Below the pieces are notes generated by a model that saw only the letters and a program-made list of their open reading frames with translations, searched no databases and was not told the DNA's origin. Shown here piece after piece: positions 1-64,000 of a stretch of 64,000 nt of DNA. A program made the translations under genes and the position numbers. Positions within the stretch are counted from its first letter, which is position 1. The number at the start of each line of letters is the position of its first letter. Source of the stretch: Acidimicrobiia bacterium (GTDB lineage: Bacteria; Actinomycetota; Acidimicrobiia; Acidimicrobiales; Bin134); NCBI GenBank assembly GCA_022826705.1, contig JAJDUJ010000018.1, forward strand, positions 62,001 to 126,000, given 5' to 3'.

Positions 1-43
1 ACTGTCTCGAAATCAGCAGAACGCTTCGAGTCGGCAATCGTCA
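1..43 (-). CDS. 5-prime end of a leftward gene, cut by the window edge
   Basis: Only the first 14 codons (MTIADSKRSADFET) lie in the window, with an ATG at 41-43 on the minus strand. A strong GGAGGTG ribosome-binding site sits 4 bases upstream of the ATG, so the start looks real. It is read in the same direction as the P450 that ends about 100 bases upstream, and the gap holds an inverted repeat. The product cannot be named from so few residues. Confidence 0.6.
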
Positions 44-66
44 TTGGACACCTCCAGCAACTTTTA

Positions 67-84
67 GTTTATCTAGAAATAAAC
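67..84. promoter_or_regulatory. Inverted repeat, probable operator of the leftward gene at 43
   Basis: GTTTAT at 67-72 and ATAAAC at 79-84 form perfect 6-bp arms around a CTAGAA centre. The repeat lies in an AT-rich patch that is the only intergenic sequence between the P450 and the next leftward gene, about 25 bases from that gene's ribosome-binding site. Its placement fits a dimeric repressor site of TetR or GntR type. Function is inferred. Confidence 0.4.
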
Positions 85-142
85 CAGAGGCAAGTGGTTA
101 TGCAACAGCAGTAGGTGTCCCACTTGAGGCGGATGGCCGGGA

Positions 143-1333
143 CTAGCGCCAGGTGATGTGGGCGGGGAGGTCGCTGTAGGCGAGGTTGGCGGGGAGGGGT
201 GGGTATTCGAAGCCCGCCACCGGGGTGAGGGCGGCGACTCGGTCGAGAAGGGTCTCGATGGCGGTGACTCCTTCGAGGCGGGCCAGGCTGGCGCCGGGGC
301 AGACGTGGGCGCCGGCGCCGAAGGCAACGTGGTTCAAGGGCTCGGGGCGGTCGAGGCGGAAGTCCTCGGGCTCTTCGTACTGGGCTTCGTCACGGTTGGC
401 TGAGGCCAGGCCCACCTCCACCCAGTCGCCTTGTTGCATATCCACCCCGCCCAAGTGGGTGTCCTTCAGGCATCGCCGGGCCACTCGGGGGGCGGGGGAG
501 TCGTGGCGCAGCGACTCCTCCACGAACACCGGGATCAGCTCCCGGTCGGCTTCCAGAGCGGCCCAGGTGTCGGGCTCCACTATGAGCCTGTGCATGGAGT
601 GGGCCAACAAGCCCCGGGTGGTGTGCACCCCGCCCAGCACCATTGTCTGAAGCTGGTGGGCGATCACGGTGTCGCTGAGGGATTCGCCCTCGATCTCCGC
701 ATCCAGAAACACCTTGTAGGTGTGCGAGCTGGGCTCGTCAGCTTGTCGCTCTTGGGCCACCAAGTCTTTCAAGTAGCCGGTGATGGGCGGGCCATCGGGG
801 GCGTACTGCGGGCATACCGCCCGGAACATGACCGAGCCGTCCGATGACCACACCTTCAGCTTGTCGGCGCCGCCCTCGGGCAGGCCGATGATGTGGGCGA
901 TCACCTCGCAGGGGATGGGCACGGCGTAGTCGGCGTGCAGGTCCGAGACTTCTTCATCCACAAGCGCGTCCAGCAGGTTCTCGCAGGTCTCGCGCACGAA
1001 CGGCTGGATCCTCATGGTGCGGTGGGGTCCTAGCGCAGAGTTATAAAGCCGGCGGATCTGCCCGTGTACCGGCTCGTCGATCTCGGGGAGGAACAACTGC
1101 TCCTCGGGCACTTCCTCCACGCCGGTGAGCCCGGTGCCCGGCGTCATGTCTGAGCCGTAAGTGTCCACCGCGTACAGAAGTTCGTCGGCCTCTTGGCGGC
1201 GGGTCAGGTAGTAGCCAAGCGGGGTCTTGGCCACCGGTCCTTGCTGGCGGAGCTCGGCCAGCAGGTCGAAGGGCAGGCCAGTTACGAAATAGTCGGGGTT
1301 GTGGGGGTCAAAAGCGGGCAGGGTGTCGGTCAT
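143..1333 (-). CDS. Cytochrome P450
   Basis: A 396-residue soluble bacterial-type P450. Visible are the ExxR motif (ESLR, near 273-276) and the haem loop FGAGAHVCPG with ligand Cys near 345. The I-helix oxygen-activation motif reads GGVHTT (234-239), so the usual Asp or Glu before the Thr is His. The start is set at the ATG at 1333 (MTDTLPAF) rather than a longer in-frame start, which would overlap the upstream SDR. It lies 14 bases after that SDR's stop and is the last gene of a leftward FMO-SDR-P450 operon. It probably hydroxylates a lipid- or terpenoid-like substrate that the FMO and SDR also process (inference); electron-transfer partners are not encoded nearby. Confidence 0.92.
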   Translation of the reverse strand: MTDTLPAFDPHNPDYFVTGLPFDLLAELRQQGPVAKTPLGYYLTRRQEADELLYAVDTYGSDMTPGTGLTGVEEVPEEQLFLPEIDEPVHGQIRRLYNSALGPHRTMRIQPFVRETCENLLDALVDEEVSDLHADYAVPIPCEVIAHIIGLPEGGADKLKVWSSDGSVMFRAVCPQYAPDGPPITGYLKDLVAQERQADEPSSHTYKVFLDAEIEGESLSDTVIAHQLQTMVLGGVHTTRGLLAHSMHRLIVEPDTWAALEADRELIPVFVEESLRHDSPAPRVARRCLKDTHLGGVDMQQGDWVEVGLASANRDEAQYEEPEDFRLDRPEPLNHVAFGAGAHVCPGASLARLEGVTAIETLLDRVAALTPVAGFEYPPLPANLAYSDLPAHITWR

Positions 1334-1347
1334 GGCTTCGCCTTCCC

Positions 1348-2121
1348 CTACTCCTCGAACGATTCCCGCCATGGCCCGGCCAGGTGCCCGCCGTCGATCA
1401 CGAACTGGGCACCAGTGATGTAGCTGGCCTCGTCGCTGGCCAGGAACAGGGCCAGCGAGGCGATCTCGTCGGGCTCGCCCATGCGCTTGATGGGCTGCAT
1501 GTCCATGAGCCGGTTGAGCCGGGCCAGGGTCTCGGGCGGGGCCTCCTGCACCATGGGGCTGTTGATCACCCCGGGGTGGATGGAGTTGACCCGCACTCCG
1601 AGCGGCCCGAGCTCGATGGCGGCTGAGCGGGTCATGCCGGTGACCGCGAACTTGGTGCCGGAGTAGCTGGTCATGCCCAATACGCCCACGATGCCGTCGA
1701 TGGAGGAGATGTTCACGATGGCCCCGTTGCCGGTGGCCACCAGGGCAGCCTTGGCCGCCCGCATCCCCAGGTACACGCCGTGGAGGTTGATGTCGGTCAT
1801 CTCGTGATGGGTCTTGAGGTCGAGCCCTTCCAGCGTGCCGAACGCCCCGATGCCGGCGTTGTTCACCAAAATGTCGAGCTTGCCGAACCGCTCCACGGTG
1901 GCGGCCACCGCGGCGTCCCAGTCGTCCTCCCGCGTGACGTCGAGCTGCTGGTAGAAGGTGTCGGGCCCCAGCTCGGCGGCCAGTTGCTCGCCCAGAACGT
2001 CCCGCAGGTCGGTGATGGCCACCTTGGCCCCCTCGGCTGTGAATCGACGGGCCTCCGCCTCGCCTTGGCCCCGAGCGCTGCCAGAAATGAGCGCCACCTT
2101 GCCTTCAAGTCTTCCGGTCAT
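1348..2121 (-). CDS. Short-chain dehydrogenase/reductase (classical SDR)
   Basis: A 257-residue classical SDR: nucleotide-binding SGSARGQG near residue 14, NNAG near 88, the catalytic Ser in NISS, YSGTK as the YxxxK pair, and a PG tail after the active site. The family interconverts alcohols and ketones using NAD(H) or NADP(H). The N-terminus MTGRLEGKVAL fits the family's normal length, so the much longer open frame upstream is not part of the gene. It sits between a Baeyer-Villiger-type FMO and a P450 in one leftward operon. It resembles the SDR at 8406, suggesting paralogues; the substrate is unknown. Confidence 0.93.
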   Translation of the reverse strand: MTGRLEGKVALISGSARGQGEAEARRFTAEGAKVAITDLRDVLGEQLAAELGPDTFYQQLDVTREDDWDAAVAATVERFGKLDILVNNAGIGAFGTLEGLDLKTHHEMTDINLHGVYLGMRAAKAALVATGNGAIVNISSIDGIVGVLGMTSYSGTKFAVTGMTRSAAIELGPLGVRVNSIHPGVINSPMVQEAPPETLARLNRLMDMQPIKRMGEPDEIASLALFLASDEASYITGAQFVIDGGHLAGPWRESFEE

Positions 2122-2174
2122 TCGCTTCGCCCCTTGTCGATTTAGGTGGTTTCTGGTTGCGCTCCGACGGCGAC

Positions 2175-3668
2175 TCAGTCCGCTGGCAGTGATGCCACTT
2201 CGAAGGCATCCTCGTCGATGGCGGCGGTCTGGTCCTTGAAGGTGGTCATGTTGTGGGGCCACTGGGTAACGATGCGGCCGCTGGGGCTGCGGTAGTAGCC
2301 GTTGCAGCTGGCATTCCAGGGCCTGATCTCGGAGATTCCCTCCTGTACCCACTCGTTGTAATCGGCCATGGTGTCGGCTTTGACATCCACCCAGGCCAGG
2401 CGCTCTGCGGCCAGACGCTGGATGTGGGCCAGGGCGTAGTCCACCTGGTACTCGATCATGGTGATGATCGATCCGTTGTTGGTGTTGGGGCCGTACAGCA
2501 TGAACAGGTTGGGGAACCCGGCGGTGGTGATGCCCATGTAGGCGGTGGCGCCGTCGTTCCAGGCGTCCTCGATGTCCAGGCCTCCCCGGCCGGTCACCTC
2601 GATGGCCGACAGGTATTTGGTGGTGGAGAACCCGGTGGCCAGCACCATGGTGTCCATCACCCGCTCGGTGCCGTCCACGGTGAGCACCCCCTTGGGGGTG
2701 ATGCGCTCGATGGCGTCGGTCACCAGCTCCACATTCGGGCGGTTGTAGGTGGTGAAGTACTCGTTGTGGAACAGCGGGCGCTTGCAGCCCCACATGTGGG
2801 TGGGGGTGAGCTTGGCCCGCAGCTCGGGATCGGTCACCGCTTCGAGGGCTCGGCGGCCGATGTCTTCCATCTCGGCCTGCCTCACAGGATCTTTGAAGGC
2901 CATGCCGGTGTCCACCTGCTCGAACAGCTCGTCGCGGCGGGCCGCCACGATGCTGGGATCGGCCTGGCGGGCCGCCATCTCCTCGTCGGTGTAGGGGTCG
3001 TCCTCTTTGGGCAGTACCCAGTTGGCGGTGCGCTGGAATACTTGGAGTTGGCCCACCTCGAGGGCGATCTCGGGGACGAGCTGCACCGCGCTGGCCGCCG
3101 AGCCGATCACGCCGACAGTCTCGCCGGTGAGGTCGTGATCCCAGTCCCACCGGGCCGAGTGGATGGTCTTGCCCTCGAAGTCGCCCAAGCCCTCGATGTC
3201 GGGCAGGGGCACATCGTTGAACATGCCCAGTGCGCTGATCACCACATCGGCGGTGACCTCGGCGCCCGACTCGGTGGTCAGCGTCCAAGTGGCGCTTTCG
3301 TCGTCCCATCGGGCCGAGGTCACGGCGTCATTGAACCGGCAGTGCGGGAGCACCTCGTACTTCTCAGCGCAGTGCTCCATGTAGCTCAGGATCTCGGGCT
3401 GACGGGCATAGGGTCGGGTCCAGGTGGTGTTCACTTCGAAGGAGAACGAGTAGAGCTCCGACTGGATGTCACAGGCGCAGCCGGGGTAGCGGTTGTGATA
3501 CCAGGTACCGCCCACGCCGCTGCCTTTCTCCAGCACGGTGAAGTTCTCGAACCCCGACTGGCGGAGCCGGATGGCGGCGCACAAGCCACCCGGTCCGGCG
3601 CCGATGATGGCGATTCGCAGGTCCCGGTCCCCGTTGCCGCTGATTGCCTCTGCTTGCTGCGTGCTCAT
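2175..3668 (-). CDS. Flavin-containing (Baeyer-Villiger-type) monooxygenase
   Basis: A 497-residue flavoprotein. An FAD-binding GAGPGG lies at 23-28, and the type I Baeyer-Villiger fingerprint FEGKTIHSARWD begins at 164 with its conserved Phe, Gly, His and Trp. A second, weaker dinucleotide-binding site (GVIGSAAS) follows near 186, as expected for NADPH. Such enzymes insert oxygen next to ketones or oxidise heteroatoms. The ATG at 3668 is preceded by GAGAGG. It is first in the leftward FMO-SDR-P450 operon. Its upstream region is one copy of a 49-bp repeat also found before the SDR at 8406, which suggests that FMO and that SDR were once divergent neighbours. Confidence 0.93.
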   Translation of the reverse strand: MSTQQAEAISGNGDRDLRIAIIGAGPGGLCAAIRLRQSGFENFTVLEKGSGVGGTWYHNRYPGCACDIQSELYSFSFEVNTTWTRPYARQPEILSYMEHCAEKYEVLPHCRFNDAVTSARWDDESATWTLTTESGAEVTADVVISALGMFNDVPLPDIEGLGDFEGKTIHSARWDWDHDLTGETVGVIGSAASAVQLVPEIALEVGQLQVFQRTANWVLPKEDDPYTDEEMAARQADPSIVAARRDELFEQVDTGMAFKDPVRQAEMEDIGRRALEAVTDPELRAKLTPTHMWGCKRPLFHNEYFTTYNRPNVELVTDAIERITPKGVLTVDGTERVMDTMVLATGFSTTKYLSAIEVTGRGGLDIEDAWNDGATAYMGITTAGFPNLFMLYGPNTNNGSIITMIEYQVDYALAHIQRLAAERLAWVDVKADTMADYNEWVQEGISEIRPWNASCNGYYRSPSGRIVTQWPHNMTTFKDQTAAIDEDAFEVASLPAD

Positions 3669-3685
3669 GTCTACCTCTCTGAGTG

Positions 3686-3734
3686 GCTCGGAAAACGCTA
3701 CCCCCGTGGCCGCTGCCGTTAGAAAACGGAGAGA
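3686..3734. repeat. 49-bp direct repeat, left copy (promoter-like)
   Basis: This stretch matches 8354-8402 at 45 of 49 positions by direct reading. It begins GCTCGG and ends AACGGAGAGA. The end contains CCGTT-AGAA-AACGG, a short inverted repeat. In the right copy the GGAGAG end is the ribosome-binding site of the SDR at 8406. Here no SDR follows, so the left copy looks like a severed leader. It still sits immediately upstream of the leftward FMO. Confidence 0.85.
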
Positions 3735-3834
3735 CCTTAAGGTTCTTTGACGGGCCTGTGAATTATGCTGTGAGGCTGTTGTTCAAGGTGCCAATGAGTA
3801 AAGTCCATAAGGTGCTATTCGAGAACGAGAACTC

Positions 3835-5868
3835 ATGACGCAGGTCGAAACCGAGGTAGAGCCCAACGCTACGCCGCTGAGTCTGCTCGACGAACTCGTC
3901 TTGACGCTCTTGAATGAGGAGAGCGGTTACTTCCGCCAGGTGCCGGGCTGGACTCTGAACTGCGCTGTCGTCGGGGCCGCGCTCGCCGAGCTGTCGTTCC
4001 TCTATCGCATCGACACCGATATGGAATCCCTGATCCTTCTGGACACGAAGGTGACGGGCGACCCCTGTCTCGACCCCATCCTCGGTGAAATCGCGTCCGA
4101 GCCAAGGCAGCCCAACGCCCAGTATTGGATCGAGCGGCTCGCTCCCAAAGCGGAGTCGATCGTCGATTTGACCTTGGATCGCTTGGTCAACCTGAGGATT
4201 CTCCAGCACCACGATGGCGATTTCTGGTCGCTGGCCCGTGGGGCGTGGATGTCGGGATTCCACACAAGTTCGGAGGTGGGCACGGCCGTCGAGTTCGTCA
4301 AGACCCGCATCAGCAAGGCGCTCTTCTACAACGAGATTCCGAGTCCGAGAGACGTGGTCATCGTCTGTCTCATCGATACCTGCGACGTGTTGCGCTACAT
4401 ATTCGAGCTCGATGAGGAGTCGGAGCAGCGCGTGGAGCAGATCCTGAAGATGGACTTGATCGGCCGCGCCATAGCCGAGGCGGTCAGCGAGAACATCGCA
4501 AGCCCGCTGTTACGGCGATCCACCCTCACCAAGCCGATCCCCAAAGTCAAGCTGCGCAAGGTGTTGCGCAGCCGGCATGTGCGTTCCGGGAACATACCGG
4601 CGCTGTTCGCGGAGCTTCACGAAGAGTATGGCCCGGTGTTCGAGATCCGCCTGCCCTTCCAGGAACGCACAATTTTTCTCGGCGGTCGGGAGACGAATCA
4701 CTGGGTCCACCGCAACGGGCGCATGTACTTGAGGGCCCGGGACTATTTCGAAGATTTTGAGAAGGTCTACGGCGCGGTGGGATTGCTGCCCGCCCTCGAC
4801 GGTGCCGACCACTTCCGCTATCGAAAGTCCATCCAGCCTGGGTATTCCCGCACGAGGATGGAGGAGTCGCTCGACGTGGTCTACTCATACGCGCGACGAG
4901 AGATGGCGACGTGGGGCGTCGGAGAAACCCTGCCTGGGGTCACAATGTGCCGGAATTTTGTCAACGCTCAGACATCACCGCTGCTGGCCAGCATTGAATC
5001 GCAAGACATCATCGAAGATCTGCAACGGTTCAAGGAGCGGGGGCTCCAGACCCATGTTGCCAAGTCCCTGCCCAAGTTCATGCTGAAGACCCCGGGCATG
5101 AGGCGTCGGGGGAAGTTGGTCGACGAGGTGGTGGACAGGGTCCAGAAGGTCCACACCCCCGCCCAGCGGGCTGGATGCCCCCGGGAACTAGTCGACGACA
5201 TGCTGAGCATGCACACGAGCGACAAGCAGTTCCTCCCGGAGTCGAATCTGCGATTCCTGCTTTCCACGCCGCTGCTGGCCAGCATGTACGTAGGCGACGA
5301 GCTGAGTTTCGTCGTCTACGCCATGTTGTCAAAACCGGAGTTCCATGAACAGATCCGGGCAGAGGCCGATGCACTGTTCGCCGACGGCGACCCCGACGTC
5401 GAGGCGCTCACCGGACCGGGGGCCGACGTCACTCGCCGCTTCATCATGGAGTGCTTGCGCATGTGGCCGACCCTCGCAATGTCGGTTCGCAACGTGATGA
5501 ATGCGTGCGTGGTCGAGGGATACGAACTCGAGGAGGGGGTGCGGGTCTTGATCTCCACGACGGCAACCCACTACATGAACGACGTCTTCCCCGATCCGTT
5601 CACCTTCGACATCGACCGCTACAAGGCGCCGCGCCGGGAACACCTCGGCTCCACCTATGCCCCGTACGGTTTGGGCACCCACACATGCATGGGCTCGCGG
5701 ATGGCGGAGTTTCTGATGTTGATCGATCTGCTGATGATGGTCCACTACTTCGACCTCGAAGTCGCCCCGAAGAACTACAAGCTTAAGATCGCCCCGTTCG
5801 CGTCGATGTCTCCGAACAAGAAGCTGAAGTTCCGCATCGCCGGGCGGAGGCACGAGCTGGCTGGCTGA
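3835..5868 (+). CDS. GPP34-domain / cytochrome P450 fusion protein
   Basis: A 677-residue two-domain protein. Residues about 14-215 match the GPP34 (Golgi phosphoprotein 3-like) pattern: a LLDELVLTLLNEESG start, helical GAALAELSFLYRI, a LDPILGEI segment, then a winged-helix-like ERL...LVNLRIL. In eukaryotes this fold docks on membranes through phosphoinositides; its bacterial role is unclear. Residues about 240-670 are a P450 with ECLR (539-542) and haem loop YGLGTHTCMG (Cys 618). The I-helix (about 478-500) reads ASMYVGDELSF and lacks the usual acid-threonine pair. The gene is convergent with the FAD oxidoreductase ending at 5876. The fusion suggests a membrane-docked P450 with atypical chemistry (inference). 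It and its neighbours look slightly less GC-rich than flanking genes. Confidence 0.88.
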   Translation: MTQVETEVEPNATPLSLLDELVLTLLNEESGYFRQVPGWTLNCAVVGAALAELSFLYRIDTDMESLILLDTKVTGDPCLDPILGEIASEPRQPNAQYWIERLAPKAESIVDLTLDRLVNLRILQHHDGDFWSLARGAWMSGFHTSSEVGTAVEFVKTRISKALFYNEIPSPRDVVIVCLIDTCDVLRYIFELDEESEQRVEQILKMDLIGRAIAEAVSENIASPLLRRSTLTKPIPKVKLRKVLRSRHVRSGNIPALFAELHEEYGPVFEIRLPFQERTIFLGGRETNHWVHRNGRMYLRARDYFEDFEKVYGAVGLLPALDGADHFRYRKSIQPGYSRTRMEESLDVVYSYARREMATWGVGETLPGVTMCRNFVNAQTSPLLASIESQDIIEDLQRFKERGLQTHVAKSLPKFMLKTPGMRRRGKLVDEVVDRVQKVHTPAQRAGCPRELVDDMLSMHTSDKQFLPESNLRFLLSTPLLASMYVGDELSFVVYAMLSKPEFHEQIRAEADALFADGDPDVEALTGPGADVTRRFIMECLRMWPTLAMSVRNVMNACVVEGYELEEGVRVLISTTATHYMNDVFPDPFTFDIDRYKAPRREHLGSTYAPYGLGTHTCMGSRMAEFLMLIDLLMMVHYFDLEVAPKNYKLKIAPFASMSPNKKLKFRIAGRRHELAG

Positions 5869-5875
5869 CGCCGCC

Positions 5876-7264
5876 CTAGCGCTTCGCCTTCTTGAAGCGC
5901 CAGCCGTACATCAGGCTCCCGTAGAAGTTGAACGAGCGCCTCGCGGCGGGATCGTTGAAGGGGTAGTCGGCGCCAAGCTGCCTTGCCGCGGCGAGCCCGG
6001 TGATGAAGCAGGTCTCCTGGCTGTTGATCAGGGTGTGGGCCCCGCAATGCCAGGTGCGCCGCTTGCCCTGGACGAAGCGGAACAAGTTGACCAGCCAGGC
6101 AACGTGGCGCACATCGTGGACGATGTGCTGGAACCACCACTTCTTGATGACCTTCTCCTCGTCGATGGGACTGATCGCGTTATAGGTCACCAGGCAGGGC
6201 TTGTCCGACCGGTTCGCCCACGGCTGCTGGTTGTGCATGATGTAGGTGATCTCGTAGTTGTCCGGTCTCGCACCGTACTGCTCTATGTGGTTGCTGCGCG
6301 TGGTCAGCGGCTTCACCTCGTTGTCGGGGAGCACTGAGGAGTCGTAGTGGACGACGGCGTGGTTGTGGAGTTCGCTCTCGTAGCGAATCGACGACAGCAG
6401 ATAGCGCTCGAGGGCTGTGGGCTTGTCCAGCATCATGAACGTCTGGTTCGCGTTGCACGCGAAAATCACCTCGTCGAATTCCTCCCGAGCACCGGCCGCG
6501 TCCACTACCACCACACCGGACTTCGACCGGTACACCTTTTGCACCGGCCGGCTCAGGTAGATCTTGTCTTGGAAGTCGGCCGACAGATGCTGGTAGATGC
6601 GTTGCGTTCCCTGGTCCCACGTCTGCATGGGCGTCGCCGACTCGATGTCGAAGAACTCCAGATATCGGGCGAACAGGGAGGCCGGCATATCGAACACGTT
6701 CGTGGCCATGAGGAAGTTGACGAACATCGGCTTGAGGACTTTGTACCTGAAGTCGCCGGAGAACCCGCCCAGATTCAAAAGCGTGCCCATGCTCACGTAG
6801 TTGTACGGATTCAGAAGGCTCAACGCCTTCGACTGGGTATGGGTGAGCCATCCGAAGCGGTGCAGGCGCCGCAGGAGGCGTTGGAACTTGGCAATCTCAG
6901 GTTGCAGCTGCTGTCTGATGTCGGAATCGAAATCGTGGGCGTAGATCTGCCCGCCGTACTTCACGCTGTAGTTGAACTTCGTGTCGAGTAGCTCGATGTC
7001 GAACTGCTTCATCAGCAGCAGGATGTGGTCGTACACCGACGGGATGCAGGCGGTGACCGACATGTCGAAGGGAATCGAGCTGCCGTCTTCTTGGGGCATC
7101 TGAGCGGTGATGGCGTTGCCGCCGAGCTGTTCCTGTGCCTCGTACAGTCGAAAGTCGAAGCGGTCCGGCTGATGGTGCAGCCCCCACGCGGCGCCGAGTC
7201 CCGAAATGCCGCCGCCGACGATGGCGATCTTGCGCGGTGATGCGGGTGAGTTCTTGGTTGCCAC
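5876..7264 (-). CDS. FAD/NAD-binding oxidoreductase, COG2907 / amine-oxidase-like
   Basis: A 462-residue flavoprotein with an N-terminal dinucleotide fold (IVGGGISGLGAAWGL) and the LYEAQEQLGGNA segment typical of amine-oxidase and phytoene-desaturase relatives. The middle and C-terminus (VDAAGAREEFDEVIFACN, HCGAHTLINSQE) fit the COG2907 group of predicted NAD/FAD-binding proteins. The GTG start at 7264 is preceded by AGGGGAAG. It follows the Rieske oxygenase by about 30 bases on the same strand, so the two are probably co-transcribed, and it is convergent with the GPP34-P450. Relatives act on lipids or isoprenoids as desaturases or oxidases; the substrate here is unknown. Confidence 0.88.
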   Translation of the reverse strand: MATKNSPASPRKIAIVGGGISGLGAAWGLHHQPDRFDFRLYEAQEQLGGNAITAQMPQEDGSSIPFDMSVTACIPSVYDHILLLMKQFDIELLDTKFNYSVKYGGQIYAHDFDSDIRQQLQPEIAKFQRLLRRLHRFGWLTHTQSKALSLLNPYNYVSMGTLLNLGGFSGDFRYKVLKPMFVNFLMATNVFDMPASLFARYLEFFDIESATPMQTWDQGTQRIYQHLSADFQDKIYLSRPVQKVYRSKSGVVVVDAAGAREEFDEVIFACNANQTFMMLDKPTALERYLLSSIRYESELHNHAVVHYDSSVLPDNEVKPLTTRSNHIEQYGARPDNYEITYIMHNQQPWANRSDKPCLVTYNAISPIDEEKVIKKWWFQHIVHDVRHVAWLVNLFRFVQGKRRTWHCGAHTLINSQETCFITGLAAARQLGADYPFNDPAARRSFNFYGSLMYGWRFKKAKR

Positions 7265-7297
7265 GGTCTGCTTCCCCTGTCCGTTGTGCGCTGCCGG

Positions 7298-8350
7298 CTA
7301 TCTGGCAACCTTCTCCTGGTTTTCTACCACTGTCAGTGGACCGGGATAGAACTGCTTGCAGTAGGCGCGGAATTTCATGATCTCACCATCGGCGCGGGAC
7401 AGGCGTGGGTGAGATCGATACTGTTTGCCGCTCCAAATCGGCACATCTTGTCGCACGTCTTGCTTCTCGAAATGGATCACGAACTTGTTCATGACAGAGG
7501 CGCGCAGTCTCTGCGGGAGAAAGCCCAGACCGGCAATCCGGCGCTTTGCACCGCGAATCGGTCTGGCTTGCGACACCAGAGTCAGGTTGATGTGAGTGCC
7601 GTCGACGGGCGTCGCCAGTATCCAGAGGCGCGTGTCGAAGCCGATGTTGTGCAGCCGCACCTCCACGAAGGAGTAGCCGAGGCCGTAGATCAGGGCGTTG
7701 GCGGTGACGTCGAACCGAAGGCGCCCCACCTTGGCGATCCTTCGAGTGGTGGTGAAATCGAAGCAGCTCCGAAGGAAGGCCCCGTCCACCTCCAACGGGT
7801 CGGCCCTCCTCACGCTGTCATAGCCGTGGACGTGGCTCAGATGGGCCAGATCCACCGAATTTTCTGTGGTCTCCTGAGGATGGCCGGGAAAGTGAGTCGT
7901 CCAGACACGGAAGTTGCTCCAGCGAGTTTGGTCCGGCGCCTCCGCGGGCAGGTGCCATTGCGGTGGCCTTCCTCCGAACCCCCACCAGGCGAAGATCAAC
8001 CCGGCGATGTCCCGGGTCTCGAATACCCGCAGCCGCGCCGCCTTCGGCGGAGGACCGAGAGGATTGGCGACGCACTGGCCGGTGGTGTCGTACTCGAAAC
8101 CATGGAACGGGCAGACGAGTTGGCCATCGCGTACACACCCCCCGGCGTCGGGCCCCAGATCGGCCCCCAAGTGCGGGCAATAGGCCTCGGCGACGCAGAC
8201 CCTCCCGCTGTCGTCGCTCCAAACAACGATGTCCTCGCCCATCCAGGTCTTCTTGATGAGCTTGGCCTTCTCGAGGGACTGGCGGCTGGTGACGAAGTAC
8301 CAGCCCTCGGGAAAGGGAGAAAGTAGTGGGTCGCTTGCGGTTGCCGTCAT
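7298..8350 (-). CDS. Rieske [2Fe-2S] oxygenase, sterol-desaturase-like
   Basis: A 350-residue Rieske oxygenase alpha subunit. The cluster ligands are CPH (58-60) and CPFH (80-83), about 20 residues apart. The mononuclear iron site is in ENSVDLAHLSHVHGY, with Asp167, His170 and His175. This motif and the length recall the KshA / DAF-36 (Neverland) group that acts on steroid rings (known family), so a sterol- or terpenoid-like substrate is plausible. No ferredoxin or reductase gene is adjacent. The start codon lies three bases from the right 49-bp repeat and no clear ribosome-binding site is seen, consistent with a joined breakpoint. Confidence 0.9.
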   Translation of the reverse strand: MTATASDPLLSPFPEGWYFVTSRQSLEKAKLIKKTWMGEDIVVWSDDSGRVCVAEAYCPHLGADLGPDAGGCVRDGQLVCPFHGFEYDTTGQCVANPLGPPPKAARLRVFETRDIAGLIFAWWGFGGRPPQWHLPAEAPDQTRWSNFRVWTTHFPGHPQETTENSVDLAHLSHVHGYDSVRRADPLEVDGAFLRSCFDFTTTRRIAKVGRLRFDVTANALIYGLGYSFVEVRLHNIGFDTRLWILATPVDGTHINLTLVSQARPIRGAKRRIAGLGFLPQRLRASVMNKFVIHFEKQDVRQDVPIWSGKQYRSHPRLSRADGEIMKFRAYCKQFYPGPLTVVENQEKVAR

Positions 8351-8353
8351 ATC

Positions 8354-8402
8354 GCTCGGGAAACGCTACCCTCATGGCCGCTGTCGTTAGAAAACGGAGA
8401 GA
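8354..8402. repeat. 49-bp direct repeat, right copy; SDR leader
   Basis: It differs from 3686-3734 at only four positions. It fills the whole gap between the leftward Rieske gene (start 8350) and the rightward SDR (start 8406) and provides the SDR ribosome-binding site GGAGAG. Together with the left copy it brackets the GPP34-P450, FAD oxidoreductase and Rieske genes. Confidence 0.85.
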
Positions 8403-8405
8403 AGC

Positions 8406-9191
8406 ATGGGACGCTTGGACAACAAGGTTGCGCTGGTCTCGGGTGGTGCTCGTGGTATGGGCCAATCCCACTGCCGGCTGTTCGCCGCCGAGGGGGCCGA
8501 GGTGATGGTGGCCGACATCCTTGATGGCGAGGGTGCCGCAGTGGCTGCCGACATCGGCTCGAATGCGGTGTACCAGCACCTTGACGTGACCCGAGAAGAA
8601 GACTGGGCCGTGGCCATGGATGCGGTGATGGAGAACTTCGGGCGCCTCGACGTGCTCGTCAACAACGCCGGGATTGCCGAGGTGGCCCCATTGGCCGAGA
8701 TGACGCTGGACAGCTACCGGCGAGTCACCGAGGTGAACCAGACCGGCGTGTTCTTGGGGATGCGGGCCGCGGTGAAGCCGATGACCGATTCCGGGGGCGG
8801 GTCGATCATCAACATCTCGTCAATCGACGGGCTGATCGGCATGAACAACCTCACCTCCTATATCGCCAGCAAGTGGGCTGTGCGAGGGATGACCAAGACC
8901 GCGGCCATGGAACTGGCCTCGGTGGGCATCCGGGTGAATTCCATCCACCCCGGTTTCATCCTCACCCACATGGGATCCACCGAGGAGAGAACCCCTGAGG
9001 AGGTGCACGAGAACCTAAAGGCCTATTCGGCTCGGATGGCTCCCATGGGCCGGGCCGGAGTTCCCGAGGACATCTCCCGGCTGGCCCTGTTCTTGGCCTC
9101 CGATGAGAGCTCGTATTCCACCGGGTCGGAGTTCGTGTCCGACGGCGGTTTCACCGCCGGATACCCCTCACCGGGGATCATGCCCGTCTAG
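8406..9191 (+). CDS. Short-chain dehydrogenase/reductase, hydroxysteroid-dehydrogenase-like
   Basis: A 261-residue classical SDR with cofactor motif SGGARGMG, NNAG, NISS and the catalytic YIASK. The sequence style is that of the FabG / 3-alpha(20-beta)-hydroxysteroid dehydrogenase group; NAD(P)-dependent alcohol-ketone interconversion is expected. The ATG at 8406 follows GGAGAGAAGC, part of the 49-bp repeat. It reads rightward, convergent with the P450 ending at 9193. It is close in sequence to the SDR at 1348-2121. Its leader is duplicated upstream of the FMO, suggesting it was the original divergent partner of the FMO. Confidence 0.93.
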   Translation: MGRLDNKVALVSGGARGMGQSHCRLFAAEGAEVMVADILDGEGAAVAADIGSNAVYQHLDVTREEDWAVAMDAVMENFGRLDVLVNNAGIAEVAPLAEMTLDSYRRVTEVNQTGVFLGMRAAVKPMTDSGGGSIINISSIDGLIGMNNLTSYIASKWAVRGMTKTAAMELASVGIRVNSIHPGFILTHMGSTEERTPEEVHENLKAYSARMAPMGRAGVPEDISRLALFLASDESSYSTGSEFVSDGGFTAGYPSPGIMPV

Positions 9192-9192
9192 C

Positions 9193-10455
9193 TCAGAATC
9201 GCACCGCGAGGTCGTTGACCCCTCGCATCATCCAGGTGCGGCGGAACTCGGGGTCGCCGGCCAGCTCCATGTTCGGCACCCGGCTCACCAGGGCATCGAG
9301 GGCGATGTTCATCTCCAGACGGGCCAGGTTGGCGCCCAGGCAGTAGTACATCCCCGCCCCGAAGGCCAGGTGGGGGTTGGGATCGCGGCCGACGTCCAGC
9401 ACGTCGGGATTGTCGAAGACTGCGGGATCCCGGTTGGCCGCTCCCAACAGCACAATGATGCGCTGGTTTTCGTCGATGCGAACCGGCCCCTCCGCACTCT
9501 CGTACACCACGTCTTCGTTGGCCACCCGCTGGTTGAACTGCACCGAGGTGTCGTAGCGCATCAGCTCCTCCACTGCGCTGGGCACCAGGGAGGGATCGGC
9601 CACCAGCCGGTCCCACTGGTCCCGGTCCGGTCCCAGCAGATAGCTGAGGCCGTTGCCCAGCAGGTTGGCGGTGGTCTCGTGGCCGGCTCCGATCAGGATG
9701 TACACCGCGGCGATCACCTCGTCGGTACTCAGCCGATCACCGTCCTCGGTGGCCTCGATCAGCGTGGCCAACACGGTGTTGGGATCGCGCTGGTTCTTGA
9801 TCATGGCGGCCACCAGCTCGGTGAACTCCTCCACCATCCGGTCGGCCGCGCTGCGCTGGTCGTCGCTGGCCCGACCCACATCCGACATCTCGTGGCCCTG
9901 TCCGCCGAAGAGCCGGTCGAACTCGGCTCTCTCGTCGGGGGTGGCGCCCAGCAGCTCGGAGATCACCGTCATGGGGAGTGAATACAAAACCTCGTGGAGC
10001 AGCTCGCATTCACCCTTGGCAATGGCCGACTCGATGAGCTCATGGATCACCGCCTCAATGCGGGGTTCCCACCGGGCCACCGCCTGTGGGGTGAAGGCCC
10101 GGTAGATGATGCCGCGAGTGCGCTCGTGGGGGCCGGGAGGCAGGAAGATAAGCATCCGACTGCACATGTCGGCAAACGCCCCCTCGGTGCCGGCGAACAC
10201 CTCCGCGTTGCGGGCGTCTTGCACGAACCGCCGGTCCCGCAAAATCTTGTACACGTCCTCGTGGCGGCTGATGAACCAGCAGTCGGGGAACGACTCGTGC
10301 TGGCTCTGATGGATGGGATCGGCAGTCCTCAGGCGGTGGTAGTGCTCATACAGCCGCAGCGGCCCGTCGGGAGAGGCCAGGGCGGCGATGGTGTCCGCGG
10401 CGGCCTCCGAGTCGCGGGCGGTGTCGGCAGACATTGCGGATTCGGTGGCAGTCAC
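9193..10455 (-). CDS. Cytochrome P450
   Basis: A 420-residue P450 with a canonical I-helix (GAGHETT), ExxR as EELMR, and haem loop FGAGMYYCLG. A GTG start at 10455 is preceded by a strong AGGAGGAGGAA site, which decides the start over the internal ATG eight codons in. The overall pattern is like Linalool/CYP107-type soluble actinobacterial P450s. It is co-directional with, and downstream of, the Dabb gene (18-base gap) and the SDR at 11529, so a three-gene leftward operon is likely. The substrate is unknown; unlike the two atypical P450s at 143 and 3835, all activation residues are present. Confidence 0.93.
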   Translation of the reverse strand: MTATESAMSADTARDSEAAADTIAALASPDGPLRLYEHYHRLRTADPIHQSQHESFPDCWFISRHEDVYKILRDRRFVQDARNAEVFAGTEGAFADMCSRMLIFLPPGPHERTRGIIYRAFTPQAVARWEPRIEAVIHELIESAIAKGECELLHEVLYSLPMTVISELLGATPDERAEFDRLFGGQGHEMSDVGRASDDQRSAADRMVEEFTELVAAMIKNQRDPNTVLATLIEATEDGDRLSTDEVIAAVYILIGAGHETTANLLGNGLSYLLGPDRDQWDRLVADPSLVPSAVEELMRYDTSVQFNQRVANEDVVYESAEGPVRIDENQRIIVLLGAANRDPAVFDNPDVLDVGRDPNPHLAFGAGMYYCLGANLARLEMNIALDALVSRVPNMELAGDPEFRRTWMMRGVNDLAVRF

Positions 10456-10473
10456 AGCACTTCCTCCTCCTGT

Positions 10474-10770
10474 TCAGGAAACCTCGAATTGAATAGCGGC
10501 TCGGTCGGTGATGGCAGGGCGAATGATGTCGAAGACGATTCGCTGGTGCTCGGGGTGGTCGCGGTAGGTCAAGTAGGCCTCTTGGTCGGCGAAATCCCCG
10601 ACGACGGCGAAGTCGAAGTTGCCCTCGGCCAACCCGAGATCCGGTCCGATGGTGTAGGCCTCGGTCACCCCCGTGGCCTCGGGCATGGTGGCGATGGCGT
10701 CATGCACCGCCTGGCGCTGGGCCTCGTCGGCGTCCTCTCGGAATTTGAACATCACAACGTGGCGGATCAT
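10474..10770 (-). CDS. Dabb (stress-responsive A/B barrel) family protein
   Basis: A 98-residue protein starting MIRHVVMFKFRE, the typical start of Dabb dimeric alpha-beta barrels, with the conserved FDFAVVGDFADQEAYLTY segment and HPEHQ. Members bind small hydrophobic molecules or act as cyclases and decarboxylases; others have no known activity. GGAGAAAAC precedes the ATG. It sits between an SDR and a P450 in one leftward run, so a small accessory role in that pathway is plausible. Confidence 0.88.
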   Translation of the reverse strand: MIRHVVMFKFREDADEAQRQAVHDAIATMPEATGVTEAYTIGPDLGLAEGNFDFAVVGDFADQEAYLTYRDHPEHQRIVFDIIRPAITDRAAIQFEVS

Positions 10771-10785
10771 GTTTTCTCCTTTTGC

Positions 10786-11529
10786 CTATTGCAGGCCTGC
10801 GTAGAGGCCGCCATCCACCGGGAGGGCGGCACCGGTGATGAACCGGGCGTGCTCAGAGCACAAGAAGGCGGCCACCCGGCCGAAGTCCGATGGGTCGCCT
10901 ACCGAATGGGAGGCGGCACTCGACTCCAGATCGGACATCCGATCCCCGAACAGCTGCCGGAGCCGGTCGGTGGTGTGGTAGCCGGGCTGGAGGGAGTTGA
11001 CGGTCACACCGTCGGCGGCCACCTGGTTGGCCATGGTCTTGAGGTAGCCGGTGACTCCGGCCCGAGCCGTGTTGGACAAGATGAGCATGTTCAGCGGCTG
11101 GCGTACCGACACTGAGGTGATGGCTAGCACCCGACCCCAGCCCTGGGCCTGCATGGCGGGCACCGCCGTCTTGGTCATGGCCACCACCGAAATGAGGTTC
11201 AACTCGAGAGCGGCCGCGTAAAGGCTGGTGTCGGTGTCGGCCCAGTTGCCGCCCGGCGGTCCGCCGGCGTTGGTGACCAAGATGTCGATGCCGCCCAAGG
11301 CCTCGGCGGCCGCGTCTACCAGTGCAGTTGCGCCAGCCGCGTCGGACACGTCGGCCACGATGGGGATGGCGCCGGGCACACCGTTAGCCGCGTCGTTGAG
11401 GCGATCGGAGTCGCGCCCGTTCATCACCACCCGACACCCCTCTTCAGCCAGCGCCACTGCGGTGGCCAGACCCAGTCCGGCTGATGAGGCAGCCACCAGC
11501 GCCCGTCGTCCGCTGATTCCTAAATCCAC
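10786..11529 (-). CDS. SDR-fold protein without the usual catalytic Tyr
   Basis: A 247-residue SDR-like protein (GTG start). The cofactor loop is AASSAGLGLA instead of TGxxxGxG, and TNAGG replaces NNAG. At the catalytic stretch the sequence reads ITSVSVRQPLN then LSNTARAGV, so the YxxxK tyrosine is replaced by a Ser and the Lys by an Ala. This is the pattern of the BKR-like SDR subgroup that keeps the fold but not the standard tetrad. The C-terminal LPVDGGLY is SDR-like. It heads the run with Dabb and P450 genes. Reductase activity should not be assumed. Confidence 0.85.
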   Translation of the reverse strand: MDLGISGRRALVAASSAGLGLATAVALAEEGCRVVMNGRDSDRLNDAANGVPGAIPIVADVSDAAGATALVDAAAEALGGIDILVTNAGGPPGGNWADTDTSLYAAALELNLISVVAMTKTAVPAMQAQGWGRVLAITSVSVRQPLNMLILSNTARAGVTGYLKTMANQVAADGVTVNSLQPGYHTTDRLRQLFGDRMSDLESSAASHSVGDPSDFGRVAAFLCSEHARFITGAALPVDGGLYAGLQ

Positions 11530-11619
11530 GGGGCGAGGTTAGTGGCCCTTGGTCGAGTTAGATGCGCCGTGTTCATTCAGGCTGCCAGGTCGGAATCACC
11601 GAATGAGTAGTCTGCGGCC

Positions 11620-12453
11620 ATGAATTGGGAACTCCCGGCTGATTTCTCCGACCGCTACGGCCCGTGGGCTCTTATTGCGGGAGGGTCGGAGGGCACCGGG
11701 GAGGCTTTTGCACGACGTCTCGCCCGCGAGGGGATCAACTTGGTGCTACTGGCTCGTCGCCAGGCTCCGCTAGATGCGCTGGCCGCCGATATCCAAGCCG
11801 AGCACAGCGTGGAGGTTCGTACCGCCTCGGTGGACCTGGGTGACGCCGAGGCGGCCGCCACGGCGGCCGAGTTGACCGATGACCTCGACATCGGCCTGGT
11901 GATCTTCAACGCCGGAGCCACGATCCGGTTCAGCTACTTCACTGACTGGACCGAAGAAGACCTGCTTGCCCTGGTGAATATGAATTGCCGGAGCACAACG
12001 CTGTTCGCCCACCGGTTTGCCCCTCGGCTGATCCAGCGGGGACGGGGCGGCTTTGTCTTGGTCGGCTCGGTGGCCGGATTTGCCGGCTCGACCCACCAGT
12101 CGGTGTACAACGCCTCAAAGGCCTATGACTGGGTATTTGCCGAAGGGCTGTGGAGAGAGCTCGGAATCTACGGCGTGGACGCCATCGCCATGGTGATAGG
12201 GGCCACCGACACCCCTTCTCACCGCCGGATGGGAGCCGACTTGAGCGCACACAGCCCAATGGAGGCCACAGATGTCGCCGATGAAGCCCTGGCCAACCTC
12301 CACAACGGACCGACATATGTGGTAGGCGAGCACAACCGGGCCGCCAGTGAGTTCATTCTCACCCCCCACAACCGTGGGGCCATCGTGTCGTCGATGAGCG
12401 AATCGTCGGCGGGCATCGCCGGTGACGAGATGCTCCCAATGTCATCGAGGTAG
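11620..12453 (+). CDS. Short-chain dehydrogenase/reductase
   Basis: A 277-residue SDR with cofactor motif GGSEGTGEAFA, FNAGAT at the NNAG position, the active-site Ser in VGSVAGF and YNASK. The N-terminal FSDRYGPWALIAGGSEG resembles the DltE/steroid-dehydrogenase-like SDRs often found in actinobacterial lipid clusters. It is divergent from the SDR at 11529 (90-base gap) and convergent with the carbonic anhydrase ending at 12458. Substrate unknown. Confidence 0.9.
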   Translation: MNWELPADFSDRYGPWALIAGGSEGTGEAFARRLAREGINLVLLARRQAPLDALAADIQAEHSVEVRTASVDLGDAEAAATAAELTDDLDIGLVIFNAGATIRFSYFTDWTEEDLLALVNMNCRSTTLFAHRFAPRLIQRGRGGFVLVGSVAGFAGSTHQSVYNASKAYDWVFAEGLWRELGIYGVDAIAMVIGATDTPSHRRMGADLSAHSPMEATDVADEALANLHNGPTYVVGEHNRAASEFILTPHNRGAIVSSMSESSAGIAGDEMLPMSSR

Positions 12454-12457
12454 ACGG

Positions 12458-12880
12458 CTACTGCACTGGGGTCAGGCTGCCGTCATCCACGTCGTAGACG
12501 TAGCCTTCCAAGTTGGCCGTGTCTAGCAGGGGCGATGTCCGAAGCTGCTCCATCGCGGCCAGAACCCGCTCGCGGGGGTCTCTGACCGGTTCCACATTCC
12601 AGGTCGGTGAAACGCCGGTACCGGCTTCCACCAATTGCCGGTAGCCCTCGGCAGAATGTGTGGAGGCCGCGCAATCCGTATGGTGGAGCACCACAATTCG
12701 GTTGGTTCCGACCAGTTGCTGCGACAGGCAAATGGAGCGGATGGCGTCTTCTGTCACATAGCCCCCAGCGTTGCGGACAACGTGGGCCTCGTGGGGACTG
12801 ATCCCCAGGATGGCGACAGGGTCCAATCGGTGATCCATGCAGGCCAACACGGATGTCCGAAGTTCAGAAGATTCGCTCAT
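12458..12880 (-). CDS. Beta-carbonic anhydrase, short form
   Basis: A 140-residue small beta-class carbonic anhydrase. Zinc ligands are visible: CMDHR (Cys14 with the Asp16-Arg18 dyad), His67 and Cys70 in HHTDC, and RNAGG between them. The length and motif set match the short mycobacterial-type beta-CAs. It interconverts CO2 and bicarbonate in the cytoplasm. It follows the double CoA-transferase gene by 7 bases on the same strand, so the two may be co-expressed; why is not clear. Confidence 0.88.
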   Translation of the reverse strand: MSESSELRTSVLACMDHRLDPVAILGISPHEAHVVRNAGGYVTEDAIRSICLSQQLVGTNRIVVLHHTDCAASTHSAEGYRQLVEAGTGVSPTWNVEPVRDPRERVLAAMEQLRTSPLLDTANLEGYVYDVDDGSLTPVQ

Positions 12881-12887
12881 TGGTCTT

Positions 12888-15203
12888 TTAGGTGGGTAGG
12901 CCGTGTCCGATGGGCTTGGTCACCCCGGCATCGTGAAGTCGGGTGATTTCCTCATGATCGATACCAAGTTCACCCAATATCTCCATTGTGGCCCAACCGA
13001 GGGGGAGTGTAGGGGCCAGCGGTGTGGGGGCAGACGAGAATTGCATGGTCGGCGCGGCCCTCCAGTACGAGCCCAGACCGTCTTGTTCGGCTTCGACGGC
13101 CACTCCGCTTTCCCGCATGTGAATCTCATTGAGCATGTTGTGTAAGAAGTCACCCCGATCAGCTTGGGCCGCGGGCACTCCGGCGGCCAGCAGCCGGCTT
13201 TCCCAAGCCTCAGCCGAGTCCGCACTGAACGCTCTTGTCAACTGGGTTGCGAGCTCCGGGGAGGGCTGCTCGGGAAGCTCGACGCCGAGCACCTCGCCAA
13301 GTGCTTGACGCTCGCGGTCTCGATGCACATCCAGCACCAGCCAGCCATTGGCGGTCTCATATAGCCGCTGGTAGGCGTGGTATCCGAATTGCCCAAAGTC
13401 CACGGCATGTGCTTCAGGACCCGAGTGTTGAATGCCCCACTCGGCCACGGCGTAAGCGGTGGCCGTGAGCATGGTGGTCTCCAGCTTCTGGCCCCGGCCA
13501 GTGCTGCGACAGGCCAGAACGCCCGCCATGATGGCCGCCGCGGTGGCCAGGGCGGCGGTGGGGTCGCCATAAGTGCGGTTGCGGGGCGGGTTCTGATCAC
13601 CCGACTCCACCACTCCAGCTCCAGCAATGGCGTTGGGCGATGAGTGGAACCCGGCCTTGTGGGCCCACGGCCCTTGGCTGCCGAAGCACGAGGCGTACAC
13701 GTACAACAGCCCGGGATTGCGGGCCATCACTGTCTCCGCGTCAATGCCCAGCCGCTCGGGAGTCCCCGGCCGAAAATTATGCAGGAACACGTCGGCCCGA
13801 TCGACCAGCCGGTACAAGATTTCGAGTCCCTCAGGAGTCTTCAAGTCCAAGACGATGGACTCCTTGCCCACCTGGGATTTCACGTAGTCGGTTGTCCAGT
13901 TGCGCCGCCCGGGATCGCCGGTGGGCGGCTCTACTTTGATCACCCGGGCTCCGGCCTCCGCCAGCAGCGTGGCCGCGAACGGACAGGCGTAGAAGTACCC
14001 GACATCCAAGATGGTGATATCAGCCAGGGGCAGGCCGGAAGCGGGATCATTCCCACTAGCCGAGGGAGAAGCGGAGGTTGTAGAAGGCCATCCGGCCAAC
14101 ACCTCACCGGTGTGCTCTCCCAGTCGGGGTGCGGGCGGGCCGACTACCGATGGCGTGTTGGAATACAAACCGAGCGGGCCGATCTGCACCGTGGGGCCCA
14201 TCTCTGGATCAACTACCTCTTGGCGGCGTCCGTTCTCAGTGCACTGGGGATGGTCGAGGAATTCCTGCGGGGCTAGGAACGGATCTCCCCCGATGTCGCG
14301 GGCAGAGAAGGTCTCCACCCACTCCTCGGCAGTCCGCTGTTCCATGCCATTTCTGATGGACTTGATGACATCGGCCAGCCGCTCTTCGCTGGGCCACAGG
14401 TCGGGCGCGTTGGGCAGCTCGGGGTCGTCCAGCAGTCCCTCAAGCCCTAGTTCGGAGAGCCACCGGCGGTAGTGGTGGGCTTGGCGACTACACATCTGGA
14501 TGAAACGGCCGTCCTTGGTGGGCGCGGTCATGAACGGCACCCGCATGATCCCGTAGACCTTTCCCGGCTCGGGCGGCATGTTGGTGCGGTTGCCGTGCCC
14601 GCTGGTCATGTCGTACACGCTCAGAGCGTGCAGCAGGCTGGTGTGGACTCGCTGCCCCTGGCCCAAGCGGGGGCGGACCCAAATCCCGGCCATCAACCCC
14701 ACCGCAGCCAGCATCCCCGCCCCGTAGGAGGCGATAGGCACCGGGGTGAACACCGGGCCGGGGCGCACCCCGTCGTAGGTGGTCATGCGCCCGCTCTTGG
14801 CCGCCACGATCTGCTCGTAGCCGGGAATGTCTCGCCACTGCCCAGATTCGCCGAAACCGGTGATGGCGGCGTACACCAGCTGATCGTTCAGCCGGTGCAG
14901 GCTCTCGTAGTCAACTCCGAGCCTTACGGCGGTCGATGGGCGGAACGCCTCGATCACCCCGTCGGCCACCCGGGCCAACTCGAAGAATCTGTCCCGGTCG
15001 CTGGCATCGGCCAAATCGAGGACTGCGCTTTTCTTTCCCCGATGCCACACGGCAAAACCCGGCCTGCCCCGGTCGCGGTCACCCTGGGGCGGTTCGATCT
15101 TGACCACGTCCGCCCCGTTCTCGGCCAGAACCATTCCGGCGATACCAGCAGCCGCTCCGGAGCCGAGCTCCAAAACACGCAACCCCTCCAACGCGGTGGT
15201 CAT
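12888..15203 (-). CDS. Double-length family III CoA-transferase (CaiB/BaiF repeat fusion)
   Basis: A 771-residue protein made of two CaiB/BaiF-like halves (about 1-370 and 392-771) joined by a Ser/Pro/Ala linker. Both halves show the VVKIEPP/VIKVEPP and FRP signatures near their N-terminal thirds, and the first ends in APRLGEHT. Family III enzymes move CoA between acids using a catalytic Asp that carries an acyl anhydride. The second half keeps an Asp at that place (YGDPTA, Asp547); the first has Ser159 (PIASYGAG). So one half is probably catalytic and the other structural or substrate-binding. Single-half members are about 400 residues. It is upstream of the carbonic anhydrase and near a SnoaL-like gene; the acyl substrate is unknown. 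Confidence 0.9.
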   Translation of the reverse strand: MTTALEGLRVLELGSGAAAGIAGMVLAENGADVVKIEPPQGDRDRGRPGFAVWHRGKKSAVLDLADASDRDRFFELARVADGVIEAFRPSTAVRLGVDYESLHRLNDQLVYAAITGFGESGQWRDIPGYEQIVAAKSGRMTTYDGVRPGPVFTPVPIASYGAGMLAAVGLMAGIWVRPRLGQGQRVHTSLLHALSVYDMTSGHGNRTNMPPEPGKVYGIMRVPFMTAPTKDGRFIQMCSRQAHHYRRWLSELGLEGLLDDPELPNAPDLWPSEERLADVIKSIRNGMEQRTAEEWVETFSARDIGGDPFLAPQEFLDHPQCTENGRRQEVVDPEMGPTVQIGPLGLYSNTPSVVGPPAPRLGEHTGEVLAGWPSTTSASPSASGNDPASGLPLADITILDVGYFYACPFAATLLAEAGARVIKVEPPTGDPGRRNWTTDYVKSQVGKESIVLDLKTPEGLEILYRLVDRADVFLHNFRPGTPERLGIDAETVMARNPGLLYVYASCFGSQGPWAHKAGFHSSPNAIAGAGVVESGDQNPPRNRTYGDPTAALATAAAIMAGVLACRSTGRGQKLETTMLTATAYAVAEWGIQHSGPEAHAVDFGQFGYHAYQRLYETANGWLVLDVHRDRERQALGEVLGVELPEQPSPELATQLTRAFSADSAEAWESRLLAAGVPAAQADRGDFLHNMLNEIHMRESGVAVEAEQDGLGSYWRAAPTMQFSSAPTPLAPTLPLGWATMEILGELGIDHEEITRLHDAGVTKPIGHGLPT

Positions 15204-15230
15204 GGCTTCCTACTGGTGCCTTGGATGCTC

Positions 15231-15779
15231 CTAGCCCGCATGGGTGGCGGGGAGGTCTTCGGGAGCGAGTTTGGTGATGCGCTCGGGGGTGAACATCAGC
15301 CCGTCGGAGTAGCTGTCTTCTCCGGTGAGCTTTCCGTTTTCGTCGTAGGGCCAGAACAGCACGAGGCGCATGGTGAGGGCATAGGGGCCGTCGGGATCAT
15401 CCACATCCATGCCTCGGTCCGCAAGCACCCGGCCGGGGTACACCTGGTGGAAGACCCCCTCGGTCACGATGCAGTAGTCGTCCACCACGATCCGCTCGAT
15501 GTCGTACTGCACAACGTTTCGGCCTTCTTCGTAGAGCTGGGTGTAGTGGGCGGTTACCGCCTCGTAGCCCTTGGGGCCGGCGTCGAAACCGGCGTCGGGG
15601 ATCCAGAAGTGGTACTGGGGATCGTCCGACAGAGTGGACACCAGCCGGTCGAAGTCCCTAGTCGCCTCGGCTTGGAGGTGGTCCAACAGCACCTGAAGGA
15701 GTTGGCGGTGCCGGGGATTGTCGGTGGCGGCCAAACGCTCTTCGACTGCGGCCCAACTGCGGGTGGGGTCAATCTTCAT
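15231..15779 (-). CDS. SnoaL-like / NTF2-fold protein
   Basis: A 182-residue protein of the cone-shaped NTF2-like fold: helical N-terminus (RLAATDNPRHRQLLQVLLDH), then YHFWIPDAGF, YEAVTAHYTQLYEEG and strand-rich VVDDYCIVTEGVFHQVY, typical of SnoaL-like polyketide cyclases, ketosteroid isomerases and ring-hydroxylase small subunits. The ATG at 15779 (MKIDPTRS) is chosen because AAAGGAACC precedes it. It lies just upstream of the double CoA-transferase on the same strand. The fold is common to many functions, so the reaction cannot be named. Confidence 0.82.
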   Translation of the reverse strand: MKIDPTRSWAAVEERLAATDNPRHRQLLQVLLDHLQAEATRDFDRLVSTLSDDPQYHFWIPDAGFDAGPKGYEAVTAHYTQLYEEGRNVVQYDIERIVVDDYCIVTEGVFHQVYPGRVLADRGMDVDDPDGPYALTMRLVLFWPYDENGKLTGEDSYSDGLMFTPERITKLAPEDLPATHAG

Positions 15780-15881
15780 GGGTTCCTTTCTGGTCCTCAT
15801 TCTGGTGCCTGGCGATGCGAGTCACCTATCAGAATTGCCGTCAAGTCCAGCCGGGGCACCCAGCCGGGATAGCGTCGGGCC

Positions 15882-16706
15882 ATGCCGCCGAGAGCAATTG
15901 ATTGCTGGGTGAACGTGAACATGGGCGACTACGAGCCCCCCGAGTACCTGATTCGGGTCAAAGAGGACTATCTCCATGGCGGAGCGGACTTTTTCCGCAG
16001 CTTCACCCCCGAAGAGCTGCTGCCGCTCATGGACGAGCTGGGGGTGGAAAGGGCGATCATTCAAGCGACGGTCGGCGAGGACAACCCCCGTGCCTTCGAC
16101 TTTGTGGAGCGCTACCCCGAGCGGTTCGCGCTGGCTCTCCATCTCGACCCCCGGGGAATGATGCCGGTGCTGTGGAAGCTGGAGGACATGGTCAAGCAGT
16201 ATCCGGTGGCGCTGGCCCGTGTGGTGCCATTCGGGGTGGATGTGCCGCCCAGCGACCCGGTGTACTACCCGCTCTACGCCAAGTGCACGGAGCTGGATCT
16301 GCCTCTGTCAATCAATACCGGCATTCCCGGCCCGCCCATGCCCGGCGAGGGCCAAGACCCGATGCTGCTCGACCGGATCTGCCTGCGCTTCCCCGATCTG
16401 AAGCTGTGCATGGCCCATGGTGCCGACCCGTGGTGGGGGGTGGCCATGCGCCTGATGATCAAGTACAAGAACCTGCATCTGATGACCTCGGCGTACAGCC
16501 CCAAGCGGCTCCCGGACGAGTTCGTCCATTTCATGAACACCCGGGGACAGGACAAAGTGATCTTCGCCTCCGACCATCCGGCCCTCGACATGCGGCGCTG
16601 CATCACCGAGGCCTGGGACCTCGACCTGCGAGATGGCGTGCTCGACAAATACCTCTACGCCAACGCCGACCGCCTGTTCTTCGGTCCCCGCAGCCCCCGC
16701 TACTGA
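15882..16706 (+). CDS. Amidohydrolase-2 family protein with altered metal site
   Basis: A 274-residue TIM-barrel protein of the amidohydrolase-2 (ACMSD-like) family. The usual N-terminal metal motif DxHxH is here DCWVNVN, so both His are absent, and the His expected in the middle (LSINTG) is Asn. The later MAHGAD His and the FASDHP Asp are present, as is the terminal YANADRLFF. Decarboxylase or hydrolase activity is therefore uncertain, or the metal is bound differently. It is divergent from the SnoaL-like gene and convergent with the LivHMG fusion. Confidence 0.87.
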   Translation: MPPRAIDCWVNVNMGDYEPPEYLIRVKEDYLHGGADFFRSFTPEELLPLMDELGVERAIIQATVGEDNPRAFDFVERYPERFALALHLDPRGMMPVLWKLEDMVKQYPVALARVVPFGVDVPPSDPVYYPLYAKCTELDLPLSINTGIPGPPMPGEGQDPMLLDRICLRFPDLKLCMAHGADPWWGVAMRLMIKYKNLHLMTSAYSPKRLPDEFVHFMNTRGQDKVIFASDHPALDMRRCITEAWDLDLRDGVLDKYLYANADRLFFGPRSPRY

Positions 16707-16723
16707 ACAGCGGTCTCGGAAGG

Positions 16724-19615
16724 TCAGCCGTCGCTGATGGCGATGGCGCGCTCGTCGGTGCCGAGGTAGCTGGCGATCACGAGGGGGTCGTTGCGGACCT
16801 CGGAGGGGGAGCCCTCAGCAATGACCTTGCCGGCTTCCAGGCAATACACCCGGTCGCTGATGCTCATGATGAGGGGCATGTCGTGCTCGATGATCAGCAT
16901 GGCCGCCCCCAGCTCCCGGCGGATGTTGACGATGAGCGGTCCGAATGCCTCGGTCTCCCGCTGGGCCACCCCAGCCGTGGGCTCATCGAGGCAAAGCACC
17001 CGGGTGCCCAGGGCCAGCAGCCCAGTGATCTCCACGATGCGGCGGGTCCCGGTGGACAAGTCGCTGATATAGGAATCCGCGTAGCGCCCCAACCCCAAGT
17101 AGTCGATGAGCTCGTCGGCCTCGGCCCGCCGCCGCCGCTCCAAGGCAAATGTGTGGGGGAGGTGCAGGGCCGTGCTCAGGAGTGGCGTGCGGCCCCGGGC
17201 TTCCAAGGCCACCTGCACCGTTTCTCGAACCGTCAGCTCCGGGAACAGCGACGCGGTTTGGAAGGTGCGTCCCAACCCGGCTCGAGCCCGACGGGAAGCA
17301 GAAAGCCGGGTGATGTCGGTGCCGAGCAGTTCCACTCGGCCGCTGGACGGCACGTAGCCTCCCACCGCATTCATGAACGTGGACTTTCCGGCGCCGTTGG
17401 TGCCGATGAGGCCCACGATCTCGTCGGGATGGACCACCACGGTGGCCTCCGAAACCGCATTCACGCCGCCGAACCGCACACTGATGTCGTGCCCGGCCAG
17501 CATGGGATCGGTGGCTGGCCGGGGATCGTCAACCCGGGTCAGGCTGGTGGGAGCGGCTTGGATGGTCTTGCCGCCGGGATCGGGTCCGAGTCGTCGCTCG
17601 GCTAGGCCGATGAGGGCGTTTCGTGCGCTGTAGCCGATCTGGATGAGCCCGCCCGGAAAGTACATCAGCACCAGCAGGAGCCCGATGCTGGAAGAGAACA
17701 GTGCAACGGTTTCCGCATTGTTGAACAGATTCGGGAGGCCGTAGACCCAAATCGCCCCCAGCACCGCGCCGACCGACGAGCCGAGACCCCCGATCACCAC
17801 CATGCCCACAAGCTGCAATGAGTCCTCCACCTGGAAGAACCGCTCGCTGATCGGGACGTTCTGCACCAGGCCGGCCAGCATTGCTCCGCCCAATCCGGCG
17901 ATGCCCCCGGCTAAAGCGAACGAAGACAGCTTGGAGCGCACCGGCCCAATCGTGTAGCCCGAGGCGGAGTCGGCGTTGTCGCGCACTGCGATGATGGTGC
18001 GGCCAACACCTGATCGACGGAGTCGGCTGACAATGATCACCGCAATCAGCAACAAGGCCAGACACACGTAGTAGTAGGTCTTCTGCGACTTGAGGTCGAG
18101 GCCGAACAGCTCGCCCCGGCGGAACGACACCGACGAGGTGTTGCCCCCGGTGAAGAACGGCCTCCGATAGAGGTACTGCTGGGCGGCCAGCGCGAACACA
18201 AAGGTGGTAACCGCCAGATAGAGGCCGCGAACTCGAAGTGATCCGACCCCGATCACGGCCGCCACCAGCGCAGAGAACAGCGCGGTCACCGGAATGGCCA
18301 CCATGAACGGGATGCCGCCGGTCTCAAATTGGACGTCGAAGAAGTCGTACGACAACGCGTCGCCGGGCAAGAACCCGGTTCCCACGGTGAAGTCCATGGA
18401 CAGCCCCCGTTTGAGGCTCGCGGCGAATAGCGCCCCCATGCCGGCGAAGGTCATTTGGGCCAGGGAGAGCTGGCCGGCCCAGCCCGTGATGATGGTGACC
18501 GACAGCCCGCACACCGCAAAGCACAGCACGGTGGCGTACAGCAGCTGGCGGGACGGCAGGTCGGCAATACCGGGGAGCTGAACCAGCACGATGCCGAGCA
18601 CCGCAAGCGCCCCCAAAGCGATTTTGGACAGGTGTCGCAGCCACCACACCTGGCGCAGTCGCTCAGGAATGGCGCGCACCTTGGGTGCGAATGAGAACAC
18701 CCCGGTCTCGCCCTGGCTGCGGCTTTGGAAATACACAGCCACCAGCACTGCCAAGAAGATGACGAAGTCTATGAGTCCGGTTTCGGTAAAGAAGTTGAAC
18801 CGGAACAGGGCGTCGAGAAAACCGATCAACATCCCGGCCACCATGGCCCGCGGAAAGGAGACCATCGAGGCCAGCACGGCAGCCACCATGGCCTTGCCCA
18901 GCGTCTGTGGTCCCAGGTTGGCCAAGCCGGCTATCTGTCCGGTTGACCCGGAGAGCATGATCATCGACAGCGAGGCCAACAGCCCGGCCATCACCCATAC
19001 GAAGGTGGACACCGTCTTGGGATTGATCCCCGACAGCCGAGAGAGGTCGGGGTTGTTGGCCGACGCGGATACCGACTTGCCGAATGAGGTTCGGTTCATC
19101 AACCAGCCCAATAGCAGGGCCAAAACCGGCACCGCGATGAGAATGATGAGCTGGGGACCGCGTACCCGGATTTCGGTAAACCAAACGTCTTCCCAGACTC
19201 TACCGACCACCACCGGATACTTCTGGCCGGCGGCCTCGATGTCGGGAAGCTGGGAGATCACCAGCTGGGCCAGCTGGGCGATACCGACCGTGGCCACCAG
19301 CACAATCACCCGGGGAGAGTTGAACAGCCGGCGGATCACCGTCAGCTCCACTGCGGCGGCGAACAAGACCCCCAGCGCCAGCGATAGCGCGAGCGCCAGC
19401 CAGAACCCCCAGCCGTAGTTCAGCACCAGCAGCGCCATCATCGAAGCGGAGATGATGCCCATGTTGCCCACCGCGAAGTTGATTACCCGGGTGGACCGGT
19501 AGATCAACACGATCCCCAAGGCAACCAGCCCGGTCACCAGGCCGTTGACTACCCCGTTGAAGGCCAACTGCTGGGTGATCCAGGTCCCGACCACAGAGGC
19601 GGAGGCGATTTCCAT
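16724..19615 (-). CDS. LivH-LivM-LivG fused branched-chain-type ABC transporter, set 1
   Basis: A 963-residue triple fusion. About 1-310 is a LivH-type permease (GLVALGIVLIYRS, INFAVGNMG). About 345-665 is LivM (TIITGWAGQLSLAQMTFAGMG and a LGGAMLAGL segment). About 705-963 is LivG: Walker A GTNGAGKST, Q-loop LGRTFQTASLF, signature STGTRRIVEI and Walker B VLCLDEPTAGVAQRE. Normally these are three genes. Such transporters take up amino acids, amides or other small acids with a periplasmic binding protein. Its ATG overlaps the stop of the MFS-LivF gene (TGATG), so translation is coupled. A second copy is at 41254-44124. No binding protein is fused or adjacent; the one at 25220 is the nearest. 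Confidence 0.92.
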   Translation of the reverse strand: MEIASASVVGTWITQQLAFNGVVNGLVTGLVALGIVLIYRSTRVINFAVGNMGIISASMMALLVLNYGWGFWLALALSLALGVLFAAAVELTVIRRLFNSPRVIVLVATVGIAQLAQLVISQLPDIEAAGQKYPVVVGRVWEDVWFTEIRVRGPQLIILIAVPVLALLLGWLMNRTSFGKSVSASANNPDLSRLSGINPKTVSTFVWVMAGLLASLSMIMLSGSTGQIAGLANLGPQTLGKAMVAAVLASMVSFPRAMVAGMLIGFLDALFRFNFFTETGLIDFVIFLAVLVAVYFQSRSQGETGVFSFAPKVRAIPERLRQVWWLRHLSKIALGALAVLGIVLVQLPGIADLPSRQLLYATVLCFAVCGLSVTIITGWAGQLSLAQMTFAGMGALFAASLKRGLSMDFTVGTGFLPGDALSYDFFDVQFETGGIPFMVAIPVTALFSALVAAVIGVGSLRVRGLYLAVTTFVFALAAQQYLYRRPFFTGGNTSSVSFRRGELFGLDLKSQKTYYYVCLALLLIAVIIVSRLRRSGVGRTIIAVRDNADSASGYTIGPVRSKLSSFALAGGIAGLGGAMLAGLVQNVPISERFFQVEDSLQLVGMVVIGGLGSSVGAVLGAIWVYGLPNLFNNAETVALFSSSIGLLLVLMYFPGGLIQIGYSARNALIGLAERRLGPDPGGKTIQAAPTSLTRVDDPRPATDPMLAGHDISVRFGGVNAVSEATVVVHPDEIVGLIGTNGAGKSTFMNAVGGYVPSSGRVELLGTDITRLSASRRARAGLGRTFQTASLFPELTVRETVQVALEARGRTPLLSTALHLPHTFALERRRRAEADELIDYLGLGRYADSYISDLSTGTRRIVEITGLLALGTRVLCLDEPTAGVAQRETEAFGPLIVNIRRELGAAMLIIEHDMPLIMSISDRVYCLEAGKVIAEGSPSEVRNDPLVIASYLGTDERAIAISDG

Positions 19616-21852
19616 CAGCCGCCCTCGGTGCCCAGGAAAACCGCTCTAGCCAGATCGTCTCGTTCGGCTAGCTCCTGGGCCGGGCCCTCAAAGCGCACCT
19701 GGCCCTTCTCCAGGAATACGACCCGGTCGGAGATGGCCAGCGCCACGTTCAACGACTGCTCCACGATGATCATGGTCTGGCCCTGGTCCTTGAGCTCCTC
19801 GATGGTCTCCAGTAGCGACTGCACCACAACCGGGGCAAGACCCAGCGACAACTCGTCGATCATCAGCACCTCGGGCTCGTGCAGCATCACCCGGGCCAGC
19901 GCCAGCATCTGCTGCTGGCCGCCCGATAGGTTGCCCGCCCGCTCTTTAGGCCGATGGGCCAGGTCGGGGAACATCTCAAACACCTTCTCGATGCGACGGT
20001 CCCGGTCGCTGGGATCCCTGCGATAGGCGTAAGCCCCCATGAGCAAGTTGTCGCGGATCGACAGGTCGCTCCACACTCCGGCTCCGCCGGGCAGCATGTG
20101 CAGCCCCATGGCCGCCCGCTGCTCAGGAGTGGCGAAGGTAACGGTCTGGCCGTGCAGACGCACCACTCCTCGCTCTGGGGTCACTAGGCCGGTGATCACC
20201 TTGAGCGCGGTGGACTTCCCCGCGCCGTTGGTGCCCAATAGGGCCAACGTCTCGTGCTTGCGTACTTCAAACCCGAGGTCGAACAGCACCTGCACTTGCC
20301 CGTAGCTGAAATCGACATCGGTCACCTGGATAGCTGGGATGTCGTCAGGGTCGGTCTCGGCTTGGCGGCGCTCCTCGTTCTGTTCTTCCCGCAGCTCGCT
20401 GACTACCAACGAGAGGTCGCGGCGCAGCCGGTTGGCCCCTCGTAGCACGAAGTAGGCCCCGATCGGCATGGCTGTGGCGGTGATGATGGTGATGGCGGTT
20501 TGCTCGCCTAGCTCATTTTGGAGGAAGCCGGCGATGATGCTGCCTCCCACACCGCCGACCATGACCATGAAGAACGTCAGAAACGCAGTGCCCATGCCCC
20601 GCAGCCGGTAGGGGAACACCGCTTGGATGGCGGGCTGCACCATGGCGAAAGCTCCGCCCAAGAAGGTGGAGTTGATGGCGGACAGAATCATGAACAAAGC
20701 GAGGTTGGGCATGGCGTATTGGATAGGAACCAGCACGCCGATGGGCAGGAGGAGGATGCCGATGAGCCGGATGGCCCGGTCGGGGTCCTTGCGAAACGTG
20801 GCGTCGAACCGGCGTCCGACGAACGGCAAGAACATGATCAGCCCAATGCCAGCGGGGGCCACCGCCAAGCCGCGCTCCAAGGCGTCGAGGCCGAACTCCT
20901 CTTCCAAGAAGAACGACTGGATCGAGCCGGCCGGGAAGAGGGCGAATCCCATGGCCGCAAAGGCAATGGTCATGTTGCGGATGGTGTCGATGTTCCAGAT
21001 GCGGGTGAAGGCGGCCTCCACCGAGATGGGCATCTTGTTGTCCTGCTTGAGCCCGGCACCCAGAACGTGCTTCTGCTCCCACTGGCCCCGGGGCGGCTCC
21101 CGCAGGAAGAAGGCCAAGAACGCCAACGCCGCGGTGGGCAGCCCGAGCAGGTAGAACGCCCACCGCCAGCCGTCGTCGCCGCCGATCCACACCGCGATGC
21201 CCCCGGCCAGGATCGGGCTGATGGCGGAGAACACCCGGCCCACCCCGGCGTTGGTGGCGTACATGCGGCCCCGGGTCTGAAGCGGGTAGGTGTCGGCCAG
21301 CATGCTGGGATGCACGGTGATGGTGTTGGCCTTGGACATGCCGGCGAAGAACCGCATGAAGAAAAACATCAGGGCATTCACCGCCGCCCCCGACAGGGCG
21401 CTGAACGCGGCGAAGGCCCCGCTGGCGATGCCCACGATGGGACCGCGGCGGAAGCGGTCGGCCAGCCACCCCATCGGGCCGGCACCCAGCACAAAGAACA
21501 TGAGCGAGGCGGTGCTGATGGCGGTGATGGCCCCGTCGCTCACCCCGAAGCTCTCGCCGATGTCGGGCCCCAAGATGGCCACCGCACTGTTCTCCAGTTC
21601 GTCGAGGCTGTTCAGCGCCAAAAGCACGACGAAGGTCTGGAATCCGCCTTTGCGCAGGCCCTCCTTGAGGGTGGTCTGCTCGCCGCCCACACCGGGCAGC
21701 AAATCGTCGGGGAACAAGACGTCGGCTTTCTGGGCATCGCGCCGGGCAGCCTCGCCCTCGAGCACCGTTGTCGCCAGAGCGTCTATCGACTCGCCCTGGG
21801 CATGTTCCTCGGCCAACTGTCCCCCCGAATTGAGCAGGCTTAGATGGCCCAT
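19615..21852 (-). CDS. MFS permease fused to a LivF-type ABC ATPase, set 1
   Basis: A 745-residue hybrid. After a hydrophilic N-terminus, residues about 70-475 are a 12-helix MFS-like permease: motif A GWLADRFRR (128-136), FFMRFFAGMSKAN, and a central REPPRGQWEQ loop. A charged stretch (about 478-503) leads to a complete LivF ATPase: Walker A GTNGAGKST (540-548), signature NLSGGQQQM, Walker B VLMIDELSLGLAP and a H-loop-like IIVEQSLN. LivF normally pairs with LivG; here its partner is the LivHMG protein encoded next with a TGATG overlap. So one complex may contain ABC permease and MFS domains (inference). The 44124-46361 protein has the same plan and length. Substrate unknown. Confidence 0.9.
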   Translation of the reverse strand: MGHLSLLNSGGQLAEEHAQGESIDALATTVLEGEAARRDAQKADVLFPDDLLPGVGGEQTTLKEGLRKGGFQTFVVLLALNSLDELENSAVAILGPDIGESFGVSDGAITAISTASLMFFVLGAGPMGWLADRFRRGPIVGIASGAFAAFSALSGAAVNALMFFFMRFFAGMSKANTITVHPSMLADTYPLQTRGRMYATNAGVGRVFSAISPILAGGIAVWIGGDDGWRWAFYLLGLPTAALAFLAFFLREPPRGQWEQKHVLGAGLKQDNKMPISVEAAFTRIWNIDTIRNMTIAFAAMGFALFPAGSIQSFFLEEEFGLDALERGLAVAPAGIGLIMFLPFVGRRFDATFRKDPDRAIRLIGILLLPIGVLVPIQYAMPNLALFMILSAINSTFLGGAFAMVQPAIQAVFPYRLRGMGTAFLTFFMVMVGGVGGSIIAGFLQNELGEQTAITIITATAMPIGAYFVLRGANRLRRDLSLVVSELREEQNEERRQAETDPDDIPAIQVTDVDFSYGQVQVLFDLGFEVRKHETLALLGTNGAGKSTALKVITGLVTPERGVVRLHGQTVTFATPEQRAAMGLHMLPGGAGVWSDLSIRDNLLMGAYAYRRDPSDRDRRIEKVFEMFPDLAHRPKERAGNLSGGQQQMLALARVMLHEPEVLMIDELSLGLAPVVVQSLLETIEELKDQGQTMIIVEQSLNVALAISDRVVFLEKGQVRFEGPAQELAERDDLARAVFLGTEGG

Positions 21853-21904
21853 GAGACTAGCGTGACCAGATCAAGCCGATGCCAGAGCCAAGCCGAGGGA
21901 TTTG

Positions 21905-23479
21905 ATGAGGGCACCATCCAACGTTGCGGTAGTTCTGCTGGATTCGCTGAACCGGCACATGCTGGGGTGCTACGGGGGCACCGAGTTTGAGACGCCGAAC
22001 TTTGACCGGTTCGCGGCTGAGCGGGCCACCCGGTTCACCCGCCATGTGACCGGGTCGCTGCCGTGCATGCCGGCCCGCCATGACATTTTGTGCGGGGCGT
22101 TGGACTTTCTGTGGAAGCCGTGGGGGTCGATCGAGCTGTGGGAGGAGCCCATCACCCGGGTGCTGCGCCACCAAGGCGTGACCACCGCGCTGGTCACCGA
22201 TCATCCCCACCTGTTTGAGACCGGCGGGGAGAACTACCACACCGACTTCCACTGCTGGGACTACCTCCGAGGCCATACCACTGACCCGTGGCGCACCTAC
22301 TACGACCCCACCTGGGTGGGGGCTCCGGCCATGCCGGCCAAAAAGGGCGGCTGGTGGTGGACCAAGACATGGGGCATGGAGGAGATGGATCGGGGCTACG
22401 ACCGGGCCCGCACCTTCTTCCGGGCCGAGGAGGACTATCCCGGGCCGATGACTATGAGCGCGGCGGCCCGGTTCTTGGCTGAGGCCGCCCCGCACCACGA
22501 CCGGTGGTTCTTGTTCGTGGACGAGTTTGACCCCCACGAGCCGTTCGACACGCCCGCGCCGTGGGCCGGTCGCTACCACGATGAGGTGTGGGACGACGAG
22601 TGGATCATCTGGCCCCCCTACGCCGACGGGGCCATCAGCGTGGGAAACCTGTCCGAGCGGGAAGCTCGCCACGTGCGGGGCAACTACGGGGCCAAGCTGT
22701 CGATGATCGACCACTGGTTCGGTCAGATCCTCGATCGATTCGACGAGCAGAACCTGTGGGACGACACCGCTCTGATCGTCTGTACCGACCACGGCCACTA
22801 TCTGGGCGAGGAGCGGGAGGGCCGTGACGTCTGGGGCAAGCCCGGGGTGCCTCAATACGAGCCGATGGGCCACACGCCGCTGTTGATGTCGTGGCCCGGC
22901 AAACCGGGCGGGGGAACTTGCGAGGCGCTGACCACCAACGTGGACATCTTCGCCACCGTGGCCGACGTGTTTGACGCCGAGGTGAAGCAGACCACCCACG
23001 GCCGCTCCATGGCCCCGCTGGTTACCGGCGAGGCCAACTCCATCAGGGAATGGGCGTTGGGAGGCGTCTACGGCGGCTGGGTGCAGGTGACCGACGGCCA
23101 GCACAAGTACGCCCGGGGAGCCGAGGGCGAGAACTTCCCAATCTCCATGTGGTCCAACCGATGGTCCACCGTGCCGTTCGGCGAGATGGGCTTTCCCGGC
23201 CTCCCGGTTCCCGACCACCGGGCCTGGCTCGACACGATGCCAGGCTCGGAGGTGCCGGTGATCCGCCAGCCCTACCAGCCGGGCGACACCCTCCCGCTAT
23301 GGGTGACGGTGAACAACTGCAACGACCGCCATTTCCTGTTCGACCTCGACATCGACCCCGATGAGCAGGAGAACCGGAGCAGCGAATCGGGAGACCGGGA
23401 GATGGTCGAACTGCTCCATACTGCGCTCAGCGAGTTGCAAGCCCCCGACGACCAATTCACCCGGCTGGGGCTGAGCTAG
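21905..23479 (+). CDS. Sulfatase (tandem copy 1)
   Basis: A 524-residue alkaline-phosphatase-superfamily sulfatase. CMPAR (Cys54) matches the CxPxR code in which a formylglycine-generating enzyme converts Cys to the catalytic aldehyde; LLDS at 11-14 and the later VCTDHGHYLGE give metal ligands. The ATG at 21905 follows GAGGG. It hydrolyses sulfate or related esters; no signal peptide is seen, so it probably acts in the cytoplasm. It is divergent from the MFS-LivF gene (52-base gap). The next gene is a near-copy with about nine in ten residues alike by eye, so this is a recent duplication. Substrate unknown, possibly something imported by the neighbouring transporter. Confidence 0.93.
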   Translation: MRAPSNVAVVLLDSLNRHMLGCYGGTEFETPNFDRFAAERATRFTRHVTGSLPCMPARHDILCGALDFLWKPWGSIELWEEPITRVLRHQGVTTALVTDHPHLFETGGENYHTDFHCWDYLRGHTTDPWRTYYDPTWVGAPAMPAKKGGWWWTKTWGMEEMDRGYDRARTFFRAEEDYPGPMTMSAAARFLAEAAPHHDRWFLFVDEFDPHEPFDTPAPWAGRYHDEVWDDEWIIWPPYADGAISVGNLSEREARHVRGNYGAKLSMIDHWFGQILDRFDEQNLWDDTALIVCTDHGHYLGEEREGRDVWGKPGVPQYEPMGHTPLLMSWPGKPGGGTCEALTTNVDIFATVADVFDAEVKQTTHGRSMAPLVTGEANSIREWALGGVYGGWVQVTDGQHKYARGAEGENFPISMWSNRWSTVPFGEMGFPGLPVPDHRAWLDTMPGSEVPVIRQPYQPGDTLPLWVTVNNCNDRHFLFDLDIDPDEQENRSSESGDREMVELLHTALSELQAPDDQFTRLGLS

Positions 23480-23601
23480 TCGGCCAGGGCTAACGGGACC
23501 CGCCAACTCGTCGAGGTCGTTCGGCGTCAGCGGTCGGCGCGCCCTTGCCCGTGCAGGGTAGTTTGAGTGGCTGCATAGTAGGGGAAGAGCAAAGGGACAC
23601 C

Positions 23602-25179
23602 ATGGGCACACCCTCCAATGTGGCGGTCATACTGCTGGATTCGCTGAACAGGCACATGCTGGGGAGCTACGGCGGCACCGAATTCGAAACGCCGAATCTG
23701 GACCGATTCGCGGCTGAGCAGGCCACCCGGTTCACCCGCCACGTGACAGGGTCGCTTCCTTGTATGCCGGCCCGCCACGACATCTTGTGCGGGGCGCTGG
23801 ACTTTCTGTGGAAGCCGTGGGGCTCGATCGAGCTGTGGGAGGAGCCCATCACCCGAGTGCTGCGCCACCAAGGCGTGACCACCGCGCTGGTTACCGATCA
23901 CCCCCACCTTTTCGAGACCGGCGGCGAGAACTACCACACCGACTTCCACTGCTGGGACTACCTGCGGGGCCACGAGGGCGATCCGTGGCGCACCTACTAC
24001 GACCCCTCTTGGGCTGGCTCACCGACGATGCCGGCCCGAAAGGGCGGCTGGTGGTGGTCGAAGATGTGGGGGCTCGAGGAGATGGATCGGGCCTACGACC
24101 GCTCCCGCACGTTCTTCCGGGCCGAGGAGGATTACCCCGGACCGATGACCATGAGCTCGGCCGCCCGGTTCTTGGCTGAGGACACGCCGCACCACGACCG
24201 ATGGTTCATGTTTGTGGATGAGTTCGATCCCCACGAGCCGTTCGACACCCCGGCTCCGTGGGCCGGCCGCTATCACGACGAGCCGTGGGGGAACGAGGAG
24301 TGGATCATCTGGCCCCCTTACATCGACGGGGGCATCGCCTCGGGCCACTTCTCGGAGAAAGAAGGTCGCCACGTGCGGGCCAACTACGGGGCCAAGCTGT
24401 CGATGATCGACCATTGGTTCGGCCAGATCCTCAATCGTTTCGACGAACAGAATCTGTGGGAAGACACTGCGCTGATCGTGTGTACCGACCACGGCCACTA
24501 CTTGGGCGACGAGCGGGAGGGCCGCGACATCTGGGGCAAGCCGGGCGTGCCTCAATACGAGCCGCTGGGCCACACGCCGCTGTTGATTTCGTGGCCCGGC
24601 AAACCCGGCGGGGGAACTTGTGAGGCGCTGACTACCAACGTGGACATCTTCGCCACGGTGGCCGATGTCTTCGATGCCGAGGTGAAGCAGACCACCCACG
24701 GCCGCTCTATGGCCCCGCTGCTGAGCGGTGAGGCCGACTCCATCCGAGAGTGGGCGCTGGGTGGGGTGTTCGGCGGCTGGGTGCAGGTGACCGATGGCCA
24801 GCACAAGTACGCCCGGGGAGCCGAGGGCGATAACTTCCCAATCTCCATGTGGTCCAACCGGTGGTCCACCATGCCGTTCGGCGACATCGGCATGCCCGGC
24901 CTGCCCCCGCCCGACCAGCGGGCCTGGCTCGACAAGATGCCGGGCTCAGAGGTGCCGGTGATCCGCCAGCCCTACCAGCCGGGCGACACGCTGCCGCTGT
25001 GGGTGGCGGTGAATGCCTGTAATGATCGCCACTTCCTGTTCGACCTCGACGTCGACCCCAGTGAACAGGAAAACCGCAGCAGCGAGTCGTCTGCTACAGA
25101 GATGGTTGATCTGCTCCACACCGCGCTCAACGATGTGGACGCGCCCGATGAGCAATACGCTCGTTTGGGGCTCAAATGA
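23602..25179 (+). CDS. Sulfatase (tandem copy 2)
   Basis: A 525-residue paralogue of the sulfatase just upstream, with the same CMPAR formylglycine site (Cys54), the same DHGHYLGDEREG metal region and the same HGRSMAPLL tail. The ATG at 23602 (MGTPSNVAV), preceded by AAAGGG, is chosen over an earlier in-frame start. Differences from copy 1 are spread along the protein (for instance the DEPWGNEEW insertion of one residue and changed YIDGGIASGHFSEK stretch), suggesting altered substrate preference more than decay. It is followed after 40 bases by the binding-protein gene, so the two sulfatases and the binding protein may form one rightward unit. Confidence 0.93.
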   Translation: MGTPSNVAVILLDSLNRHMLGSYGGTEFETPNLDRFAAEQATRFTRHVTGSLPCMPARHDILCGALDFLWKPWGSIELWEEPITRVLRHQGVTTALVTDHPHLFETGGENYHTDFHCWDYLRGHEGDPWRTYYDPSWAGSPTMPARKGGWWWSKMWGLEEMDRAYDRSRTFFRAEEDYPGPMTMSSAARFLAEDTPHHDRWFMFVDEFDPHEPFDTPAPWAGRYHDEPWGNEEWIIWPPYIDGGIASGHFSEKEGRHVRANYGAKLSMIDHWFGQILNRFDEQNLWEDTALIVCTDHGHYLGDEREGRDIWGKPGVPQYEPLGHTPLLISWPGKPGGGTCEALTTNVDIFATVADVFDAEVKQTTHGRSMAPLLSGEADSIREWALGGVFGGWVQVTDGQHKYARGAEGDNFPISMWSNRWSTMPFGDIGMPGLPPPDQRAWLDKMPGSEVPVIRQPYQPGDTLPLWVAVNACNDRHFLFDLDVDPSEQENRSSESSATEMVDLLHTALNDVDAPDEQYARLGLK

Positions 25180-25219
25180 CGCATCTATACATATCCAGCC
25201 ACAGCATTGGAGAAAGAGC

Positions 25220-26722
25220 ATGCCCGGCATGAACAGGGGTTCCCGGACCGCAAGGAGATTGTGGTGGCTGATTGCCGTTTTGGCATTGGTGGCCGCGGCC
25301 TGCGGTGGCAACGACGATGACGGCGCGGCCGACACCGCTGAGCCATCCGCGGCTGAGGAGCAGACGGCTGCACCGGCTGAGGAACCCGCCGAGGAACCTG
25401 CCGAGGAGACGGCCGAAGCACCCGCGGAGGAGCCGGCTGACGAACCGGCTGAGGAGCCCGCCGAGCAACCGGCCGACGAGCCGACCGAGACCCCCGCGGA
25501 GCCGACGCCAGCTCCCACACCGGTGGAGCTCATTGCCAGCTACCAGGGGGTGACCGAAAGCGAGATCGCTATTGGGGTGGCCGCTATCGATCCGGTGCAG
25601 ATCAATGAGATGTTCGGCATCGACATCGGCATCTTCCCGGTGCATGACCTATACGCCGCTCTGTCCGAAGACCTCAATGAGCGGGGTGGTATCCACGGCC
25701 GCAACGTCGTAGTCCACGTGGTTTCCTTCCTGCCCATTGGGACCGCCGACAGCGAGCGGGTGTGTACCGAGTTACTCGAGGACAAAGAGGTGTTCGTGGT
25801 GATCGGCCAGTTCCTCGAAGACAACGCCCTGTGCATAACCGAGCTTCACGGGCACCCCTATGTGGGCCACTTCGGGGAGAACACCGAGCGCCAAGAGCGG
25901 TCCAACGGCCTGTTCTTCGCCACTGAGATGAAGCAAACCCGCCAGCGGGTCGGCGGGACCACCGAGATGATCCGGGCCGGCGATCTCGACGGGTACCGCG
26001 TGGGCATCTACTACGAGGCACCCCCCGACAAGGAGTATGCCGACGCGGTGCAGCCGTTGTTGGAGGAGGCGGGCATCAACGTCGTCGGTGTCTACTCCCC
26101 AGGTGCACCCACCACTGACACTGTTCAGAACGAGCAGAACACCGACAACATCTCCACGCGAATGGAGGCCGACGGGGTTGACCTGATCCTCAACCTCTCC
26201 AACGTGTACGGCATCATCGGATCAGTGCAGCGAATCGGCTGGGAGGTGCGCATTGCCCACACCAATGGACAGGCGGCCGACCGCTTGACAATCGCCGACG
26301 ATCAAGGCCTTGAAGACGAATACATGGCCCGTACCTTTGCCGTCACCACCAACAAGCCGACCAGCGAGGAAGCCCTCGCCGATCCCGGTGTCCAGCAATG
26401 CCTTGCCATATTTGAAGAGCATTCCAGCGACGAGCCTCTCGATACCACCAACGACGACATCGTCAACGGGGTGGTCAACCACTGCCGAGCCTTCGCCCTC
26501 ACCGTGAAGATCTTGGAGGCAGCCGGCGGCAACATCACACCGGAGACATTCAAAGCCGCGGCCGAGGGGCTCGGCACCTTCGACCTTCCCGCCATGATCA
26601 ACGCCAGCCTCTCGCCCGACAAGCACTCGGCTGGCTCCTTGGTGCGCCGCTACGAGTACTTCCCCGAAGTCAGAACTTATTTGCCGGTCGGCGAACCGAT
26701 TCCGACCGATCCCGTGCAGTAG
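25220..26722 (+). CDS. Lipoprotein substrate-binding protein, branched-chain/amide type, set 1
   Basis: A 500-residue lipoprotein. The N-terminus has basic residues, a hydrophobic core and a lipobox ending in AAAC (Cys28), so it should be anchored outside the membrane. An acidic, Pro-rich spacer with EEPA-type repeats (about residues 45-98) follows. A type-1 periplasmic-binding fold then occupies the rest (SEIAIGVAAIDP, LNERGGIHGR, LITL-like VDLILNLSNVYG). The ATG at 25220 is preceded by GGAGAAAG. Such proteins deliver a ligand to LivHMGF-type transporters. The likely partner is the LivHMG and MFS-LivF pair at 16.7-21.9 kb, divergent across the two sulfatases. Confidence 0.9.
   Translation: MPGMNRGSRTARRLWWLIAVLALVAAACGGNDDDGAADTAEPSAAEEQTAAPAEEPAEEPAEETAEAPAEEPADEPAEEPAEQPADEPTETPAEPTPAPTPVELIASYQGVTESEIAIGVAAIDPVQINEMFGIDIGIFPVHDLYAALSEDLNERGGIHGRNVVVHVVSFLPIGTADSERVCTELLEDKEVFVVIGQFLEDNALCITELHGHPYVGHFGENTERQERSNGLFFATEMKQTRQRVGGTTEMIRAGDLDGYRVGIYYEAPPDKEYADAVQPLLEEAGINVVGVYSPGAPTTDTVQNEQNTDNISTRMEADGVDLILNLSNVYGIIGSVQRIGWEVRIAHTNGQAADRLTIADDQGLEDEYMARTFAVTTNKPTSEEALADPGVQQCLAIFEEHSSDEPLDTTNDDIVNGVVNHCRAFALTVKILEAAGGNITPETFKAAAEGLGTFDLPAMINASLSPDKHSAGSLVRRYEYFPEVRTYLPVGEPIPTDPVQ
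25352..25513 (+). repeat. Degenerate in-frame EEPA-type repeat inside the lipoprotein gene
   Basis: About 160 bases of GAGGAGCC(C/G)GC-like units code for an Ala/Glu/Pro-rich spacer between the lipid anchor and the binding domain. It probably acts as a flexible stalk through the cell wall. The second binding protein (39713-41257) has a comparable acidic spacer but no clear DNA repeat. Confidence 0.7.
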
Positions 26723-26744
26723 CCGAAACAAAGGAGTACCCGCC

Positions 26745-27764
26745 ATGACTACGATCACCATCCTGGGCGACGAGGTGGCCACTGCCACCGGCGAATGGGT
26801 GGATGGCCGCCCGCTGATCGAGCCCGATGCCCTCTCCGCCGCCGTCGGCTGGTCGCTGAAACCGGAGGGGCTTTGCCGCGGTGATCAGTGTGTGCTGGTG
26901 GGAGACGGCTCGGCGATCCGGGTGGGCGACAAGCTCGATCTGGCCGCGGTGGCCAATGCAGTGGACCAGCCCACCGTGGTAGACCCCGGCGCCAGCGTTG
27001 TGGTGTTGGGCCAGCCCAACGCCACTCGCCAGGCGGCTCTGCGAGATCGCCAGGCGCCCGACTTCACCCTTGTCGATCTCGACGGCGCAGAGAGAAGCCT
27101 TTCGGACTATGCCGGCAAAAAGCGGCTCTTGGTCGCCTTCTCCAACTGGTGAGGATGCGCCTTTGACCTGCCCGGGTGGCAGGAATTGCACGATGAGATG
27201 GCCGACGACGGCTTCATGGTGATTGCAGTGGCCATCGACGAGGCCGTCGACGATGTGCGGGTGCTGGCCGATGGCATCACCTACCCGGTGCTCATGGACC
27301 CCGACCACATCCTGACCGAGACGTACGCCATCAGCAACGTGCCCGCGGTGGTGTGGATCGACGAGCAGGGACGAATCGCCCGCCCCAACGCCAGCGAATT
27401 CGGAAGCGATATGTTCAGCGAGTTCACCGGTCGAACATGTCAAGGGCACTTCGACCAGATTCGTGCCTGGGTCCACGACGGTGTTGTACCCGATGACGCC
27501 GACAGCGAGATCGCCGATCTCAGCGACGATGAGGTAGCTGCCCGCCTTCACTTCCGACTGGCCGCCCATCTGCGGCGGGCCGGAAACGAGGAAGGGGCCG
27601 CCCGCCACTTCGACGCCGCCGCCAAGCTCGCGCCTTTGGACTTCACCGTTGTCCGAGCGGCGATGCCGCTGCGGGGTGAGAGTCCCTTCGGCGAAGAGTT
27701 CTTCAAACTGCTCGAGGAGTATCAGGCGGCTGGGAGCCCGTTCCACGGCATCACGCCCGCCTGA
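26745..27764 (+). CDS. Thioredoxin/peroxiredoxin-fold protein with in-frame UGA: probable selenoprotein
   Basis: Read through the TGA at 27150-27152, this is one 339-residue frame. Residues 1-95 form an N-terminal domain (VGWSLKPEGLCRGDQC). A redoxin domain follows (APDFTLVDLDG) whose active site reads NW-U-GC-AFDLPGWQ, with the UGA as residue 136 and Cys138 after it. Relatives have Cys-Gly-Cys here, so U136 stands for the first redox Cys. Downstream are VIAVAIDE and VPAVVWIDEQG, standard thioredoxin-fold strands with the cis-Pro, then a TPR-like tail (ARLHFRLAAHLRRAG). A hairpin with apical loop about 20 bases after the UGA fits a bacterial SECIS. The gene follows the lipoprotein gene by 22 bases. 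A thiol-disulfide or peroxide-reducing role is expected. Confidence 0.85.
27153..27190 (+). promoter_or_regulatory. SECIS-like element after the UGA codon
   Basis: CCTGCC (27167-27172) pairs perfectly with GGCAGG (27178-27183) around loop CGGGT. The apical loop starts about 20 bases after the UGA, inside the spacing typical for bacterial SECIS elements bound by SelB, and has a G at its second position followed by GU. An outer TGC/GCA pairing (27156-27158 with 27188-27190) may extend it. The hairpin lies wholly within coding sequence. Confidence 0.7.
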
Positions 27765-27775
27765 GCCACCTCGTG

Positions 27776-29335
27776 ATGGTTCATCCCAGCCCTTTGCCCG
27801 AGGAGCCGCTGAGCTCGCGGCCGGTGTCGGGGTTCGTGCTGGAACGGGCCGCGGAGCTGGCCGACCGGGAGGCGGTGATTGACGGACCGGGGGAGTGGTC
27901 GCTCACGTTCGGCCAGCTTGAGCAGGCGGTTTACTCTCTGGCCGGGGGTCTGGCCGCCAGCGGGTTTCAGCGGGGCGATGTGGCCGCGCTGATCGCGCCG
28001 AATTCCCCGTGGTATCCGGTGGTGTTCCACGCGGTGGCGGTGGCGGGAGGAGCGGTAACCACGGTCAATCCCACCTACGGAGCGGAGGAGATCGCCTACC
28101 AGCTCACCGACTCGAAGGCGAAGCTGGTCTTTGCTGCCGAGGGGTTCGCGGCCCAGGCCCAAGAGGCCATGGACCAGGCCGGGGTGGGCGGTGATGTGAC
28201 AGTGATCGACGCCGCCAGCCCGACCATGGGCGTCCCCATGCAGTCGCTGATGGGAGACCCGATCACGCAGGTCGAGGTTGACCCCCACACCGACGTGGTG
28301 GTGCTGCCTTACTCATCGGGCACCACCGGATTGCCCAAGGGGGTGATGCTCACCCACGCCAACCTGGTGAACAACATCGAGCAGTGCGCCTCGTCGGTGG
28401 CTTCCCAGGGCAGCGATGTGGTGCTGGCCGTGCTGCCGTTCTTCCACATCTACGGCATGCAGGTGCTAATGAACGACCAGCTTCACCACGGGGCGACGCT
28501 GGTGACAATGCCCCGCTTCGACTTAGCCCAGGCGCTTTCGCTCATCGAACGTCACCAAGTGACCCGGTTCTTCGCCGTTCCCCCCATCGTGTTGGCGCTG
28601 GCCAAGCACCCCGCGGTGGCCGATTTCGATCTTTCGTCGTTGCGCCAGGTGCTGTCCGGCGCTGCTCCGCTGGGATCAGAGGTGGCCGCGGAGGCATCGG
28701 ACCGAATCGGCTGCGAGGTGGTGCAGGGCTACGGGATGACCGAGCTCAGCCCGATCTCTCATGCCACCCCGCCGGGTAATGCCAAGCCGGGGTCGGTGGG
28801 CCTGACGGTGGCCAATACCGAGGCCCGAATCGTCGCTCCCGACTCCGGGGATGATCAGCCCATCGATGTGGAGGGGGAGCTTTGGATCCGCGGCCCCCAG
28901 GTGATGAAGGGCTACCTCAACAACCCGACGGCCACCGCCGAGACCATCGACGAGGACGGCTGGCTTCACACCGGGGACATCGCCCGGATCGACGCCGACG
29001 GCCACGTCTTCATCGTCGATCGGCTGAAGGAGCTCATCAAGGTCAAGGGGTTCCAGGTGGCCCCCGCCGAGTTGGAGGCGCTGCTTCTAGACCACCCGCA
29101 GATCACCGATGCCGCAGTTGTCGGCCGCCCCGACGACGAGAGCGGCGAGGTGCCGCTGGCATTCGTGGTTGCCGCCCCGGATTCCCCTCTCGATGAGAAG
29201 GCGGTCAAGACCCATGTCGCCGACCACATGGCCACCTACAAGCATCTCGGAGAGGTGCGGTTCACCGATGCCATTCCCAAATCGGCTTCAGGCAAGATCC
29301 TCCGACGAGAGCTGAGAGAGATGGTCGATGGCTGA
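27776..29335 (+). CDS. AMP-dependent acyl-CoA synthetase (4-coumarate-CoA-ligase-like)
   Basis: A 519-residue ANL-superfamily ligase. Visible are the P-loop YSSGTTGLPKGV, the GYGMTELSP motif, the hinge region GWLHTGDIARIDADG, IVDRLKELIKVKGFQVAP, and the terminal catalytic Lys in PKSASGKILRR. It activates a carboxylic acid with ATP and joins it to CoA in the cytoplasm. The sequence style is that of 4CL and fatty-acyl-CoA ligases, but the acid cannot be read from the sequence. It begins 11 bases after the selenoprotein (ATG at 27776; a GTG one codon earlier is possible) and overlaps the PPOX gene by 8 bases. Confidence 0.93.
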   Translation: MVHPSPLPEEPLSSRPVSGFVLERAAELADREAVIDGPGEWSLTFGQLEQAVYSLAGGLAASGFQRGDVAALIAPNSPWYPVVFHAVAVAGGAVTTVNPTYGAEEIAYQLTDSKAKLVFAAEGFAAQAQEAMDQAGVGGDVTVIDAASPTMGVPMQSLMGDPITQVEVDPHTDVVVLPYSSGTTGLPKGVMLTHANLVNNIEQCASSVASQGSDVVLAVLPFFHIYGMQVLMNDQLHHGATLVTMPRFDLAQALSLIERHQVTRFFAVPPIVLALAKHPAVADFDLSSLRQVLSGAAPLGSEVAAEASDRIGCEVVQGYGMTELSPISHATPPGNAKPGSVGLTVANTEARIVAPDSGDDQPIDVEGELWIRGPQVMKGYLNNPTATAETIDEDGWLHTGDIARIDADGHVFIVDRLKELIKVKGFQVAPAELEALLLDHPQITDAAVVGRPDDESGEVPLAFVVAAPDSPLDEKAVKTHVADHMATYKHLGEVRFTDAIPKSASGKILRRELREMVDG

Positions 29336-29798
29336 GAAGAAGGCCAGGCTTACGGTGCGGATGTCGCCCGAGGAGTGCTGGGAGATGTTGGAGACCTCGG
29401 TCAACGGCACCCTTACCACGTTGCGGGCCAACGGTCAGCCGATCGCCCTGCCGGTGTGGTACGTGGTATTGGATCAGAAGATCTACATGGTCACTCGGGG
29501 CAAGAAGGTGGTGCGGATCCGCAACGACCAGCGCTGCTCGTTCTTGGTGGAATCAGGCGAGAGGTGGGCCGATCTGCGGGCCGTGCATGTGGAGTGCGTG
29601 GGCCGGGTGATTGAGCCCTCCGACGAGCTGGCCCAGAGGATTGCTGTTGCCCTCGATGAGAAGTACGCCGCGTATCGGACCGCCCAAGAAGTGATGCCCG
29701 AGCAGACCCGGGACTACTACGAGAAGAACCTCAACTCCACCATCGAGCTGACCCCGGTGGGCAAGATCCTCAACTGGGACAACAGCAAGCTGTTCTGA
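29328..29798 (+). CDS. PPOX-fold flavin/F420-binding protein
   Basis: A 156-residue split-barrel protein of the pyridoxamine-phosphate-oxidase superfamily: NGTLTTLRANGQPIALPVWYV, then IYMVTRGKKVVRIRNDQRC and VHVECVGRVIEP. Actinobacterial members bind FMN or F420 and reduce small substrates; some only bind haem or flavin. Its ATG lies inside the 3-prime end of the acyl-CoA ligase gene (8-base overlap), so the two are translationally coupled. The specific substrate is unknown. Confidence 0.87.
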   Translation: MAEKKARLTVRMSPEECWEMLETSVNGTLTTLRANGQPIALPVWYVVLDQKIYMVTRGKKVVRIRNDQRCSFLVESGERWADLRAVHVECVGRVIEPSDELAQRIAVALDEKYAAYRTAQEVMPEQTRDYYEKNLNSTIELTPVGKILNWDNSKLF

Positions 29799-29810
29799 GG
29801 CTCCTCGTCC

Positions 29811-30626
29811 TTATTGCCACTTGTACTCGGGGTCGCGCTTCTCCCGAAAGGCGCGGCGGGCCTCTCGGGAGTCGTCGAAGCGCATCAGGCGTGTGGTGTA
29901 GTCCTGCTCGGTTCGGTAGCCCTCCCGCAGCTCCATGTTCTCGATTCGGTTCATCGACTCCTTGGCCATGCGCAGCGCAATCGGGCTCTTGGTGGCCAGC
30001 TCCTGGGCCAGCTCCAGCGCGGTGGCCATGAGCTTGTCAGGGGCGGTTACCTCTCTCACGGCGCCGATGCGATACATCTCCTGGGCGGAGATCTGCTCGC
30101 CGGTGAAGAACATCTCCCGGGCCTTGTGGCGGCCCATCATCAACGACAGGTGGGCGCTGGCCCCCAACAGCCCGACGTTTATCTCAGGGGTGCTGAAGGT
30201 GGCATTCTCGGAGGCCACCAGCATGTCGCAGCAGGCGGCATAGGCCAGGCCCGCACCCAGTGCGTAGCCGTTGATGGCCCCGATCACCGGCACGGCGCAG
30301 TCGATGATGGCCCACATGGCCTCTCGGGCCACCAGGCCGGGGTCGGTCAGCTCGGTGGGCGGCCGCTGGTCGCGGGGCTCGTTCCCGGAGGTCTTCAGAT
30401 CGACGCCCGCCACGAACGACTTGTCACCGGCCCCGGTGAAGACGGCGACCCGCACATCCCGATCGTCGCCCAATGTGGAGAACACGTCTCGGATCTCGGC
30501 CATGGTGGTGGTGGTGACCGCATTGACCGGGGGGCGGTCGATGGTGACGGTCACAATGTGGTCGCGCTTTTCTACCTGGAGATCGGGCACTGATCGCCTG
30601 CTTTCGCTGTTGAGTTCGGCCCCCAC
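29811..30626 (-). CDS. Enoyl-CoA hydratase/isomerase (crotonase family)
   Basis: A 271-residue crotonase-fold protein: VTIDRPPVNAV, the oxyanion-hole regions SFVAGVDLK and NGYALGAGLAYA, and a FSTPEINVGLLGA helix. The Glu pair of hydratases is not complete: the second-Glu position reads VGLLGAS, so a role as isomerase or hydrolase is possible. A GTG at 30626 is the best start; upstream ribosome-binding sequence is weak. It is convergent with the PPOX gene and immediately downstream of the P450 at 31936 (26-base gap), so it may share that transcript. Confidence 0.9.
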   Translation of the reverse strand: MGAELNSESRRSVPDLQVEKRDHIVTVTIDRPPVNAVTTTTMAEIRDVFSTLGDDRDVRVAVFTGAGDKSFVAGVDLKTSGNEPRDQRPPTELTDPGLVAREAMWAIIDCAVPVIGAINGYALGAGLAYAACCDMLVASENATFSTPEINVGLLGASAHLSLMMGRHKAREMFFTGEQISAQEMYRIGAVREVTAPDKLMATALELAQELATKSPIALRMAKESMNRIENMELREGYRTEQDYTTRLMRFDDSREARRAFREKRDPEYKWQ

Positions 30627-30652
30627 AGTATCGGGGGGCTAAGCGAAGAAGG

Positions 30653-31936
30653 CTAGGCCGCTTCGGAGCTGGCCACTGGGCCGTAGCGCACCGGTAGGTG
30701 TTTGATGCCGTGGACCAGCATGTCGCGCAGCCGTTCGGGCGGGCCGACCACCTCGATTTCGGGCAGGCGGTTAATCAACGCCTCGAAAAAGACCTCCAAC
30801 TCAAGCTTGGCCAAGTTGGCGCCCAAGCAATGGTGGGCACCTCCGGCCCCAAAGGCCACATGGGGGTTTGGGGTGCGGGTGATGTCGAAACGGTGGGGGT
30901 CGGCGAACACCTCGGGGTCGCGGTTGGCCGCCAAATACCACAGAGCTACCTTCTCTCCGGCGGCTATGTGCGCCCCGCCCAGTTCGAGGTCTTCGGCCGC
31001 GGTGCGGCGAAAGTACCGGACCGGCGAGCCGTACCGCAGAATCTCGTCTACCGCGCTGGGCATCAGCTCGGGATGACGACGCAGCAGTTCCCACTGGTCG
31101 GGGAACTCCTGGAAGGCGAGAAGGCCGTGGGTGATGGCATTGCGGGTGGTCTCGTTGCCGGCGATGACGAGCAAGGTGAAAAAGACCGAGATCTCCAGGT
31201 CGCTGAGCTCAGTCTCCATCCCGTCGGCCATGGTCACCTTGGCCTGTGTCAGCTTGGTCATCAGGTCGTCGCCGGGGCAGCGGCGCTTGTCCTCGATGAG
31301 CTGCTGGGCGTAGATGGTCATGTTGAAGGCGTCCATCGGCCCGTTTAGCGGCGAGTAGGGATCGTCATGGTCTTGGAACTCGGGATCGAAGCGCCCGATG
31401 GCCGAGTTGGTCCACTCGAACAGCTTGTGGCGGTCTTCCTGGGGGACGCCGACGATCTCGGCAATGACCATCAACGGAAGCTCGGAGGCGAGGTCGACCA
31501 CGAAGTCGCCCTCAGTGCGACCGTCGAGCGAGTCGATGATGAGGTGGCTGCGAGCGCGGAGCCAGTGCTCCAGCTTGCGCACCATCCGAGGGGTGAACCC
31601 CCTGCTGACCAGCTTCCGGTAGCGGGTGTGATCGGGCGGGTCGGTCATGACCATCATGATTCCGGGGCCCATCTCGACGTCGGGAAGGATGATCCCGCCG
31701 GTGCCATTGCGGCCCGGACCGGTCTGATGGGAAAGCACCGGGCCCATCCGGTGGGCTTGGGTGATGAGGTCGTGAGAGGTGACCAGCCAGAACGGCTCTT
31801 CGTGGGTGGCGGATTCGGGATGGCGCCAGATGGGGGAGTGGGCACGCAGTTCGTCGTACAGCTCGTAGGGCTCGCTCACCGCGAACAAGTCCATGTCGGT
31901 CAGGTCGATCGCTGTGGCTAGTGTGGGGGGAGACAT
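30653..31936 (-). CDS. Cytochrome P450, CYP125/142-like
   Basis: A 427-residue P450. The I-helix is IAGNETTRNA, ExxR is in VDEILRYGSP, and the haem loop is FGAGGAHHCLGANLA, a form typical of the CYP124/125/142 group that oxidises sterol and branched lipid side chains (family knowledge). The ATG at 31936 is preceded by GAGGAGAAG. It is divergent from the TetR gene at 32012, and the gap holds the 21-bp-phased GAGAA boxes. Control by that TetR is therefore likely. With the enoyl-CoA hydratase downstream, side-chain catabolism of an isoprenoid or sterol is a reasonable guess. Confidence 0.93.
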   Translation of the reverse strand: MSPPTLATAIDLTDMDLFAVSEPYELYDELRAHSPIWRHPESATHEEPFWLVTSHDLITQAHRMGPVLSHQTGPGRNGTGGIILPDVEMGPGIMMVMTDPPDHTRYRKLVSRGFTPRMVRKLEHWLRARSHLIIDSLDGRTEGDFVVDLASELPLMVIAEIVGVPQEDRHKLFEWTNSAIGRFDPEFQDHDDPYSPLNGPMDAFNMTIYAQQLIEDKRRCPGDDLMTKLTQAKVTMADGMETELSDLEISVFFTLLVIAGNETTRNAITHGLLAFQEFPDQWELLRRHPELMPSAVDEILRYGSPVRYFRRTAAEDLELGGAHIAAGEKVALWYLAANRDPEVFADPHRFDITRTPNPHVAFGAGGAHHCLGANLAKLELEVFFEALINRLPEIEVVGPPERLRDMLVHGIKHLPVRYGPVASSEAA

Positions 31937-31954
31937 AACCCGCTTCTCCTCGGT

Positions 31955-32101
31955 GAGAATATCATTCTTACACGCGAGAACTAGAATATCAACTATGAGA
32001 ACAGGAAAGACATGCCTGAGAACATAGATATCGACACTGAGAACAAAAATGTCGATGCTGAGAACGCAGAAACCGGTCTTGAGAACGTAGATACCGAATT
32101 G
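31955..32101. repeat. Seven-copy 21-bp tandem array across the P450/TetR divergent promoter
   Basis: GAGAA(C/T) occurs at 31955, 31976, 31997, 32018, 32039, 32060 and 32081, exactly 21 bases apart each time. The first copy contains AGAAT-ATC-ATTCT, an inverted repeat. Copies 1-3 are intergenic, and copies 4-7 lie inside the TetR reading frame, where they encode a heptad starting with Glu-Asn. Twenty-one bases is two helical turns, so the boxes face the same side of the DNA. Operator function is inferred. Confidence 0.8.
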
Positions 32102-32752
32102 GCTGCCCTCAGCTCGTGGGAGCAGCGCATGCTGGAGCGGTCGTTAGACCACGCTCGAGTGCAGGCCTTGGCTCGCAGCGGCGAGTTCGTCCACGCTGCA
32201 TTAGCCCTGCTCGAAGAGGGGGGGTCGGTTGAATTTACCGTGCAAGATGTGGTGCAGCGCTCGGGAGGCTCGCTTCGGCGCTTCTACCAGCTCTTCTCCT
32301 CCAAGGACGACCTTGTTCTGGCCCTCTTCGAGGAGCTGATCATCCAGCTTGTTGAGCACATCCCTGGGACCGTGGAGGCCGGAGCCCCCCCGCTGGAGAG
32401 GCTTGAGATTTGTTCCCGGACCTTGTGGGACTTCATTAGAGGTCAGGATGCGCCGCCAGCCAAGACCGTCCGCACCATGGCCGCACTCCACAACCAACTG
32501 GCTGTAGCCCGGCCCGATGGCCTGCGTCTGGCCTGGGATCCCTTGCGACAGCTCATTTCTGGCATCATCGCCGACGGGGTGGCCGACGGGTCGATCCGGT
32601 CGGACATTGAGGTGGAGGAATTGGCCGATCTCTTCTTCGACGTCTCGCTGGCCGCCCATCTCTTTGCACTTGGTCGAGTGGGTTCAGCTCACGCCCGGTT
32701 CGACGGGCTATGGGGCTTTTGTCTGGGGGCTCTGCGGCCTCCCCCCGCGTAA
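32012..32752 (+). CDS. TetR/AcrR-family regulator with a repeat-encoded N-terminal extension
   Basis: A 246-residue regulator. The helix-turn-helix spans about residues 54-95 (ALALLEEGGSVEFTVQDVVQ, SGGSLRRFYQLFSSKDDLV), with a C-terminal ligand domain. Residues 4-31 are unusual: four heptads starting Glu-Asn (ENIDIDT, ENKNVDA, ENAETGL, ENVDTEL), encoded by the 21-bp array. AGGAAAG before the ATG at 32012 supports this start; a shorter form from the Met near 32128 is possible. It is divergent from the CYP125/142-like P450 and probably represses that operon and itself. It is convergent with the OYE-like gene. Confidence 0.88.
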   Translation: MPENIDIDTENKNVDAENAETGLENVDTELAALSSWEQRMLERSLDHARVQALARSGEFVHAALALLEEGGSVEFTVQDVVQRSGGSLRRFYQLFSSKDDLVLALFEELIIQLVEHIPGTVEAGAPPLERLEICSRTLWDFIRGQDAPPAKTVRTMAALHNQLAVARPDGLRLAWDPLRQLISGIIADGVADGSIRSDIEVEELADLFFDVSLAAHLFALGRVGSAHARFDGLWGFCLGALRPPPA

Positions 32753-32758
32753 AGGCGG

Positions 32759-34171
32759 TCAGCGCAGCTGGGCCTTGGCCTGTTTCTTGTACGCGGCGAG
32801 TTGAATGCGCTCTTCTCGCTGGTTGTAGAAGTCATCGAGCGGATAGCACCCCGAGATGAGGCCGCTACGAGGGGCGGTAGTGCAATCGGAGAAGGTGCGG
32901 CAGATGAGGCGCCGGTCGAGTTGGCGACCGGCCATCACGTCGGCGGGCATTTGGGGGTACGACAGGATCATGCGGCCCAAGCCGATGGCGTGGGCTGTGC
33001 CCTGGGCGACGAGAGCTTGGCCGACATTGGGCAGCCATTCCTGGAGATAGGACAGGCCGGCGGCCACCACTGTTGTGTCCGGGTGTTGGCGGGTTATCTC
33101 GGCAGTGCTGGCGATCAGTCGGGCCACCCCCTCCAGGGGATCCTCGGGGGGCTGGTAGCCGTCGGAGGGCGGGAAGTAGGCGGGCCGCTGGATGTGGGGG
33201 ACGTAGTACGGGCTGCCCGCGGTGGCGCACACCAAGCCGACGCCCAATTCACCCAGCATGTCGAGCACCTGGTGGGTCTCGGCTAGGTCGATGCCCACCC
33301 CCGAGCCGTCGCCCCCGAAGGCCAGTGGATAGGGGCCGGAAATTTCGGGAGTGCCGACGCCCTCGCGGCCCGCGGTGTGGGGGACGAAGTCGAACAGCGA
33401 AAGGCGAACGGCCACCCCCAGGGTGGGGGCTTTGGCGCGGATGCCGGCGATGATGGATCGCAGGAAGCGGGTGCGGCCCTCCAGGTTGCCGCCGTAGGGA
33501 CCGGGGCGGTCGATGGCGGAGAGGAACTCGTGTCCCAGATAGCCGTGGCAAGCCTTGATGTCGACGAAGTCGAACCCGGCCTGGTGGGCTAGCACCGCCC
33601 GGTGGATGAACTGCTCCACCATCTCGTCGAGCTCGTCGTCGGTGAGCACCTCGGCTGCGCCTGATGCGACCCGGGCATCCAGCAGCGGGTGCTGGTACAC
33701 CGTCTTGGGGGCGGGGCTGGCGGCGGTGGGGCGGGCGTAGCGGCCGGAGTGGGTGAGCTGGAGCAGCGCTACTTGCGACGGGTCGAGCCGGGCTCGCAGG
33801 GCGGCGAAGTCGTCGACGGTGGTCTCGTTGAGCACCAGTTGGCGAGGGTTGGCCCGGCCGTCGGGGCGGATCGCGGTGGCCTCGCCCCACACCAGTCCGG
33901 CCTCGCTGGCTGCGAACCGGTCCCAGCGGCGGCGAACCAGATCAGAGGGCCGCCCGTCGGTCTCACCGTCCCATCCCTCCATGGGCAGAACCGCCCAGCG
34001 GTTGGGGGTGGTGTGAGTGCCGGCTGAACCGTCGGTGATGGCCAGGGATTGGGTCAGCGGACCGGTGGGGTCCGCCTCGTCGTCGAGGGGCATTTGAACG
34101 CCCAGGCTCTCGAGATGGCTGCGCAGCGCGGCCACGCTGGTCAAGTTCTTCACTTGGGTCCAGCGGGGCAT
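32759..34171 (-). CDS. Old-yellow-enzyme-like NADH:flavin oxidoreductase
   Basis: A 470-residue FMN TIM-barrel protein. The family motif appears as DIKACHGYLGHEFLS (catalytic HxYxxxxF-type region), with LTHSGRYARP before it and IGLGRMILSYP near the phosphate site. A Cys-containing tail (CRTFSDCTTAPR, SGCYP) is longer than in minimal OYEs and recalls 2,4-dienoyl-CoA-reductase relatives, though a full [4Fe-4S] motif is not evident. Enoate or trimethylamine-type reduction is possible. It is the last gene of a leftward operon with a DHDPS-like gene and two sulfatases. Confidence 0.9.
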   Translation of the reverse strand: MPRWTQVKNLTSVAALRSHLESLGVQMPLDDEADPTGPLTQSLAITDGSAGTHTTPNRWAVLPMEGWDGETDGRPSDLVRRRWDRFAASEAGLVWGEATAIRPDGRANPRQLVLNETTVDDFAALRARLDPSQVALLQLTHSGRYARPTAASPAPKTVYQHPLLDARVASGAAEVLTDDELDEMVEQFIHRAVLAHQAGFDFVDIKACHGYLGHEFLSAIDRPGPYGGNLEGRTRFLRSIIAGIRAKAPTLGVAVRLSLFDFVPHTAGREGVGTPEISGPYPLAFGGDGSGVGIDLAETHQVLDMLGELGVGLVCATAGSPYYVPHIQRPAYFPPSDGYQPPEDPLEGVARLIASTAEITRQHPDTTVVAAGLSYLQEWLPNVGQALVAQGTAHAIGLGRMILSYPQMPADVMAGRQLDRRLICRTFSDCTTAPRSGLISGCYPLDDFYNQREERIQLAAYKKQAKAQLR

Positions 34172-34174
34172 GGG

Positions 34175-35098
34175 CTAGAGCACTCCGAGGCGCTCGCCGA
34201 TGTCGCGCAGGATCTCTCGGTCGCTGTCGGGGCGGGTGGGGGCGCCGTGGGGGACGGCGTCACAGCTGGCCCAACCCCGCATCTGCAAGAACATGGCCGC
34301 GCTGTGGCGATAGGCCGGTACGGGTGGGCGGAACGTGAAATGGCCCAGGTATTGGAGAACGTCATTGAGCTGGTAGAAGCCGGGGTCGCCCTCGGCCCAC
34401 AGGCGATCGCGCTTGGCGAATCTGTCGGGGGCGAACGTGGACAGACCCAGCAGGTAGTCGGAGCCGTACATCACCATGTCGATGGCCAGGTCGTTGCCAG
34501 TGAGCACCATGAAGTCGGGGCGCACTTCGTTTCGCAGCGCCAGCCGGTCCCACTCCAGCTCCCGGTTGAGTGACGAGTGCTTGGCCCCGATGCACTGGGG
34601 GATTTCCAGCAGCCCCCGGTAGGTGTCCAGTGACACGATGCGGCCGTAGGGCACGAACATGGGGCCGAGCTCGAACCCGATGAACCTTTCCAGGTGGGAA
34701 GCGATCTGGCCGTGGGCGTCGAGCCAGGCAGCATCGCCGTGGTCGTTCAATCCGTGCGACGGGAAGATCACCGGTAGGCCGCCCCGTTCGGTGATCTCTT
34801 CGGCGGCTCGCCGGTAGGCGTCAAGGTCGAATGTCGCCCCTGGCTCGTCGGCCACGAACGCGCCGGCCACGAAATCGCTGCCGGCGACTTCCTCCGCTCT
34901 GTCGAGTACCCGCTTCCGGTTGACAGGTTCAAGCAGCTGGACGTAGCCGGTATCCATATTCACGGCTGGGGTGAGTCCCGCTTCCTGGGTGCGGGCGATA
35001 TGGGCTTCCAGCGAAGCCCAGTCCACTGCGGCCGAGTCGAGATGGGGCAGCAGAATGGCCGACATCCCGGTGATGGCCCGACCGGGCAAAACCTGCAC
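34175..35098 (-). CDS. Dihydrodipicolinate synthase / N-acetylneuraminate lyase family aldolase
   Basis: A 307-residue TIM-barrel class I aldolase-like protein. The Schiff-base Lys is visible in CIGAKHSS; FGLNDHGD-like and GNDLAIDMVMYGSDYLLG segments fit the fold. The catalytic Tyr region is diverged, so lysine biosynthesis is unlikely; sugar-acid or keto-acid aldol cleavage is more plausible in this catabolic operon. It starts with GTG at 35098, overlapping the sulfatase stop (TAGTG), and ends 3 bases before the OYE-like start, so the three genes are co-transcribed. Confidence 0.83.
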   Translation of the reverse strand: MQVLPGRAITGMSAILLPHLDSAAVDWASLEAHIARTQEAGLTPAVNMDTGYVQLLEPVNRKRVLDRAEEVAGSDFVAGAFVADEPGATFDLDAYRRAAEEITERGGLPVIFPSHGLNDHGDAAWLDAHGQIASHLERFIGFELGPMFVPYGRIVSLDTYRGLLEIPQCIGAKHSSLNRELEWDRLALRNEVRPDFMVLTGNDLAIDMVMYGSDYLLGLSTFAPDRFAKRDRLWAEGDPGFYQLNDVLQYLGHFTFRPPVPAYRHSAAMFLQMRGWASCDAVPHGAPTRPDSDREILRDIGERLGVL

Positions 35099-36621
35099 TA
35101 GTTGTCGACTCCTAGGCGCTCCAGAACGTCATTGGGGATCCCAGACAGGCCGGTGGATGTGTTGTCCCCTGGATGGCGCTCTCGCAGAATTGCCGCCGCA
35201 TCGGATCGACCGGTGGCTTCGAGGCGCTCCAGATATTCGGGCAGGTGCCCCTTGCAGTGGAAGGGGCCGCCTTCGGCCAGCACAATCTTGAGCGGATCGA
35301 CGGGGGAGTAGCTGCGGGTCATCTGGTCGTCAGTCCACGACAGCAATTGATCTCGGCCGTCGGCCATCACCGAGGGGGCCTGGTCGGCCAGGTCGGTGGT
35401 CTCGTGGGGGTCGGCGGCGATGTCGAACAGCATTTCCTCGTTCCAGGCCGCGTGGTAGCCGTCGTGCCAGGTCCGCAGATAGAGGTGGTCGCCCCAGCGG
35501 ACCCCCCGCTGCACCGACCACGCCCCCTGCGAGAGCACTAGGTAGTCCCGTCCACCGTGGTTGCCGGTGCGGACTTCCTCGGCCACCGATCGGCCGTCCC
35601 AGAGGAAGGGGATGTCGATGCCGGCCAGGTCGACCACGGTGGCCCCGATGTCGAGGTGGTAGAGCAGTCCCTCGTGGACTTGGGGTTCCAGCCCCGGCCA
35701 GCGCAGCACCGAGGGGATGTGGCAGGTGGCCTCATCGGCCGCCTGATGGTCGGCGTACACGCCCAACTCGCCGAACGCCTCGCCGTGGTCGGAGGAGACC
35801 AGGATGGCGGTGTCGTCCAACACGCCCTGGTCGGCAAGCGTGTTGACCAGCGTTCCCACCGCATCGTCGGCGTAGCGGATCCCGGTGTCGTAGCCGTCGA
35901 AGGTCTGCTTCACCTCGTCCATGTTCGACAGGTTCCAGGGGTGGCGGGGCGGGGGAGGGCCCCATTCATCGGGTTTGAACCCCCAGGGCTCCTGGGCGGA
36001 ATGCGGCCCGGCCAGCGGCCAGTTGCGGGCCCGCACCTCCTCGGTATGCCATGCCGGGGCCGGATCGCCCTCGAACGGATTTCCGTACTCTTCGGGGATG
36101 TTGTATGGGGTGTGGGGATCCCACAGGTGTACGTGGAGGAACCAGTCTTCCTGCGCGGAGTTGTCGTTGAGCCAACGCAGCGCTCCGGGCAGCACCTGGT
36201 CGGCCCGCTCGCCGCCGAAGCCCCGCATCAGGTTCATCGACTCCATGAAGCCACTGTTCCACCAGGTTGCCGAGTGGCGGAACGGAAAGCTGGAGATAGA
36301 AGCGGTGTGGTACCCCGACCAATAGAAGCGAGAGGCCCAGGAGTTGGCTGCGATCGAGGAGAAGAAGCTCCGCTCCGCCCCCTGAGGCCGCAGGTCGGCG
36401 GCCATCCCCCCGTGGTTGGCCACCCCGTTGCGGATCCCGAACATACCGGTGATCAAGGCGGTGCGGCTCGGCAGGCAGGGCACGTCCGACGCATAGACGT
36501 TGGAAAACCGCACCCCCTCGGCGGCCAGCGCGTCGATGTTCGGGGTGGTGTTGCGGTGATACCCCGCACACCCCAGGTGATCAGCCCGAAGGGTGTCGAT
36601 GTCGATGTAGAGGATTCGCAT
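35098..36621 (-). CDS. Sulfatase
   Basis: A 507-residue sulfatase. It opens MRILYIDIDTLRADHLGC, with the Asp pair for the metal, and has CLPSR (Cys49) as the formylglycine site and ILVSSDHGEAFGE as the second metal site. No signal peptide is seen. It is unlike the pair at 21.9-25.2 kb and closer to heparan/iduronate-type sulfatases. It lies 40 bases downstream of another sulfatase on the same strand, and is coupled to the DHDPS-like gene by a 1-base overlap. The operon suggests stepwise desulfation and carbon cleavage of a sulfated sugar or sugar acid (inference). Confidence 0.93.
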   Translation of the reverse strand: MRILYIDIDTLRADHLGCAGYHRNTTPNIDALAAEGVRFSNVYASDVPCLPSRTALITGMFGIRNGVANHGGMAADLRPQGAERSFFSSIAANSWASRFYWSGYHTASISSFPFRHSATWWNSGFMESMNLMRGFGGERADQVLPGALRWLNDNSAQEDWFLHVHLWDPHTPYNIPEEYGNPFEGDPAPAWHTEEVRARNWPLAGPHSAQEPWGFKPDEWGPPPPRHPWNLSNMDEVKQTFDGYDTGIRYADDAVGTLVNTLADQGVLDDTAILVSSDHGEAFGELGVYADHQAADEATCHIPSVLRWPGLEPQVHEGLLYHLDIGATVVDLAGIDIPFLWDGRSVAEEVRTGNHGGRDYLVLSQGAWSVQRGVRWGDHLYLRTWHDGYHAAWNEEMLFDIAADPHETTDLADQAPSVMADGRDQLLSWTDDQMTRSYSPVDPLKIVLAEGGPFHCKGHLPEYLERLEATGRSDAAAILRERHPGDNTSTGLSGIPNDVLERLGVDN

Positions 36622-36661
36622 AGGGGTGCTTCTTTCGCCTGACGCTTCCAGTATGGGCCAT

Positions 36662-38332
36662 TTATTCCACGACGAAGGTGGCTACCGACTCGGCGCTGCG
36701 CTGGTAGCCGATGCGGTGGGCGACGGCTCTGACGGTGGTCTCGCCGACCGGCAGTCGCAGGGGTTCGTGGTAGAGCAGGCGGCGAGGGGGCTCGCCGCCT
36801 CGGGGATCGTGGCCCAGCGCGGCAGCAAACTGGGCGTCGAGATCGGCCGGGGGGTCGGGCAAGGGGTCGTCTTGGAGTGTGTAGGCGATGGATGCCCCTT
36901 GGGTGCTGCTTTGCAGCTGGAGGATGGCTGGGCCCTTGAACGTGCCGCCCTCGGGGCTGGCCTCGGTGCCGTGGTGTTCGCCGCCCACCACGATGAACTT
37001 GGGGGTGTCGGTGGTGGGCTGCACTCCTCCCGGCCACATCTGGGCCACCATCATGTCCTCGGGCACCATGCCCAGATCGCCCACCTCGCGCTGCCACTGC
37101 TCCAGAGCCGTCCGGTGGCGCTCCAGCACCTCGCGATAGGCCGGGTCGCCGGCCAGATTGTTGATTTCGTGAGGATCGGCCTCGGTGTCGAACAACTCCT
37201 CGGCCGGCCGCTTGTCAGCCATGGCCTGCGCCGGCGGGCCTTCGAGCTTGCCGGCCGCGTACAGCCGCCACATCTCCTGCATGATCGGGTGGTTGTTCCT
37301 AAAGGAATTCCACATCATGTAGGGCCGGGCGGGGTCGTAATGGCGGATGTACTTGAATCGTTGGTCCCGGCTGGCCCGCACGGTGTCGTACATCTCGTCG
37401 TAGCGATCCCGGGAGACGAACACGTAGTCGCGCCCACCGTGGGCGTCTGGACCGAGGAACGGGCGGCCGTGAAGGTGTCGGGGCACTTCGGCGCCGCAAA
37501 TCGATAGCACCGTTGGTCCCAAGTCCATGGTGCTCACCAACTCGTCGCTGATGGTCCCGGGTTCGATCATCCCCGGCCAGCGGACGATGAGCGGGCTGTG
37601 GATGCCGCTGTCGTAGGGCCACCGCTTGCCCCGGGGCAGGGGGCCGTGATCGGTCCACACGAACACCGCGGTTGAGTCGGCCAGCCCGTCCTCTTCGAGC
37701 TCTTCGAGGAGGTCGCCCAGCAGTCGGTCGCAGTGCTCGATGGCCGTGTACACCTGGGCCAGCGACTCCCTCACTTTGGGGGTGTCGGGGAAGTAGGGCG
37801 GCACTTCGATGGAGTCGAGGCTTATGTCGTTTTTGCCGAAGAAGCTCCCCTCCCATCCTGCCATCTCATGGGTTTCGTCCAGGTTGAACACCGAGAAGAA
37901 CGGCTGGTCGGGGTCGGGCCGATCGCGCCAGTGGCCGCCCGGCAAGTCCCAGGCAGTGATGGGCGGGATGAACTGGTAGTCGGTCTTGTTGCGGTTGGTA
38001 CAGAAGTAGCCGGCCGCCCGCAGGTATTCGGGAAAGCAGCGCACGTAGTGGGGGACAACCGCCTCATAGCGGGGAATGCCCTTCCCGCCGTGATGGGGAC
38101 CGCTGTTGGTGCGCATGTGGTGGGTGCCGAGCGTCACCGGGTGCATGCCGGTGATCACCGCGCTGCGCGACGGCGCGCACACCGGAGCGGTGGTGAAGGC
38201 CCTGGTCCAAAGGCCGCCCTCGGAGGCCAGCCGGTCGAGGTTGGGGGTGTGGGCCACCGGGTCGCCGTAGCAGCCGAACCTCGGCGAGCAGTCCTCGAAC
38301 GACACCCACAAGACATTGGGGCGTGTGCTCAT
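36662..38332 (-). CDS. Sulfatase with C-terminal CHB_HEX-like domain
   Basis: A 556-residue sulfatase of the sulfamidase/N-sulfoglucosamine-sulfohydrolase type: WVSFEDCSPRFGCYGD metal site, CAPSR formylglycine site (Cys52) and FVWTDHGPLPRGKRW. After the catalytic part, about residues 455-556 (SSTQGASIAYTL, HEPLRLPVGETTVRAVA) match the small beta-sandwich seen at the end of some hexosaminidases and sulfatases. It opens the leftward sulfatase-sulfatase-aldolase-OYE operon. Its upstream gap, shared with a divergent amidohydrolase, has two inverted repeats. Confidence 0.92.
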   Translation of the reverse strand: MSTRPNVLWVSFEDCSPRFGCYGDPVAHTPNLDRLASEGGLWTRAFTTAPVCAPSRSAVITGMHPVTLGTHHMRTNSGPHHGGKGIPRYEAVVPHYVRCFPEYLRAAGYFCTNRNKTDYQFIPPITAWDLPGGHWRDRPDPDQPFFSVFNLDETHEMAGWEGSFFGKNDISLDSIEVPPYFPDTPKVRESLAQVYTAIEHCDRLLGDLLEELEEDGLADSTAVFVWTDHGPLPRGKRWPYDSGIHSPLIVRWPGMIEPGTISDELVSTMDLGPTVLSICGAEVPRHLHGRPFLGPDAHGGRDYVFVSRDRYDEMYDTVRASRDQRFKYIRHYDPARPYMMWNSFRNNHPIMQEMWRLYAAGKLEGPPAQAMADKRPAEELFDTEADPHEINNLAGDPAYREVLERHRTALEQWQREVGDLGMVPEDMMVAQMWPGGVQPTTDTPKFIVVGGEHHGTEASPEGGTFKGPAILQLQSSTQGASIAYTLQDDPLPDPPADLDAQFAAALGHDPRGGEPPRRLLYHEPLRLPVGETTVRAVAHRIGYQRSAESVATFVVE

Positions 38333-38345
38333 CCTCGTTTCCTAC

Positions 38346-38358
38346 ACCGTGTCACGGT
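38346..38358. promoter_or_regulatory. Inverted repeat ACCGTG-T-CACGGT
   Basis: Perfect 6-bp arms around one base, in the 84-bp gap between the divergent sulfatase (start 38332) and amidohydrolase (start 38417) genes. The site is compact enough for a dimeric regulator. No regulator gene is adjacent. Confidence 0.4.
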
Positions 38359-38370
38359 CTCGGATCATGT

Positions 38371-38387
38371 TTTCACTCAATGTGAAA
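38371..38387. promoter_or_regulatory. Inverted repeat TTTCAC-TCAAT-GTGAAA
   Basis: A second operator-like site with 6-bp arms and a 5-bp spacer in the same divergent gap, 25 bases from the first (centre to centre roughly). It is closer to the amidohydrolase. The two unlike sites may serve two regulators or the two promoters. Confidence 0.4.
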
Positions 38388-38416
38388 CTAACCTCTTGCC
38401 ATAAGGGGGCAGAGCA

Positions 38417-39640
38417 ATGAGCAACATGTCTTCAATACGCGGCATTACCGACAATGGGCGATACATCGTGGTGAGCGCTGACACCCATGGCGGGGGTCGG
38501 CTTGCCGACTACCGGCCGTACCTACCTTCTTCGCTGTATGACGAGTTCGACGCATGGGCTGCGGAGAAGCTGTCCGATGGCGACCAGACCAATCCGAACA
38601 ACTTCGATCACGATCAGCGCCGAGACGAACAGTTTGCCGATGGCGTGGTGGCCGGGGTCGTTTTGCCCAATACCGACACACCGTTCGCATTCAATGTGTT
38701 CGAGAGGGGGCACGGTCGCCGGGAAGTCGAGCTCCAATGGGAAGGCTTCAAGGCTCACAACCGTTGGATGGCCGACCATTGTGCCAGCGACCCAGACCGA
38801 CTCCGCGGGTTGATACAGACCAGTCCGTTTCTTCCCGAGAAGGTGGCCGCCGAAATTCGGGCCATGGCGGCATCCGGGGTGATGACCGGCGGCGTGCTGG
38901 TCCGGGTTGCGCCCCCCGACGGGACCTTTCCCCAACTCTACGAGGAGCATTGGGAACCAGTGTGGGCCGCCGCAGCCGAAGTGGGATATCCGGTCACAAC
39001 CCACGGCGGAAACGCGCCGGTGTACGCCCCCGGTTCTGGCCGGGCCGTCATTGAGCTGGCCGAATACTCATTTTGGACGAAGCGGTCGCTCACCCAGTTC
39101 CTGCTCAGCGGCATCTTCGACCGCTACCGCGATCTCAAGTTGGTGCTCACCGAACAGGGGGTGGGCTGGATCAAAGCTGATCTCCCCATGATCGGCTGGT
39201 TTGCCAAACAAGTGAAGCTCAACCACGACGCCGCGGGCGCCGATCATCTGGAGCGGACCACACGACAGACCTTCCGAGACCAGGTGCGATTTGGCGCCAG
39301 CTTCCCCAGTGCCGGTGAGATCGAATCGTTGGGCGATGACGCGGTCCATCACATCATGTGGGGCAACGACTATCCCCACAACGAGGGCACGTGGCCTCAC
39401 TCAATGGAGGCGTTGCGGGTGGCCTTTGCCGGGCGCGACGCCGCCGATGTGGCCCAGATGGTGTCCACCAACGCCGCCGACATCTACGGATTCGACCTCG
39501 AGGCGCTGGCACCACTGGCCTCGGAGGTCGGCCCCAGGGTGGAAGAAGTCGCCCGGCCCATAGGGGCTGAGGACTATCCGACCGACAGCTACTCCCCGGC
39601 GTTCACCTTGGGATCGGTTGGGATGATGGCGAACGCCTGA
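38417..39640 (+). CDS. Amidohydrolase-2 family protein
   Basis: A 407-residue metal-dependent TIM-barrel protein. The N-terminus IVVSADTHGGG has the first metal motif in a DTHG form; later PVTTHGGNAP, LTEQGVGW and WGNDYPHNEGTW give the other His and Asp positions, with the TNAADIYGF end typical of the family. Members decarboxylate or hydrolyse aromatic and cyclic acids. The ATG follows GGGGGCAGAGC. It is divergent from the sulfatase operon and convergent with the second binding protein. Confidence 0.9.
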   Translation: MSNMSSIRGITDNGRYIVVSADTHGGGRLADYRPYLPSSLYDEFDAWAAEKLSDGDQTNPNNFDHDQRRDEQFADGVVAGVVLPNTDTPFAFNVFERGHGRREVELQWEGFKAHNRWMADHCASDPDRLRGLIQTSPFLPEKVAAEIRAMAASGVMTGGVLVRVAPPDGTFPQLYEEHWEPVWAAAAEVGYPVTTHGGNAPVYAPGSGRAVIELAEYSFWTKRSLTQFLLSGIFDRYRDLKLVLTEQGVGWIKADLPMIGWFAKQVKLNHDAAGADHLERTTRQTFRDQVRFGASFPSAGEIESLGDDAVHHIMWGNDYPHNEGTWPHSMEALRVAFAGRDAADVAQMVSTNAADIYGFDLEALAPLASEVGPRVEEVARPIGAEDYPTDSYSPAFTLGSVGMMANA

Positions 39641-39712
39641 CCACTTTCTGGGTCTGGCGTCGACGAAGCCGGACCTTGTGGCCGTGGACCGGGTATTTGG
39701 TTTGGCCGTCTG

Positions 39713-41257
39713 TCAGCCGCCGGTGTCGATCAAGTCGGAGATGACGACGAAGTCGCCCGCGTTGTCATCACCGGCTTCGGGATCCCATTTCATGAGGACA
39801 ACGCCATCTCGGGCGTCGTATTTCCCGACTCCCAGCGAGGCGAACGCCTCATTGGGCAGCTCGATTGGTCCAAAGCCGTCGATGGCCGCTTGCAGGGTTT
39901 CGTTGGTGAGGTTCGGGCCGGCCGCGGCGGCTAGTTGCACGAACAGGTCGAATACCCGGCACCAACCGCGTACCGGGGTGAACCAGTCGGTCTCGTCTTC
40001 CGGCAGCTGCTCGCTGGGGATCACCTCGATTCCCGATTGGCGCTCGAAGGCGTCTATGCAGTTCTCCGTCCGCTGGTTGTTGTCATCGCCGGCGTATGGC
40101 GAGCCGAGTGTGTAAGCCTCGAAAAAGGCCGGGTCGCTCGAACCTCCCAGGCCATAGGTGAACGTGCCTAGTTCTGCGTTGAACAGCTTGACGTCGAGCC
40201 CGTTCTGGATGAGCTGTTCCACCCCGAAGACATTGTCGCCATCGATGAAGACGGTGTTGATGTCGGCGTTCCGGTAGATCTCCGCAAACGTCCGCCACAC
40301 CGCGGCCCCGGCCTGGGTGTCTCCCGCCGGCACATCGATCACGGTCCGCTCGGCGATTTCCACCCCGGCGGCTTCAAGGGCGGGGACGAGTACGTTGTCC
40401 ACCAATTCTTGGCGTCCGGCACCGGAGTGCACGGCCACATTTCCGAGATCGGTGAGCAGTCCAGCCTTGTCCAACGCGGCCACGAACACCTCCAGCACTC
40501 GGTCGGTGGCGATTTCCAGGTATACCCAGGGGGCATTGGCCCGGGCCCGATCCTCGGCGTTGAACGGGGCTCCGAGGAGCGCAGTGCTGTGGGTTTCGGT
40601 CACACAGATGTTTCCGGCCGGCACCCTGGTGAAACTGCCCAAGACTGCGAAGACCTGCTCGTCCTCGGTGAAGTAGACGCAACCGGCCAGCGATGTGTCG
40701 GTACCGAAGGGAAGGAATTTGTAGGTCACCGTCTCCACCATGCGACCGCAGATTCCCCCGTTGTCGTTCAGCTCCTGGGCTAGGGCCTGGAGAATGACCT
40801 CATTGTCGCCTCGGTCGAGCTGAACGAGCCCCAGATTGCTCAGCTCCGCATAATCGATCTGAGGAGCACCGATCTTTATCGTGTCCGCGGTGACGCCGGT
40901 GGCGGTGGCGCTGAGCTCGCCTTCTCCCTGGCACGTCGGCTGGAAGATGGGATCGGAGATGGCCGCCGGTACCTCTTCGGACAATGCGTCGCTTGATGGC
41001 TCTGGGCCGGCGGTGTCTTCGGGGGCTTCGTCCTCCCCGTCGTCTCCGGTGGTTTCTGGTGCATCGGCGTCATCGTTGATGCCAGTGCCTTCGTCCGTGC
41101 CGGAGTCTTCGGTCGCTGGGGTCTCGGCGGCCTCGGTAGGGGGTGGCGCGTCGGGGGCGGCGCTATCCCTATTGCTGGCCTCATCGCCGGAGTCACCACC
41201 GGCGCAGGCCGCAACGAGCAGGCCCAAAACTGCGAAGAAAACGAGCAGCTTTTTCAT
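39713..41257 (-). CDS. Lipoprotein substrate-binding protein, set 2
   Basis: A 514-residue lipoprotein with signal peptide and lipobox LVAAC (Cys18), then an acidic Asp/Glu/Pro spacer (about 20-95), then a type-1 periplasmic-binding domain (TIKIGAPQIDYAEL, LNDNGGICGR, TVFIDGDNVFGV). The ATG at 41257 overlaps the stop of the LivHMG gene (ATGA). It is therefore the last gene of a leftward MFS-LivF, LivHMG, binding-protein operon, which directly shows that the hybrid transporter works with a binding protein. Four Cys residues are scattered through the ligand domain. Ligand unknown. Confidence 0.92.
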   Translation of the reverse strand: MKKLLVFFAVLGLLVAACAGGDSGDEASNRDSAAPDAPPPTEAAETPATEDSGTDEGTGINDDADAPETTGDDGEDEAPEDTAGPEPSSDALSEEVPAAISDPIFQPTCQGEGELSATATGVTADTIKIGAPQIDYAELSNLGLVQLDRGDNEVILQALAQELNDNGGICGRMVETVTYKFLPFGTDTSLAGCVYFTEDEQVFAVLGSFTRVPAGNICVTETHSTALLGAPFNAEDRARANAPWVYLEIATDRVLEVFVAALDKAGLLTDLGNVAVHSGAGRQELVDNVLVPALEAAGVEIAERTVIDVPAGDTQAGAAVWRTFAEIYRNADINTVFIDGDNVFGVEQLIQNGLDVKLFNAELGTFTYGLGGSSDPAFFEAYTLGSPYAGDDNNQRTENCIDAFERQSGIEVIPSEQLPEDETDWFTPVRGWCRVFDLFVQLAAAAGPNLTNETLQAAIDGFGPIELPNEAFASLGVGKYDARDGVVLMKWDPEAGDDNAGDFVVISDLIDTGG

Positions 41258-44124
41258 GTTTCCCCCTCATTGAGAACAGTAGTTGGCGCGGCGAAACGAG
41301 CTTCCTCGTCTGAGGTGGTTGCCCCCGACCGGCGGATGGCCCGCTCGTCGGTTCCGAGGTAGGACGCGATAACTGCGGGATCGGTGCGAACCTCAGCCGG
41401 CGAGCCCACCGCGATCACGCGGCCGGCTTCCAGACAGTAGATCCGGTCGCTGATCTGCATGATCATGGGCATGTCGTGCTCGATCACCAGCAGAGCAGCG
41501 CCCAGTTGGTCTTTGATCGACAACAGCAAGGGGGCGAACGCCTCGACCTCGCGCTGGGCCACCCCACCAGTCGGCTCGTCGAGGCACAGTACGCGGGCCT
41601 CCAGAGCCAGGAGGCAGCCAAGTTCGACGATGCGACGGGTGCCGGTGGAAAGCTCGGAAGTGAACTTGTCGGCATAGGGGCCGAGGCCGAGGAAGTCGGC
41701 GACGTCTTGGGCGTGGGCCCGCTGGGCCCGGTCGCGGCGATAGCCGTTGGGCAGGTGGGCTACCGCGGCGGTGAACGAGGTTCGCTGGCGCGATTCGGCC
41801 GCCACAGCCAGGGTCTCGAGCACGGTCAGGTCGGGGAAGAGCCGAGACTGCTGAAACGCCCGGCCCAAACCGAGCGCCGCGCGCCGGTCGGCGGCCATCT
41901 TGTGGATGGGACGGCCTTCCAGTTCGATTCGACCGGAGCACGGGACGAACCCGCTAATGGCGTTCATCAGGGTGGTCTTGCCCGCCCCGTTGGTTCCGAT
42001 AAGGCCCACTACTTCTTCGGCGTGGACTCGAATCGAGGCGTTGTCGACTGCGGTCAGGCCTCCGAATGCCACTGTCACCTCTTCGGCGACCAGCACCGGC
42101 CCGGTGGCGGCGGCAGCGTCGGATCGGGATACAACGCTGGCCACCTCGCGTCTCGGCGGCGGCTCGGGTTCGGGAAGGCGGGCCGCGTACCAGCCCAGGA
42201 AGCGGTCGCGTCCGGTGAGCACTACTTGGGCGAATCCGCCCGGGAAGTACATCAGGAGAACCAGCAGCCCGATGGAGGATGTCAAGAGCGGCACCAAGTT
42301 GTTGGCGGGCCACACGGCAGGAAGGCCCACGATCCACAGGGCGCCGAGGATCGGTCCTACCACGGTTCCGGCGCCGCCGATCACCGCGATGGCGACAATC
42401 TCTATGGAGTCTTGAAGCTGGAATCGCTCGGTCAGCCCCACGGAGACGTACAGACCGGCCAACAGTCCACCGCCGAGCCCGGCGATCACCCCAGACACCA
42501 CAAAGGCCTGGATTCCCGCCCTGGAGGGCGAGATCGTGTACGCCGACGCGGCAGTACTGTTGTCTCGCACCGCCAGCCATCGACGCCCAACCCCGGTGGC
42601 TCGCATTCTGGCCACCAGAACAATCACCACCACCAGGGCGATTACCGAGAAGAAGTAGTAGCTGCGCTGTTCGGTCAGGTCGACAGGTCCCGTGGCTCGG
42701 GGGAGTGAAACGGTGTAGGAATCGCCTGAGAAAAATGGTCGCCGCCAGAGAAACTGCTGCCCCAACAAGGCCAACGCCAAGGTGGCGATAGCAAGATGGA
42801 AGCCCCGAATCCGCAAGGCGCCCAACCCGATGACCACTGCGACGGCACCAGTAACCGCTGCGCCCACCAGCAAGGCCAACAGGAAGTGGATGTCGGGTAG
42901 GGCCAGAGTGAACGATGCCCCGCCCAGGCCGATCCCGATATCGCGCCCGGCGACCAGTGCCGCGGTGGTCAGACCGCCGATGCCGGCCAGTGCGGCCTGC
43001 CCCAGCGAGATCTGACCGGTCCACCCGGAGAGCACCACCAACGAGATTCCGATCAGGGCAAATAGCAGCACTTCGCTGTACAGGAGTTGGCGCGATGCCT
43101 GGGTTATCAGGATGGGGAGGATCGCCGCGCCCGCAATGAGAAGGCCAATGCCGATGCGTGAGGAGTGGCGGACCCACCAGAGGCGGGCCACCGCGTGGGG
43201 AAGCGGGCGGGTGGTGGGCACGAACGAGAACGACTCGTCGCTTCCGGAGAGCCGCCGGCTGGCCACCAGCGTGGTGGCGATGACGATCAGGAAGAGTGAT
43301 CCGTCGTAGAGCCCCGCGGTGGTCGGCCAGTTGAATACCAACAGCGATCGGAGCAGCCCCAGGGCCACTCCGGCAATCATCGCCACTGGAAAGTTGCGAA
43401 GCCGCCCGATCAGGGCCGCGGCCAGAACCTGGACCAGGGTGGCCGGCCCCAGTGACCGAAATCCACTGGGCTGGCCGTTGATCCCCGCCACCAGGATCAG
43501 TGCTACTGCGGCCAAGAGTCCCGCAATGATCCATGTGATGGTCGAGATGATCTTGGGGCTGATGGCGGTGAGTCGGGCCAGGTCGGGGTTGGAGGCCGCG
43601 GCCCGAACTGCCCGCCCTTGTGCAGTGCGCTGGAGGTAGTAGGTGAGGGCCGCGGTGAGAACGGGAACCGCGATGATCACGATCAGCTCGACGCCTCGCA
43701 CTCGGAGCCCGAGAATCTCCCACTGGCCGGAAAGCGCCACCGGGTATCGGTTTGCCATCGACACTTCGATTTCGGGCAGTGCAATCTGGAGCAGTTCGCA
43801 GAGCTGGGCGATCCCGATGGTGGCCACCAGGAGAATGACCCTCGGGGCGCGGAACAACCGGGTGATCACGGTGAGCTCCAGCGCGGCGGCGATCAGGCCG
43901 CCCGCCACCACCGAAATGATGGCCGCGGGCCAGAACGGCCAGTCGTAGGTGAGCACCAACAGGGCCAGCAGGCTGGCTGACAGCACACCGAGCGATCCCA
44001 CCGCGAAGTTGATGACCCCGCTGGCCCGGTAGATCAGCACGACGCCGAGGGCCAGCAAGCCTATGAGCAGGCCGTCGATCACTCCCAGATAGACGATCTG
44101 GCTGGTGAGGGTGAAGGCCAGCAT
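41254..44124 (-). CDS. LivH-LivM-LivG fused ABC transporter, set 2
   Basis: A 956-residue triple fusion parallel to 16724-19615: LivH (LALGVVLIYRASGVINFAVG), LivM (LVVLSGWTGQISLGQAALAG) and LivG (Walker A GTNGAGKTT, LGRAFQQSRLF, STGTRRIVEL, VLCLDEPTGGVAQRE). Both linkers and all nucleotide-site residues are intact. It starts with ATG at 44124, overlapping the MFS-LivF stop as TGATG, and its stop overlaps the binding-protein start as ATGA. The binding protein in the same operon sets the direction: uptake, if the complex behaves as a usual Liv system. Confidence 0.93.
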   Translation of the reverse strand: MLAFTLTSQIVYLGVIDGLLIGLLALGVVLIYRASGVINFAVGSLGVLSASLLALLVLTYDWPFWPAAIISVVAGGLIAAALELTVITRLFRAPRVILLVATIGIAQLCELLQIALPEIEVSMANRYPVALSGQWEILGLRVRGVELIVIIAVPVLTAALTYYLQRTAQGRAVRAAASNPDLARLTAISPKIISTITWIIAGLLAAVALILVAGINGQPSGFRSLGPATLVQVLAAALIGRLRNFPVAMIAGVALGLLRSLLVFNWPTTAGLYDGSLFLIVIATTLVASRRLSGSDESFSFVPTTRPLPHAVARLWWVRHSSRIGIGLLIAGAAILPILITQASRQLLYSEVLLFALIGISLVVLSGWTGQISLGQAALAGIGGLTTAALVAGRDIGIGLGGASFTLALPDIHFLLALLVGAAVTGAVAVVIGLGALRIRGFHLAIATLALALLGQQFLWRRPFFSGDSYTVSLPRATGPVDLTEQRSYYFFSVIALVVVIVLVARMRATGVGRRWLAVRDNSTAASAYTISPSRAGIQAFVVSGVIAGLGGGLLAGLYVSVGLTERFQLQDSIEIVAIAVIGGAGTVVGPILGALWIVGLPAVWPANNLVPLLTSSIGLLVLLMYFPGGFAQVVLTGRDRFLGWYAARLPEPEPPPRREVASVVSRSDAAAATGPVLVAEEVTVAFGGLTAVDNASIRVHAEEVVGLIGTNGAGKTTLMNAISGFVPCSGRIELEGRPIHKMAADRRAALGLGRAFQQSRLFPDLTVLETLAVAAESRQRTSFTAAVAHLPNGYRRDRAQRAHAQDVADFLGLGPYADKFTSELSTGTRRIVELGCLLALEARVLCLDEPTGGVAQREVEAFAPLLLSIKDQLGAALLVIEHDMPMIMQISDRIYCLEAGRVIAVGSPAEVRTDPAVIASYLGTDERAIRRSGATTSDEEARFAAPTTVLNEGET

Positions 44125-46361
44125 CAGCTCTCGTCCAGATCAGTCTGAGGGCCGGTGGCCGCGTCGCGGCCCAGGAACACGGCGCGGGCCAAGTCGTCGC
44201 GCTCCAGGAGGCTCTGGGCCGACCCGGTGAACCGCACATGGCCCTTCTCCATGAACACCGCACGATCGGCCAATGTCAGCGCGACATTGAGCGACTGCTC
44301 CACGATGATCATCGTCTGACCGGCGTCGCGCAGACGTTCGACCACGGTCAGGAGGTCTTGGACTACGACGGGAGCGAGGCCGAGAGAGAGCTCGTCGATG
44401 ATGAGCACCTCCGGGTCGTGCATGATCACCCGGGCCAGCGCCAGCATCTGCTTCTGCCCGCCGCTGAGGTCGTGAGCCAACGTCTTGGGCCGCTCCCCGA
44501 GCACCGGGAACAGCTCAAATGCCCGATCTAGCCGCCCGGTGATGTCGGGCTTGGATCCGGCGTCGCTGCGGATGATCGCCGCCGAAGTCTCGAGGTTCTC
44601 AAGGACGGTGAGGTGGGGAAACACCCCTTGGCCGCCGGGCAGCAAGAAGATGCCCTCCCTCACCCGCTGTTCGGGCGACGCCAATGTCATGTTGCGACCG
44701 TTGAGCCGCACGACGCCCCGGGAGGGGATGCCCAAACCGGCGGCCACCCGCAGAGCTGTGGATTTGCCCGCTCCGTTGGTGCCGAGCAACGCCAGGGTCT
44801 CACCCCGGGCCACCTCGAGGTTCACGTCGAACAGAACCTGCACCGGGCCGTAGGAGAAGTCGATGTTGTGGAGCTGAAGCACCGGAATGTCGCTGGGGTC
44901 AGCCCTCATCCGGTCTTGCTCGGCCTTCTCCTCCCGAATCTCCTCTACCACCAAGGTGAGGTCGGCCCGAATGTGCCGGGCGCCGTTGATGGTCAACAAG
45001 CCACCCACGATCATGGCACCGGGAACAACGGCCAACAGGGCGGTGCGGGGTGATGTGGCATCGGAGATGAGGCCCATCACGATGGCCCCGCCGAGACCGC
45101 CGACCCCGAAAACCAGCGACATCCCGATGGCCGAGCCCAGCGCCCGCATGCGGTAGGGGTTGATGTGGGCCAGAGTCGGCCCCAAAAGCGACAGGGCCGG
45201 GGCGGCAAACAGCGCCTTGAGCCCGGTCATCACCGCGAATGTGGCCGGTGATGGCATCAGCAGTTGGAGCACGGCGAAGAACGCCATCGGGAAGAACAGC
45301 GACCCCAGCAAGGCCATTGCCTGCGGAGGGGTGCGGCGGTAGAAGCCGTCGTACCACTTGGCCACGAAGGGGATCATGAACAGGGCGATCACGCCGGGGG
45401 TGCTGTTGGCCAGGGCCCGCTCGAACGGGCCGAGTTCGAAGCGCTCGTCGAGGTAGAGATTGAGGAAGAGGCCGTCGGATATCAGGCTGAAGCCAAGGGC
45501 CACTGCGGCCATCAACGCCCATTTCATCGTTCGCACCTTGAATAGCCGCTGGAAGGCGGCGCCGAGCGAGATGGGTCCCGGCCTTAAGTCGGTGAGCGTC
45601 TCGCCGATGGCGGAGCGCTGTTCGAACTGGCCCCGCGGCGGGTCGGTGAGGAACAAGATGGCCACGCCGACGATCAGAGTGGGGACCGAAGCGGCGATGA
45701 ACCCCCAGCGCCAGGCGTCGTCCCCGCCTATCAACGAGACCAGCCCGCCGACGGCCAGCGGCGCGATGAATGCACCCGATCTTCCGGCCACATCCTTGGC
45801 GGCATACACCCGGGCCCGGGCCTCGACGGGATAGCTGTCGGCCATGATGGCGCCCTGCACCGAATGGGTCTGCGATCGGCCGAACGCGATGGCGCAATTG
45901 ACGATGAAGAACCAGAACGCGGTCTGTACGAAACCGAGCAACAAGGTCATGGCCGACCAGAAGATGGTGGCCAAAGCCACCAATCTGGCCCGGTTGCCGT
46001 TGTCGGCGATCCGGGACAGCAACAGGCCGCCGGCCACGATGAACACGTTGCCCCCCGCGGTGATGGTGCCCAGCACGGCGTCGCTGACCCCCAGCGACTC
46101 TTGGATGTCGGGGCCGAGGAGCCCCAAGGCGCTGATTCCAAGGGCGTCGGTAGCGTCGAGGGCTCCCAGCAGGACGATGGTGGACACCCCACCAATCGAG
46201 ATGGCCTCTTTCAGCGAGACTTCCTTGGCGCCGACGCCGGGGAGTTCGCTGTCGTCCAGAATCACCGGCTCTGCGGCCAGTTCCGCCTGGCGCTCAGCCT
46301 CCGCGGCCAGGATCTGGTCGCTCAGAGTGCTGGCTTCTGGACTGGGATCCCCCGTTCCCAT
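44124..46361 (-). CDS. MFS permease fused to a LivF-type ABC ATPase, set 2
   Basis: A 745-residue hybrid, exactly as long as the set-1 protein. The MFS part (about 70-475) has a degraded motif A (SRIADNGNR in place of GxLADRxRR) and the LTDPPRGQFEQ central loop. The LivF part has Walker A GTNGAGKST, signature DLSGGQKQM and Walker B VLIIDELSLGLAP. The shared length, same fusion point and same TGATG link to LivHMG show that this is a conserved design and not a cloning or assembly error. The motif A change argues that the MFS half may not be an ordinary secondary carrier. Confidence 0.91.
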   Translation of the reverse strand: MGTGDPSPEASTLSDQILAAEAERQAELAAEPVILDDSELPGVGAKEVSLKEAISIGGVSTIVLLGALDATDALGISALGLLGPDIQESLGVSDAVLGTITAGGNVFIVAGGLLLSRIADNGNRARLVALATIFWSAMTLLLGFVQTAFWFFIVNCAIAFGRSQTHSVQGAIMADSYPVEARARVYAAKDVAGRSGAFIAPLAVGGLVSLIGGDDAWRWGFIAASVPTLIVGVAILFLTDPPRGQFEQRSAIGETLTDLRPGPISLGAAFQRLFKVRTMKWALMAAVALGFSLISDGLFLNLYLDERFELGPFERALANSTPGVIALFMIPFVAKWYDGFYRRTPPQAMALLGSLFFPMAFFAVLQLLMPSPATFAVMTGLKALFAAPALSLLGPTLAHINPYRMRALGSAIGMSLVFGVGGLGGAIVMGLISDATSPRTALLAVVPGAMIVGGLLTINGARHIRADLTLVVEEIREEKAEQDRMRADPSDIPVLQLHNIDFSYGPVQVLFDVNLEVARGETLALLGTNGAGKSTALRVAAGLGIPSRGVVRLNGRNMTLASPEQRVREGIFLLPGGQGVFPHLTVLENLETSAAIIRSDAGSKPDITGRLDRAFELFPVLGERPKTLAHDLSGGQKQMLALARVIMHDPEVLIIDELSLGLAPVVVQDLLTVVERLRDAGQTMIIVEQSLNVALTLADRAVFMEKGHVRFTGSAQSLLERDDLARAVFLGRDAATGPQTDLDES

Positions 46362-46423
46362 GGGACGTTAACCTAGGGCTACAGGGGCATGGAAGGTGAT
46401 GGCCTCTGGTACCGTCGAGGGGG

Positions 46424-47383
46424 ATGCACGTTTCTGACCCGCCGATTCTGCTTACTGATGTGCTGGACGATGTTGGGGCTGCGATCAAGCTGCTGGCCCA
46501 AGAGGCCCCCTATGTGCCGCTGGGGGGTTGGTACAACCCCGGGGCTGATCCTCACGCCCGCACCCGTCCGCTGTGGTTCCGGGACGACTGGGTGAATGAG
46601 ACCATCGCCGTGCCGGGGTCGGAGGTGTTCTTGGACAACCCGGCCTATATCGACTCGGCCAAGGCGTTCTACCGCGCCGAGATCGTGGAGCCCCACAGCG
46701 TGTATGTGAACCAGATGATGGCCATTCCGCAAGCGGGGCCGGCCCACACCGACAACCCCCGCTTCGCCGGACGCGACCGCACTAACACGCCCATGTGGCT
46801 GTTGCGGGCCATGCTGTGGTCGGGTCTGTTCGACGACCTGTCGTTCCCGCAGGCAACCGCCATCTGGTGGCTCAACGATGTCGACGGTGGCGGGATCCGT
46901 TACTGGCCCTACGGGCCCGACCAACCACCCGAAGAACATGTGGGCAACATGGCCAACACTGCGCTGATGGGCGACAACCACGGCATGTTCCACCAGGTCA
47001 ACGCCATCGGCCCCTTCGATATCGGCACGCCCATGGTCACTCCGATGGCGGAGTTTGCGCCGACGGGCAGCCCCGATGGCGACTGGGTTGTCACCGACCA
47101 CGGCGAGGAGGTGTACCGCACGCCGCTGGCCGATGTCCGGATCAGCGTGCTGTGGAAGGCCGATGTGTACATCGACGCCGACCACAAGAACCGGCTGGCC
47201 TCCAATCCCCTGAGCCGCGACGACATCGCCGCCCGCTTCAATGCCGACCTTGAGGAGCGGGGGATCGACGCTCGCTTCGATCCCAACCGCATCGACGACG
47301 ACCCCGACCACGCGGCCATGATCGCCGAGCACTACCCCGAAGCCCGTCCCATGGACGCGCTGCCCTCGGTGTTCGACTACTGA
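46424..47383 (+). CDS. Uncharacterised protein, possible 2OG-Fe(II)-oxygenase-like
   Basis: A 319-residue soluble protein that I do not firmly recognise. An HxD pair (His108, Asp110 in GPAHTDNPRF), a later His (His186 or His190 in GDNHGMFHQV) and RISVLWKADVY could be the iron and 2-oxoglutarate ligands of a double-stranded beta-helix oxygenase; this is a reading from motifs, not a family match. It is divergent from the set-2 transporter operon (62-base gap) and convergent with the DUF1214-like gene, so it may act on the imported compound. Confidence 0.78.
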   Translation: MHVSDPPILLTDVLDDVGAAIKLLAQEAPYVPLGGWYNPGADPHARTRPLWFRDDWVNETIAVPGSEVFLDNPAYIDSAKAFYRAEIVEPHSVYVNQMMAIPQAGPAHTDNPRFAGRDRTNTPMWLLRAMLWSGLFDDLSFPQATAIWWLNDVDGGGIRYWPYGPDQPPEEHVGNMANTALMGDNHGMFHQVNAIGPFDIGTPMVTPMAEFAPTGSPDGDWVVTDHGEEVYRTPLADVRISVLWKADVYIDADHKNRLASNPLSRDDIAARFNADLEERGIDARFDPNRIDDDPDHAAMIAEHYPEARPMDALPSVFDY

Positions 47384-47401
47384 TCAGCCGCCGCTGCCGC
47401 G

Positions 47402-48568
47402 TCAGCCCAGATCGGAAAAGCGCACCAGCTTCGTGGTGATCACGGGGACCGACTCGTGCTCCACGAAGCGCAACCCCATCACTCCGTGGTCGCGGCCCGC
47501 GGAATCGACCCAGACGCCCGTTGCCGGCTTCTCGGCCGCCACCACCAGCCGCACCACTCCGTCGGCGTCGGCCTCCACGTCTTGAGACGATGCGTAGCCC
47601 TGGCCGGTGAAGTAGTTGGCCAGGTTTTCCATCCAGTGGTTGCACAGCTGGAAGTTCCAATGGCGGCAAACCGGGGGCTTGAACTCCACCAACAGCGCCT
47701 CCCCCTCGCCAATGCGCCAGTAGCCGAACTCGAAGTGGCGGTCGTCGGGGGAGCCGCCCACCCGGAGATAGTGCTCGGTGGTGAGCTGTAGCTGGTTCTC
47801 TTCCTTGAGCAGCGTGTCGGTCCAGTCGGCGTAGTCGGACTGCACCGACAGCACCATCTGGGCCGCGAGGGCCAGCCGCTTCGACATCTCGGCCGCGTCC
47901 GGCGTGTCAATCACCGGGGTGGGCTCGAGTGGCTCGATCATCAGCCGAGGCGACGACTGAGAGTCGCGGTCGTCGTAGACGATTCGCATCATCAGCTCTC
48001 GGGTCTGTGGGGCGACCGGCATCCAGTTGTCGACGCCGGGATCGTCCACCGACAGCACGAAATCAACGTTTCCGGCGCCGTCGGTGAACTCGTCGAGCAG
48101 GGCGGTGAACGGTGTCTGCGACCAGCTCGGATTGAACTCCTCCAGCACGGCGACGGCCCGGTCGCCCACTGATTCCACCCCGACCCAGTCGGGCACCTTC
48201 GGGGTCCACGCCGACATGTGGACGTAGGGGGCGGAGCCCCTTTGGCCGGTGACCCGGTACCGCTTGGTGGCGTCTATGGGCTGCACCACGTGATCCTGGT
48301 CGGGCGACTGGACCCCCTGGCCGCCCTTCATGGGCGGCGGGATGATCCAAATCGCCCTCTTCTCCATCGGGGGGAGGTTCTCGATGCAGCGCATATAGGC
48401 CATCAGCGACATGCGGGTCAGGTAGCGGAACCCCTCCACCCGGTCTTGCTCGTTGGCGTCGGGAGTGCGTTCGACCACCACCTGGCCGGCGGCTCGCATC
48501 GTGTCGCAGAAGTCGTTCCACGCCTCCCCGGTCATCAACCGATCTCGTGCCGCAGCCTCATTAGTCAT
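47402..48568 (-). CDS. DUF1214-like protein
   Basis: A 388-residue protein. The C-terminal half (YWRIGEGEALLVEFKPPV, FQLCNHWMENLANY, VDSAGRDHGVMG, TTKLVRF) fits the DUF1214 pattern; the N-terminal half is helical. The start is set at ATG 48568 (MTNEAAARDR), with GGAGAAAGG upstream, not at a GTG six codons earlier. DUF1214 proteins often lie near P450s and lipid or steroid catabolic genes; their reaction is not established. It is divergent from the luciferase-like gene at 48643. Confidence 0.78.
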   Translation of the reverse strand: MTNEAAARDRLMTGEAWNDFCDTMRAAGQVVVERTPDANEQDRVEGFRYLTRMSLMAYMRCIENLPPMEKRAIWIIPPPMKGGQGVQSPDQDHVVQPIDATKRYRVTGQRGSAPYVHMSAWTPKVPDWVGVESVGDRAVAVLEEFNPSWSQTPFTALLDEFTDGAGNVDFVLSVDDPGVDNWMPVAPQTRELMMRIVYDDRDSQSSPRLMIEPLEPTPVIDTPDAAEMSKRLALAAQMVLSVQSDYADWTDTLLKEENQLQLTTEHYLRVGGSPDDRHFEFGYWRIGEGEALLVEFKPPVCRHWNFQLCNHWMENLANYFTGQGYASSQDVEADADGVVRLVVAAEKPATGVWVDSAGRDHGVMGLRFVEHESVPVITTKLVRFSDLG

Positions 48569-48642
48569 GGTTTGACCTTTCTCCACTCGGCGCTCACTCT
48601 ATGTGGGCCCAGAGATGAAGATAGAAGCGTCGGAGGCAAGAC

Positions 48643-49482
48643 ATGAAGCTCGCGTTCAAGACCATGCCGCAGAACATCGAGTGGTCGGTCATGTTGGAGA
48701 CATGGCAGGAGCTCGACGCTGATCCCCGGTACGAGTCGGCCTGGGTCTTCGATCACTTTTATCCCATCTACGGCGGCGAGGAGGGCCCGTGTTTGGAGGC
48801 ATGGGTAACCCTGAGCGCGTTGGCCCAGGCCACCGAGCGCATTCGGATCGGGTCGATGGTCAATGCCGCCCCCTACCGGCATCCCGGGCTTTGCGCGGCC
48901 ATGGCCTCGTCTCTGGATATCGTGTCGGGCGGCCGACTCGACCTGGGGCTCGGCGCTGGCTGGAACGAAGTAGAGGCCGGAGCCTACGGGATCAGCCTCG
49001 CCGAGCGCTTCGACCGGTTCGAGGAGTACCTGGAGTGCGTGGTCTCGCTGCTCAGCCAGCCGATCACCGACTTCCAGGGTCGCCACTACACCCTCACCAA
49101 CGCCCGCAATGAGCCCAAGGGCCCCCAGCAGCCCACCCCGCCCATCGTGATCGGCGGCGCCGGCCCCCGCCGGACCATGCCCTTGGTGGCGAAATGGGCC
49201 GACCACTGGAACTTCCCCGGCGGCGAAGTAGACAAGTTCTCCGAGGTCAAGGCCCGGCTGGTCGAGTGCTGCGAGGAGATCGGCCGCGACCCCGCCGAGA
49301 TCACCACCTCCACCCACCTCATCTACCAAGCCGAAGACCCCATCGACAAAGTCCTCACTCAAGCCGAGCAATACAAGGAAGCCGGCCTAGACCTAGCCAT
49401 CCTCTACCCCTTCTCACCCGTCCCCCCCGCCTCCGTCCACGAAATGGCCGACGCTCTAGAACCCGTCGTCGATGCCGACTAG
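48643..49482 (+). CDS. Luciferase-like (LLM) F420/flavin-dependent oxidoreductase
   Basis: A 279-residue TIM-barrel oxidoreductase: SAWVFDHFYP, IRIGSMVNAAPYRHPGLCA, LDLGLGAGWNEVEAGAYGI and PPIVIGGAGPRRTMPLVAKWAD, the standard LLM pattern in actinobacteria that use coenzyme F420. GGAGG precedes the ATG. It opens a rightward run with MaoC-like, acyl-CoA dehydrogenase, SDR and CaiB genes, so it probably oxidises an intermediate of that acyl-CoA route. F420 use is inferred from the family. Confidence 0.92.
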   Translation: MKLAFKTMPQNIEWSVMLETWQELDADPRYESAWVFDHFYPIYGGEEGPCLEAWVTLSALAQATERIRIGSMVNAAPYRHPGLCAAMASSLDIVSGGRLDLGLGAGWNEVEAGAYGISLAERFDRFEEYLECVVSLLSQPITDFQGRHYTLTNARNEPKGPQQPTPPIVIGGAGPRRTMPLVAKWADHWNFPGGEVDKFSEVKARLVECCEEIGRDPAEITTSTHLIYQAEDPIDKVLTQAEQYKEAGLDLAILYPFSPVPPASVHEMADALEPVVDAD

Positions 49483-49543
49483 GTGAATCTGGGCCCTGTC
49501 TTCAGGGGAGAAGCGGACTAGGTCTTCCGGTACAGTCCGATGC

Positions 49544-50821
49544 GTGTCGGACGGGGGTGCGATAACCGACGAGGCTATTGCTCGGTTGCGGGCTCGGATC
49601 GGGATTGCTCAGCCGCATCCTCAGCCTCCTTGGTATCGCGAGCCCAACACCGACGCGTTTCGCCAGGTGGCGGAGGCATTCGGCGACGACAACCCGCTGT
49701 GGTGCGATCCCGATTACGGGGCGGGCACCGTGTGGGGAGGGCCGATCTCGTCGCCCAACATGAACGGGGGCGACACGCTCATTGGGGAGAACGAGGTTGA
49801 GAAGCTCGACCCCGACATCAAGGCGCTGCTGAAGGGTGATCCGCTCAAGGGGGCCCACGCCTATTACTCGGGCAGCTTTCGCGAGTGGTGGGCGCCGCTT
49901 CGCCCCGGGATGCGGGTCACCCGGCGGAATGCCCTGGTGGGCGTGCACGACAAGAAGAGCGAGTTTGCGGCCCGCACCGTGCACGAGTGGACGGCGGAGG
50001 TGTTCGCCACCCAGGGGGCGGTGCTGTCGGCCCAGTACCGGCTGATGATCCGAACTGACCGGGGGGCGGTGGAGCGCAAGGCCGACGAGGGCAGGGGCAA
50101 GTACGGCGACATCGAGATCGAGCCCTACACCGATGAGCAGATTGCCGAGATCACCGAGGCGGTTCGCGCCGAGCCGGAGCGCCGCCGGGGCGCTGAGCCG
50201 CGCTGGTGGGAAGACGTGGAGGAGGGCGACGAGCTGCCGCCGCTGGTCAAGGGGCCCATGCGGGTCACCGACATGGTGGTGTGGCACACCGGCATGGGCA
50301 TGGGACTCTACGGGGTGAAGGCGCTGCGGCTGGGTGCGCAGCAGCGCCAGCGGGTGCCGGGGTTCTTCCGGCCTGACGATCTCAACATTCCCGACGTGCA
50401 GCAGCGGGTCCACTGGGATCCCGAGTGGGCCCGGCGGGCAGGCAACCCGGCGATATACGACTACGGCCGTATGCGGGAAACATGGCTGGTGCACCTGTGT
50501 ACCGACTGGATGGGCGACGACGCCTGGCTGGCCGCTCTCGACGTGGAGTTCCGCCGGTTCAACTATGTGGGCGACACCCACTGGATGCGGGGCACGGTGG
50601 CCCGCAAGTACCGCACCGACGAGGGCGCCCCCGCCGTCGACCTCGACATCTACGGCGAGAACCAGCGGGGCGAGACCACTTGTCCCGGACACGCCACGAT
50701 CCTGCTGCCGAGCCGGGAGCACGGACCGGTTAGGTTGCCCACCCCGCCGGGAGGGGCCACCACCGCGGCCGATGCGCTCGATGCGCTCGTCGAGCGGTTC
50801 GAGGCGATGTCGGCGGAATGA
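49544..50821 (+). CDS. MaoC-like / double hot-dog acyl-CoA dehydratase
   Basis: A 425-residue protein with two hot-dog-like halves: an N-terminal FAS1-dehydratase-like part (FGDDNPLWCDPDYG, PLRPGMRVT) and a C-terminal MaoC-like part (MRVTDMVVWHTGMGMG, FRRFNYVGDTHWMRG). Members hydrate or dehydrate enoyl- and hydroxyacyl-CoA. The GTG start at 49544 is used; no strong ribosome-binding site is seen. Its TGA overlaps the acyl-CoA dehydrogenase ATG (ATGA), so the pair should be made together and perform successive steps. Confidence 0.87.
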   Translation: MSDGGAITDEAIARLRARIGIAQPHPQPPWYREPNTDAFRQVAEAFGDDNPLWCDPDYGAGTVWGGPISSPNMNGGDTLIGENEVEKLDPDIKALLKGDPLKGAHAYYSGSFREWWAPLRPGMRVTRRNALVGVHDKKSEFAARTVHEWTAEVFATQGAVLSAQYRLMIRTDRGAVERKADEGRGKYGDIEIEPYTDEQIAEITEAVRAEPERRRGAEPRWWEDVEEGDELPPLVKGPMRVTDMVVWHTGMGMGLYGVKALRLGAQQRQRVPGFFRPDDLNIPDVQQRVHWDPEWARRAGNPAIYDYGRMRETWLVHLCTDWMGDDAWLAALDVEFRRFNYVGDTHWMRGTVARKYRTDEGAPAVDLDIYGENQRGETTCPGHATILLPSREHGPVRLPTPPGGATTAADALDALVERFEAMSAE

Positions 50822-52092
50822 ACTCCGAGCGGCTGTCGATCGACGCATCGAGCAGCGACGAGGAGATCAGGGCCGCGGTCACGGAGTGGGTTGCCGAGCA
50901 CGTCCCCCAGGCATGGCGCGACGCCGCGCCTCGGGGGCGCCGGGCCATCCGGGAGGTGAGGCCCCGATCCGACTACGAGGCCTGGTATCCAGTCTTTGCC
51001 GCATCCGGGCTGGCGGTGGCCACCTGGCCGGTCGAATACGGGGGTCTCGATCTCCCACCGACCAAGGCCCGAGTGGCCGAAACGGTGATAGCCCCGCTCA
51101 ATCTGGGCCGGCTCAATCCCCTGGGCCTGCACAACACGGCCCCGGCGCTGTTCGCCCACGGCACAGAGGAGCAGCGTCTGCGCTTTCTTCCCCCCATGGT
51201 GGCCAACCAGGAGCGGTGGTGCCAGATGTTCAGTGAGCCCGGCGCGGGCTCCGATCTGGCATCGCTGGCCATGCGGGCTGAACGAGACGGAGACGAGTGG
51301 ATTCTCACCGGACAGAAGGTGTGGAGCACCTGGGCCCACGAGTCGGAGTTCGCCATCTGCCTGGCCCGCACCGATCCCACCGTTGCCAAGCGCCGGGGCA
51401 TCACCTACTTCCTGGTGGATTTGTCGTCGCCGGGAGTCGAGGTGCGCCCCCTGCGCCACATCGGCGGCGAGATCGACTTCAACGAGGTATGGCTGGAGGA
51501 TGTGCGGGTTCCCGACTTCCACCGGGTCGGCACTGCGGGCGACGGGTGGCGGGTGGCCGGGGCCACCCTGGCCGGTGAGCGCCAGATGGTGGCCGGGGCC
51601 GGCTCGGGCGGCGTCGACCGCATAGGCGGCGGGGGAGTCGACAGCCTCCTCAACCAGGCTCGTCAGGCTGGCGTCGGCCCGGTGGAGCGCGACCGGCTCA
51701 TGCGGCTCTATTCCGAGGAGAAGATTCGGGCGTGGACCAACGAACGGGTTCGGGCCACGGTCAAGGCGGGAGGCACGCCGGGGCCTGCGGCCTCGATCGG
51801 CAAGGTGCAGCAAAGCCAGCTCAACCAGGCACTCCAACTGGCCGCTGTGGATCTGGCGGGTATGGGATCGGTGGCCTGGATACCCGGCGAGCCGTCCGAG
51901 GGGCGAGACTCCATCGAAGCTTGGGCCGCTCACATGCCCTATGTGGCAAAGGGCATGCTGCGAAGCCGGGCCAACACCATCGAGGGGGGAACCACAGAGG
52001 TCAACAAGAACGTGATCGGTGAGAAGGTGCTCGGGCTACCCCGCGAGCCCGACCCCTACCACGACATAGCCTGGCAGGACGTCCCCAGATAA
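50818..52092 (+). CDS. Acyl-CoA dehydrogenase
   Basis: A 424-residue flavoprotein dehydrogenase: WPVEYGGLDLP, MFSEPGAGSDLASLAM, GQKVWSTWAHESE, and the C-terminal ANTIEGGTTEVNKNVIGEKVLG helix. It introduces a double bond into an acyl-CoA. The C-terminal segment matches the FadE-type subgroup often used for sterol side chains and other bulky acyl groups (family knowledge). It is translationally coupled to the MaoC-like hydratase, giving a desaturation-hydration pair. Confidence 0.93.
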   Translation: MNSERLSIDASSSDEEIRAAVTEWVAEHVPQAWRDAAPRGRRAIREVRPRSDYEAWYPVFAASGLAVATWPVEYGGLDLPPTKARVAETVIAPLNLGRLNPLGLHNTAPALFAHGTEEQRLRFLPPMVANQERWCQMFSEPGAGSDLASLAMRAERDGDEWILTGQKVWSTWAHESEFAICLARTDPTVAKRRGITYFLVDLSSPGVEVRPLRHIGGEIDFNEVWLEDVRVPDFHRVGTAGDGWRVAGATLAGERQMVAGAGSGGVDRIGGGGVDSLLNQARQAGVGPVERDRLMRLYSEEKIRAWTNERVRATVKAGGTPGPAASIGKVQQSQLNQALQLAAVDLAGMGSVAWIPGEPSEGRDSIEAWAAHMPYVAKGMLRSRANTIEGGTTEVNKNVIGEKVLGLPREPDPYHDIAWQDVPR

Positions 52093-52116
52093 CTGGGAAG
52101 AAAGGGAGCGACATCC

Positions 52117-52854
52117 ATGTTCAATCTTGACGGCAAAACCGCGCTGGTCACCGGCGCAGGGCAGAATGTCGGCGCAGGCGTGGCCCACACGCTGGCGTCT
52201 CAAGGGGCCCACGTGTTGGTCAACGACATCGTTGCCGACCGCGCCGGGGAAGTGGCGGACGCCATAGTGGGAGCAGGCCACTCGGCCGAGGCGCTGCCGT
52301 TCGACGTCACCGATGGCGAAGCGGTGCGGGCGGAAATTGTCGAGCGGCCCATCGACATTCTGGTCAATAACGCTGGCAATGGGGGAGCCGAGATGATGCA
52401 AGTCAAGCCCTTCGCGGAGACTGAACCGGCAGATTGGATCGGGCCTCTTGCCGTCAACCTCGGCGGCGTCTTGAACTGCACCCACGCGGTGCTGCCCGGA
52501 ATGATCGAGCGGGGCTGGGGCCGGGTCATCGCCGTCGTCTCCGGGGCCGGGACTGTCGGCGTGAACATCGGGGTGGCGGCCTACTCGGCAGGCAAGGGCG
52601 GCGCGGCCGGGCTGCTCCGCTCCGTGGCGCTGGAGGTCGCCCAGACGGGGGTGACGGTGAACTCCATCGCCCTTGGCCTGATGTCCAACACCGGCGACAC
52701 TGGCGTCACCGATCAACTGGCCAGGGCCATTCCCACCCGGCGGTTGGGCACCCCCGAAGACGTCGCCGCGCTATGCGCCTACCTCGCCTCTGAGGAAGCC
52801 TCCTGGATGACCGCCCAAACCATCCCCCTCGCTGGCGGCTCCATCACCAGCTGA
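52117..52854 (+). CDS. Short-chain dehydrogenase/reductase
   Basis: A 245-residue SDR: TGAGQNVGAGVA cofactor loop, NNAGN, VSGAGT in place of the usual Ser block, and YSAGKGG as YxxxK. The C-terminus IPLAGGSITS is SDR-like. AAAGGGAG precedes the ATG. Between the acyl-CoA dehydrogenase and the CoA-transferases it would suit 3-hydroxyacyl-CoA oxidation (inference). Its stop codon is followed directly by a fragment of a RelE-type toxin. Confidence 0.92.
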   Translation: MFNLDGKTALVTGAGQNVGAGVAHTLASQGAHVLVNDIVADRAGEVADAIVGAGHSAEALPFDVTDGEAVRAEIVERPIDILVNNAGNGGAEMMQVKPFAETEPADWIGPLAVNLGGVLNCTHAVLPGMIERGWGRVIAVVSGAGTVGVNIGVAAYSAGKGGAAGLLRSVALEVAQTGVTVNSIALGLMSNTGDTGVTDQLARAIPTRRLGTPEDVAALCAYLASEEASWMTAQTIPLAGGSITS

Positions 52855-52968
52855 CGCCGGATACGCGTCTGCGACAATAAGGTCATATACGAAGTGCTCG
52901 ACATTGAACTGGTAGTCCTCGTCATGAGGGAGGGCTTCTGCCAGCGCGGCGAATCGCAGTCCCAATGA
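52855..52968 (+). pseudogene. C-terminal fragment of a RelE-type toxin
   Basis: Translated from 52855, the frame reads RRIRVCDNKVIYEVLD then IELVVLVMREG and ends at a TGA at 52966. This corresponds to the RxRVGDYRVIYEV...LVVLVVRVGHRRE end of RelE/ParE toxins, with key positions changed and the N-terminal half missing. It is wedged between the SDR stop and the CaiB start, whose ATG overlaps the fragment's end. A similar remnant lies at 55683-55831. Confidence 0.65.
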
Positions 52969-54167
52969 GGCAGCCTCTGGCCGGGATCAGGGTGCTCGAT
53001 ATGGGTACCCGTGTGGCGGCCCCGTTCTGCGCCGGGATCCTGGGCGAGCAGGGCGCGGAGGTGATCAAGATCGAGGACCCCGATCGCGGCGACAAAACCC
53101 GTCTGAACGGGCCCTTCACCGTTGACGACGACGGCAACGCTTACTCCCTCTATTGGTCGGTGGAGGGCCGGGGGCGCAAGTCGGTGACCATCGACCTTCG
53201 AAGCTCCGAGGGCCAGGATTTGTTTCGGCGCCTGGCTTCGGTGTCCGACGTGGTGTGCGAGAACTTTCGGCCCGGCACGTTGGAGCGCTGGAACATCGAC
53301 CCGAGCCAGCTCGACCCGAGGCTGGTCACGGCCCGCATCAGCCTTTACGGCCAGCAGGGACCCAAATCCCTCTACAACGGATTCGACCACAACGCCGTCG
53401 CGTTCGCCGGGCTGACGCACCTCACTGGACAACCCGACGGTCCCCCAATACGGCCCGCCCTTCCCGTTTCCGACTACTTGACCGGGGTGTTCGCAGCTCA
53501 GGCCGTGACGAGCCTGCTCTATGAGCGCGACGCCAAAGGCACAGGAACCGGTGGCGTGATAGACGCTTACCTCTACGGCTCGGTGCTGCGGATCATGGAG
53601 TGGACGATTGCCGCCTACGACCGTTTGGACTCGGTGCGCCCCCGTACCGGCAACCGATCAAACAACGCTGCGCCGCTCGACAACTTCCAGAGCCGCGACG
53701 ACCGGTATGTATGCATCGTGGCCGTGCGCCAAGCAGTGTTCGAACGCCTCTGCGAGGCGATGGACCGGCCCGAGCTGCTGGCCGACGATCGCTTCGCCAC
53801 ACCAAAGGCGCGTCGTCTCAACCGGGATGTCGTCAACCAGACCGTCGCCGAGCGGGCGTCGGGCCTCGACGCGGCCACCATCGAAGAGCGCTGCCTTGGC
53901 CACGGCGTGCCCGTCAGCGTCATCTACGACGTGGCGGATGTAGTTGTCGACGACCAGGTGCGGGCCCGCGGAGATGTGTGCACCGTTGACGATCCCGTCA
54001 TCGGCCCGGTCCGCCAGCAGGCTCCTTACCCCCGCTTTGACGGCGACCCGCTTCCGGTTCCAGCGGGCGCCCCCCGATTGGGCGAGCACACCGACGAGGT
54101 GCTCTCGGGCCTGCTGGAACTCTCAGAAGCCCAGATCGCTGGCCTGAGAGAGCGCAACGTAATCTGA
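52965..54167 (+). CDS. Family III CoA-transferase (CaiB/BaiF), Asp intact
   Basis: A 400-residue single-half CoA-transferase: LAGIRVLDMGTRVAAPF, VIKIEDP, ENFRPGTLERW, and the C-terminal APRLGEHTDEVL. The catalytic Asp is present (PVSDYLTG, Asp170). It activates an acid by CoA transfer for the acyl-CoA route encoded upstream. The ATG overlaps the stop of the RelE fragment. The next gene is a paralogue with that Asp replaced, so the two could form a two-subunit enzyme. Confidence 0.92.
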   Translation: MRQPLAGIRVLDMGTRVAAPFCAGILGEQGAEVIKIEDPDRGDKTRLNGPFTVDDDGNAYSLYWSVEGRGRKSVTIDLRSSEGQDLFRRLASVSDVVCENFRPGTLERWNIDPSQLDPRLVTARISLYGQQGPKSLYNGFDHNAVAFAGLTHLTGQPDGPPIRPALPVSDYLTGVFAAQAVTSLLYERDAKGTGTGGVIDAYLYGSVLRIMEWTIAAYDRLDSVRPRTGNRSNNAAPLDNFQSRDDRYVCIVAVRQAVFERLCEAMDRPELLADDRFATPKARRLNRDVVNQTVAERASGLDAATIEERCLGHGVPVSVIYDVADVVVDDQVRARGDVCTVDDPVIGPVRQQAPYPRFDGDPLPVPAGAPRLGEHTDEVLSGLLELSEAQIAGLRERNVI

Positions 54168-54201
54168 GCATGGCGAATACAGCTGTGGATTGGAGTAGGT
54201 G

Positions 54202-55401
54202 ATGAGACGCCCCCTGGAAGGATTGCGAGTGATCGACCTCGGTTCCCGGGTGTCGGCGCCTTTCTGCGCGGCGATATTGGGCGAGCAGGGGGCCGAGATA
54301 ATCAAGATCGAGGATCCCGGGCGAGGCGACAGCCTGCGCTATCTCGGCCCCTACGTCGACCACGACGATCAGCTGTACTCCCTCTATTGGTCGGTGGAGG
54401 GCCGGGGCCGAAAGTCGGTGACCATCGACCTGCGCCGTCCGCAGGGCCAGGAGATCCTCCGTTCTCTGGCCGCCTCCAGCGACGTGTTGTGCGAGAGTTT
54501 CCGCCCCGGCACCCTCGAACGATGGAACATCGAACCGTCCCGCCTTCAGCCGAGCTTGGTTACGGCCCGCTTCAGCGTGTTCGGCCAGGACGGCCCCAAG
54601 TCGCTCCAGCCGGGTCTCAATGGAAATGCGCTGGCCTTCAGCGGGCTGATGCACCTCACCGGCGATCCCGATAGGCCTCCGGCAAGGCCGGGAGTGAACA
54701 TCGCCGGCTACCTGACCGGCCTGTTCGCGGCTCAGGCGATCACCAGCCTGCTCTATGACCGCGACGCCCGAGGCACCGGAATCGGCGGGGTCATCGACGT
54801 GTACATGTACGGCTCGGTTCTGCGCATCATGGAGTGGACAATCGCCGCCTACGACCGGCTGGACTTGGTCCGCAACCGCTCAGGCAACAGCCTCGACAAC
54901 GCGGCGCCGATCGGCAACTACGCCAGCCGCGACTCGCGCTACGTGTACATCGTGGGCGGCAGCCAGGTCTTTTTCGAACGGCTGTGCCAGGCCATGAACC
55001 GCCCTGACCTGGTTGACGACGAGCGTTTCGCCAACCCTGCGGCCCGAGCCCGCAACCGTGCTGAGATCAACGCGATAGTTGCCCAATGGGTGTCAGAGGA
55101 AGACGCCGACGAAATAGAGGCCCGCTGCGTGGCCCGCGACGTTCCCGCCGGCAAGATCTACGACGTGGCCGACTTTGCCGCCGACGAGCACGTCCAGGCC
55201 AGAGGCGACATCTGCACCATTCAGGACCCGATCATCGGACCGGTCCGCCAACAAGCCCCCTTCCCCCGCATGCTCGGCGAGACCCCAGCCGCACCCACCG
55301 GCGCCCCCCGCCTCGGCGAGCACACCGACGAAGTGCTGTCGGGAGTGCTTGGCCTGTCCAGCACCGAGCTAGACGACCTCAGATCCGACGGCATCATCTG
55401 A
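54202..55401 (+). CDS. Family III CoA-transferase paralogue, catalytic Asp replaced by Gly
   Basis: A 399-residue paralogue of the gene just upstream, sharing long blocks such as LYWSVEGRGRKSVTIDLR, RIMEWTIAAYDRL and GPVRQQAP. The catalytic position reads NIAGYLTG (Gly169 where the neighbour has Asp170). On family knowledge it should not form the acyl-enzyme anhydride. The ATG at 54202 follows GGAGTAGGTG; a GTG one codon earlier is possible. A non-catalytic partner in a heterodimer is the simplest idea. Spacing to the first copy is 34 bases. Confidence 0.9.
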   Translation: MRRPLEGLRVIDLGSRVSAPFCAAILGEQGAEIIKIEDPGRGDSLRYLGPYVDHDDQLYSLYWSVEGRGRKSVTIDLRRPQGQEILRSLAASSDVLCESFRPGTLERWNIEPSRLQPSLVTARFSVFGQDGPKSLQPGLNGNALAFSGLMHLTGDPDRPPARPGVNIAGYLTGLFAAQAITSLLYDRDARGTGIGGVIDVYMYGSVLRIMEWTIAAYDRLDLVRNRSGNSLDNAAPIGNYASRDSRYVYIVGGSQVFFERLCQAMNRPDLVDDERFANPAARARNRAEINAIVAQWVSEEDADEIEARCVARDVPAGKIYDVADFAADEHVQARGDICTIQDPIIGPVRQQAPFPRMLGETPAAPTGAPRLGEHTDEVLSGVLGLSSTELDDLRSDGII

Positions 55402-55414
55402 CCAAGGAGCCCGC

Positions 55415-55636
55415 ATGAGCCAGATCACCGCCTGGGTTCCCGATGAGCTTGTTGAGGCGCTGGATGCGGTCGCCGAGAACTTGAAGCGCAGCCGGGCCGA
55501 CATCATTCGCCAAGCCTTGGAACACTATTTGGAAGATTACGACGATCTCGATGTAGCCCTTGAGCGCCTGCGAGATCCATCCGACCCGGTACTCGATTGG
55601 GACCAGGTCAGACATGATCTGCTCTGCACGGATTGA
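55415..55636 (+). CDS. Ribbon-helix-helix antitoxin (CopG/ParD-like)
   Basis: A 73-residue protein: an N-terminal beta strand ITAWVPDELVEALDAVAE, then helices with SRADIIRQALEHYL, the RHH pattern, then an acidic tail for toxin binding. RHH antitoxins bind DNA as dimers and neutralise RelE/ParE toxins. AAGGAG precedes the ATG. The toxin gene that should follow is broken (next entry), so this is an orphan antitoxin. It may still repress its own promoter. Confidence 0.85.
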   Translation: MSQITAWVPDELVEALDAVAENLKRSRADIIRQALEHYLEDYDDLDVALERLRDPSDPVLDWDQVRHDLLCTD

Positions 55637-55682
55637 ACGCCGCTCAACCCGAGCATGAGAGATGGTGCAAACGCCGTAGTCG

Positions 55683-55831
55683 ATGGCCGCATACTCAGTT
55701 CGGACTAAGCGCTGCGAGACCGCCGCCTACGCGTTGGCGACTACAGGGTCATATGCGAAGTCCTCGACAACTAACTGGTGGTCCTCATTGTTCGAAAAGC
55801 CCAACGCCGCGAGACCCATCTCCCCCATTAG
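55683..55831 (+). pseudogene. Decayed RelE-type toxin gene
   Basis: A start MAAYSVR at 55683 is in one frame, and the typical toxin core RVGDYRVICEVLDN is in another (from 55730), followed by an in-frame TAA at 55772 and then LVVLIVRKAQRRET to a TAG at 55829. So the gene has an internal deletion or frameshift plus a nonsense codon. The preceding RHH antitoxin confirms the family. It is related to the fragment at 52855-52968. Confidence 0.75.
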
Positions 55832-56334
55832 TGCTCGGCGTGGAGATTATTTCCGGCAATGCAGTTCGGAAGGTGATACGGGAGGTGATCATGTGACGCC
55901 CCAGAACGCCCTGAGAGGCCTTTGTTAGTGCCATGTAAACGAAGCGACGACGAGGCTGCCTACCAACGCTCTGCCCCATTCGACAGGAGGAGCGGGCTGA
56001 TGGAGGGACGGGCCGACCAATTGGAGTAAGAATGGGCGAGCACACCTTGGAAGGACAGATCCTCTGTATCTGTGCCACACCCCTTGACAGGCGCAGGGAC
56101 CAGATGGAACAGCCTTATTCACAGTCATTCCCGATTGGTTGTTTCTGGGGGTAAACTCCGACCAACTGGCAAGAGCCAGCTAGGCAATGCAACCGAAACG
56201 GCTGCCTCGCAGCTGATGGGGTGGGGTGACCCACCTTGGGCTCCGGTCCAGTTTTTCCCTGTCCGGACTGCGTTGCCGCTATGTGGTGGGGGTGTGCACA
56301 CCCCCACCACACTTTCGTTGAGTGAGAATCTGAG
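55832..56334 (+). ncRNA. Structured non-coding leader of the reverse transcriptase (candidate ncRNA)
   Basis: About 500 bases hold no convincing gene. Several short hairpins lie in a row ahead of the RT: CTGGC-AAGA-GCCAG (56165-56178), GCTGC-CTC-GCAGC (56201-56213), GGTGGG-GTGA-CCCACC (56220-56235) and a perfect 15-bp-arm palindrome (56282-56311). RTs of retron and DRT types often work with a structured RNA encoded just upstream, so this is the natural candidate. Its ends are not defined and expression is not shown. Confidence 0.4.
56282..56311. repeat. Perfect 30-bp palindrome upstream of the RT
   Basis: TGTGGTGGGGGTGTG is followed directly by its reverse complement. As RNA it would fold into an 11-bp stem with an 8-base loop. 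It ends 23 bases before the RT start. It lacks a U-run, so a normal terminator is less likely than an RNA structural element or a dimer-binding operator. Confidence 0.75.
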
Positions 56335-57891
56335 TTGCTGCTGTCGAAGTACATAAGAAGAGAGGCCACTAGGCTGCTCAAGCGTCACGAGCGCAACATG
56401 CACACAGGTTTTCTGGAATGGGAGCGGCGCCAGAGGCGGTCCAAGACCCGCCTGCAGCGTCTCCAAACACAAGAGCCTTCATGGTGGAAACTTGATCCCG
56501 GTTTCAACCCATATCACGTTCGTCGCCAAGCGGATGTGATTGGGCATGCGATGTGGCGGGCATTGAAGGAGGGCCGCTATCAACCTCGCTCACCTGTTGA
56601 AGTCGAGATAGACAAGCCTGGCGGTGGCGTGAGAGGACTGTCAGTGTTTCAGATTGCCGATAGTGCCTTGTCCCGATTCGCATTCGATCAGATTCTTGCC
56701 AAAAACACCTCACGACTAAGTGGGAGAGCCTACGCCTACAGGAAGGACTTGTCAGCTCATGATGCCATTCACTTTGTGCGCACAGAGTGGGCTGGCAAGA
56801 CTAGAGTGTTCATCGCCGAATACGATTTCAAGTCATTCTTTTCGAATATCTCACATGCACATCTCCTCGAGATGATCAAGCAGCGAAGCTTGTTTCTCAC
56901 GGATTTGGAAAAGCAGATCATGACTGCCTTTATGCGGTCGATTCCCATACCCGAGGAGTCGTATGATCCGATCCCATCAAATGGTGCATCCAAAGGTATT
57001 CCTCAGGGGACCAGCATAAGCCTTGTCTTGGCGAACCTTGCTGCTAGTCGTCTCGACCAAAGGCTGGAGAGAATTGGCGTAGGATTCGTTCGCTACGCAG
57101 ATGATACCCTCATCTGGGGAGATTCCTACGGCAGCATTTGTGAGGCTGTGGAAATACTCACTGAAGAGGCCGCTCTAATGGGTGTGGAATTTAATAGAGA
57201 GAAATCGTCCGGAATAAGCTTGTTAGTCCCGCGGTCTTGGACACCCGACGGGGAGATCAGGACCAAAAGGAGGGTCCGCTTTCTTGGCTATGACTTGGGG
57301 CTCGAACATTGCGAGCTATCTAATGACGCTGAAGTCAGGATCAAGCAAAAGTGTCTCAAGTTGATCTATAACAATCTCCTGAGAGAACCACTCAATAGAA
57401 ATCAAAACCCAGAGAGAATTACTGAACACCTTGATAGCGATTACATAGCGTTGCTAGCACAACTCCGAAGATACCTCTATGGCGACCTGTCTGAGAAGAA
57501 AGTCAAGAGCTTCCAACGCAGCGAGGCTCCCTACCAGCATTTCACAGGCGTCATGTCATGCTATCCCTTACTGGACGACTCAAACGCACTCGGACGATTG
57601 GATGGCTGGCTATTGCATAACATCCATCAAGCAATCGCAAAGCGGACAGCTCTGCTGCATGCTAGCGGGATACTTCCTTTTATCTCGGAACCAATTCCTC
57701 ATGGCCGGTCGCCGGCTCAGCTTCTGAATCTTGAAAATCCAACGAGCAAATCTTCAGGCCATGCTATCGACGTAAGTGTGCCCAGCGTTCGCCGAATCGC
57801 ATCTGTCATACGACGAGCTGCGGAAAAGTATGGTGCTGGATCCGTTGGCAACGAGCCAGAAATCGGTCTGTCAAATCCTTCGCGGTACTAG
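56335..57891 (+). CDS. Reverse transcriptase, DRT/unknown-group-like
   Basis: A 518-residue RT. Motif A is [12 protein letters not shown] (Asp164), motif B is [16 protein letters not shown], motif C is RYADD (254-257), and VEFNREKS and VRFLGYDL match motifs D and E. A long C-terminal part ([39 protein letters not shown]) follows. Group II intron maturase and HNH parts, and retron NAxxH and VTG motifs, are absent, so a defence-associated (DRT/UG) class is most likely. A TTG at 56335 or the ATG at 56398 is the start; neither has a clear ribosome-binding site. The gene is markedly richer in A and T than its neighbours, a sign of transfer. Confidence 0.88.
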
Positions 57892-58035
57892 TCGCTAAGT
57901 TGCGTGCCAATTGTGTCACATCGGGTCACAATGGACTACACAGATTGGATAGACGGTTAGTGCAAGCGGAATGAAGTGAATCTATTTGTACTTCTGCTGA
58001 AGCTGTGCCGCATCAACTCGATTGGGGAGAACGCC
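57892..58035 (+). promoter_or_regulatory. Gap between RT and Rx4H-protein genes
   Basis: About 144 bases without an ORF of note. TTGTG and CACAA arms (57915-57935 region) could pair around an 11-base centre. A clear GGGGAGA ribosome-binding site ends the gap just before the ATG at 58036. A separate promoter for the second gene is possible; none is obvious. Confidence 0.3.
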
Positions 58036-58821
58036 ATGCCAACGGTCGCCGAAGCTCTTGCACTCTCGCTTCCAGCTAAGTGGCAATTCGGTTTGAAGAA
58101 ATTTGGGAGTGCTGTGCGTGCACTTGAGACATGGTTTGAGGGGCATGGAGAGACTGTGATGGCAGTCCTCGCTAACGCTACTGTACCTCTGGAGGAGCTG
58201 AGGACTCATCAGCTCGCTAGCTTCGTCCAGCTCGATCATCGACTCGTGCAAGTCTTGGTAGAGCGGGGCTGGTACCCCGACCCACGCATGGCTCCAATCC
58301 AGCTGGCCCTGCTCTTCTCATACAGCGCCAGCGAGCCTGACGCGGTTGAAGAGATCATGAAGAACGTGTTTCGAGAGCGTCTCGACGAGATTGAGGCGGA
58401 GTTGGTAGCCGCTCATCCAACACGTACAGCGATCATTCAAGATGCGTTCTACGCACATCGGGAGTCCAGGTACAACCTCTCAATTCCTGTCCTGCTGGCT
58501 CAAGCCGACGGTATCTGGCTTGAGCGGGTCAAGCGCAACTTGTTCAGTGGTGGCGCTGGAAGGGCTATTCAAGAGTTGGCCGACCAGATTGAGGATGCAA
58601 ACTCTCGTGAATTGGTGTTTGCCCTCAGCAGCCCTGATTGGCCGCTAGCAGCCTCGGAAGGAGAAAGGCCCGAGAGCTTCAGCGGGCTTAATCGACATCA
58701 GGTTCTTCACGGCGAAGTGACAAACTACGGCATCGAAGAGAACAGCCTCAGGGCCGTCTCTTTCCTGAACTACTGCGCCTTCATACTTCCTGCACAAGAA
58801 GAGGAGGTTACCGCTTCCTGA
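58036..58821 (+). CDS. Uncharacterised protein with HEPN-like Rx4H motif, RT partner
   Basis: A 261-residue, mostly helical protein. The C-terminal block LNRHQVLHGEVTNYGIEEN carries Arg220 and His225 spaced as Rx4H, the signature of HEPN ribonucleases, within an RHxxLHG context seen in several abortive-infection-type proteins (family knowledge from memory). The ATG at 58036 follows GGGGAGA, which decides against the longer open frame. It lies 144 bases after the RT in the same direction and is also AT-rich, so RT and this protein probably arrived together. It is convergent with the XamI-like gene (1-base gap). A toxic RNase effector controlled by the RT is a testable idea. Confidence 0.8.
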   Translation: MPTVAEALALSLPAKWQFGLKKFGSAVRALETWFEGHGETVMAVLANATVPLEELRTHQLASFVQLDHRLVQVLVERGWYPDPRMAPIQLALLFSYSASEPDAVEEIMKNVFRERLDEIEAELVAAHPTRTAIIQDAFYAHRESRYNLSIPVLLAQADGIWLERVKRNLFSGGAGRAIQELADQIEDANSRELVFALSSPDWPLAASEGERPESFSGLNRHQVLHGEVTNYGIEENSLRAVSFLNYCAFILPAQEEEVTAS

Positions 58822-58822
58822 A

Positions 58823-59776
58823 TCAACTACTGCTCTCTCTTGCTGAGCGGATGAAGTTCGCCAGGGCATTGAGGTCATGGGCCCAGAAGATCGTGAGGTG
58901 CTGGGCCTGGGCCTGTTCGAGGTTTCGGGTTTTGAAGATGCCAGAAAGGACGGCGCTGGGGACGGTGGCTCCGCTACCAAATTCTTCGATCCAGGCTGCG
59001 GCCTTCGCGGCAGCGTCGTTGTTGAGTCGTTTCACCGAGTTCGTGGACGAGTTCGATACCTTGCACTCGATGGGCATGCACCGTCCGTCGTGAAGCCTGA
59101 CAATGAGATCCGCTTTGCGCTGTCCGAACGGTGCTTCTCCGCAGAACTCGCCTGGTGCCGGGGCGTCCAGGAAGCCGGGTGAAACAGTCCGAGGTTCAAC
59201 CTCGACCATGCCCGATCCCCGCAGGGAGGCCTTGACCAACTCTTCTTGCTCTTTGGACTGCATACGTCGAACTGTTTCCACCCGCCGAGTGGCCATAAGG
59301 GCCGCTGTTGCTATTGCAGCGGCAGTCCTTTCGTTGTCTTCGGCTCCGCGCCTTTGGCTGATCCACGGGAATCGCTTGGGGTCAAGGCCCTGGGCGATAG
59401 TTCCCACCACCCGGTCCGAAGCGTCAAGGTCATCAAGCAGTACGCCAGCAGCAAGCGAAGTATCGGCAAGCTCGGCCAGATCATCGGCTGAAATAGGAGG
59501 CCCGACAACGTAGCGGAGGGCTTCCAATAATTCGGGGTTGCCGAGCACCTCCAAGAGTCCAGGGTCGATTGACGTAACGCTCGCCCGTGGTTGTAGTTGC
59601 GAGAGGTCGTCAGTCTTGTCCAGGAGCTCGTTGATGTATTCGAGACACTGGGCAAACGTCTCGGCGTAGACCCCCTGTGACTCGTTCAGCCTCTGGGAGC
59701 GGAAGATCTGCCTGGCGAGTTCTCGTTGCTCGTCGAATTCCTCGCTGGTCCAACGAGGCGGGTCTGTGAGGTTCAC
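58823..59776 (-). CDS. XamI-like type II restriction endonuclease
   Basis: A 317-residue protein. A PD-(D/E)xK-type site is visible: KADLIVRLHDG then MPIECKVS, giving Asp, Glu and Lys about 15 residues apart, followed by STNSVKRLNNDAAAKA. Arrangement and flanking sequence resemble the XamI endonuclease family (XamI cuts at GTCGAC). The N-terminus starts WTSEEFDEQRELARQIFR. Its ATG overlaps the methyltransferase stop (ATGA), so the pair is one operon with the methyltransferase made first, as is safe for a restriction system. Confidence 0.78.
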   Translation of the reverse strand: MNLTDPPRWTSEEFDEQRELARQIFRSQRLNESQGVYAETFAQCLEYINELLDKTDDLSQLQPRASVTSIDPGLLEVLGNPELLEALRYVVGPPISADDLAELADTSLAAGVLLDDLDASDRVVGTIAQGLDPKRFPWISQRRGAEDNERTAAAIATAALMATRRVETVRRMQSKEQEELVKASLRGSGMVEVEPRTVSPGFLDAPAPGEFCGEAPFGQRKADLIVRLHDGRCMPIECKVSNSSTNSVKRLNNDAAAKAAAWIEEFGSGATVPSAVLSGIFKTRNLEQAQAQHLTIFWAHDLNALANFIRSARESSS

Positions 59777-61428
59777 GATGACATCTCAGCTAGCAAAGCG
59801 GGATTGGGAACCGGGATGCGTTCCATCTCCGAAGGCTCGAACTTGGTGAGTCCGCCGGCGTAGGTGCGTCCCTGTGCCACAGAAGCGCTGGACCTCAGAG
59901 AGGCGGCCAGGGTGTCCAAAGCGTCATCGGACAGTGGGTCTCGGGGGTAGATCCCGTGGGCGACGTTAATGTGGCCCGCCCCGGCAAGGTTGCGGACGAA
60001 CGCCGGGGGGCGTCTGGCCATGTAGGTAGCCAAGATCGGTGCGGGAGACCGCAGACCCACGGACCACCAGGGATTCCGGTGGCGGGCGACATACGACGAA
60101 TGAGCACCGTTGCGCTCTGCGTTTCGCAAGAATCGTTTCACGAGCGCCCGGTCTTCCTCATCGAGTTCGCTGAGATCAGCAGGCAGGTCGATGACTGCCC
60201 GAAGGCTGCGAAGGCTCGACAGCACTCCGTCGTCGGCATCGAAGAGTTCCCGGGCCTTGGTAACCGATGGGAATAGCGTCCTTGTCGGCAGTTCGGGGTC
60301 GTTGGCGGTGGTGACCCAGGTTGCGTTGGCCCCGGTGACCGCGCCCCTGTGTACCCGGCAGAGTTCACCTAGCTCGACAAATCCGTCCGGGGGCGAAGTT
60401 GCAGGGGACAGCAGCGGCGACCACCGCTTCTCTTGCATGAGGCGCTGTTTGCTCACTCGGCGTCCCTTGGAGAGATCGGCAAGGTCCCTGGCCTTCGCGA
60501 CCCGGCGCATCTTGACAGAGCGGGCCTCCGAACCGATCTGAAAGCAGGTCACCGACGCGGTAGTAACCGCATCCTCAAAAGGCAATACCTCCGGAGCAAG
60601 GATGTGGACTGACTCACCGCCCAAACCGTCGGTGAGCATCCCGCGCAGCAACTTCCCGTAATTGACGTCCAACCACTCCGCAGAGGTGATGAAAGCTCCA
60701 ATGTCTCCCGGCTTGGCTGCGAGAAGCGTCGCCAAGAAGAAGTGGACATGAAGCCCTGCAAGCGCGCTGACCGGCAGATCTCGGCTCTTGGCGGTAGCTG
60801 TCAGCCACCGCTTCCACCGAGGCTCAATTTGATGGTGGCGCACATAGGGGGGATTGCCCACAAACGCCGTCACCCCATCGCAACTACCAAAATCGGCCTC
60901 TCGGTAGTCGCCCACCATCACGGTAGATCGATCATCAAACCCCGCCGCGGTCAGGTTGGCCCGACACAACAGAGCAGCCAAAGGATCCAGTTCAACAGCG
61001 ACCAACGAAGCATCAGGAAAAACTCGCCCTGCTTGGAGCAGAAAGCGCCCCGAACCTGCGCCAGGATCGACAACCCGAGCAGGTTGCTCCTTGGCCGCGA
61101 TCCAGCCCACCATCGCCTCCACGATCCCCGGAGGCGTATACACCGCCCCAAATGGTCGCCTCTGCTTCGGGGACCGCAACCGCACAAACGCATCCCCTAG
61201 GGGGTCGCCCCCTTTAAGGATCTTCGAAGCAAACTCGGCTGTGTCCGAAGCAGGTATCTCTGCTGCGGAATTAACAGCTTCGGACTCCGCGACGGTGAGA
61301 CTGTCGAGAGCGCCATTACTGACAATCGCCCATGCAACAGCTGCCAGTTCTTGCTCCGACTCCAGCAGCGCTGCTGCTTTTGACGTGTCGTCGTGGTCGA
61401 TCAGCAACATCTGCTTGAAGTCTGACAT
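59773..61428 (-). CDS. Adenine-specific DNA methyltransferase of the XamI-like system
   Basis: A 551-residue N6-adenine methyltransferase. SAM-binding motif I is VVDPGAGSGRFLLQAG, preceded by GAVYTPPGIVEAMV, and the catalytic motif is GNPPYV. The target-recognition part follows the catalytic part, as in gamma-class (TaqI/Eco57I-like) enzymes. The ATG at 61428 (MSDFKQM) has GGGAGAAG upstream and is preferred to a longer start. It protects the host DNA from the overlapping endonuclease; GTCGAC would be the predicted site if the XamI match holds. Confidence 0.88.
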   Translation of the reverse strand: MSDFKQMLLIDHDDTSKAAALLESEQELAAVAWAIVSNGALDSLTVAESEAVNSAAEIPASDTAEFASKILKGGDPLGDAFVRLRSPKQRRPFGAVYTPPGIVEAMVGWIAAKEQPARVVDPGAGSGRFLLQAGRVFPDASLVAVELDPLAALLCRANLTAAGFDDRSTVMVGDYREADFGSCDGVTAFVGNPPYVRHHQIEPRWKRWLTATAKSRDLPVSALAGLHVHFFLATLLAAKPGDIGAFITSAEWLDVNYGKLLRGMLTDGLGGESVHILAPEVLPFEDAVTTASVTCFQIGSEARSVKMRRVAKARDLADLSKGRRVSKQRLMQEKRWSPLLSPATSPPDGFVELGELCRVHRGAVTGANATWVTTANDPELPTRTLFPSVTKARELFDADDGVLSSLRSLRAVIDLPADLSELDEEDRALVKRFLRNAERNGAHSSYVARHRNPWWSVGLRSPAPILATYMARRPPAFVRNLAGAGHINVAHGIYPRDPLSDDALDTLAASLRSSASVAQGRTYAGGLTKFEPSEMERIPVPNPALLAEMSS

Positions 61429-61702
61429 AGGACTTCTCCCGATCAGAGGAAATGAAAAACAGGTCTCCATCATCCAGACAAGAGTGACAACGAGGCAGAA
61501 CGAAGGTCCTCACGCTTACATTGGCTCTCGGGTTCGGACTTGATGATGCAGCCACCTTCGGGCCACTGGTAGGACGCTCCAGTGATCTTTCCTGCTCCCG
61601 TGGATTTTGGCCCGCCGATGAGAATGATGAGTAGCGATGGGCAGATAGCGCCTCATTAGGGTCGAGTGTGCTGCAAACAGCTATGGGCTGAAGGGAGCCG
61701 CC

Positions 61703-62227
61703 ATGCGCGGAATGTCGAAAATCGGGGCAACAATTGTCGCCCTGCTGATCATCTGTGGAGTGATTGCCGCGGTGTCAGTCGCGTCAGCCCACGACACAGA
61801 CGGTGAAATTGCTTCCAGAGATGCCCTGATCAGTGCACAAGAGAATTTGCTGAACACCTACAGGTGCTTGTTCTCCATCGACATGCAACTCGTACCGGGC
61901 GGCTGCGACCCCGACCGAGAGCTTGGACTGGTACCAACCCTCGGCGTGTCCGGCACTGGCTCCGGCGTCCGCACCGCCAGCCTCGAAGCTGGCCGCTACC
62001 AAGTGGACATCGACATCGAGGGGCCGAGAGGCCACATCAGCGTTTGGGCAAACGACAGCGCCCGATGCGAATTGCTGGCAAACGAGACTGTCGAAGGTTC
62101 ATGGTCTGGATCGGTCGTGCTGATTGTCGGGGCTGACTATCTTGCTGACTGCGAACCCGGTGACCTGTTGATCGAAGTGGATGCCCCAGCCCAAGCCGCC
62201 TGGGAGATCATCTTCACTAACCGATAG
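61703..62227 (+). CDS. Small secreted protein, unknown function
   Basis: A 174-residue protein with an N-terminal signal peptide (SKIGATIVALLIICGVIAAV, cleavage likely near SVASAHD). The mature part has four Cys residues (RCLFS, GGCDP, ARCELL, ADCEPG) that could form two disulfides, and beta-rich stretches such as YQVDIDIEG and GHISVWAND. AAGGGAG precedes the ATG. No family is recognised. It is divergent from the methyltransferase gene and stands alone in the island. Confidence 0.8.
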   Translation: MRGMSKIGATIVALLIICGVIAAVSVASAHDTDGEIASRDALISAQENLLNTYRCLFSIDMQLVPGGCDPDRELGLVPTLGVSGTGSGVRTASLEAGRYQVDIDIEGPRGHISVWANDSARCELLANETVEGSWSGSVVLIVGADYLADCEPGDLLIEVDAPAQAAWEIIFTNR

Positions 62228-62380
62228 CAGATCCTGCCAATTTACTGATCAGCTTATGAAGAAGTGGATTTAGGAATGGTCTCGCAGGGGGGATTGCGGA
62301 GCGGACTCCGATTCCTGCACCGGCCTCTGGGAGCAGGCTGAGGGCGACCATCTCCCCCTGATCGGCCTAGTCTCCCGGAC

Positions 62381-63133
62381 GTGGAACAGGCGGCATCGTT
62401 GGGCTCAGTTTGCGATCCACACTGCGGGCGGAGCGCCTATGACCACATCGACTTCACGGTGAGGGGGCAGTCTTGGGATGTCGAGTGGGGCAACTATGAG
62501 GTGTTCGGCACTCCGGCGTTTTGGGTCAACCGCACGGCGATGGAGCGCTACGAGGAGCGTCTCGCAGAAAGGGCATCCGGCGGCCACATCGAGTCGGTGG
62601 TCGTGTTCGGCTTGCTTGGGGGTTCGGGGATATCCGCCGAGGTGGCTCGCGCAGCCCAAAGCGTCGTGCTTGATCTCCTTGCTGAGAACTCTGGGGCGAC
62701 AGCAGGGGAAATAGAAGAGCGGCTGCAGAAGCCGCTGCCCGGCGGTTTGGGCCGCTACAGGTTCCCGCGGCAGCGGTCGCAGCGCATCGTCGCAGCCTTG
62801 GCCCAGCTCCGCTCAGAACCCCCTCCCGAGGACCCGCTCGATTTGAGGCAGTACCTCAGAAGGCTGCGGGGAGTCGGCCCGCAGACCTCCGCCCACATCG
62901 TCCGCAACCTGACCGGCAGCGCCGAGGTGGCGATTGTGGGCATTTGGCTAGTGCGAGCCTTGACCTGGGCGGGCATATTCAAGCCGCAGTGGCGCGTCCA
63001 ACGACACTACGACAGATTTGAACAAACATTCCTCCAGTACGCGGCGCACGGCAACGTCCAGCCCGGGGCGCTGGACCTGTGCATCTGGGAGAAAGCCCGA
63101 AGCGTGGAACCCTCGTACTTCAGCCTGGGATAG
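62381..63133 (+). CDS. HhH-GPD-fold DNA glycosylase-like protein, catalytic residues replaced
   Basis: A 250-residue protein of the 8-oxoguanine-glycosylase/endonuclease III superfamily. The HhH hairpin is LRRLRGVGPQTSAHIV. In active members the place of Gln168 is Lys and the place of Gly187 (AIVGIWLVRA) is the catalytic Asp. So it may bind DNA without cutting, or act elsewhere. An N-terminal region with YEVFGTPAFWVNR is typical of the prokaryotic subgroup often seen near defence genes. The GTG start at 62381 has no strong ribosome-binding site. Its fragmentary neighbourhood suggests an accessory origin. Confidence 0.75.
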   Translation: MEQAASLGSVCDPHCGRSAYDHIDFTVRGQSWDVEWGNYEVFGTPAFWVNRTAMERYEERLAERASGGHIESVVVFGLLGGSGISAEVARAAQSVVLDLLAENSGATAGEIEERLQKPLPGGLGRYRFPRQRSQRIVAALAQLRSEPPPEDPLDLRQYLRRLRGVGPQTSAHIVRNLTGSAEVAIVGIWLVRALTWAGIFKPQWRVQRHYDRFEQTFLQYAAHGNVQPGALDLCIWEKARSVEPSYFSLG

Positions 63134-63193
63134 TGCGTGTTTCGCGAAATCGCCGGCTAGGCCGCGCCCCAGGCACCACAGGACAGGGATCCT

Positions 63194-63805
63194 TCAGCAC
63201 GTTTTGGGGTTCACCGGGGAGGGCGTTGCGGGGTTCTTCGCGCAGGAAGGTCTGTTGGCGGAGTTCCAGTGGGTGGGGGTGTCGTATATGCCTGGGGACT
63301 GGGTTAGGTCTTGGAGCCATTCGACGATGTAGCCCTCCAGAACCGGGGGGAAGTTGCATCGGTAGTTGCGCAAGCCTGAGAAGAGGTCCTGTTCGTCGTA
63401 GAACATGATGTGGGCGGGGATGTCGATGGCGCTCTTTCCGAAGTAGGCGAAATGTTCTGAGATGAGAACCCGGGGCGGATTCGTGTCTGTCAAGACATGT
63501 TTTGGATCAGGAGTGCCGTCTTCGTGACTGTGGTAGCTGTGTTCTTGAATCCAGTCGTGGGAAATGGGGTGCCGATGGTAGGCGTTGTCGCCGCATCGCG
63601 ACTCTTCGGCACCGTTTGGGTCCGGCTTCTTCTGCTGGAAGCGTTGGTCGGTCCAGTAGTCGTCGAACCACATGGCCTCTTCGACTCTCATGGCATAGAT
63701 GAGCTTGCCAGTTTGATTGTTCTCTACGGCCCCGACACCGAGAATCCAGTCGCCTGTTTTCGCGCGCTTGCGAATCTTTGCTTTGCAGGTGGCGAGGGTG
63801 CACCA
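63194..63805 (-). pseudogene. Nmad2-like gene truncated at the tRNA-Leu 3-prime end
   Basis: From 63805 the minus strand reads WCTLATCKAKIRKRAKTGDW, then YAMRVEEAMWFDDYW, DNAYHR, LISEHFAYFG and EGYIVEWLQDL, the pattern of the Nmad2 (nucleotide-modification-associated) domain. Normal members have about 20 more residues before CTLATCK. Here the frame runs into the tRNA gene with no start codon. The first in-frame ATG is inside the domain (63691). So an integration at the tRNA 3-prime end probably cut the gene. The C-terminus looks normal to a TGA-type end at 63194. Confidence 0.6.
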
Positions 63806-63806
63806 G

Positions 63807-63893
63807 TGCCCGGGGTGGGAGTCGAACCCACACGCCCTCTATGAGGGCTGGGGGGTTTAAGCCCCCTGCGTCTGCCTATTCCGCCACCCGGGC
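63807..63893 (-). tRNA. tRNA-Leu (anticodon UAA)
   Basis: An 87-base class II tRNA. The acceptor arms GCCCGGG and CCCGGGC pair perfectly, the T arm is GTGGG-TTCGACT-CCCAC, the anticodon loop is CTTAAAC on a GGGGG/CCCCC stem, giving anticodon TAA, and there is a long variable arm. CCA is not encoded. It marks the right boundary of the accessory island and is a classic integration site. Confidence 0.93.
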
Positions 63894-63949
63894 TTGATTC
63901 CACGGTACCGGGCGGGCGGTGGGGTGGCTGCTCAATTGTGGGGGCAGGG

Positions 63950-64000
63950 CTAGACCACCCGGAACACTCCTGATCCGGTGGTGATGGTGCGGTTGTCGCG
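63950..64000 (-). CDS. 3-prime end of a leftward gene, cut by the window edge
   Basis: The minus strand reads RDNRTITTGSGVFRVV to a TAG at 63950-63952. The frame is open to the window end, and the gap to the tRNA is short. Only 16 residues are seen, so no product can be named; it could also be chance. Confidence 0.3.
   Translation of the reverse strand, partial: RDNRTITTGSGVFRVV

Follow-up and report, generated by a model that had tools for sequence, protein, structure and literature searches.

A probable selenocysteine codon in the active site of a ResA/TlpA-like redoxin from Acidimicrobiia and its covarying SECIS hairpin

Results

The redoxin gene and its surroundings

As shown in Table 1, the window, a stretch of 64,000 nucleotides, holds a redoxin gene whose single frame of 339 residues is obtained once the TGA at codon 136 is translated. 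This is the only in-frame TGA, it stands in the context FSNW-U-GCAFDLPGWQ, and the frame is otherwise open from the ATG to the terminator. The two halves form one AhpC-TSA/Redoxin domain: the Pfam AhpC-TSA match spans the TGA (residues 102-212, E 5.6e-16), and the Redoxin model matches residues 103-213. The continuity of the frame across the TGA, as read in the first-pass annotation, is thus borne out, as is the placement of the UGA at the position of the first active-site cysteine, since cysteine homologues align there and the second cysteine (C138) is kept. Of the proposed motif NW-U-GC, the UGC residues stand, but the spacing is U-x-C, with G137 as the one residue between, and not U-x-x-C. 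TGA also terminates the redoxin gene itself and several neighbouring genes, so UGA has not been reassigned and the code is unchanged, in line with the earlier remark that TGA is a normal stop in the window.

The gene neighbourhood gave no functional clue to the redoxin. The genes next to it, for the upstream protein and for an AMP-ligase downstream, are conserved in the genus and not beyond it; the label of ABC substrate-binding protein for the former was given by its look only, and it has no Pfam match. Elsewhere in the window, one frame of 745 residues (19615-21852, minus strand) combines an MFS transporter domain with an ABC ATPase domain and looks like an unusual fusion. There are also two similar sulfatase genes in tandem (21902-23479 and 23545-25179, plus strand) and a third one at 35098-36621 (minus strand).

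Table 1. Features of the redoxin gene (coordinates of the window)
Feature	Coordinates	Strand	Basis
Predicted selenoprotein gene, UGC-type ResA/TlpA-like redoxin, 339 residues through one Sec codon	26745..27764	+	stop TGA 27762-27764
Shine-Dalgarno-like AAGGAG, 8 bases 5' of the ATG	26731..26736	+	sequence
N-terminal alpha/beta domain, residues 1-91, with the invariant Cys pair C44-x4-C49	26745..27017	+	alignment, model
Thioredoxin-fold domain, residues 95-245, ResA/TlpA-like	27027..27479	+	Pfam, structure comparison
TGA predicted to be read as selenocysteine, residue 136; active site U136-G137-C138	27150..27152	+	frame, conservation, Cys homologues
Predicted SECIS hairpin, 6-bp stem (CCTGCC 27167-27172 with GGCAGG 27178-27183), apical loop CGGGT (27173-27177)	27167..27183	+	folding, covariation of 27173/27176, constraints of PMC13188914
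C-terminal helical TPR-like tail, residues 250-339	27492..27761	+	TPR_2 E 8.7e-4 (below cut-off), predicted structure

Fold and family of the redoxin

An AlphaFold2 model built on 18 aligned members has a mean pLDDT of 92.8, and U/C136, G137, C138, C44 and C49 are invariant among these members. Residues 95-245 superimpose on 3gl3 (Z 15.9, rmsd 2.0, 138 aligned) and on ResA 1st9 (Z 15.0, rmsd 2.1, 134 aligned), and over residues 95-248 ResA/TlpA chains score Z 12-16. Modelled by itself, the N-terminal domain reaches a confident pLDDT of 93.4; a fold search with it found no clear match (best Z 5.3, Foldseek E >= 0.5), and the redoxin's own copy of the domain has no Pfam match. A copper-amine-oxidase-N-like identity, weighed as a candidate for this domain, received no confirmation. 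The tail is helical in the model, and its TPR_2 match is weak.

It is known that the thiol-disulfide oxidoreductases ResA, TlpA and CcmG use a C-x-x-C site and act outside the cytoplasm. The redoxin shares with them a thioredoxin fold of the ResA/TlpA type, but it has U-x-C where they would have C-x-x-C or U-x-x-C, two extra domains, and no signal peptide evident by eye. Since no signal peptide is evident, the protein is placed, with modest confidence, in the cytoplasm.

The closest NCBIfam model is NF041054, 'ResA-like WAxxUGC motif-containing protein' (WAxxUGC_long), which covers residues 25-219. The N-terminal and redoxin domains align with it and the Sec lies in U-G-C in both, while the C-terminal part of the redoxin differs. 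The score of 192.6 bits is below the curated cut-off of 300, and in place of WAxxUGC there is FSNWUGC, in which UGC is kept and the W and the A are not. Four relatives from the same class with an in-frame TGA (L051-L054) pass the model at 397-580 bits, whereas those on the redoxin's side of the tree (L042, L044, L046, L048, L049 and L050) score 191-240 bits. On these scores, the redoxin is assigned to a sister subfamily of NF041054.

UGC redoxin selenoproteins as such are already known (PMC2398784, PMC13188914; also NF041054). A 'Prx-like (UGC-containing)' family, pfam00578, was reported with 46 Sec sequences and 855 Cys homologues from the Global Ocean Sampling (PMC2398784), and a 'UGC-containing TlpA disulfide reductase family protein' appears in a catalogue of 2026 (PMC13188914). 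The redoxin has the pfam00578-type domain with Sec in UGC by which the former is defined there, and many Cys homologues are likewise a shared trait; the likeness to published entries such as MDE0950781.1 is drawn from their descriptions. In the portions searched, neither paper names Acidimicrobiia or actinobacteria for the UGC family. The literature searched contained no report of selenoproteins in Acidimicrobiia and no match to 'WAxxUGC'.

Is the product a disulfide reductase or a peroxidase? Given selenocysteine, a peroxiredoxin-like selenoperoxidase is a possible product, if the less probable one: AhpC-TSA and Redoxin are the top Pfam matches, and the Global Ocean Sampling authors chose the name Prx-like for their family (PMC2398784). 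However, the nearest folds and the specific NCBIfam matches are thiol-disulfide oxidoreductases of the ResA/TlpA type, and by these I lean towards a disulfide reductase.

Conservation of the TGA and its exchange with cysteine codons

Full-length copies from 17 genomes of the same genus, the source genome included, all keep the TGA. The 16 other copies are 80-95% identical to that of the source genome, and dN/dS downstream of the TGA is 0.04-0.16 within the genus, indicating purifying selection. Conservation together with this selection argues that the TGA is not there by chance. A match was found in 36 of 60 surveyed relatives, and copies from many further families of the order keep the TGA as well. 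Sampling across the class gave a match in 96 of 296 genomes, and most copies contain exactly one TGA; many of these orthologues come from draft genomes. A UGC redoxin with a separate N-terminal domain and tail had been considered uncommon at first. That view did not hold, since about one third of the sampled class genomes carry a relative, and such a domain architecture is therefore not rare. Judged from these sequences, the subfamily proves to be widespread in Acidimicrobiia, and no earlier report of it was found in the literature searched.

Across the class, the codon for residue 136 is TGA in 102 distinct copies and a Cys codon in 83 (69 TGC and 14 TGT); the Cys copies, retrieved by a search pattern that demands CGC, serve as a cysteine control, not as a census of Sec and Cys frequencies. 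The Cys homologues are continuous through this site, and the exchange of Sec and Cys that the first-pass annotation had wished to see in an alignment is evident in many of them. At least 11 Sec/Cys exchanges were counted on a FastTree phylogeny with the motif masked, at least seven of them forced by well-supported branches; these counts do not rest on a full likelihood search and give no direction of exchange.

These data bear on the reading of the TGA as a true stop, by which the locus would be a pseudogene or would yield two proteins through termination and re-initiation. TGA does terminate genes elsewhere in the window, the redoxin gene among them, and a TTG at 27186 could start a downstream frame. 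Against this, the TGA is kept in 17 genomes of the genus and in 102 copies, the downstream part is under purifying selection, the Cys homologues run through without interruption, and the split would fall inside the thioredoxin fold at the very residue of the active site. A true stop is consequently very improbable.

The named homologues are mostly from Acidimicrobiales or Acidimicrobiaceae MAGs. A copy from the same order (L047 of genome G044) is almost identical to that in a record of Candidatus Microthrix parvicella (L090). By these homologues, the source is probably an uncultured bacterium of the Acidimicrobiales. Three MAG records titled Bifidobacterium breve (L071, L093 and L096) have copies that group with the acidimicrobial ones, and their titles look wrong. 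Two or more TGA-bearing UGC redoxin paralogues were found in G014, G018, G019, G025, G058 and other genomes, in some of them from both branches of the tree, while the source genome has one copy. One TGA copy (L201, contig C189 of G265) has U-H-C replacing U-G-C, in WASW-U-HCRSDLPVWQ.

The selenocysteine machinery and other in-frame TGAs

All four components that were to be sought, selA, selB, selD and tRNA-Sec, were found in the source genome (3.45 Mb, 31 contigs, 95.4% complete). The selB gene (301.5 bits against a cut-off of 242) adjoins selA (401.8 bits against 267.9), and a tRNA-SeC with the anticodon TCA lies on the same contig. The selD gene (355 bits; contig C10:53799-54743, minus strand) has an in-frame TGA of its own (GAG-U-AGK), followed by the hairpin CTCGGA-CCG-TCCGAG, without the G[G/U] apex seen in the redoxin genes. 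A frame resembling the formate dehydrogenase alpha gene (fdhA), on contig C30 at about 110559 (L225:1807), also has an in-frame TGA, in SCNRT-U-HAPS, where formate dehydrogenase has its Sec; this frame is probably a further selenoprotein gene in the source genome. Its TGA is followed by a hairpin-like GTCGTCGGTCTGGCGAC, of which the CGGTCTGG apex resembles that of the redoxin genes.

A TGA copy is present in 30 of the 60 relatives, every one of which has tRNA-Sec or SelA, and 24 of which have both; gaps are to be expected in drafts. The Cys-only genomes, three of three, have neither tRNA-Sec nor SelA (Fisher p 1.8e-4 against the TGA-bearing genomes). The machinery is present with no counted redoxin copy in 17 of the 27 remaining relatives, so it is independent of the redoxin gene.

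Read-through of UGA is known in bacteria in general, and the codon might be read as another amino acid, by a near-cognate tRNA or through a code change. This is no more credible than a true stop, for the genome has the full Sec machinery, residue 136 aligns with Cys only, selD and the fdhA-like gene also have in-frame TGAs, and the SECIS hairpin covaries as described below.

The hairpin downstream of the TGA

A perfect 6-bp hairpin with the loop CGGGT and its apex about 20 bases downstream of the UGA had been noticed from the outset, and it was recovered exactly so (Table 1). Its energy is -9.3 kcal/mol alone and -10.4 kcal/mol with flanks, and the loop begins 20 nucleotides after the UGA. In PMC13188914, a bacterial SECIS is constrained to a loop of 3-9 nt, a stem of 4-16 bp, a G within the first two loop positions, a distance of 16-37 nt from the UGA to the loop and an MFE <= -7.5. 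With its 5-nt loop, 6 bp, G at the second position, 20 nt and -9.3 kcal/mol, the hairpin falls within every one of these limits.

Is the hairpin maintained at the RNA level? Covariation was analyzed among the copies sharing the peptide L-P-x-W-Q (99 TGA and 44 Cys). The stem consists of the Leu and Gln codons, and it is fully complementary in 97 of 99 TGA copies versus 29 of 44 Cys copies (p 2.5e-7). Two loop sites are synonymous, namely the third codon positions of Pro (27173) and of the Gly or Val that follows (27176); here the Watson-Crick partners match in 98 of 99 TGA copies, as opposed to 18 of 44 among the Cys copies (p 1e-15). Four apices account for nearly all TGA copies: CCCGGGTGG, CCAGGTTGG, CCGGTCTGG and CCCGTGTGG. 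Because the copies are related, a second count was made on the tree. Of the independent comparisons in the Gly class, 8 of 8 show a joint change of the two bases (sign test p 0.008), as do 4 of 4 in the Val class, too few to count alone. In the Cys copies, the same tree-based comparison found no link between changes at 27173 and 27176. Covariation in the TGA copies but not in the Cys copies shows an RNA-level constraint tied to the TGA. Published constraints and compensatory synonymous changes together identify the hairpin, at the level of sequence, as a bacterial SECIS. An error for TGC or TGT is the least credible reading of all, even for a 31-contig assembly, because more than 100 copies, drawn from many assemblies, have the same TGA at the corresponding codon, and the hairpin is maintained where that codon is TGA and relaxed where it encodes Cys.

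Either 27173 and 27176 may form a true pair, so that the loop shrinks to the two bases G[G/U], or SelB may accept only a few loop sequences. I tentatively suggest, without giving it even odds, that this lineage has a narrow shared SECIS apex: G[G/U], a covarying closing pair (27173-27176), then an unpaired U. Such an apex would be tighter than the general bacterial SECIS model and might amount to a lineage-specific SelB recognition code.

Discussion

The best explanation, to which I assign a probability of about 97%, is that 26745-27764 encodes a selenoprotein in which Sec would be inserted at codon 136 through SelB and the hairpin, and whose product would be an oxidoreductase of the ResA/TlpA fold. 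Conservation, the alignment with Cys, covariation and the Sec machinery led to the rejection of a pseudogene, a sequencing error and a code change. The parts, their conservation and the covariation are observed; from them I infer Sec incorporation itself, and it is almost certain that the in-frame TGA specifies selenocysteine in a redox enzyme of the thioredoxin-like kind.

SelA and SelD would make Sec-tRNA(Sec), and SelB would bind the hairpin just 3' of the UGA and deliver Sec at codon 136. As suggested by the fold and the motif, the product most likely works in the cytoplasm as a selenol thiol-disulfide reductase or peroxidase whose catalytic cycle involves Sec136 and Cys138: the selenolate of Sec136 would attack a disulfide or a peroxide, Cys138 would resolve the selenenylsulfide, and a cellular thiol system would then reduce the Sec136-Cys138 selenenylsulfide. 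The N-terminal domain with C44 and C49 and the helical tail might perhaps serve electron relay or partner binding.

Under standard annotation, this redoxin would be split at the active site into two proteins, and it reaches the cut-off of none of the current NCBIfam models. For a bacterial SECIS, in silico evidence as clean as this covariation of synonymous sites is unusual. Since Sec and Cys have been exchanged at least 11 times in the family, the costs and benefits of the two residues can be weighed against each other within one enzyme.
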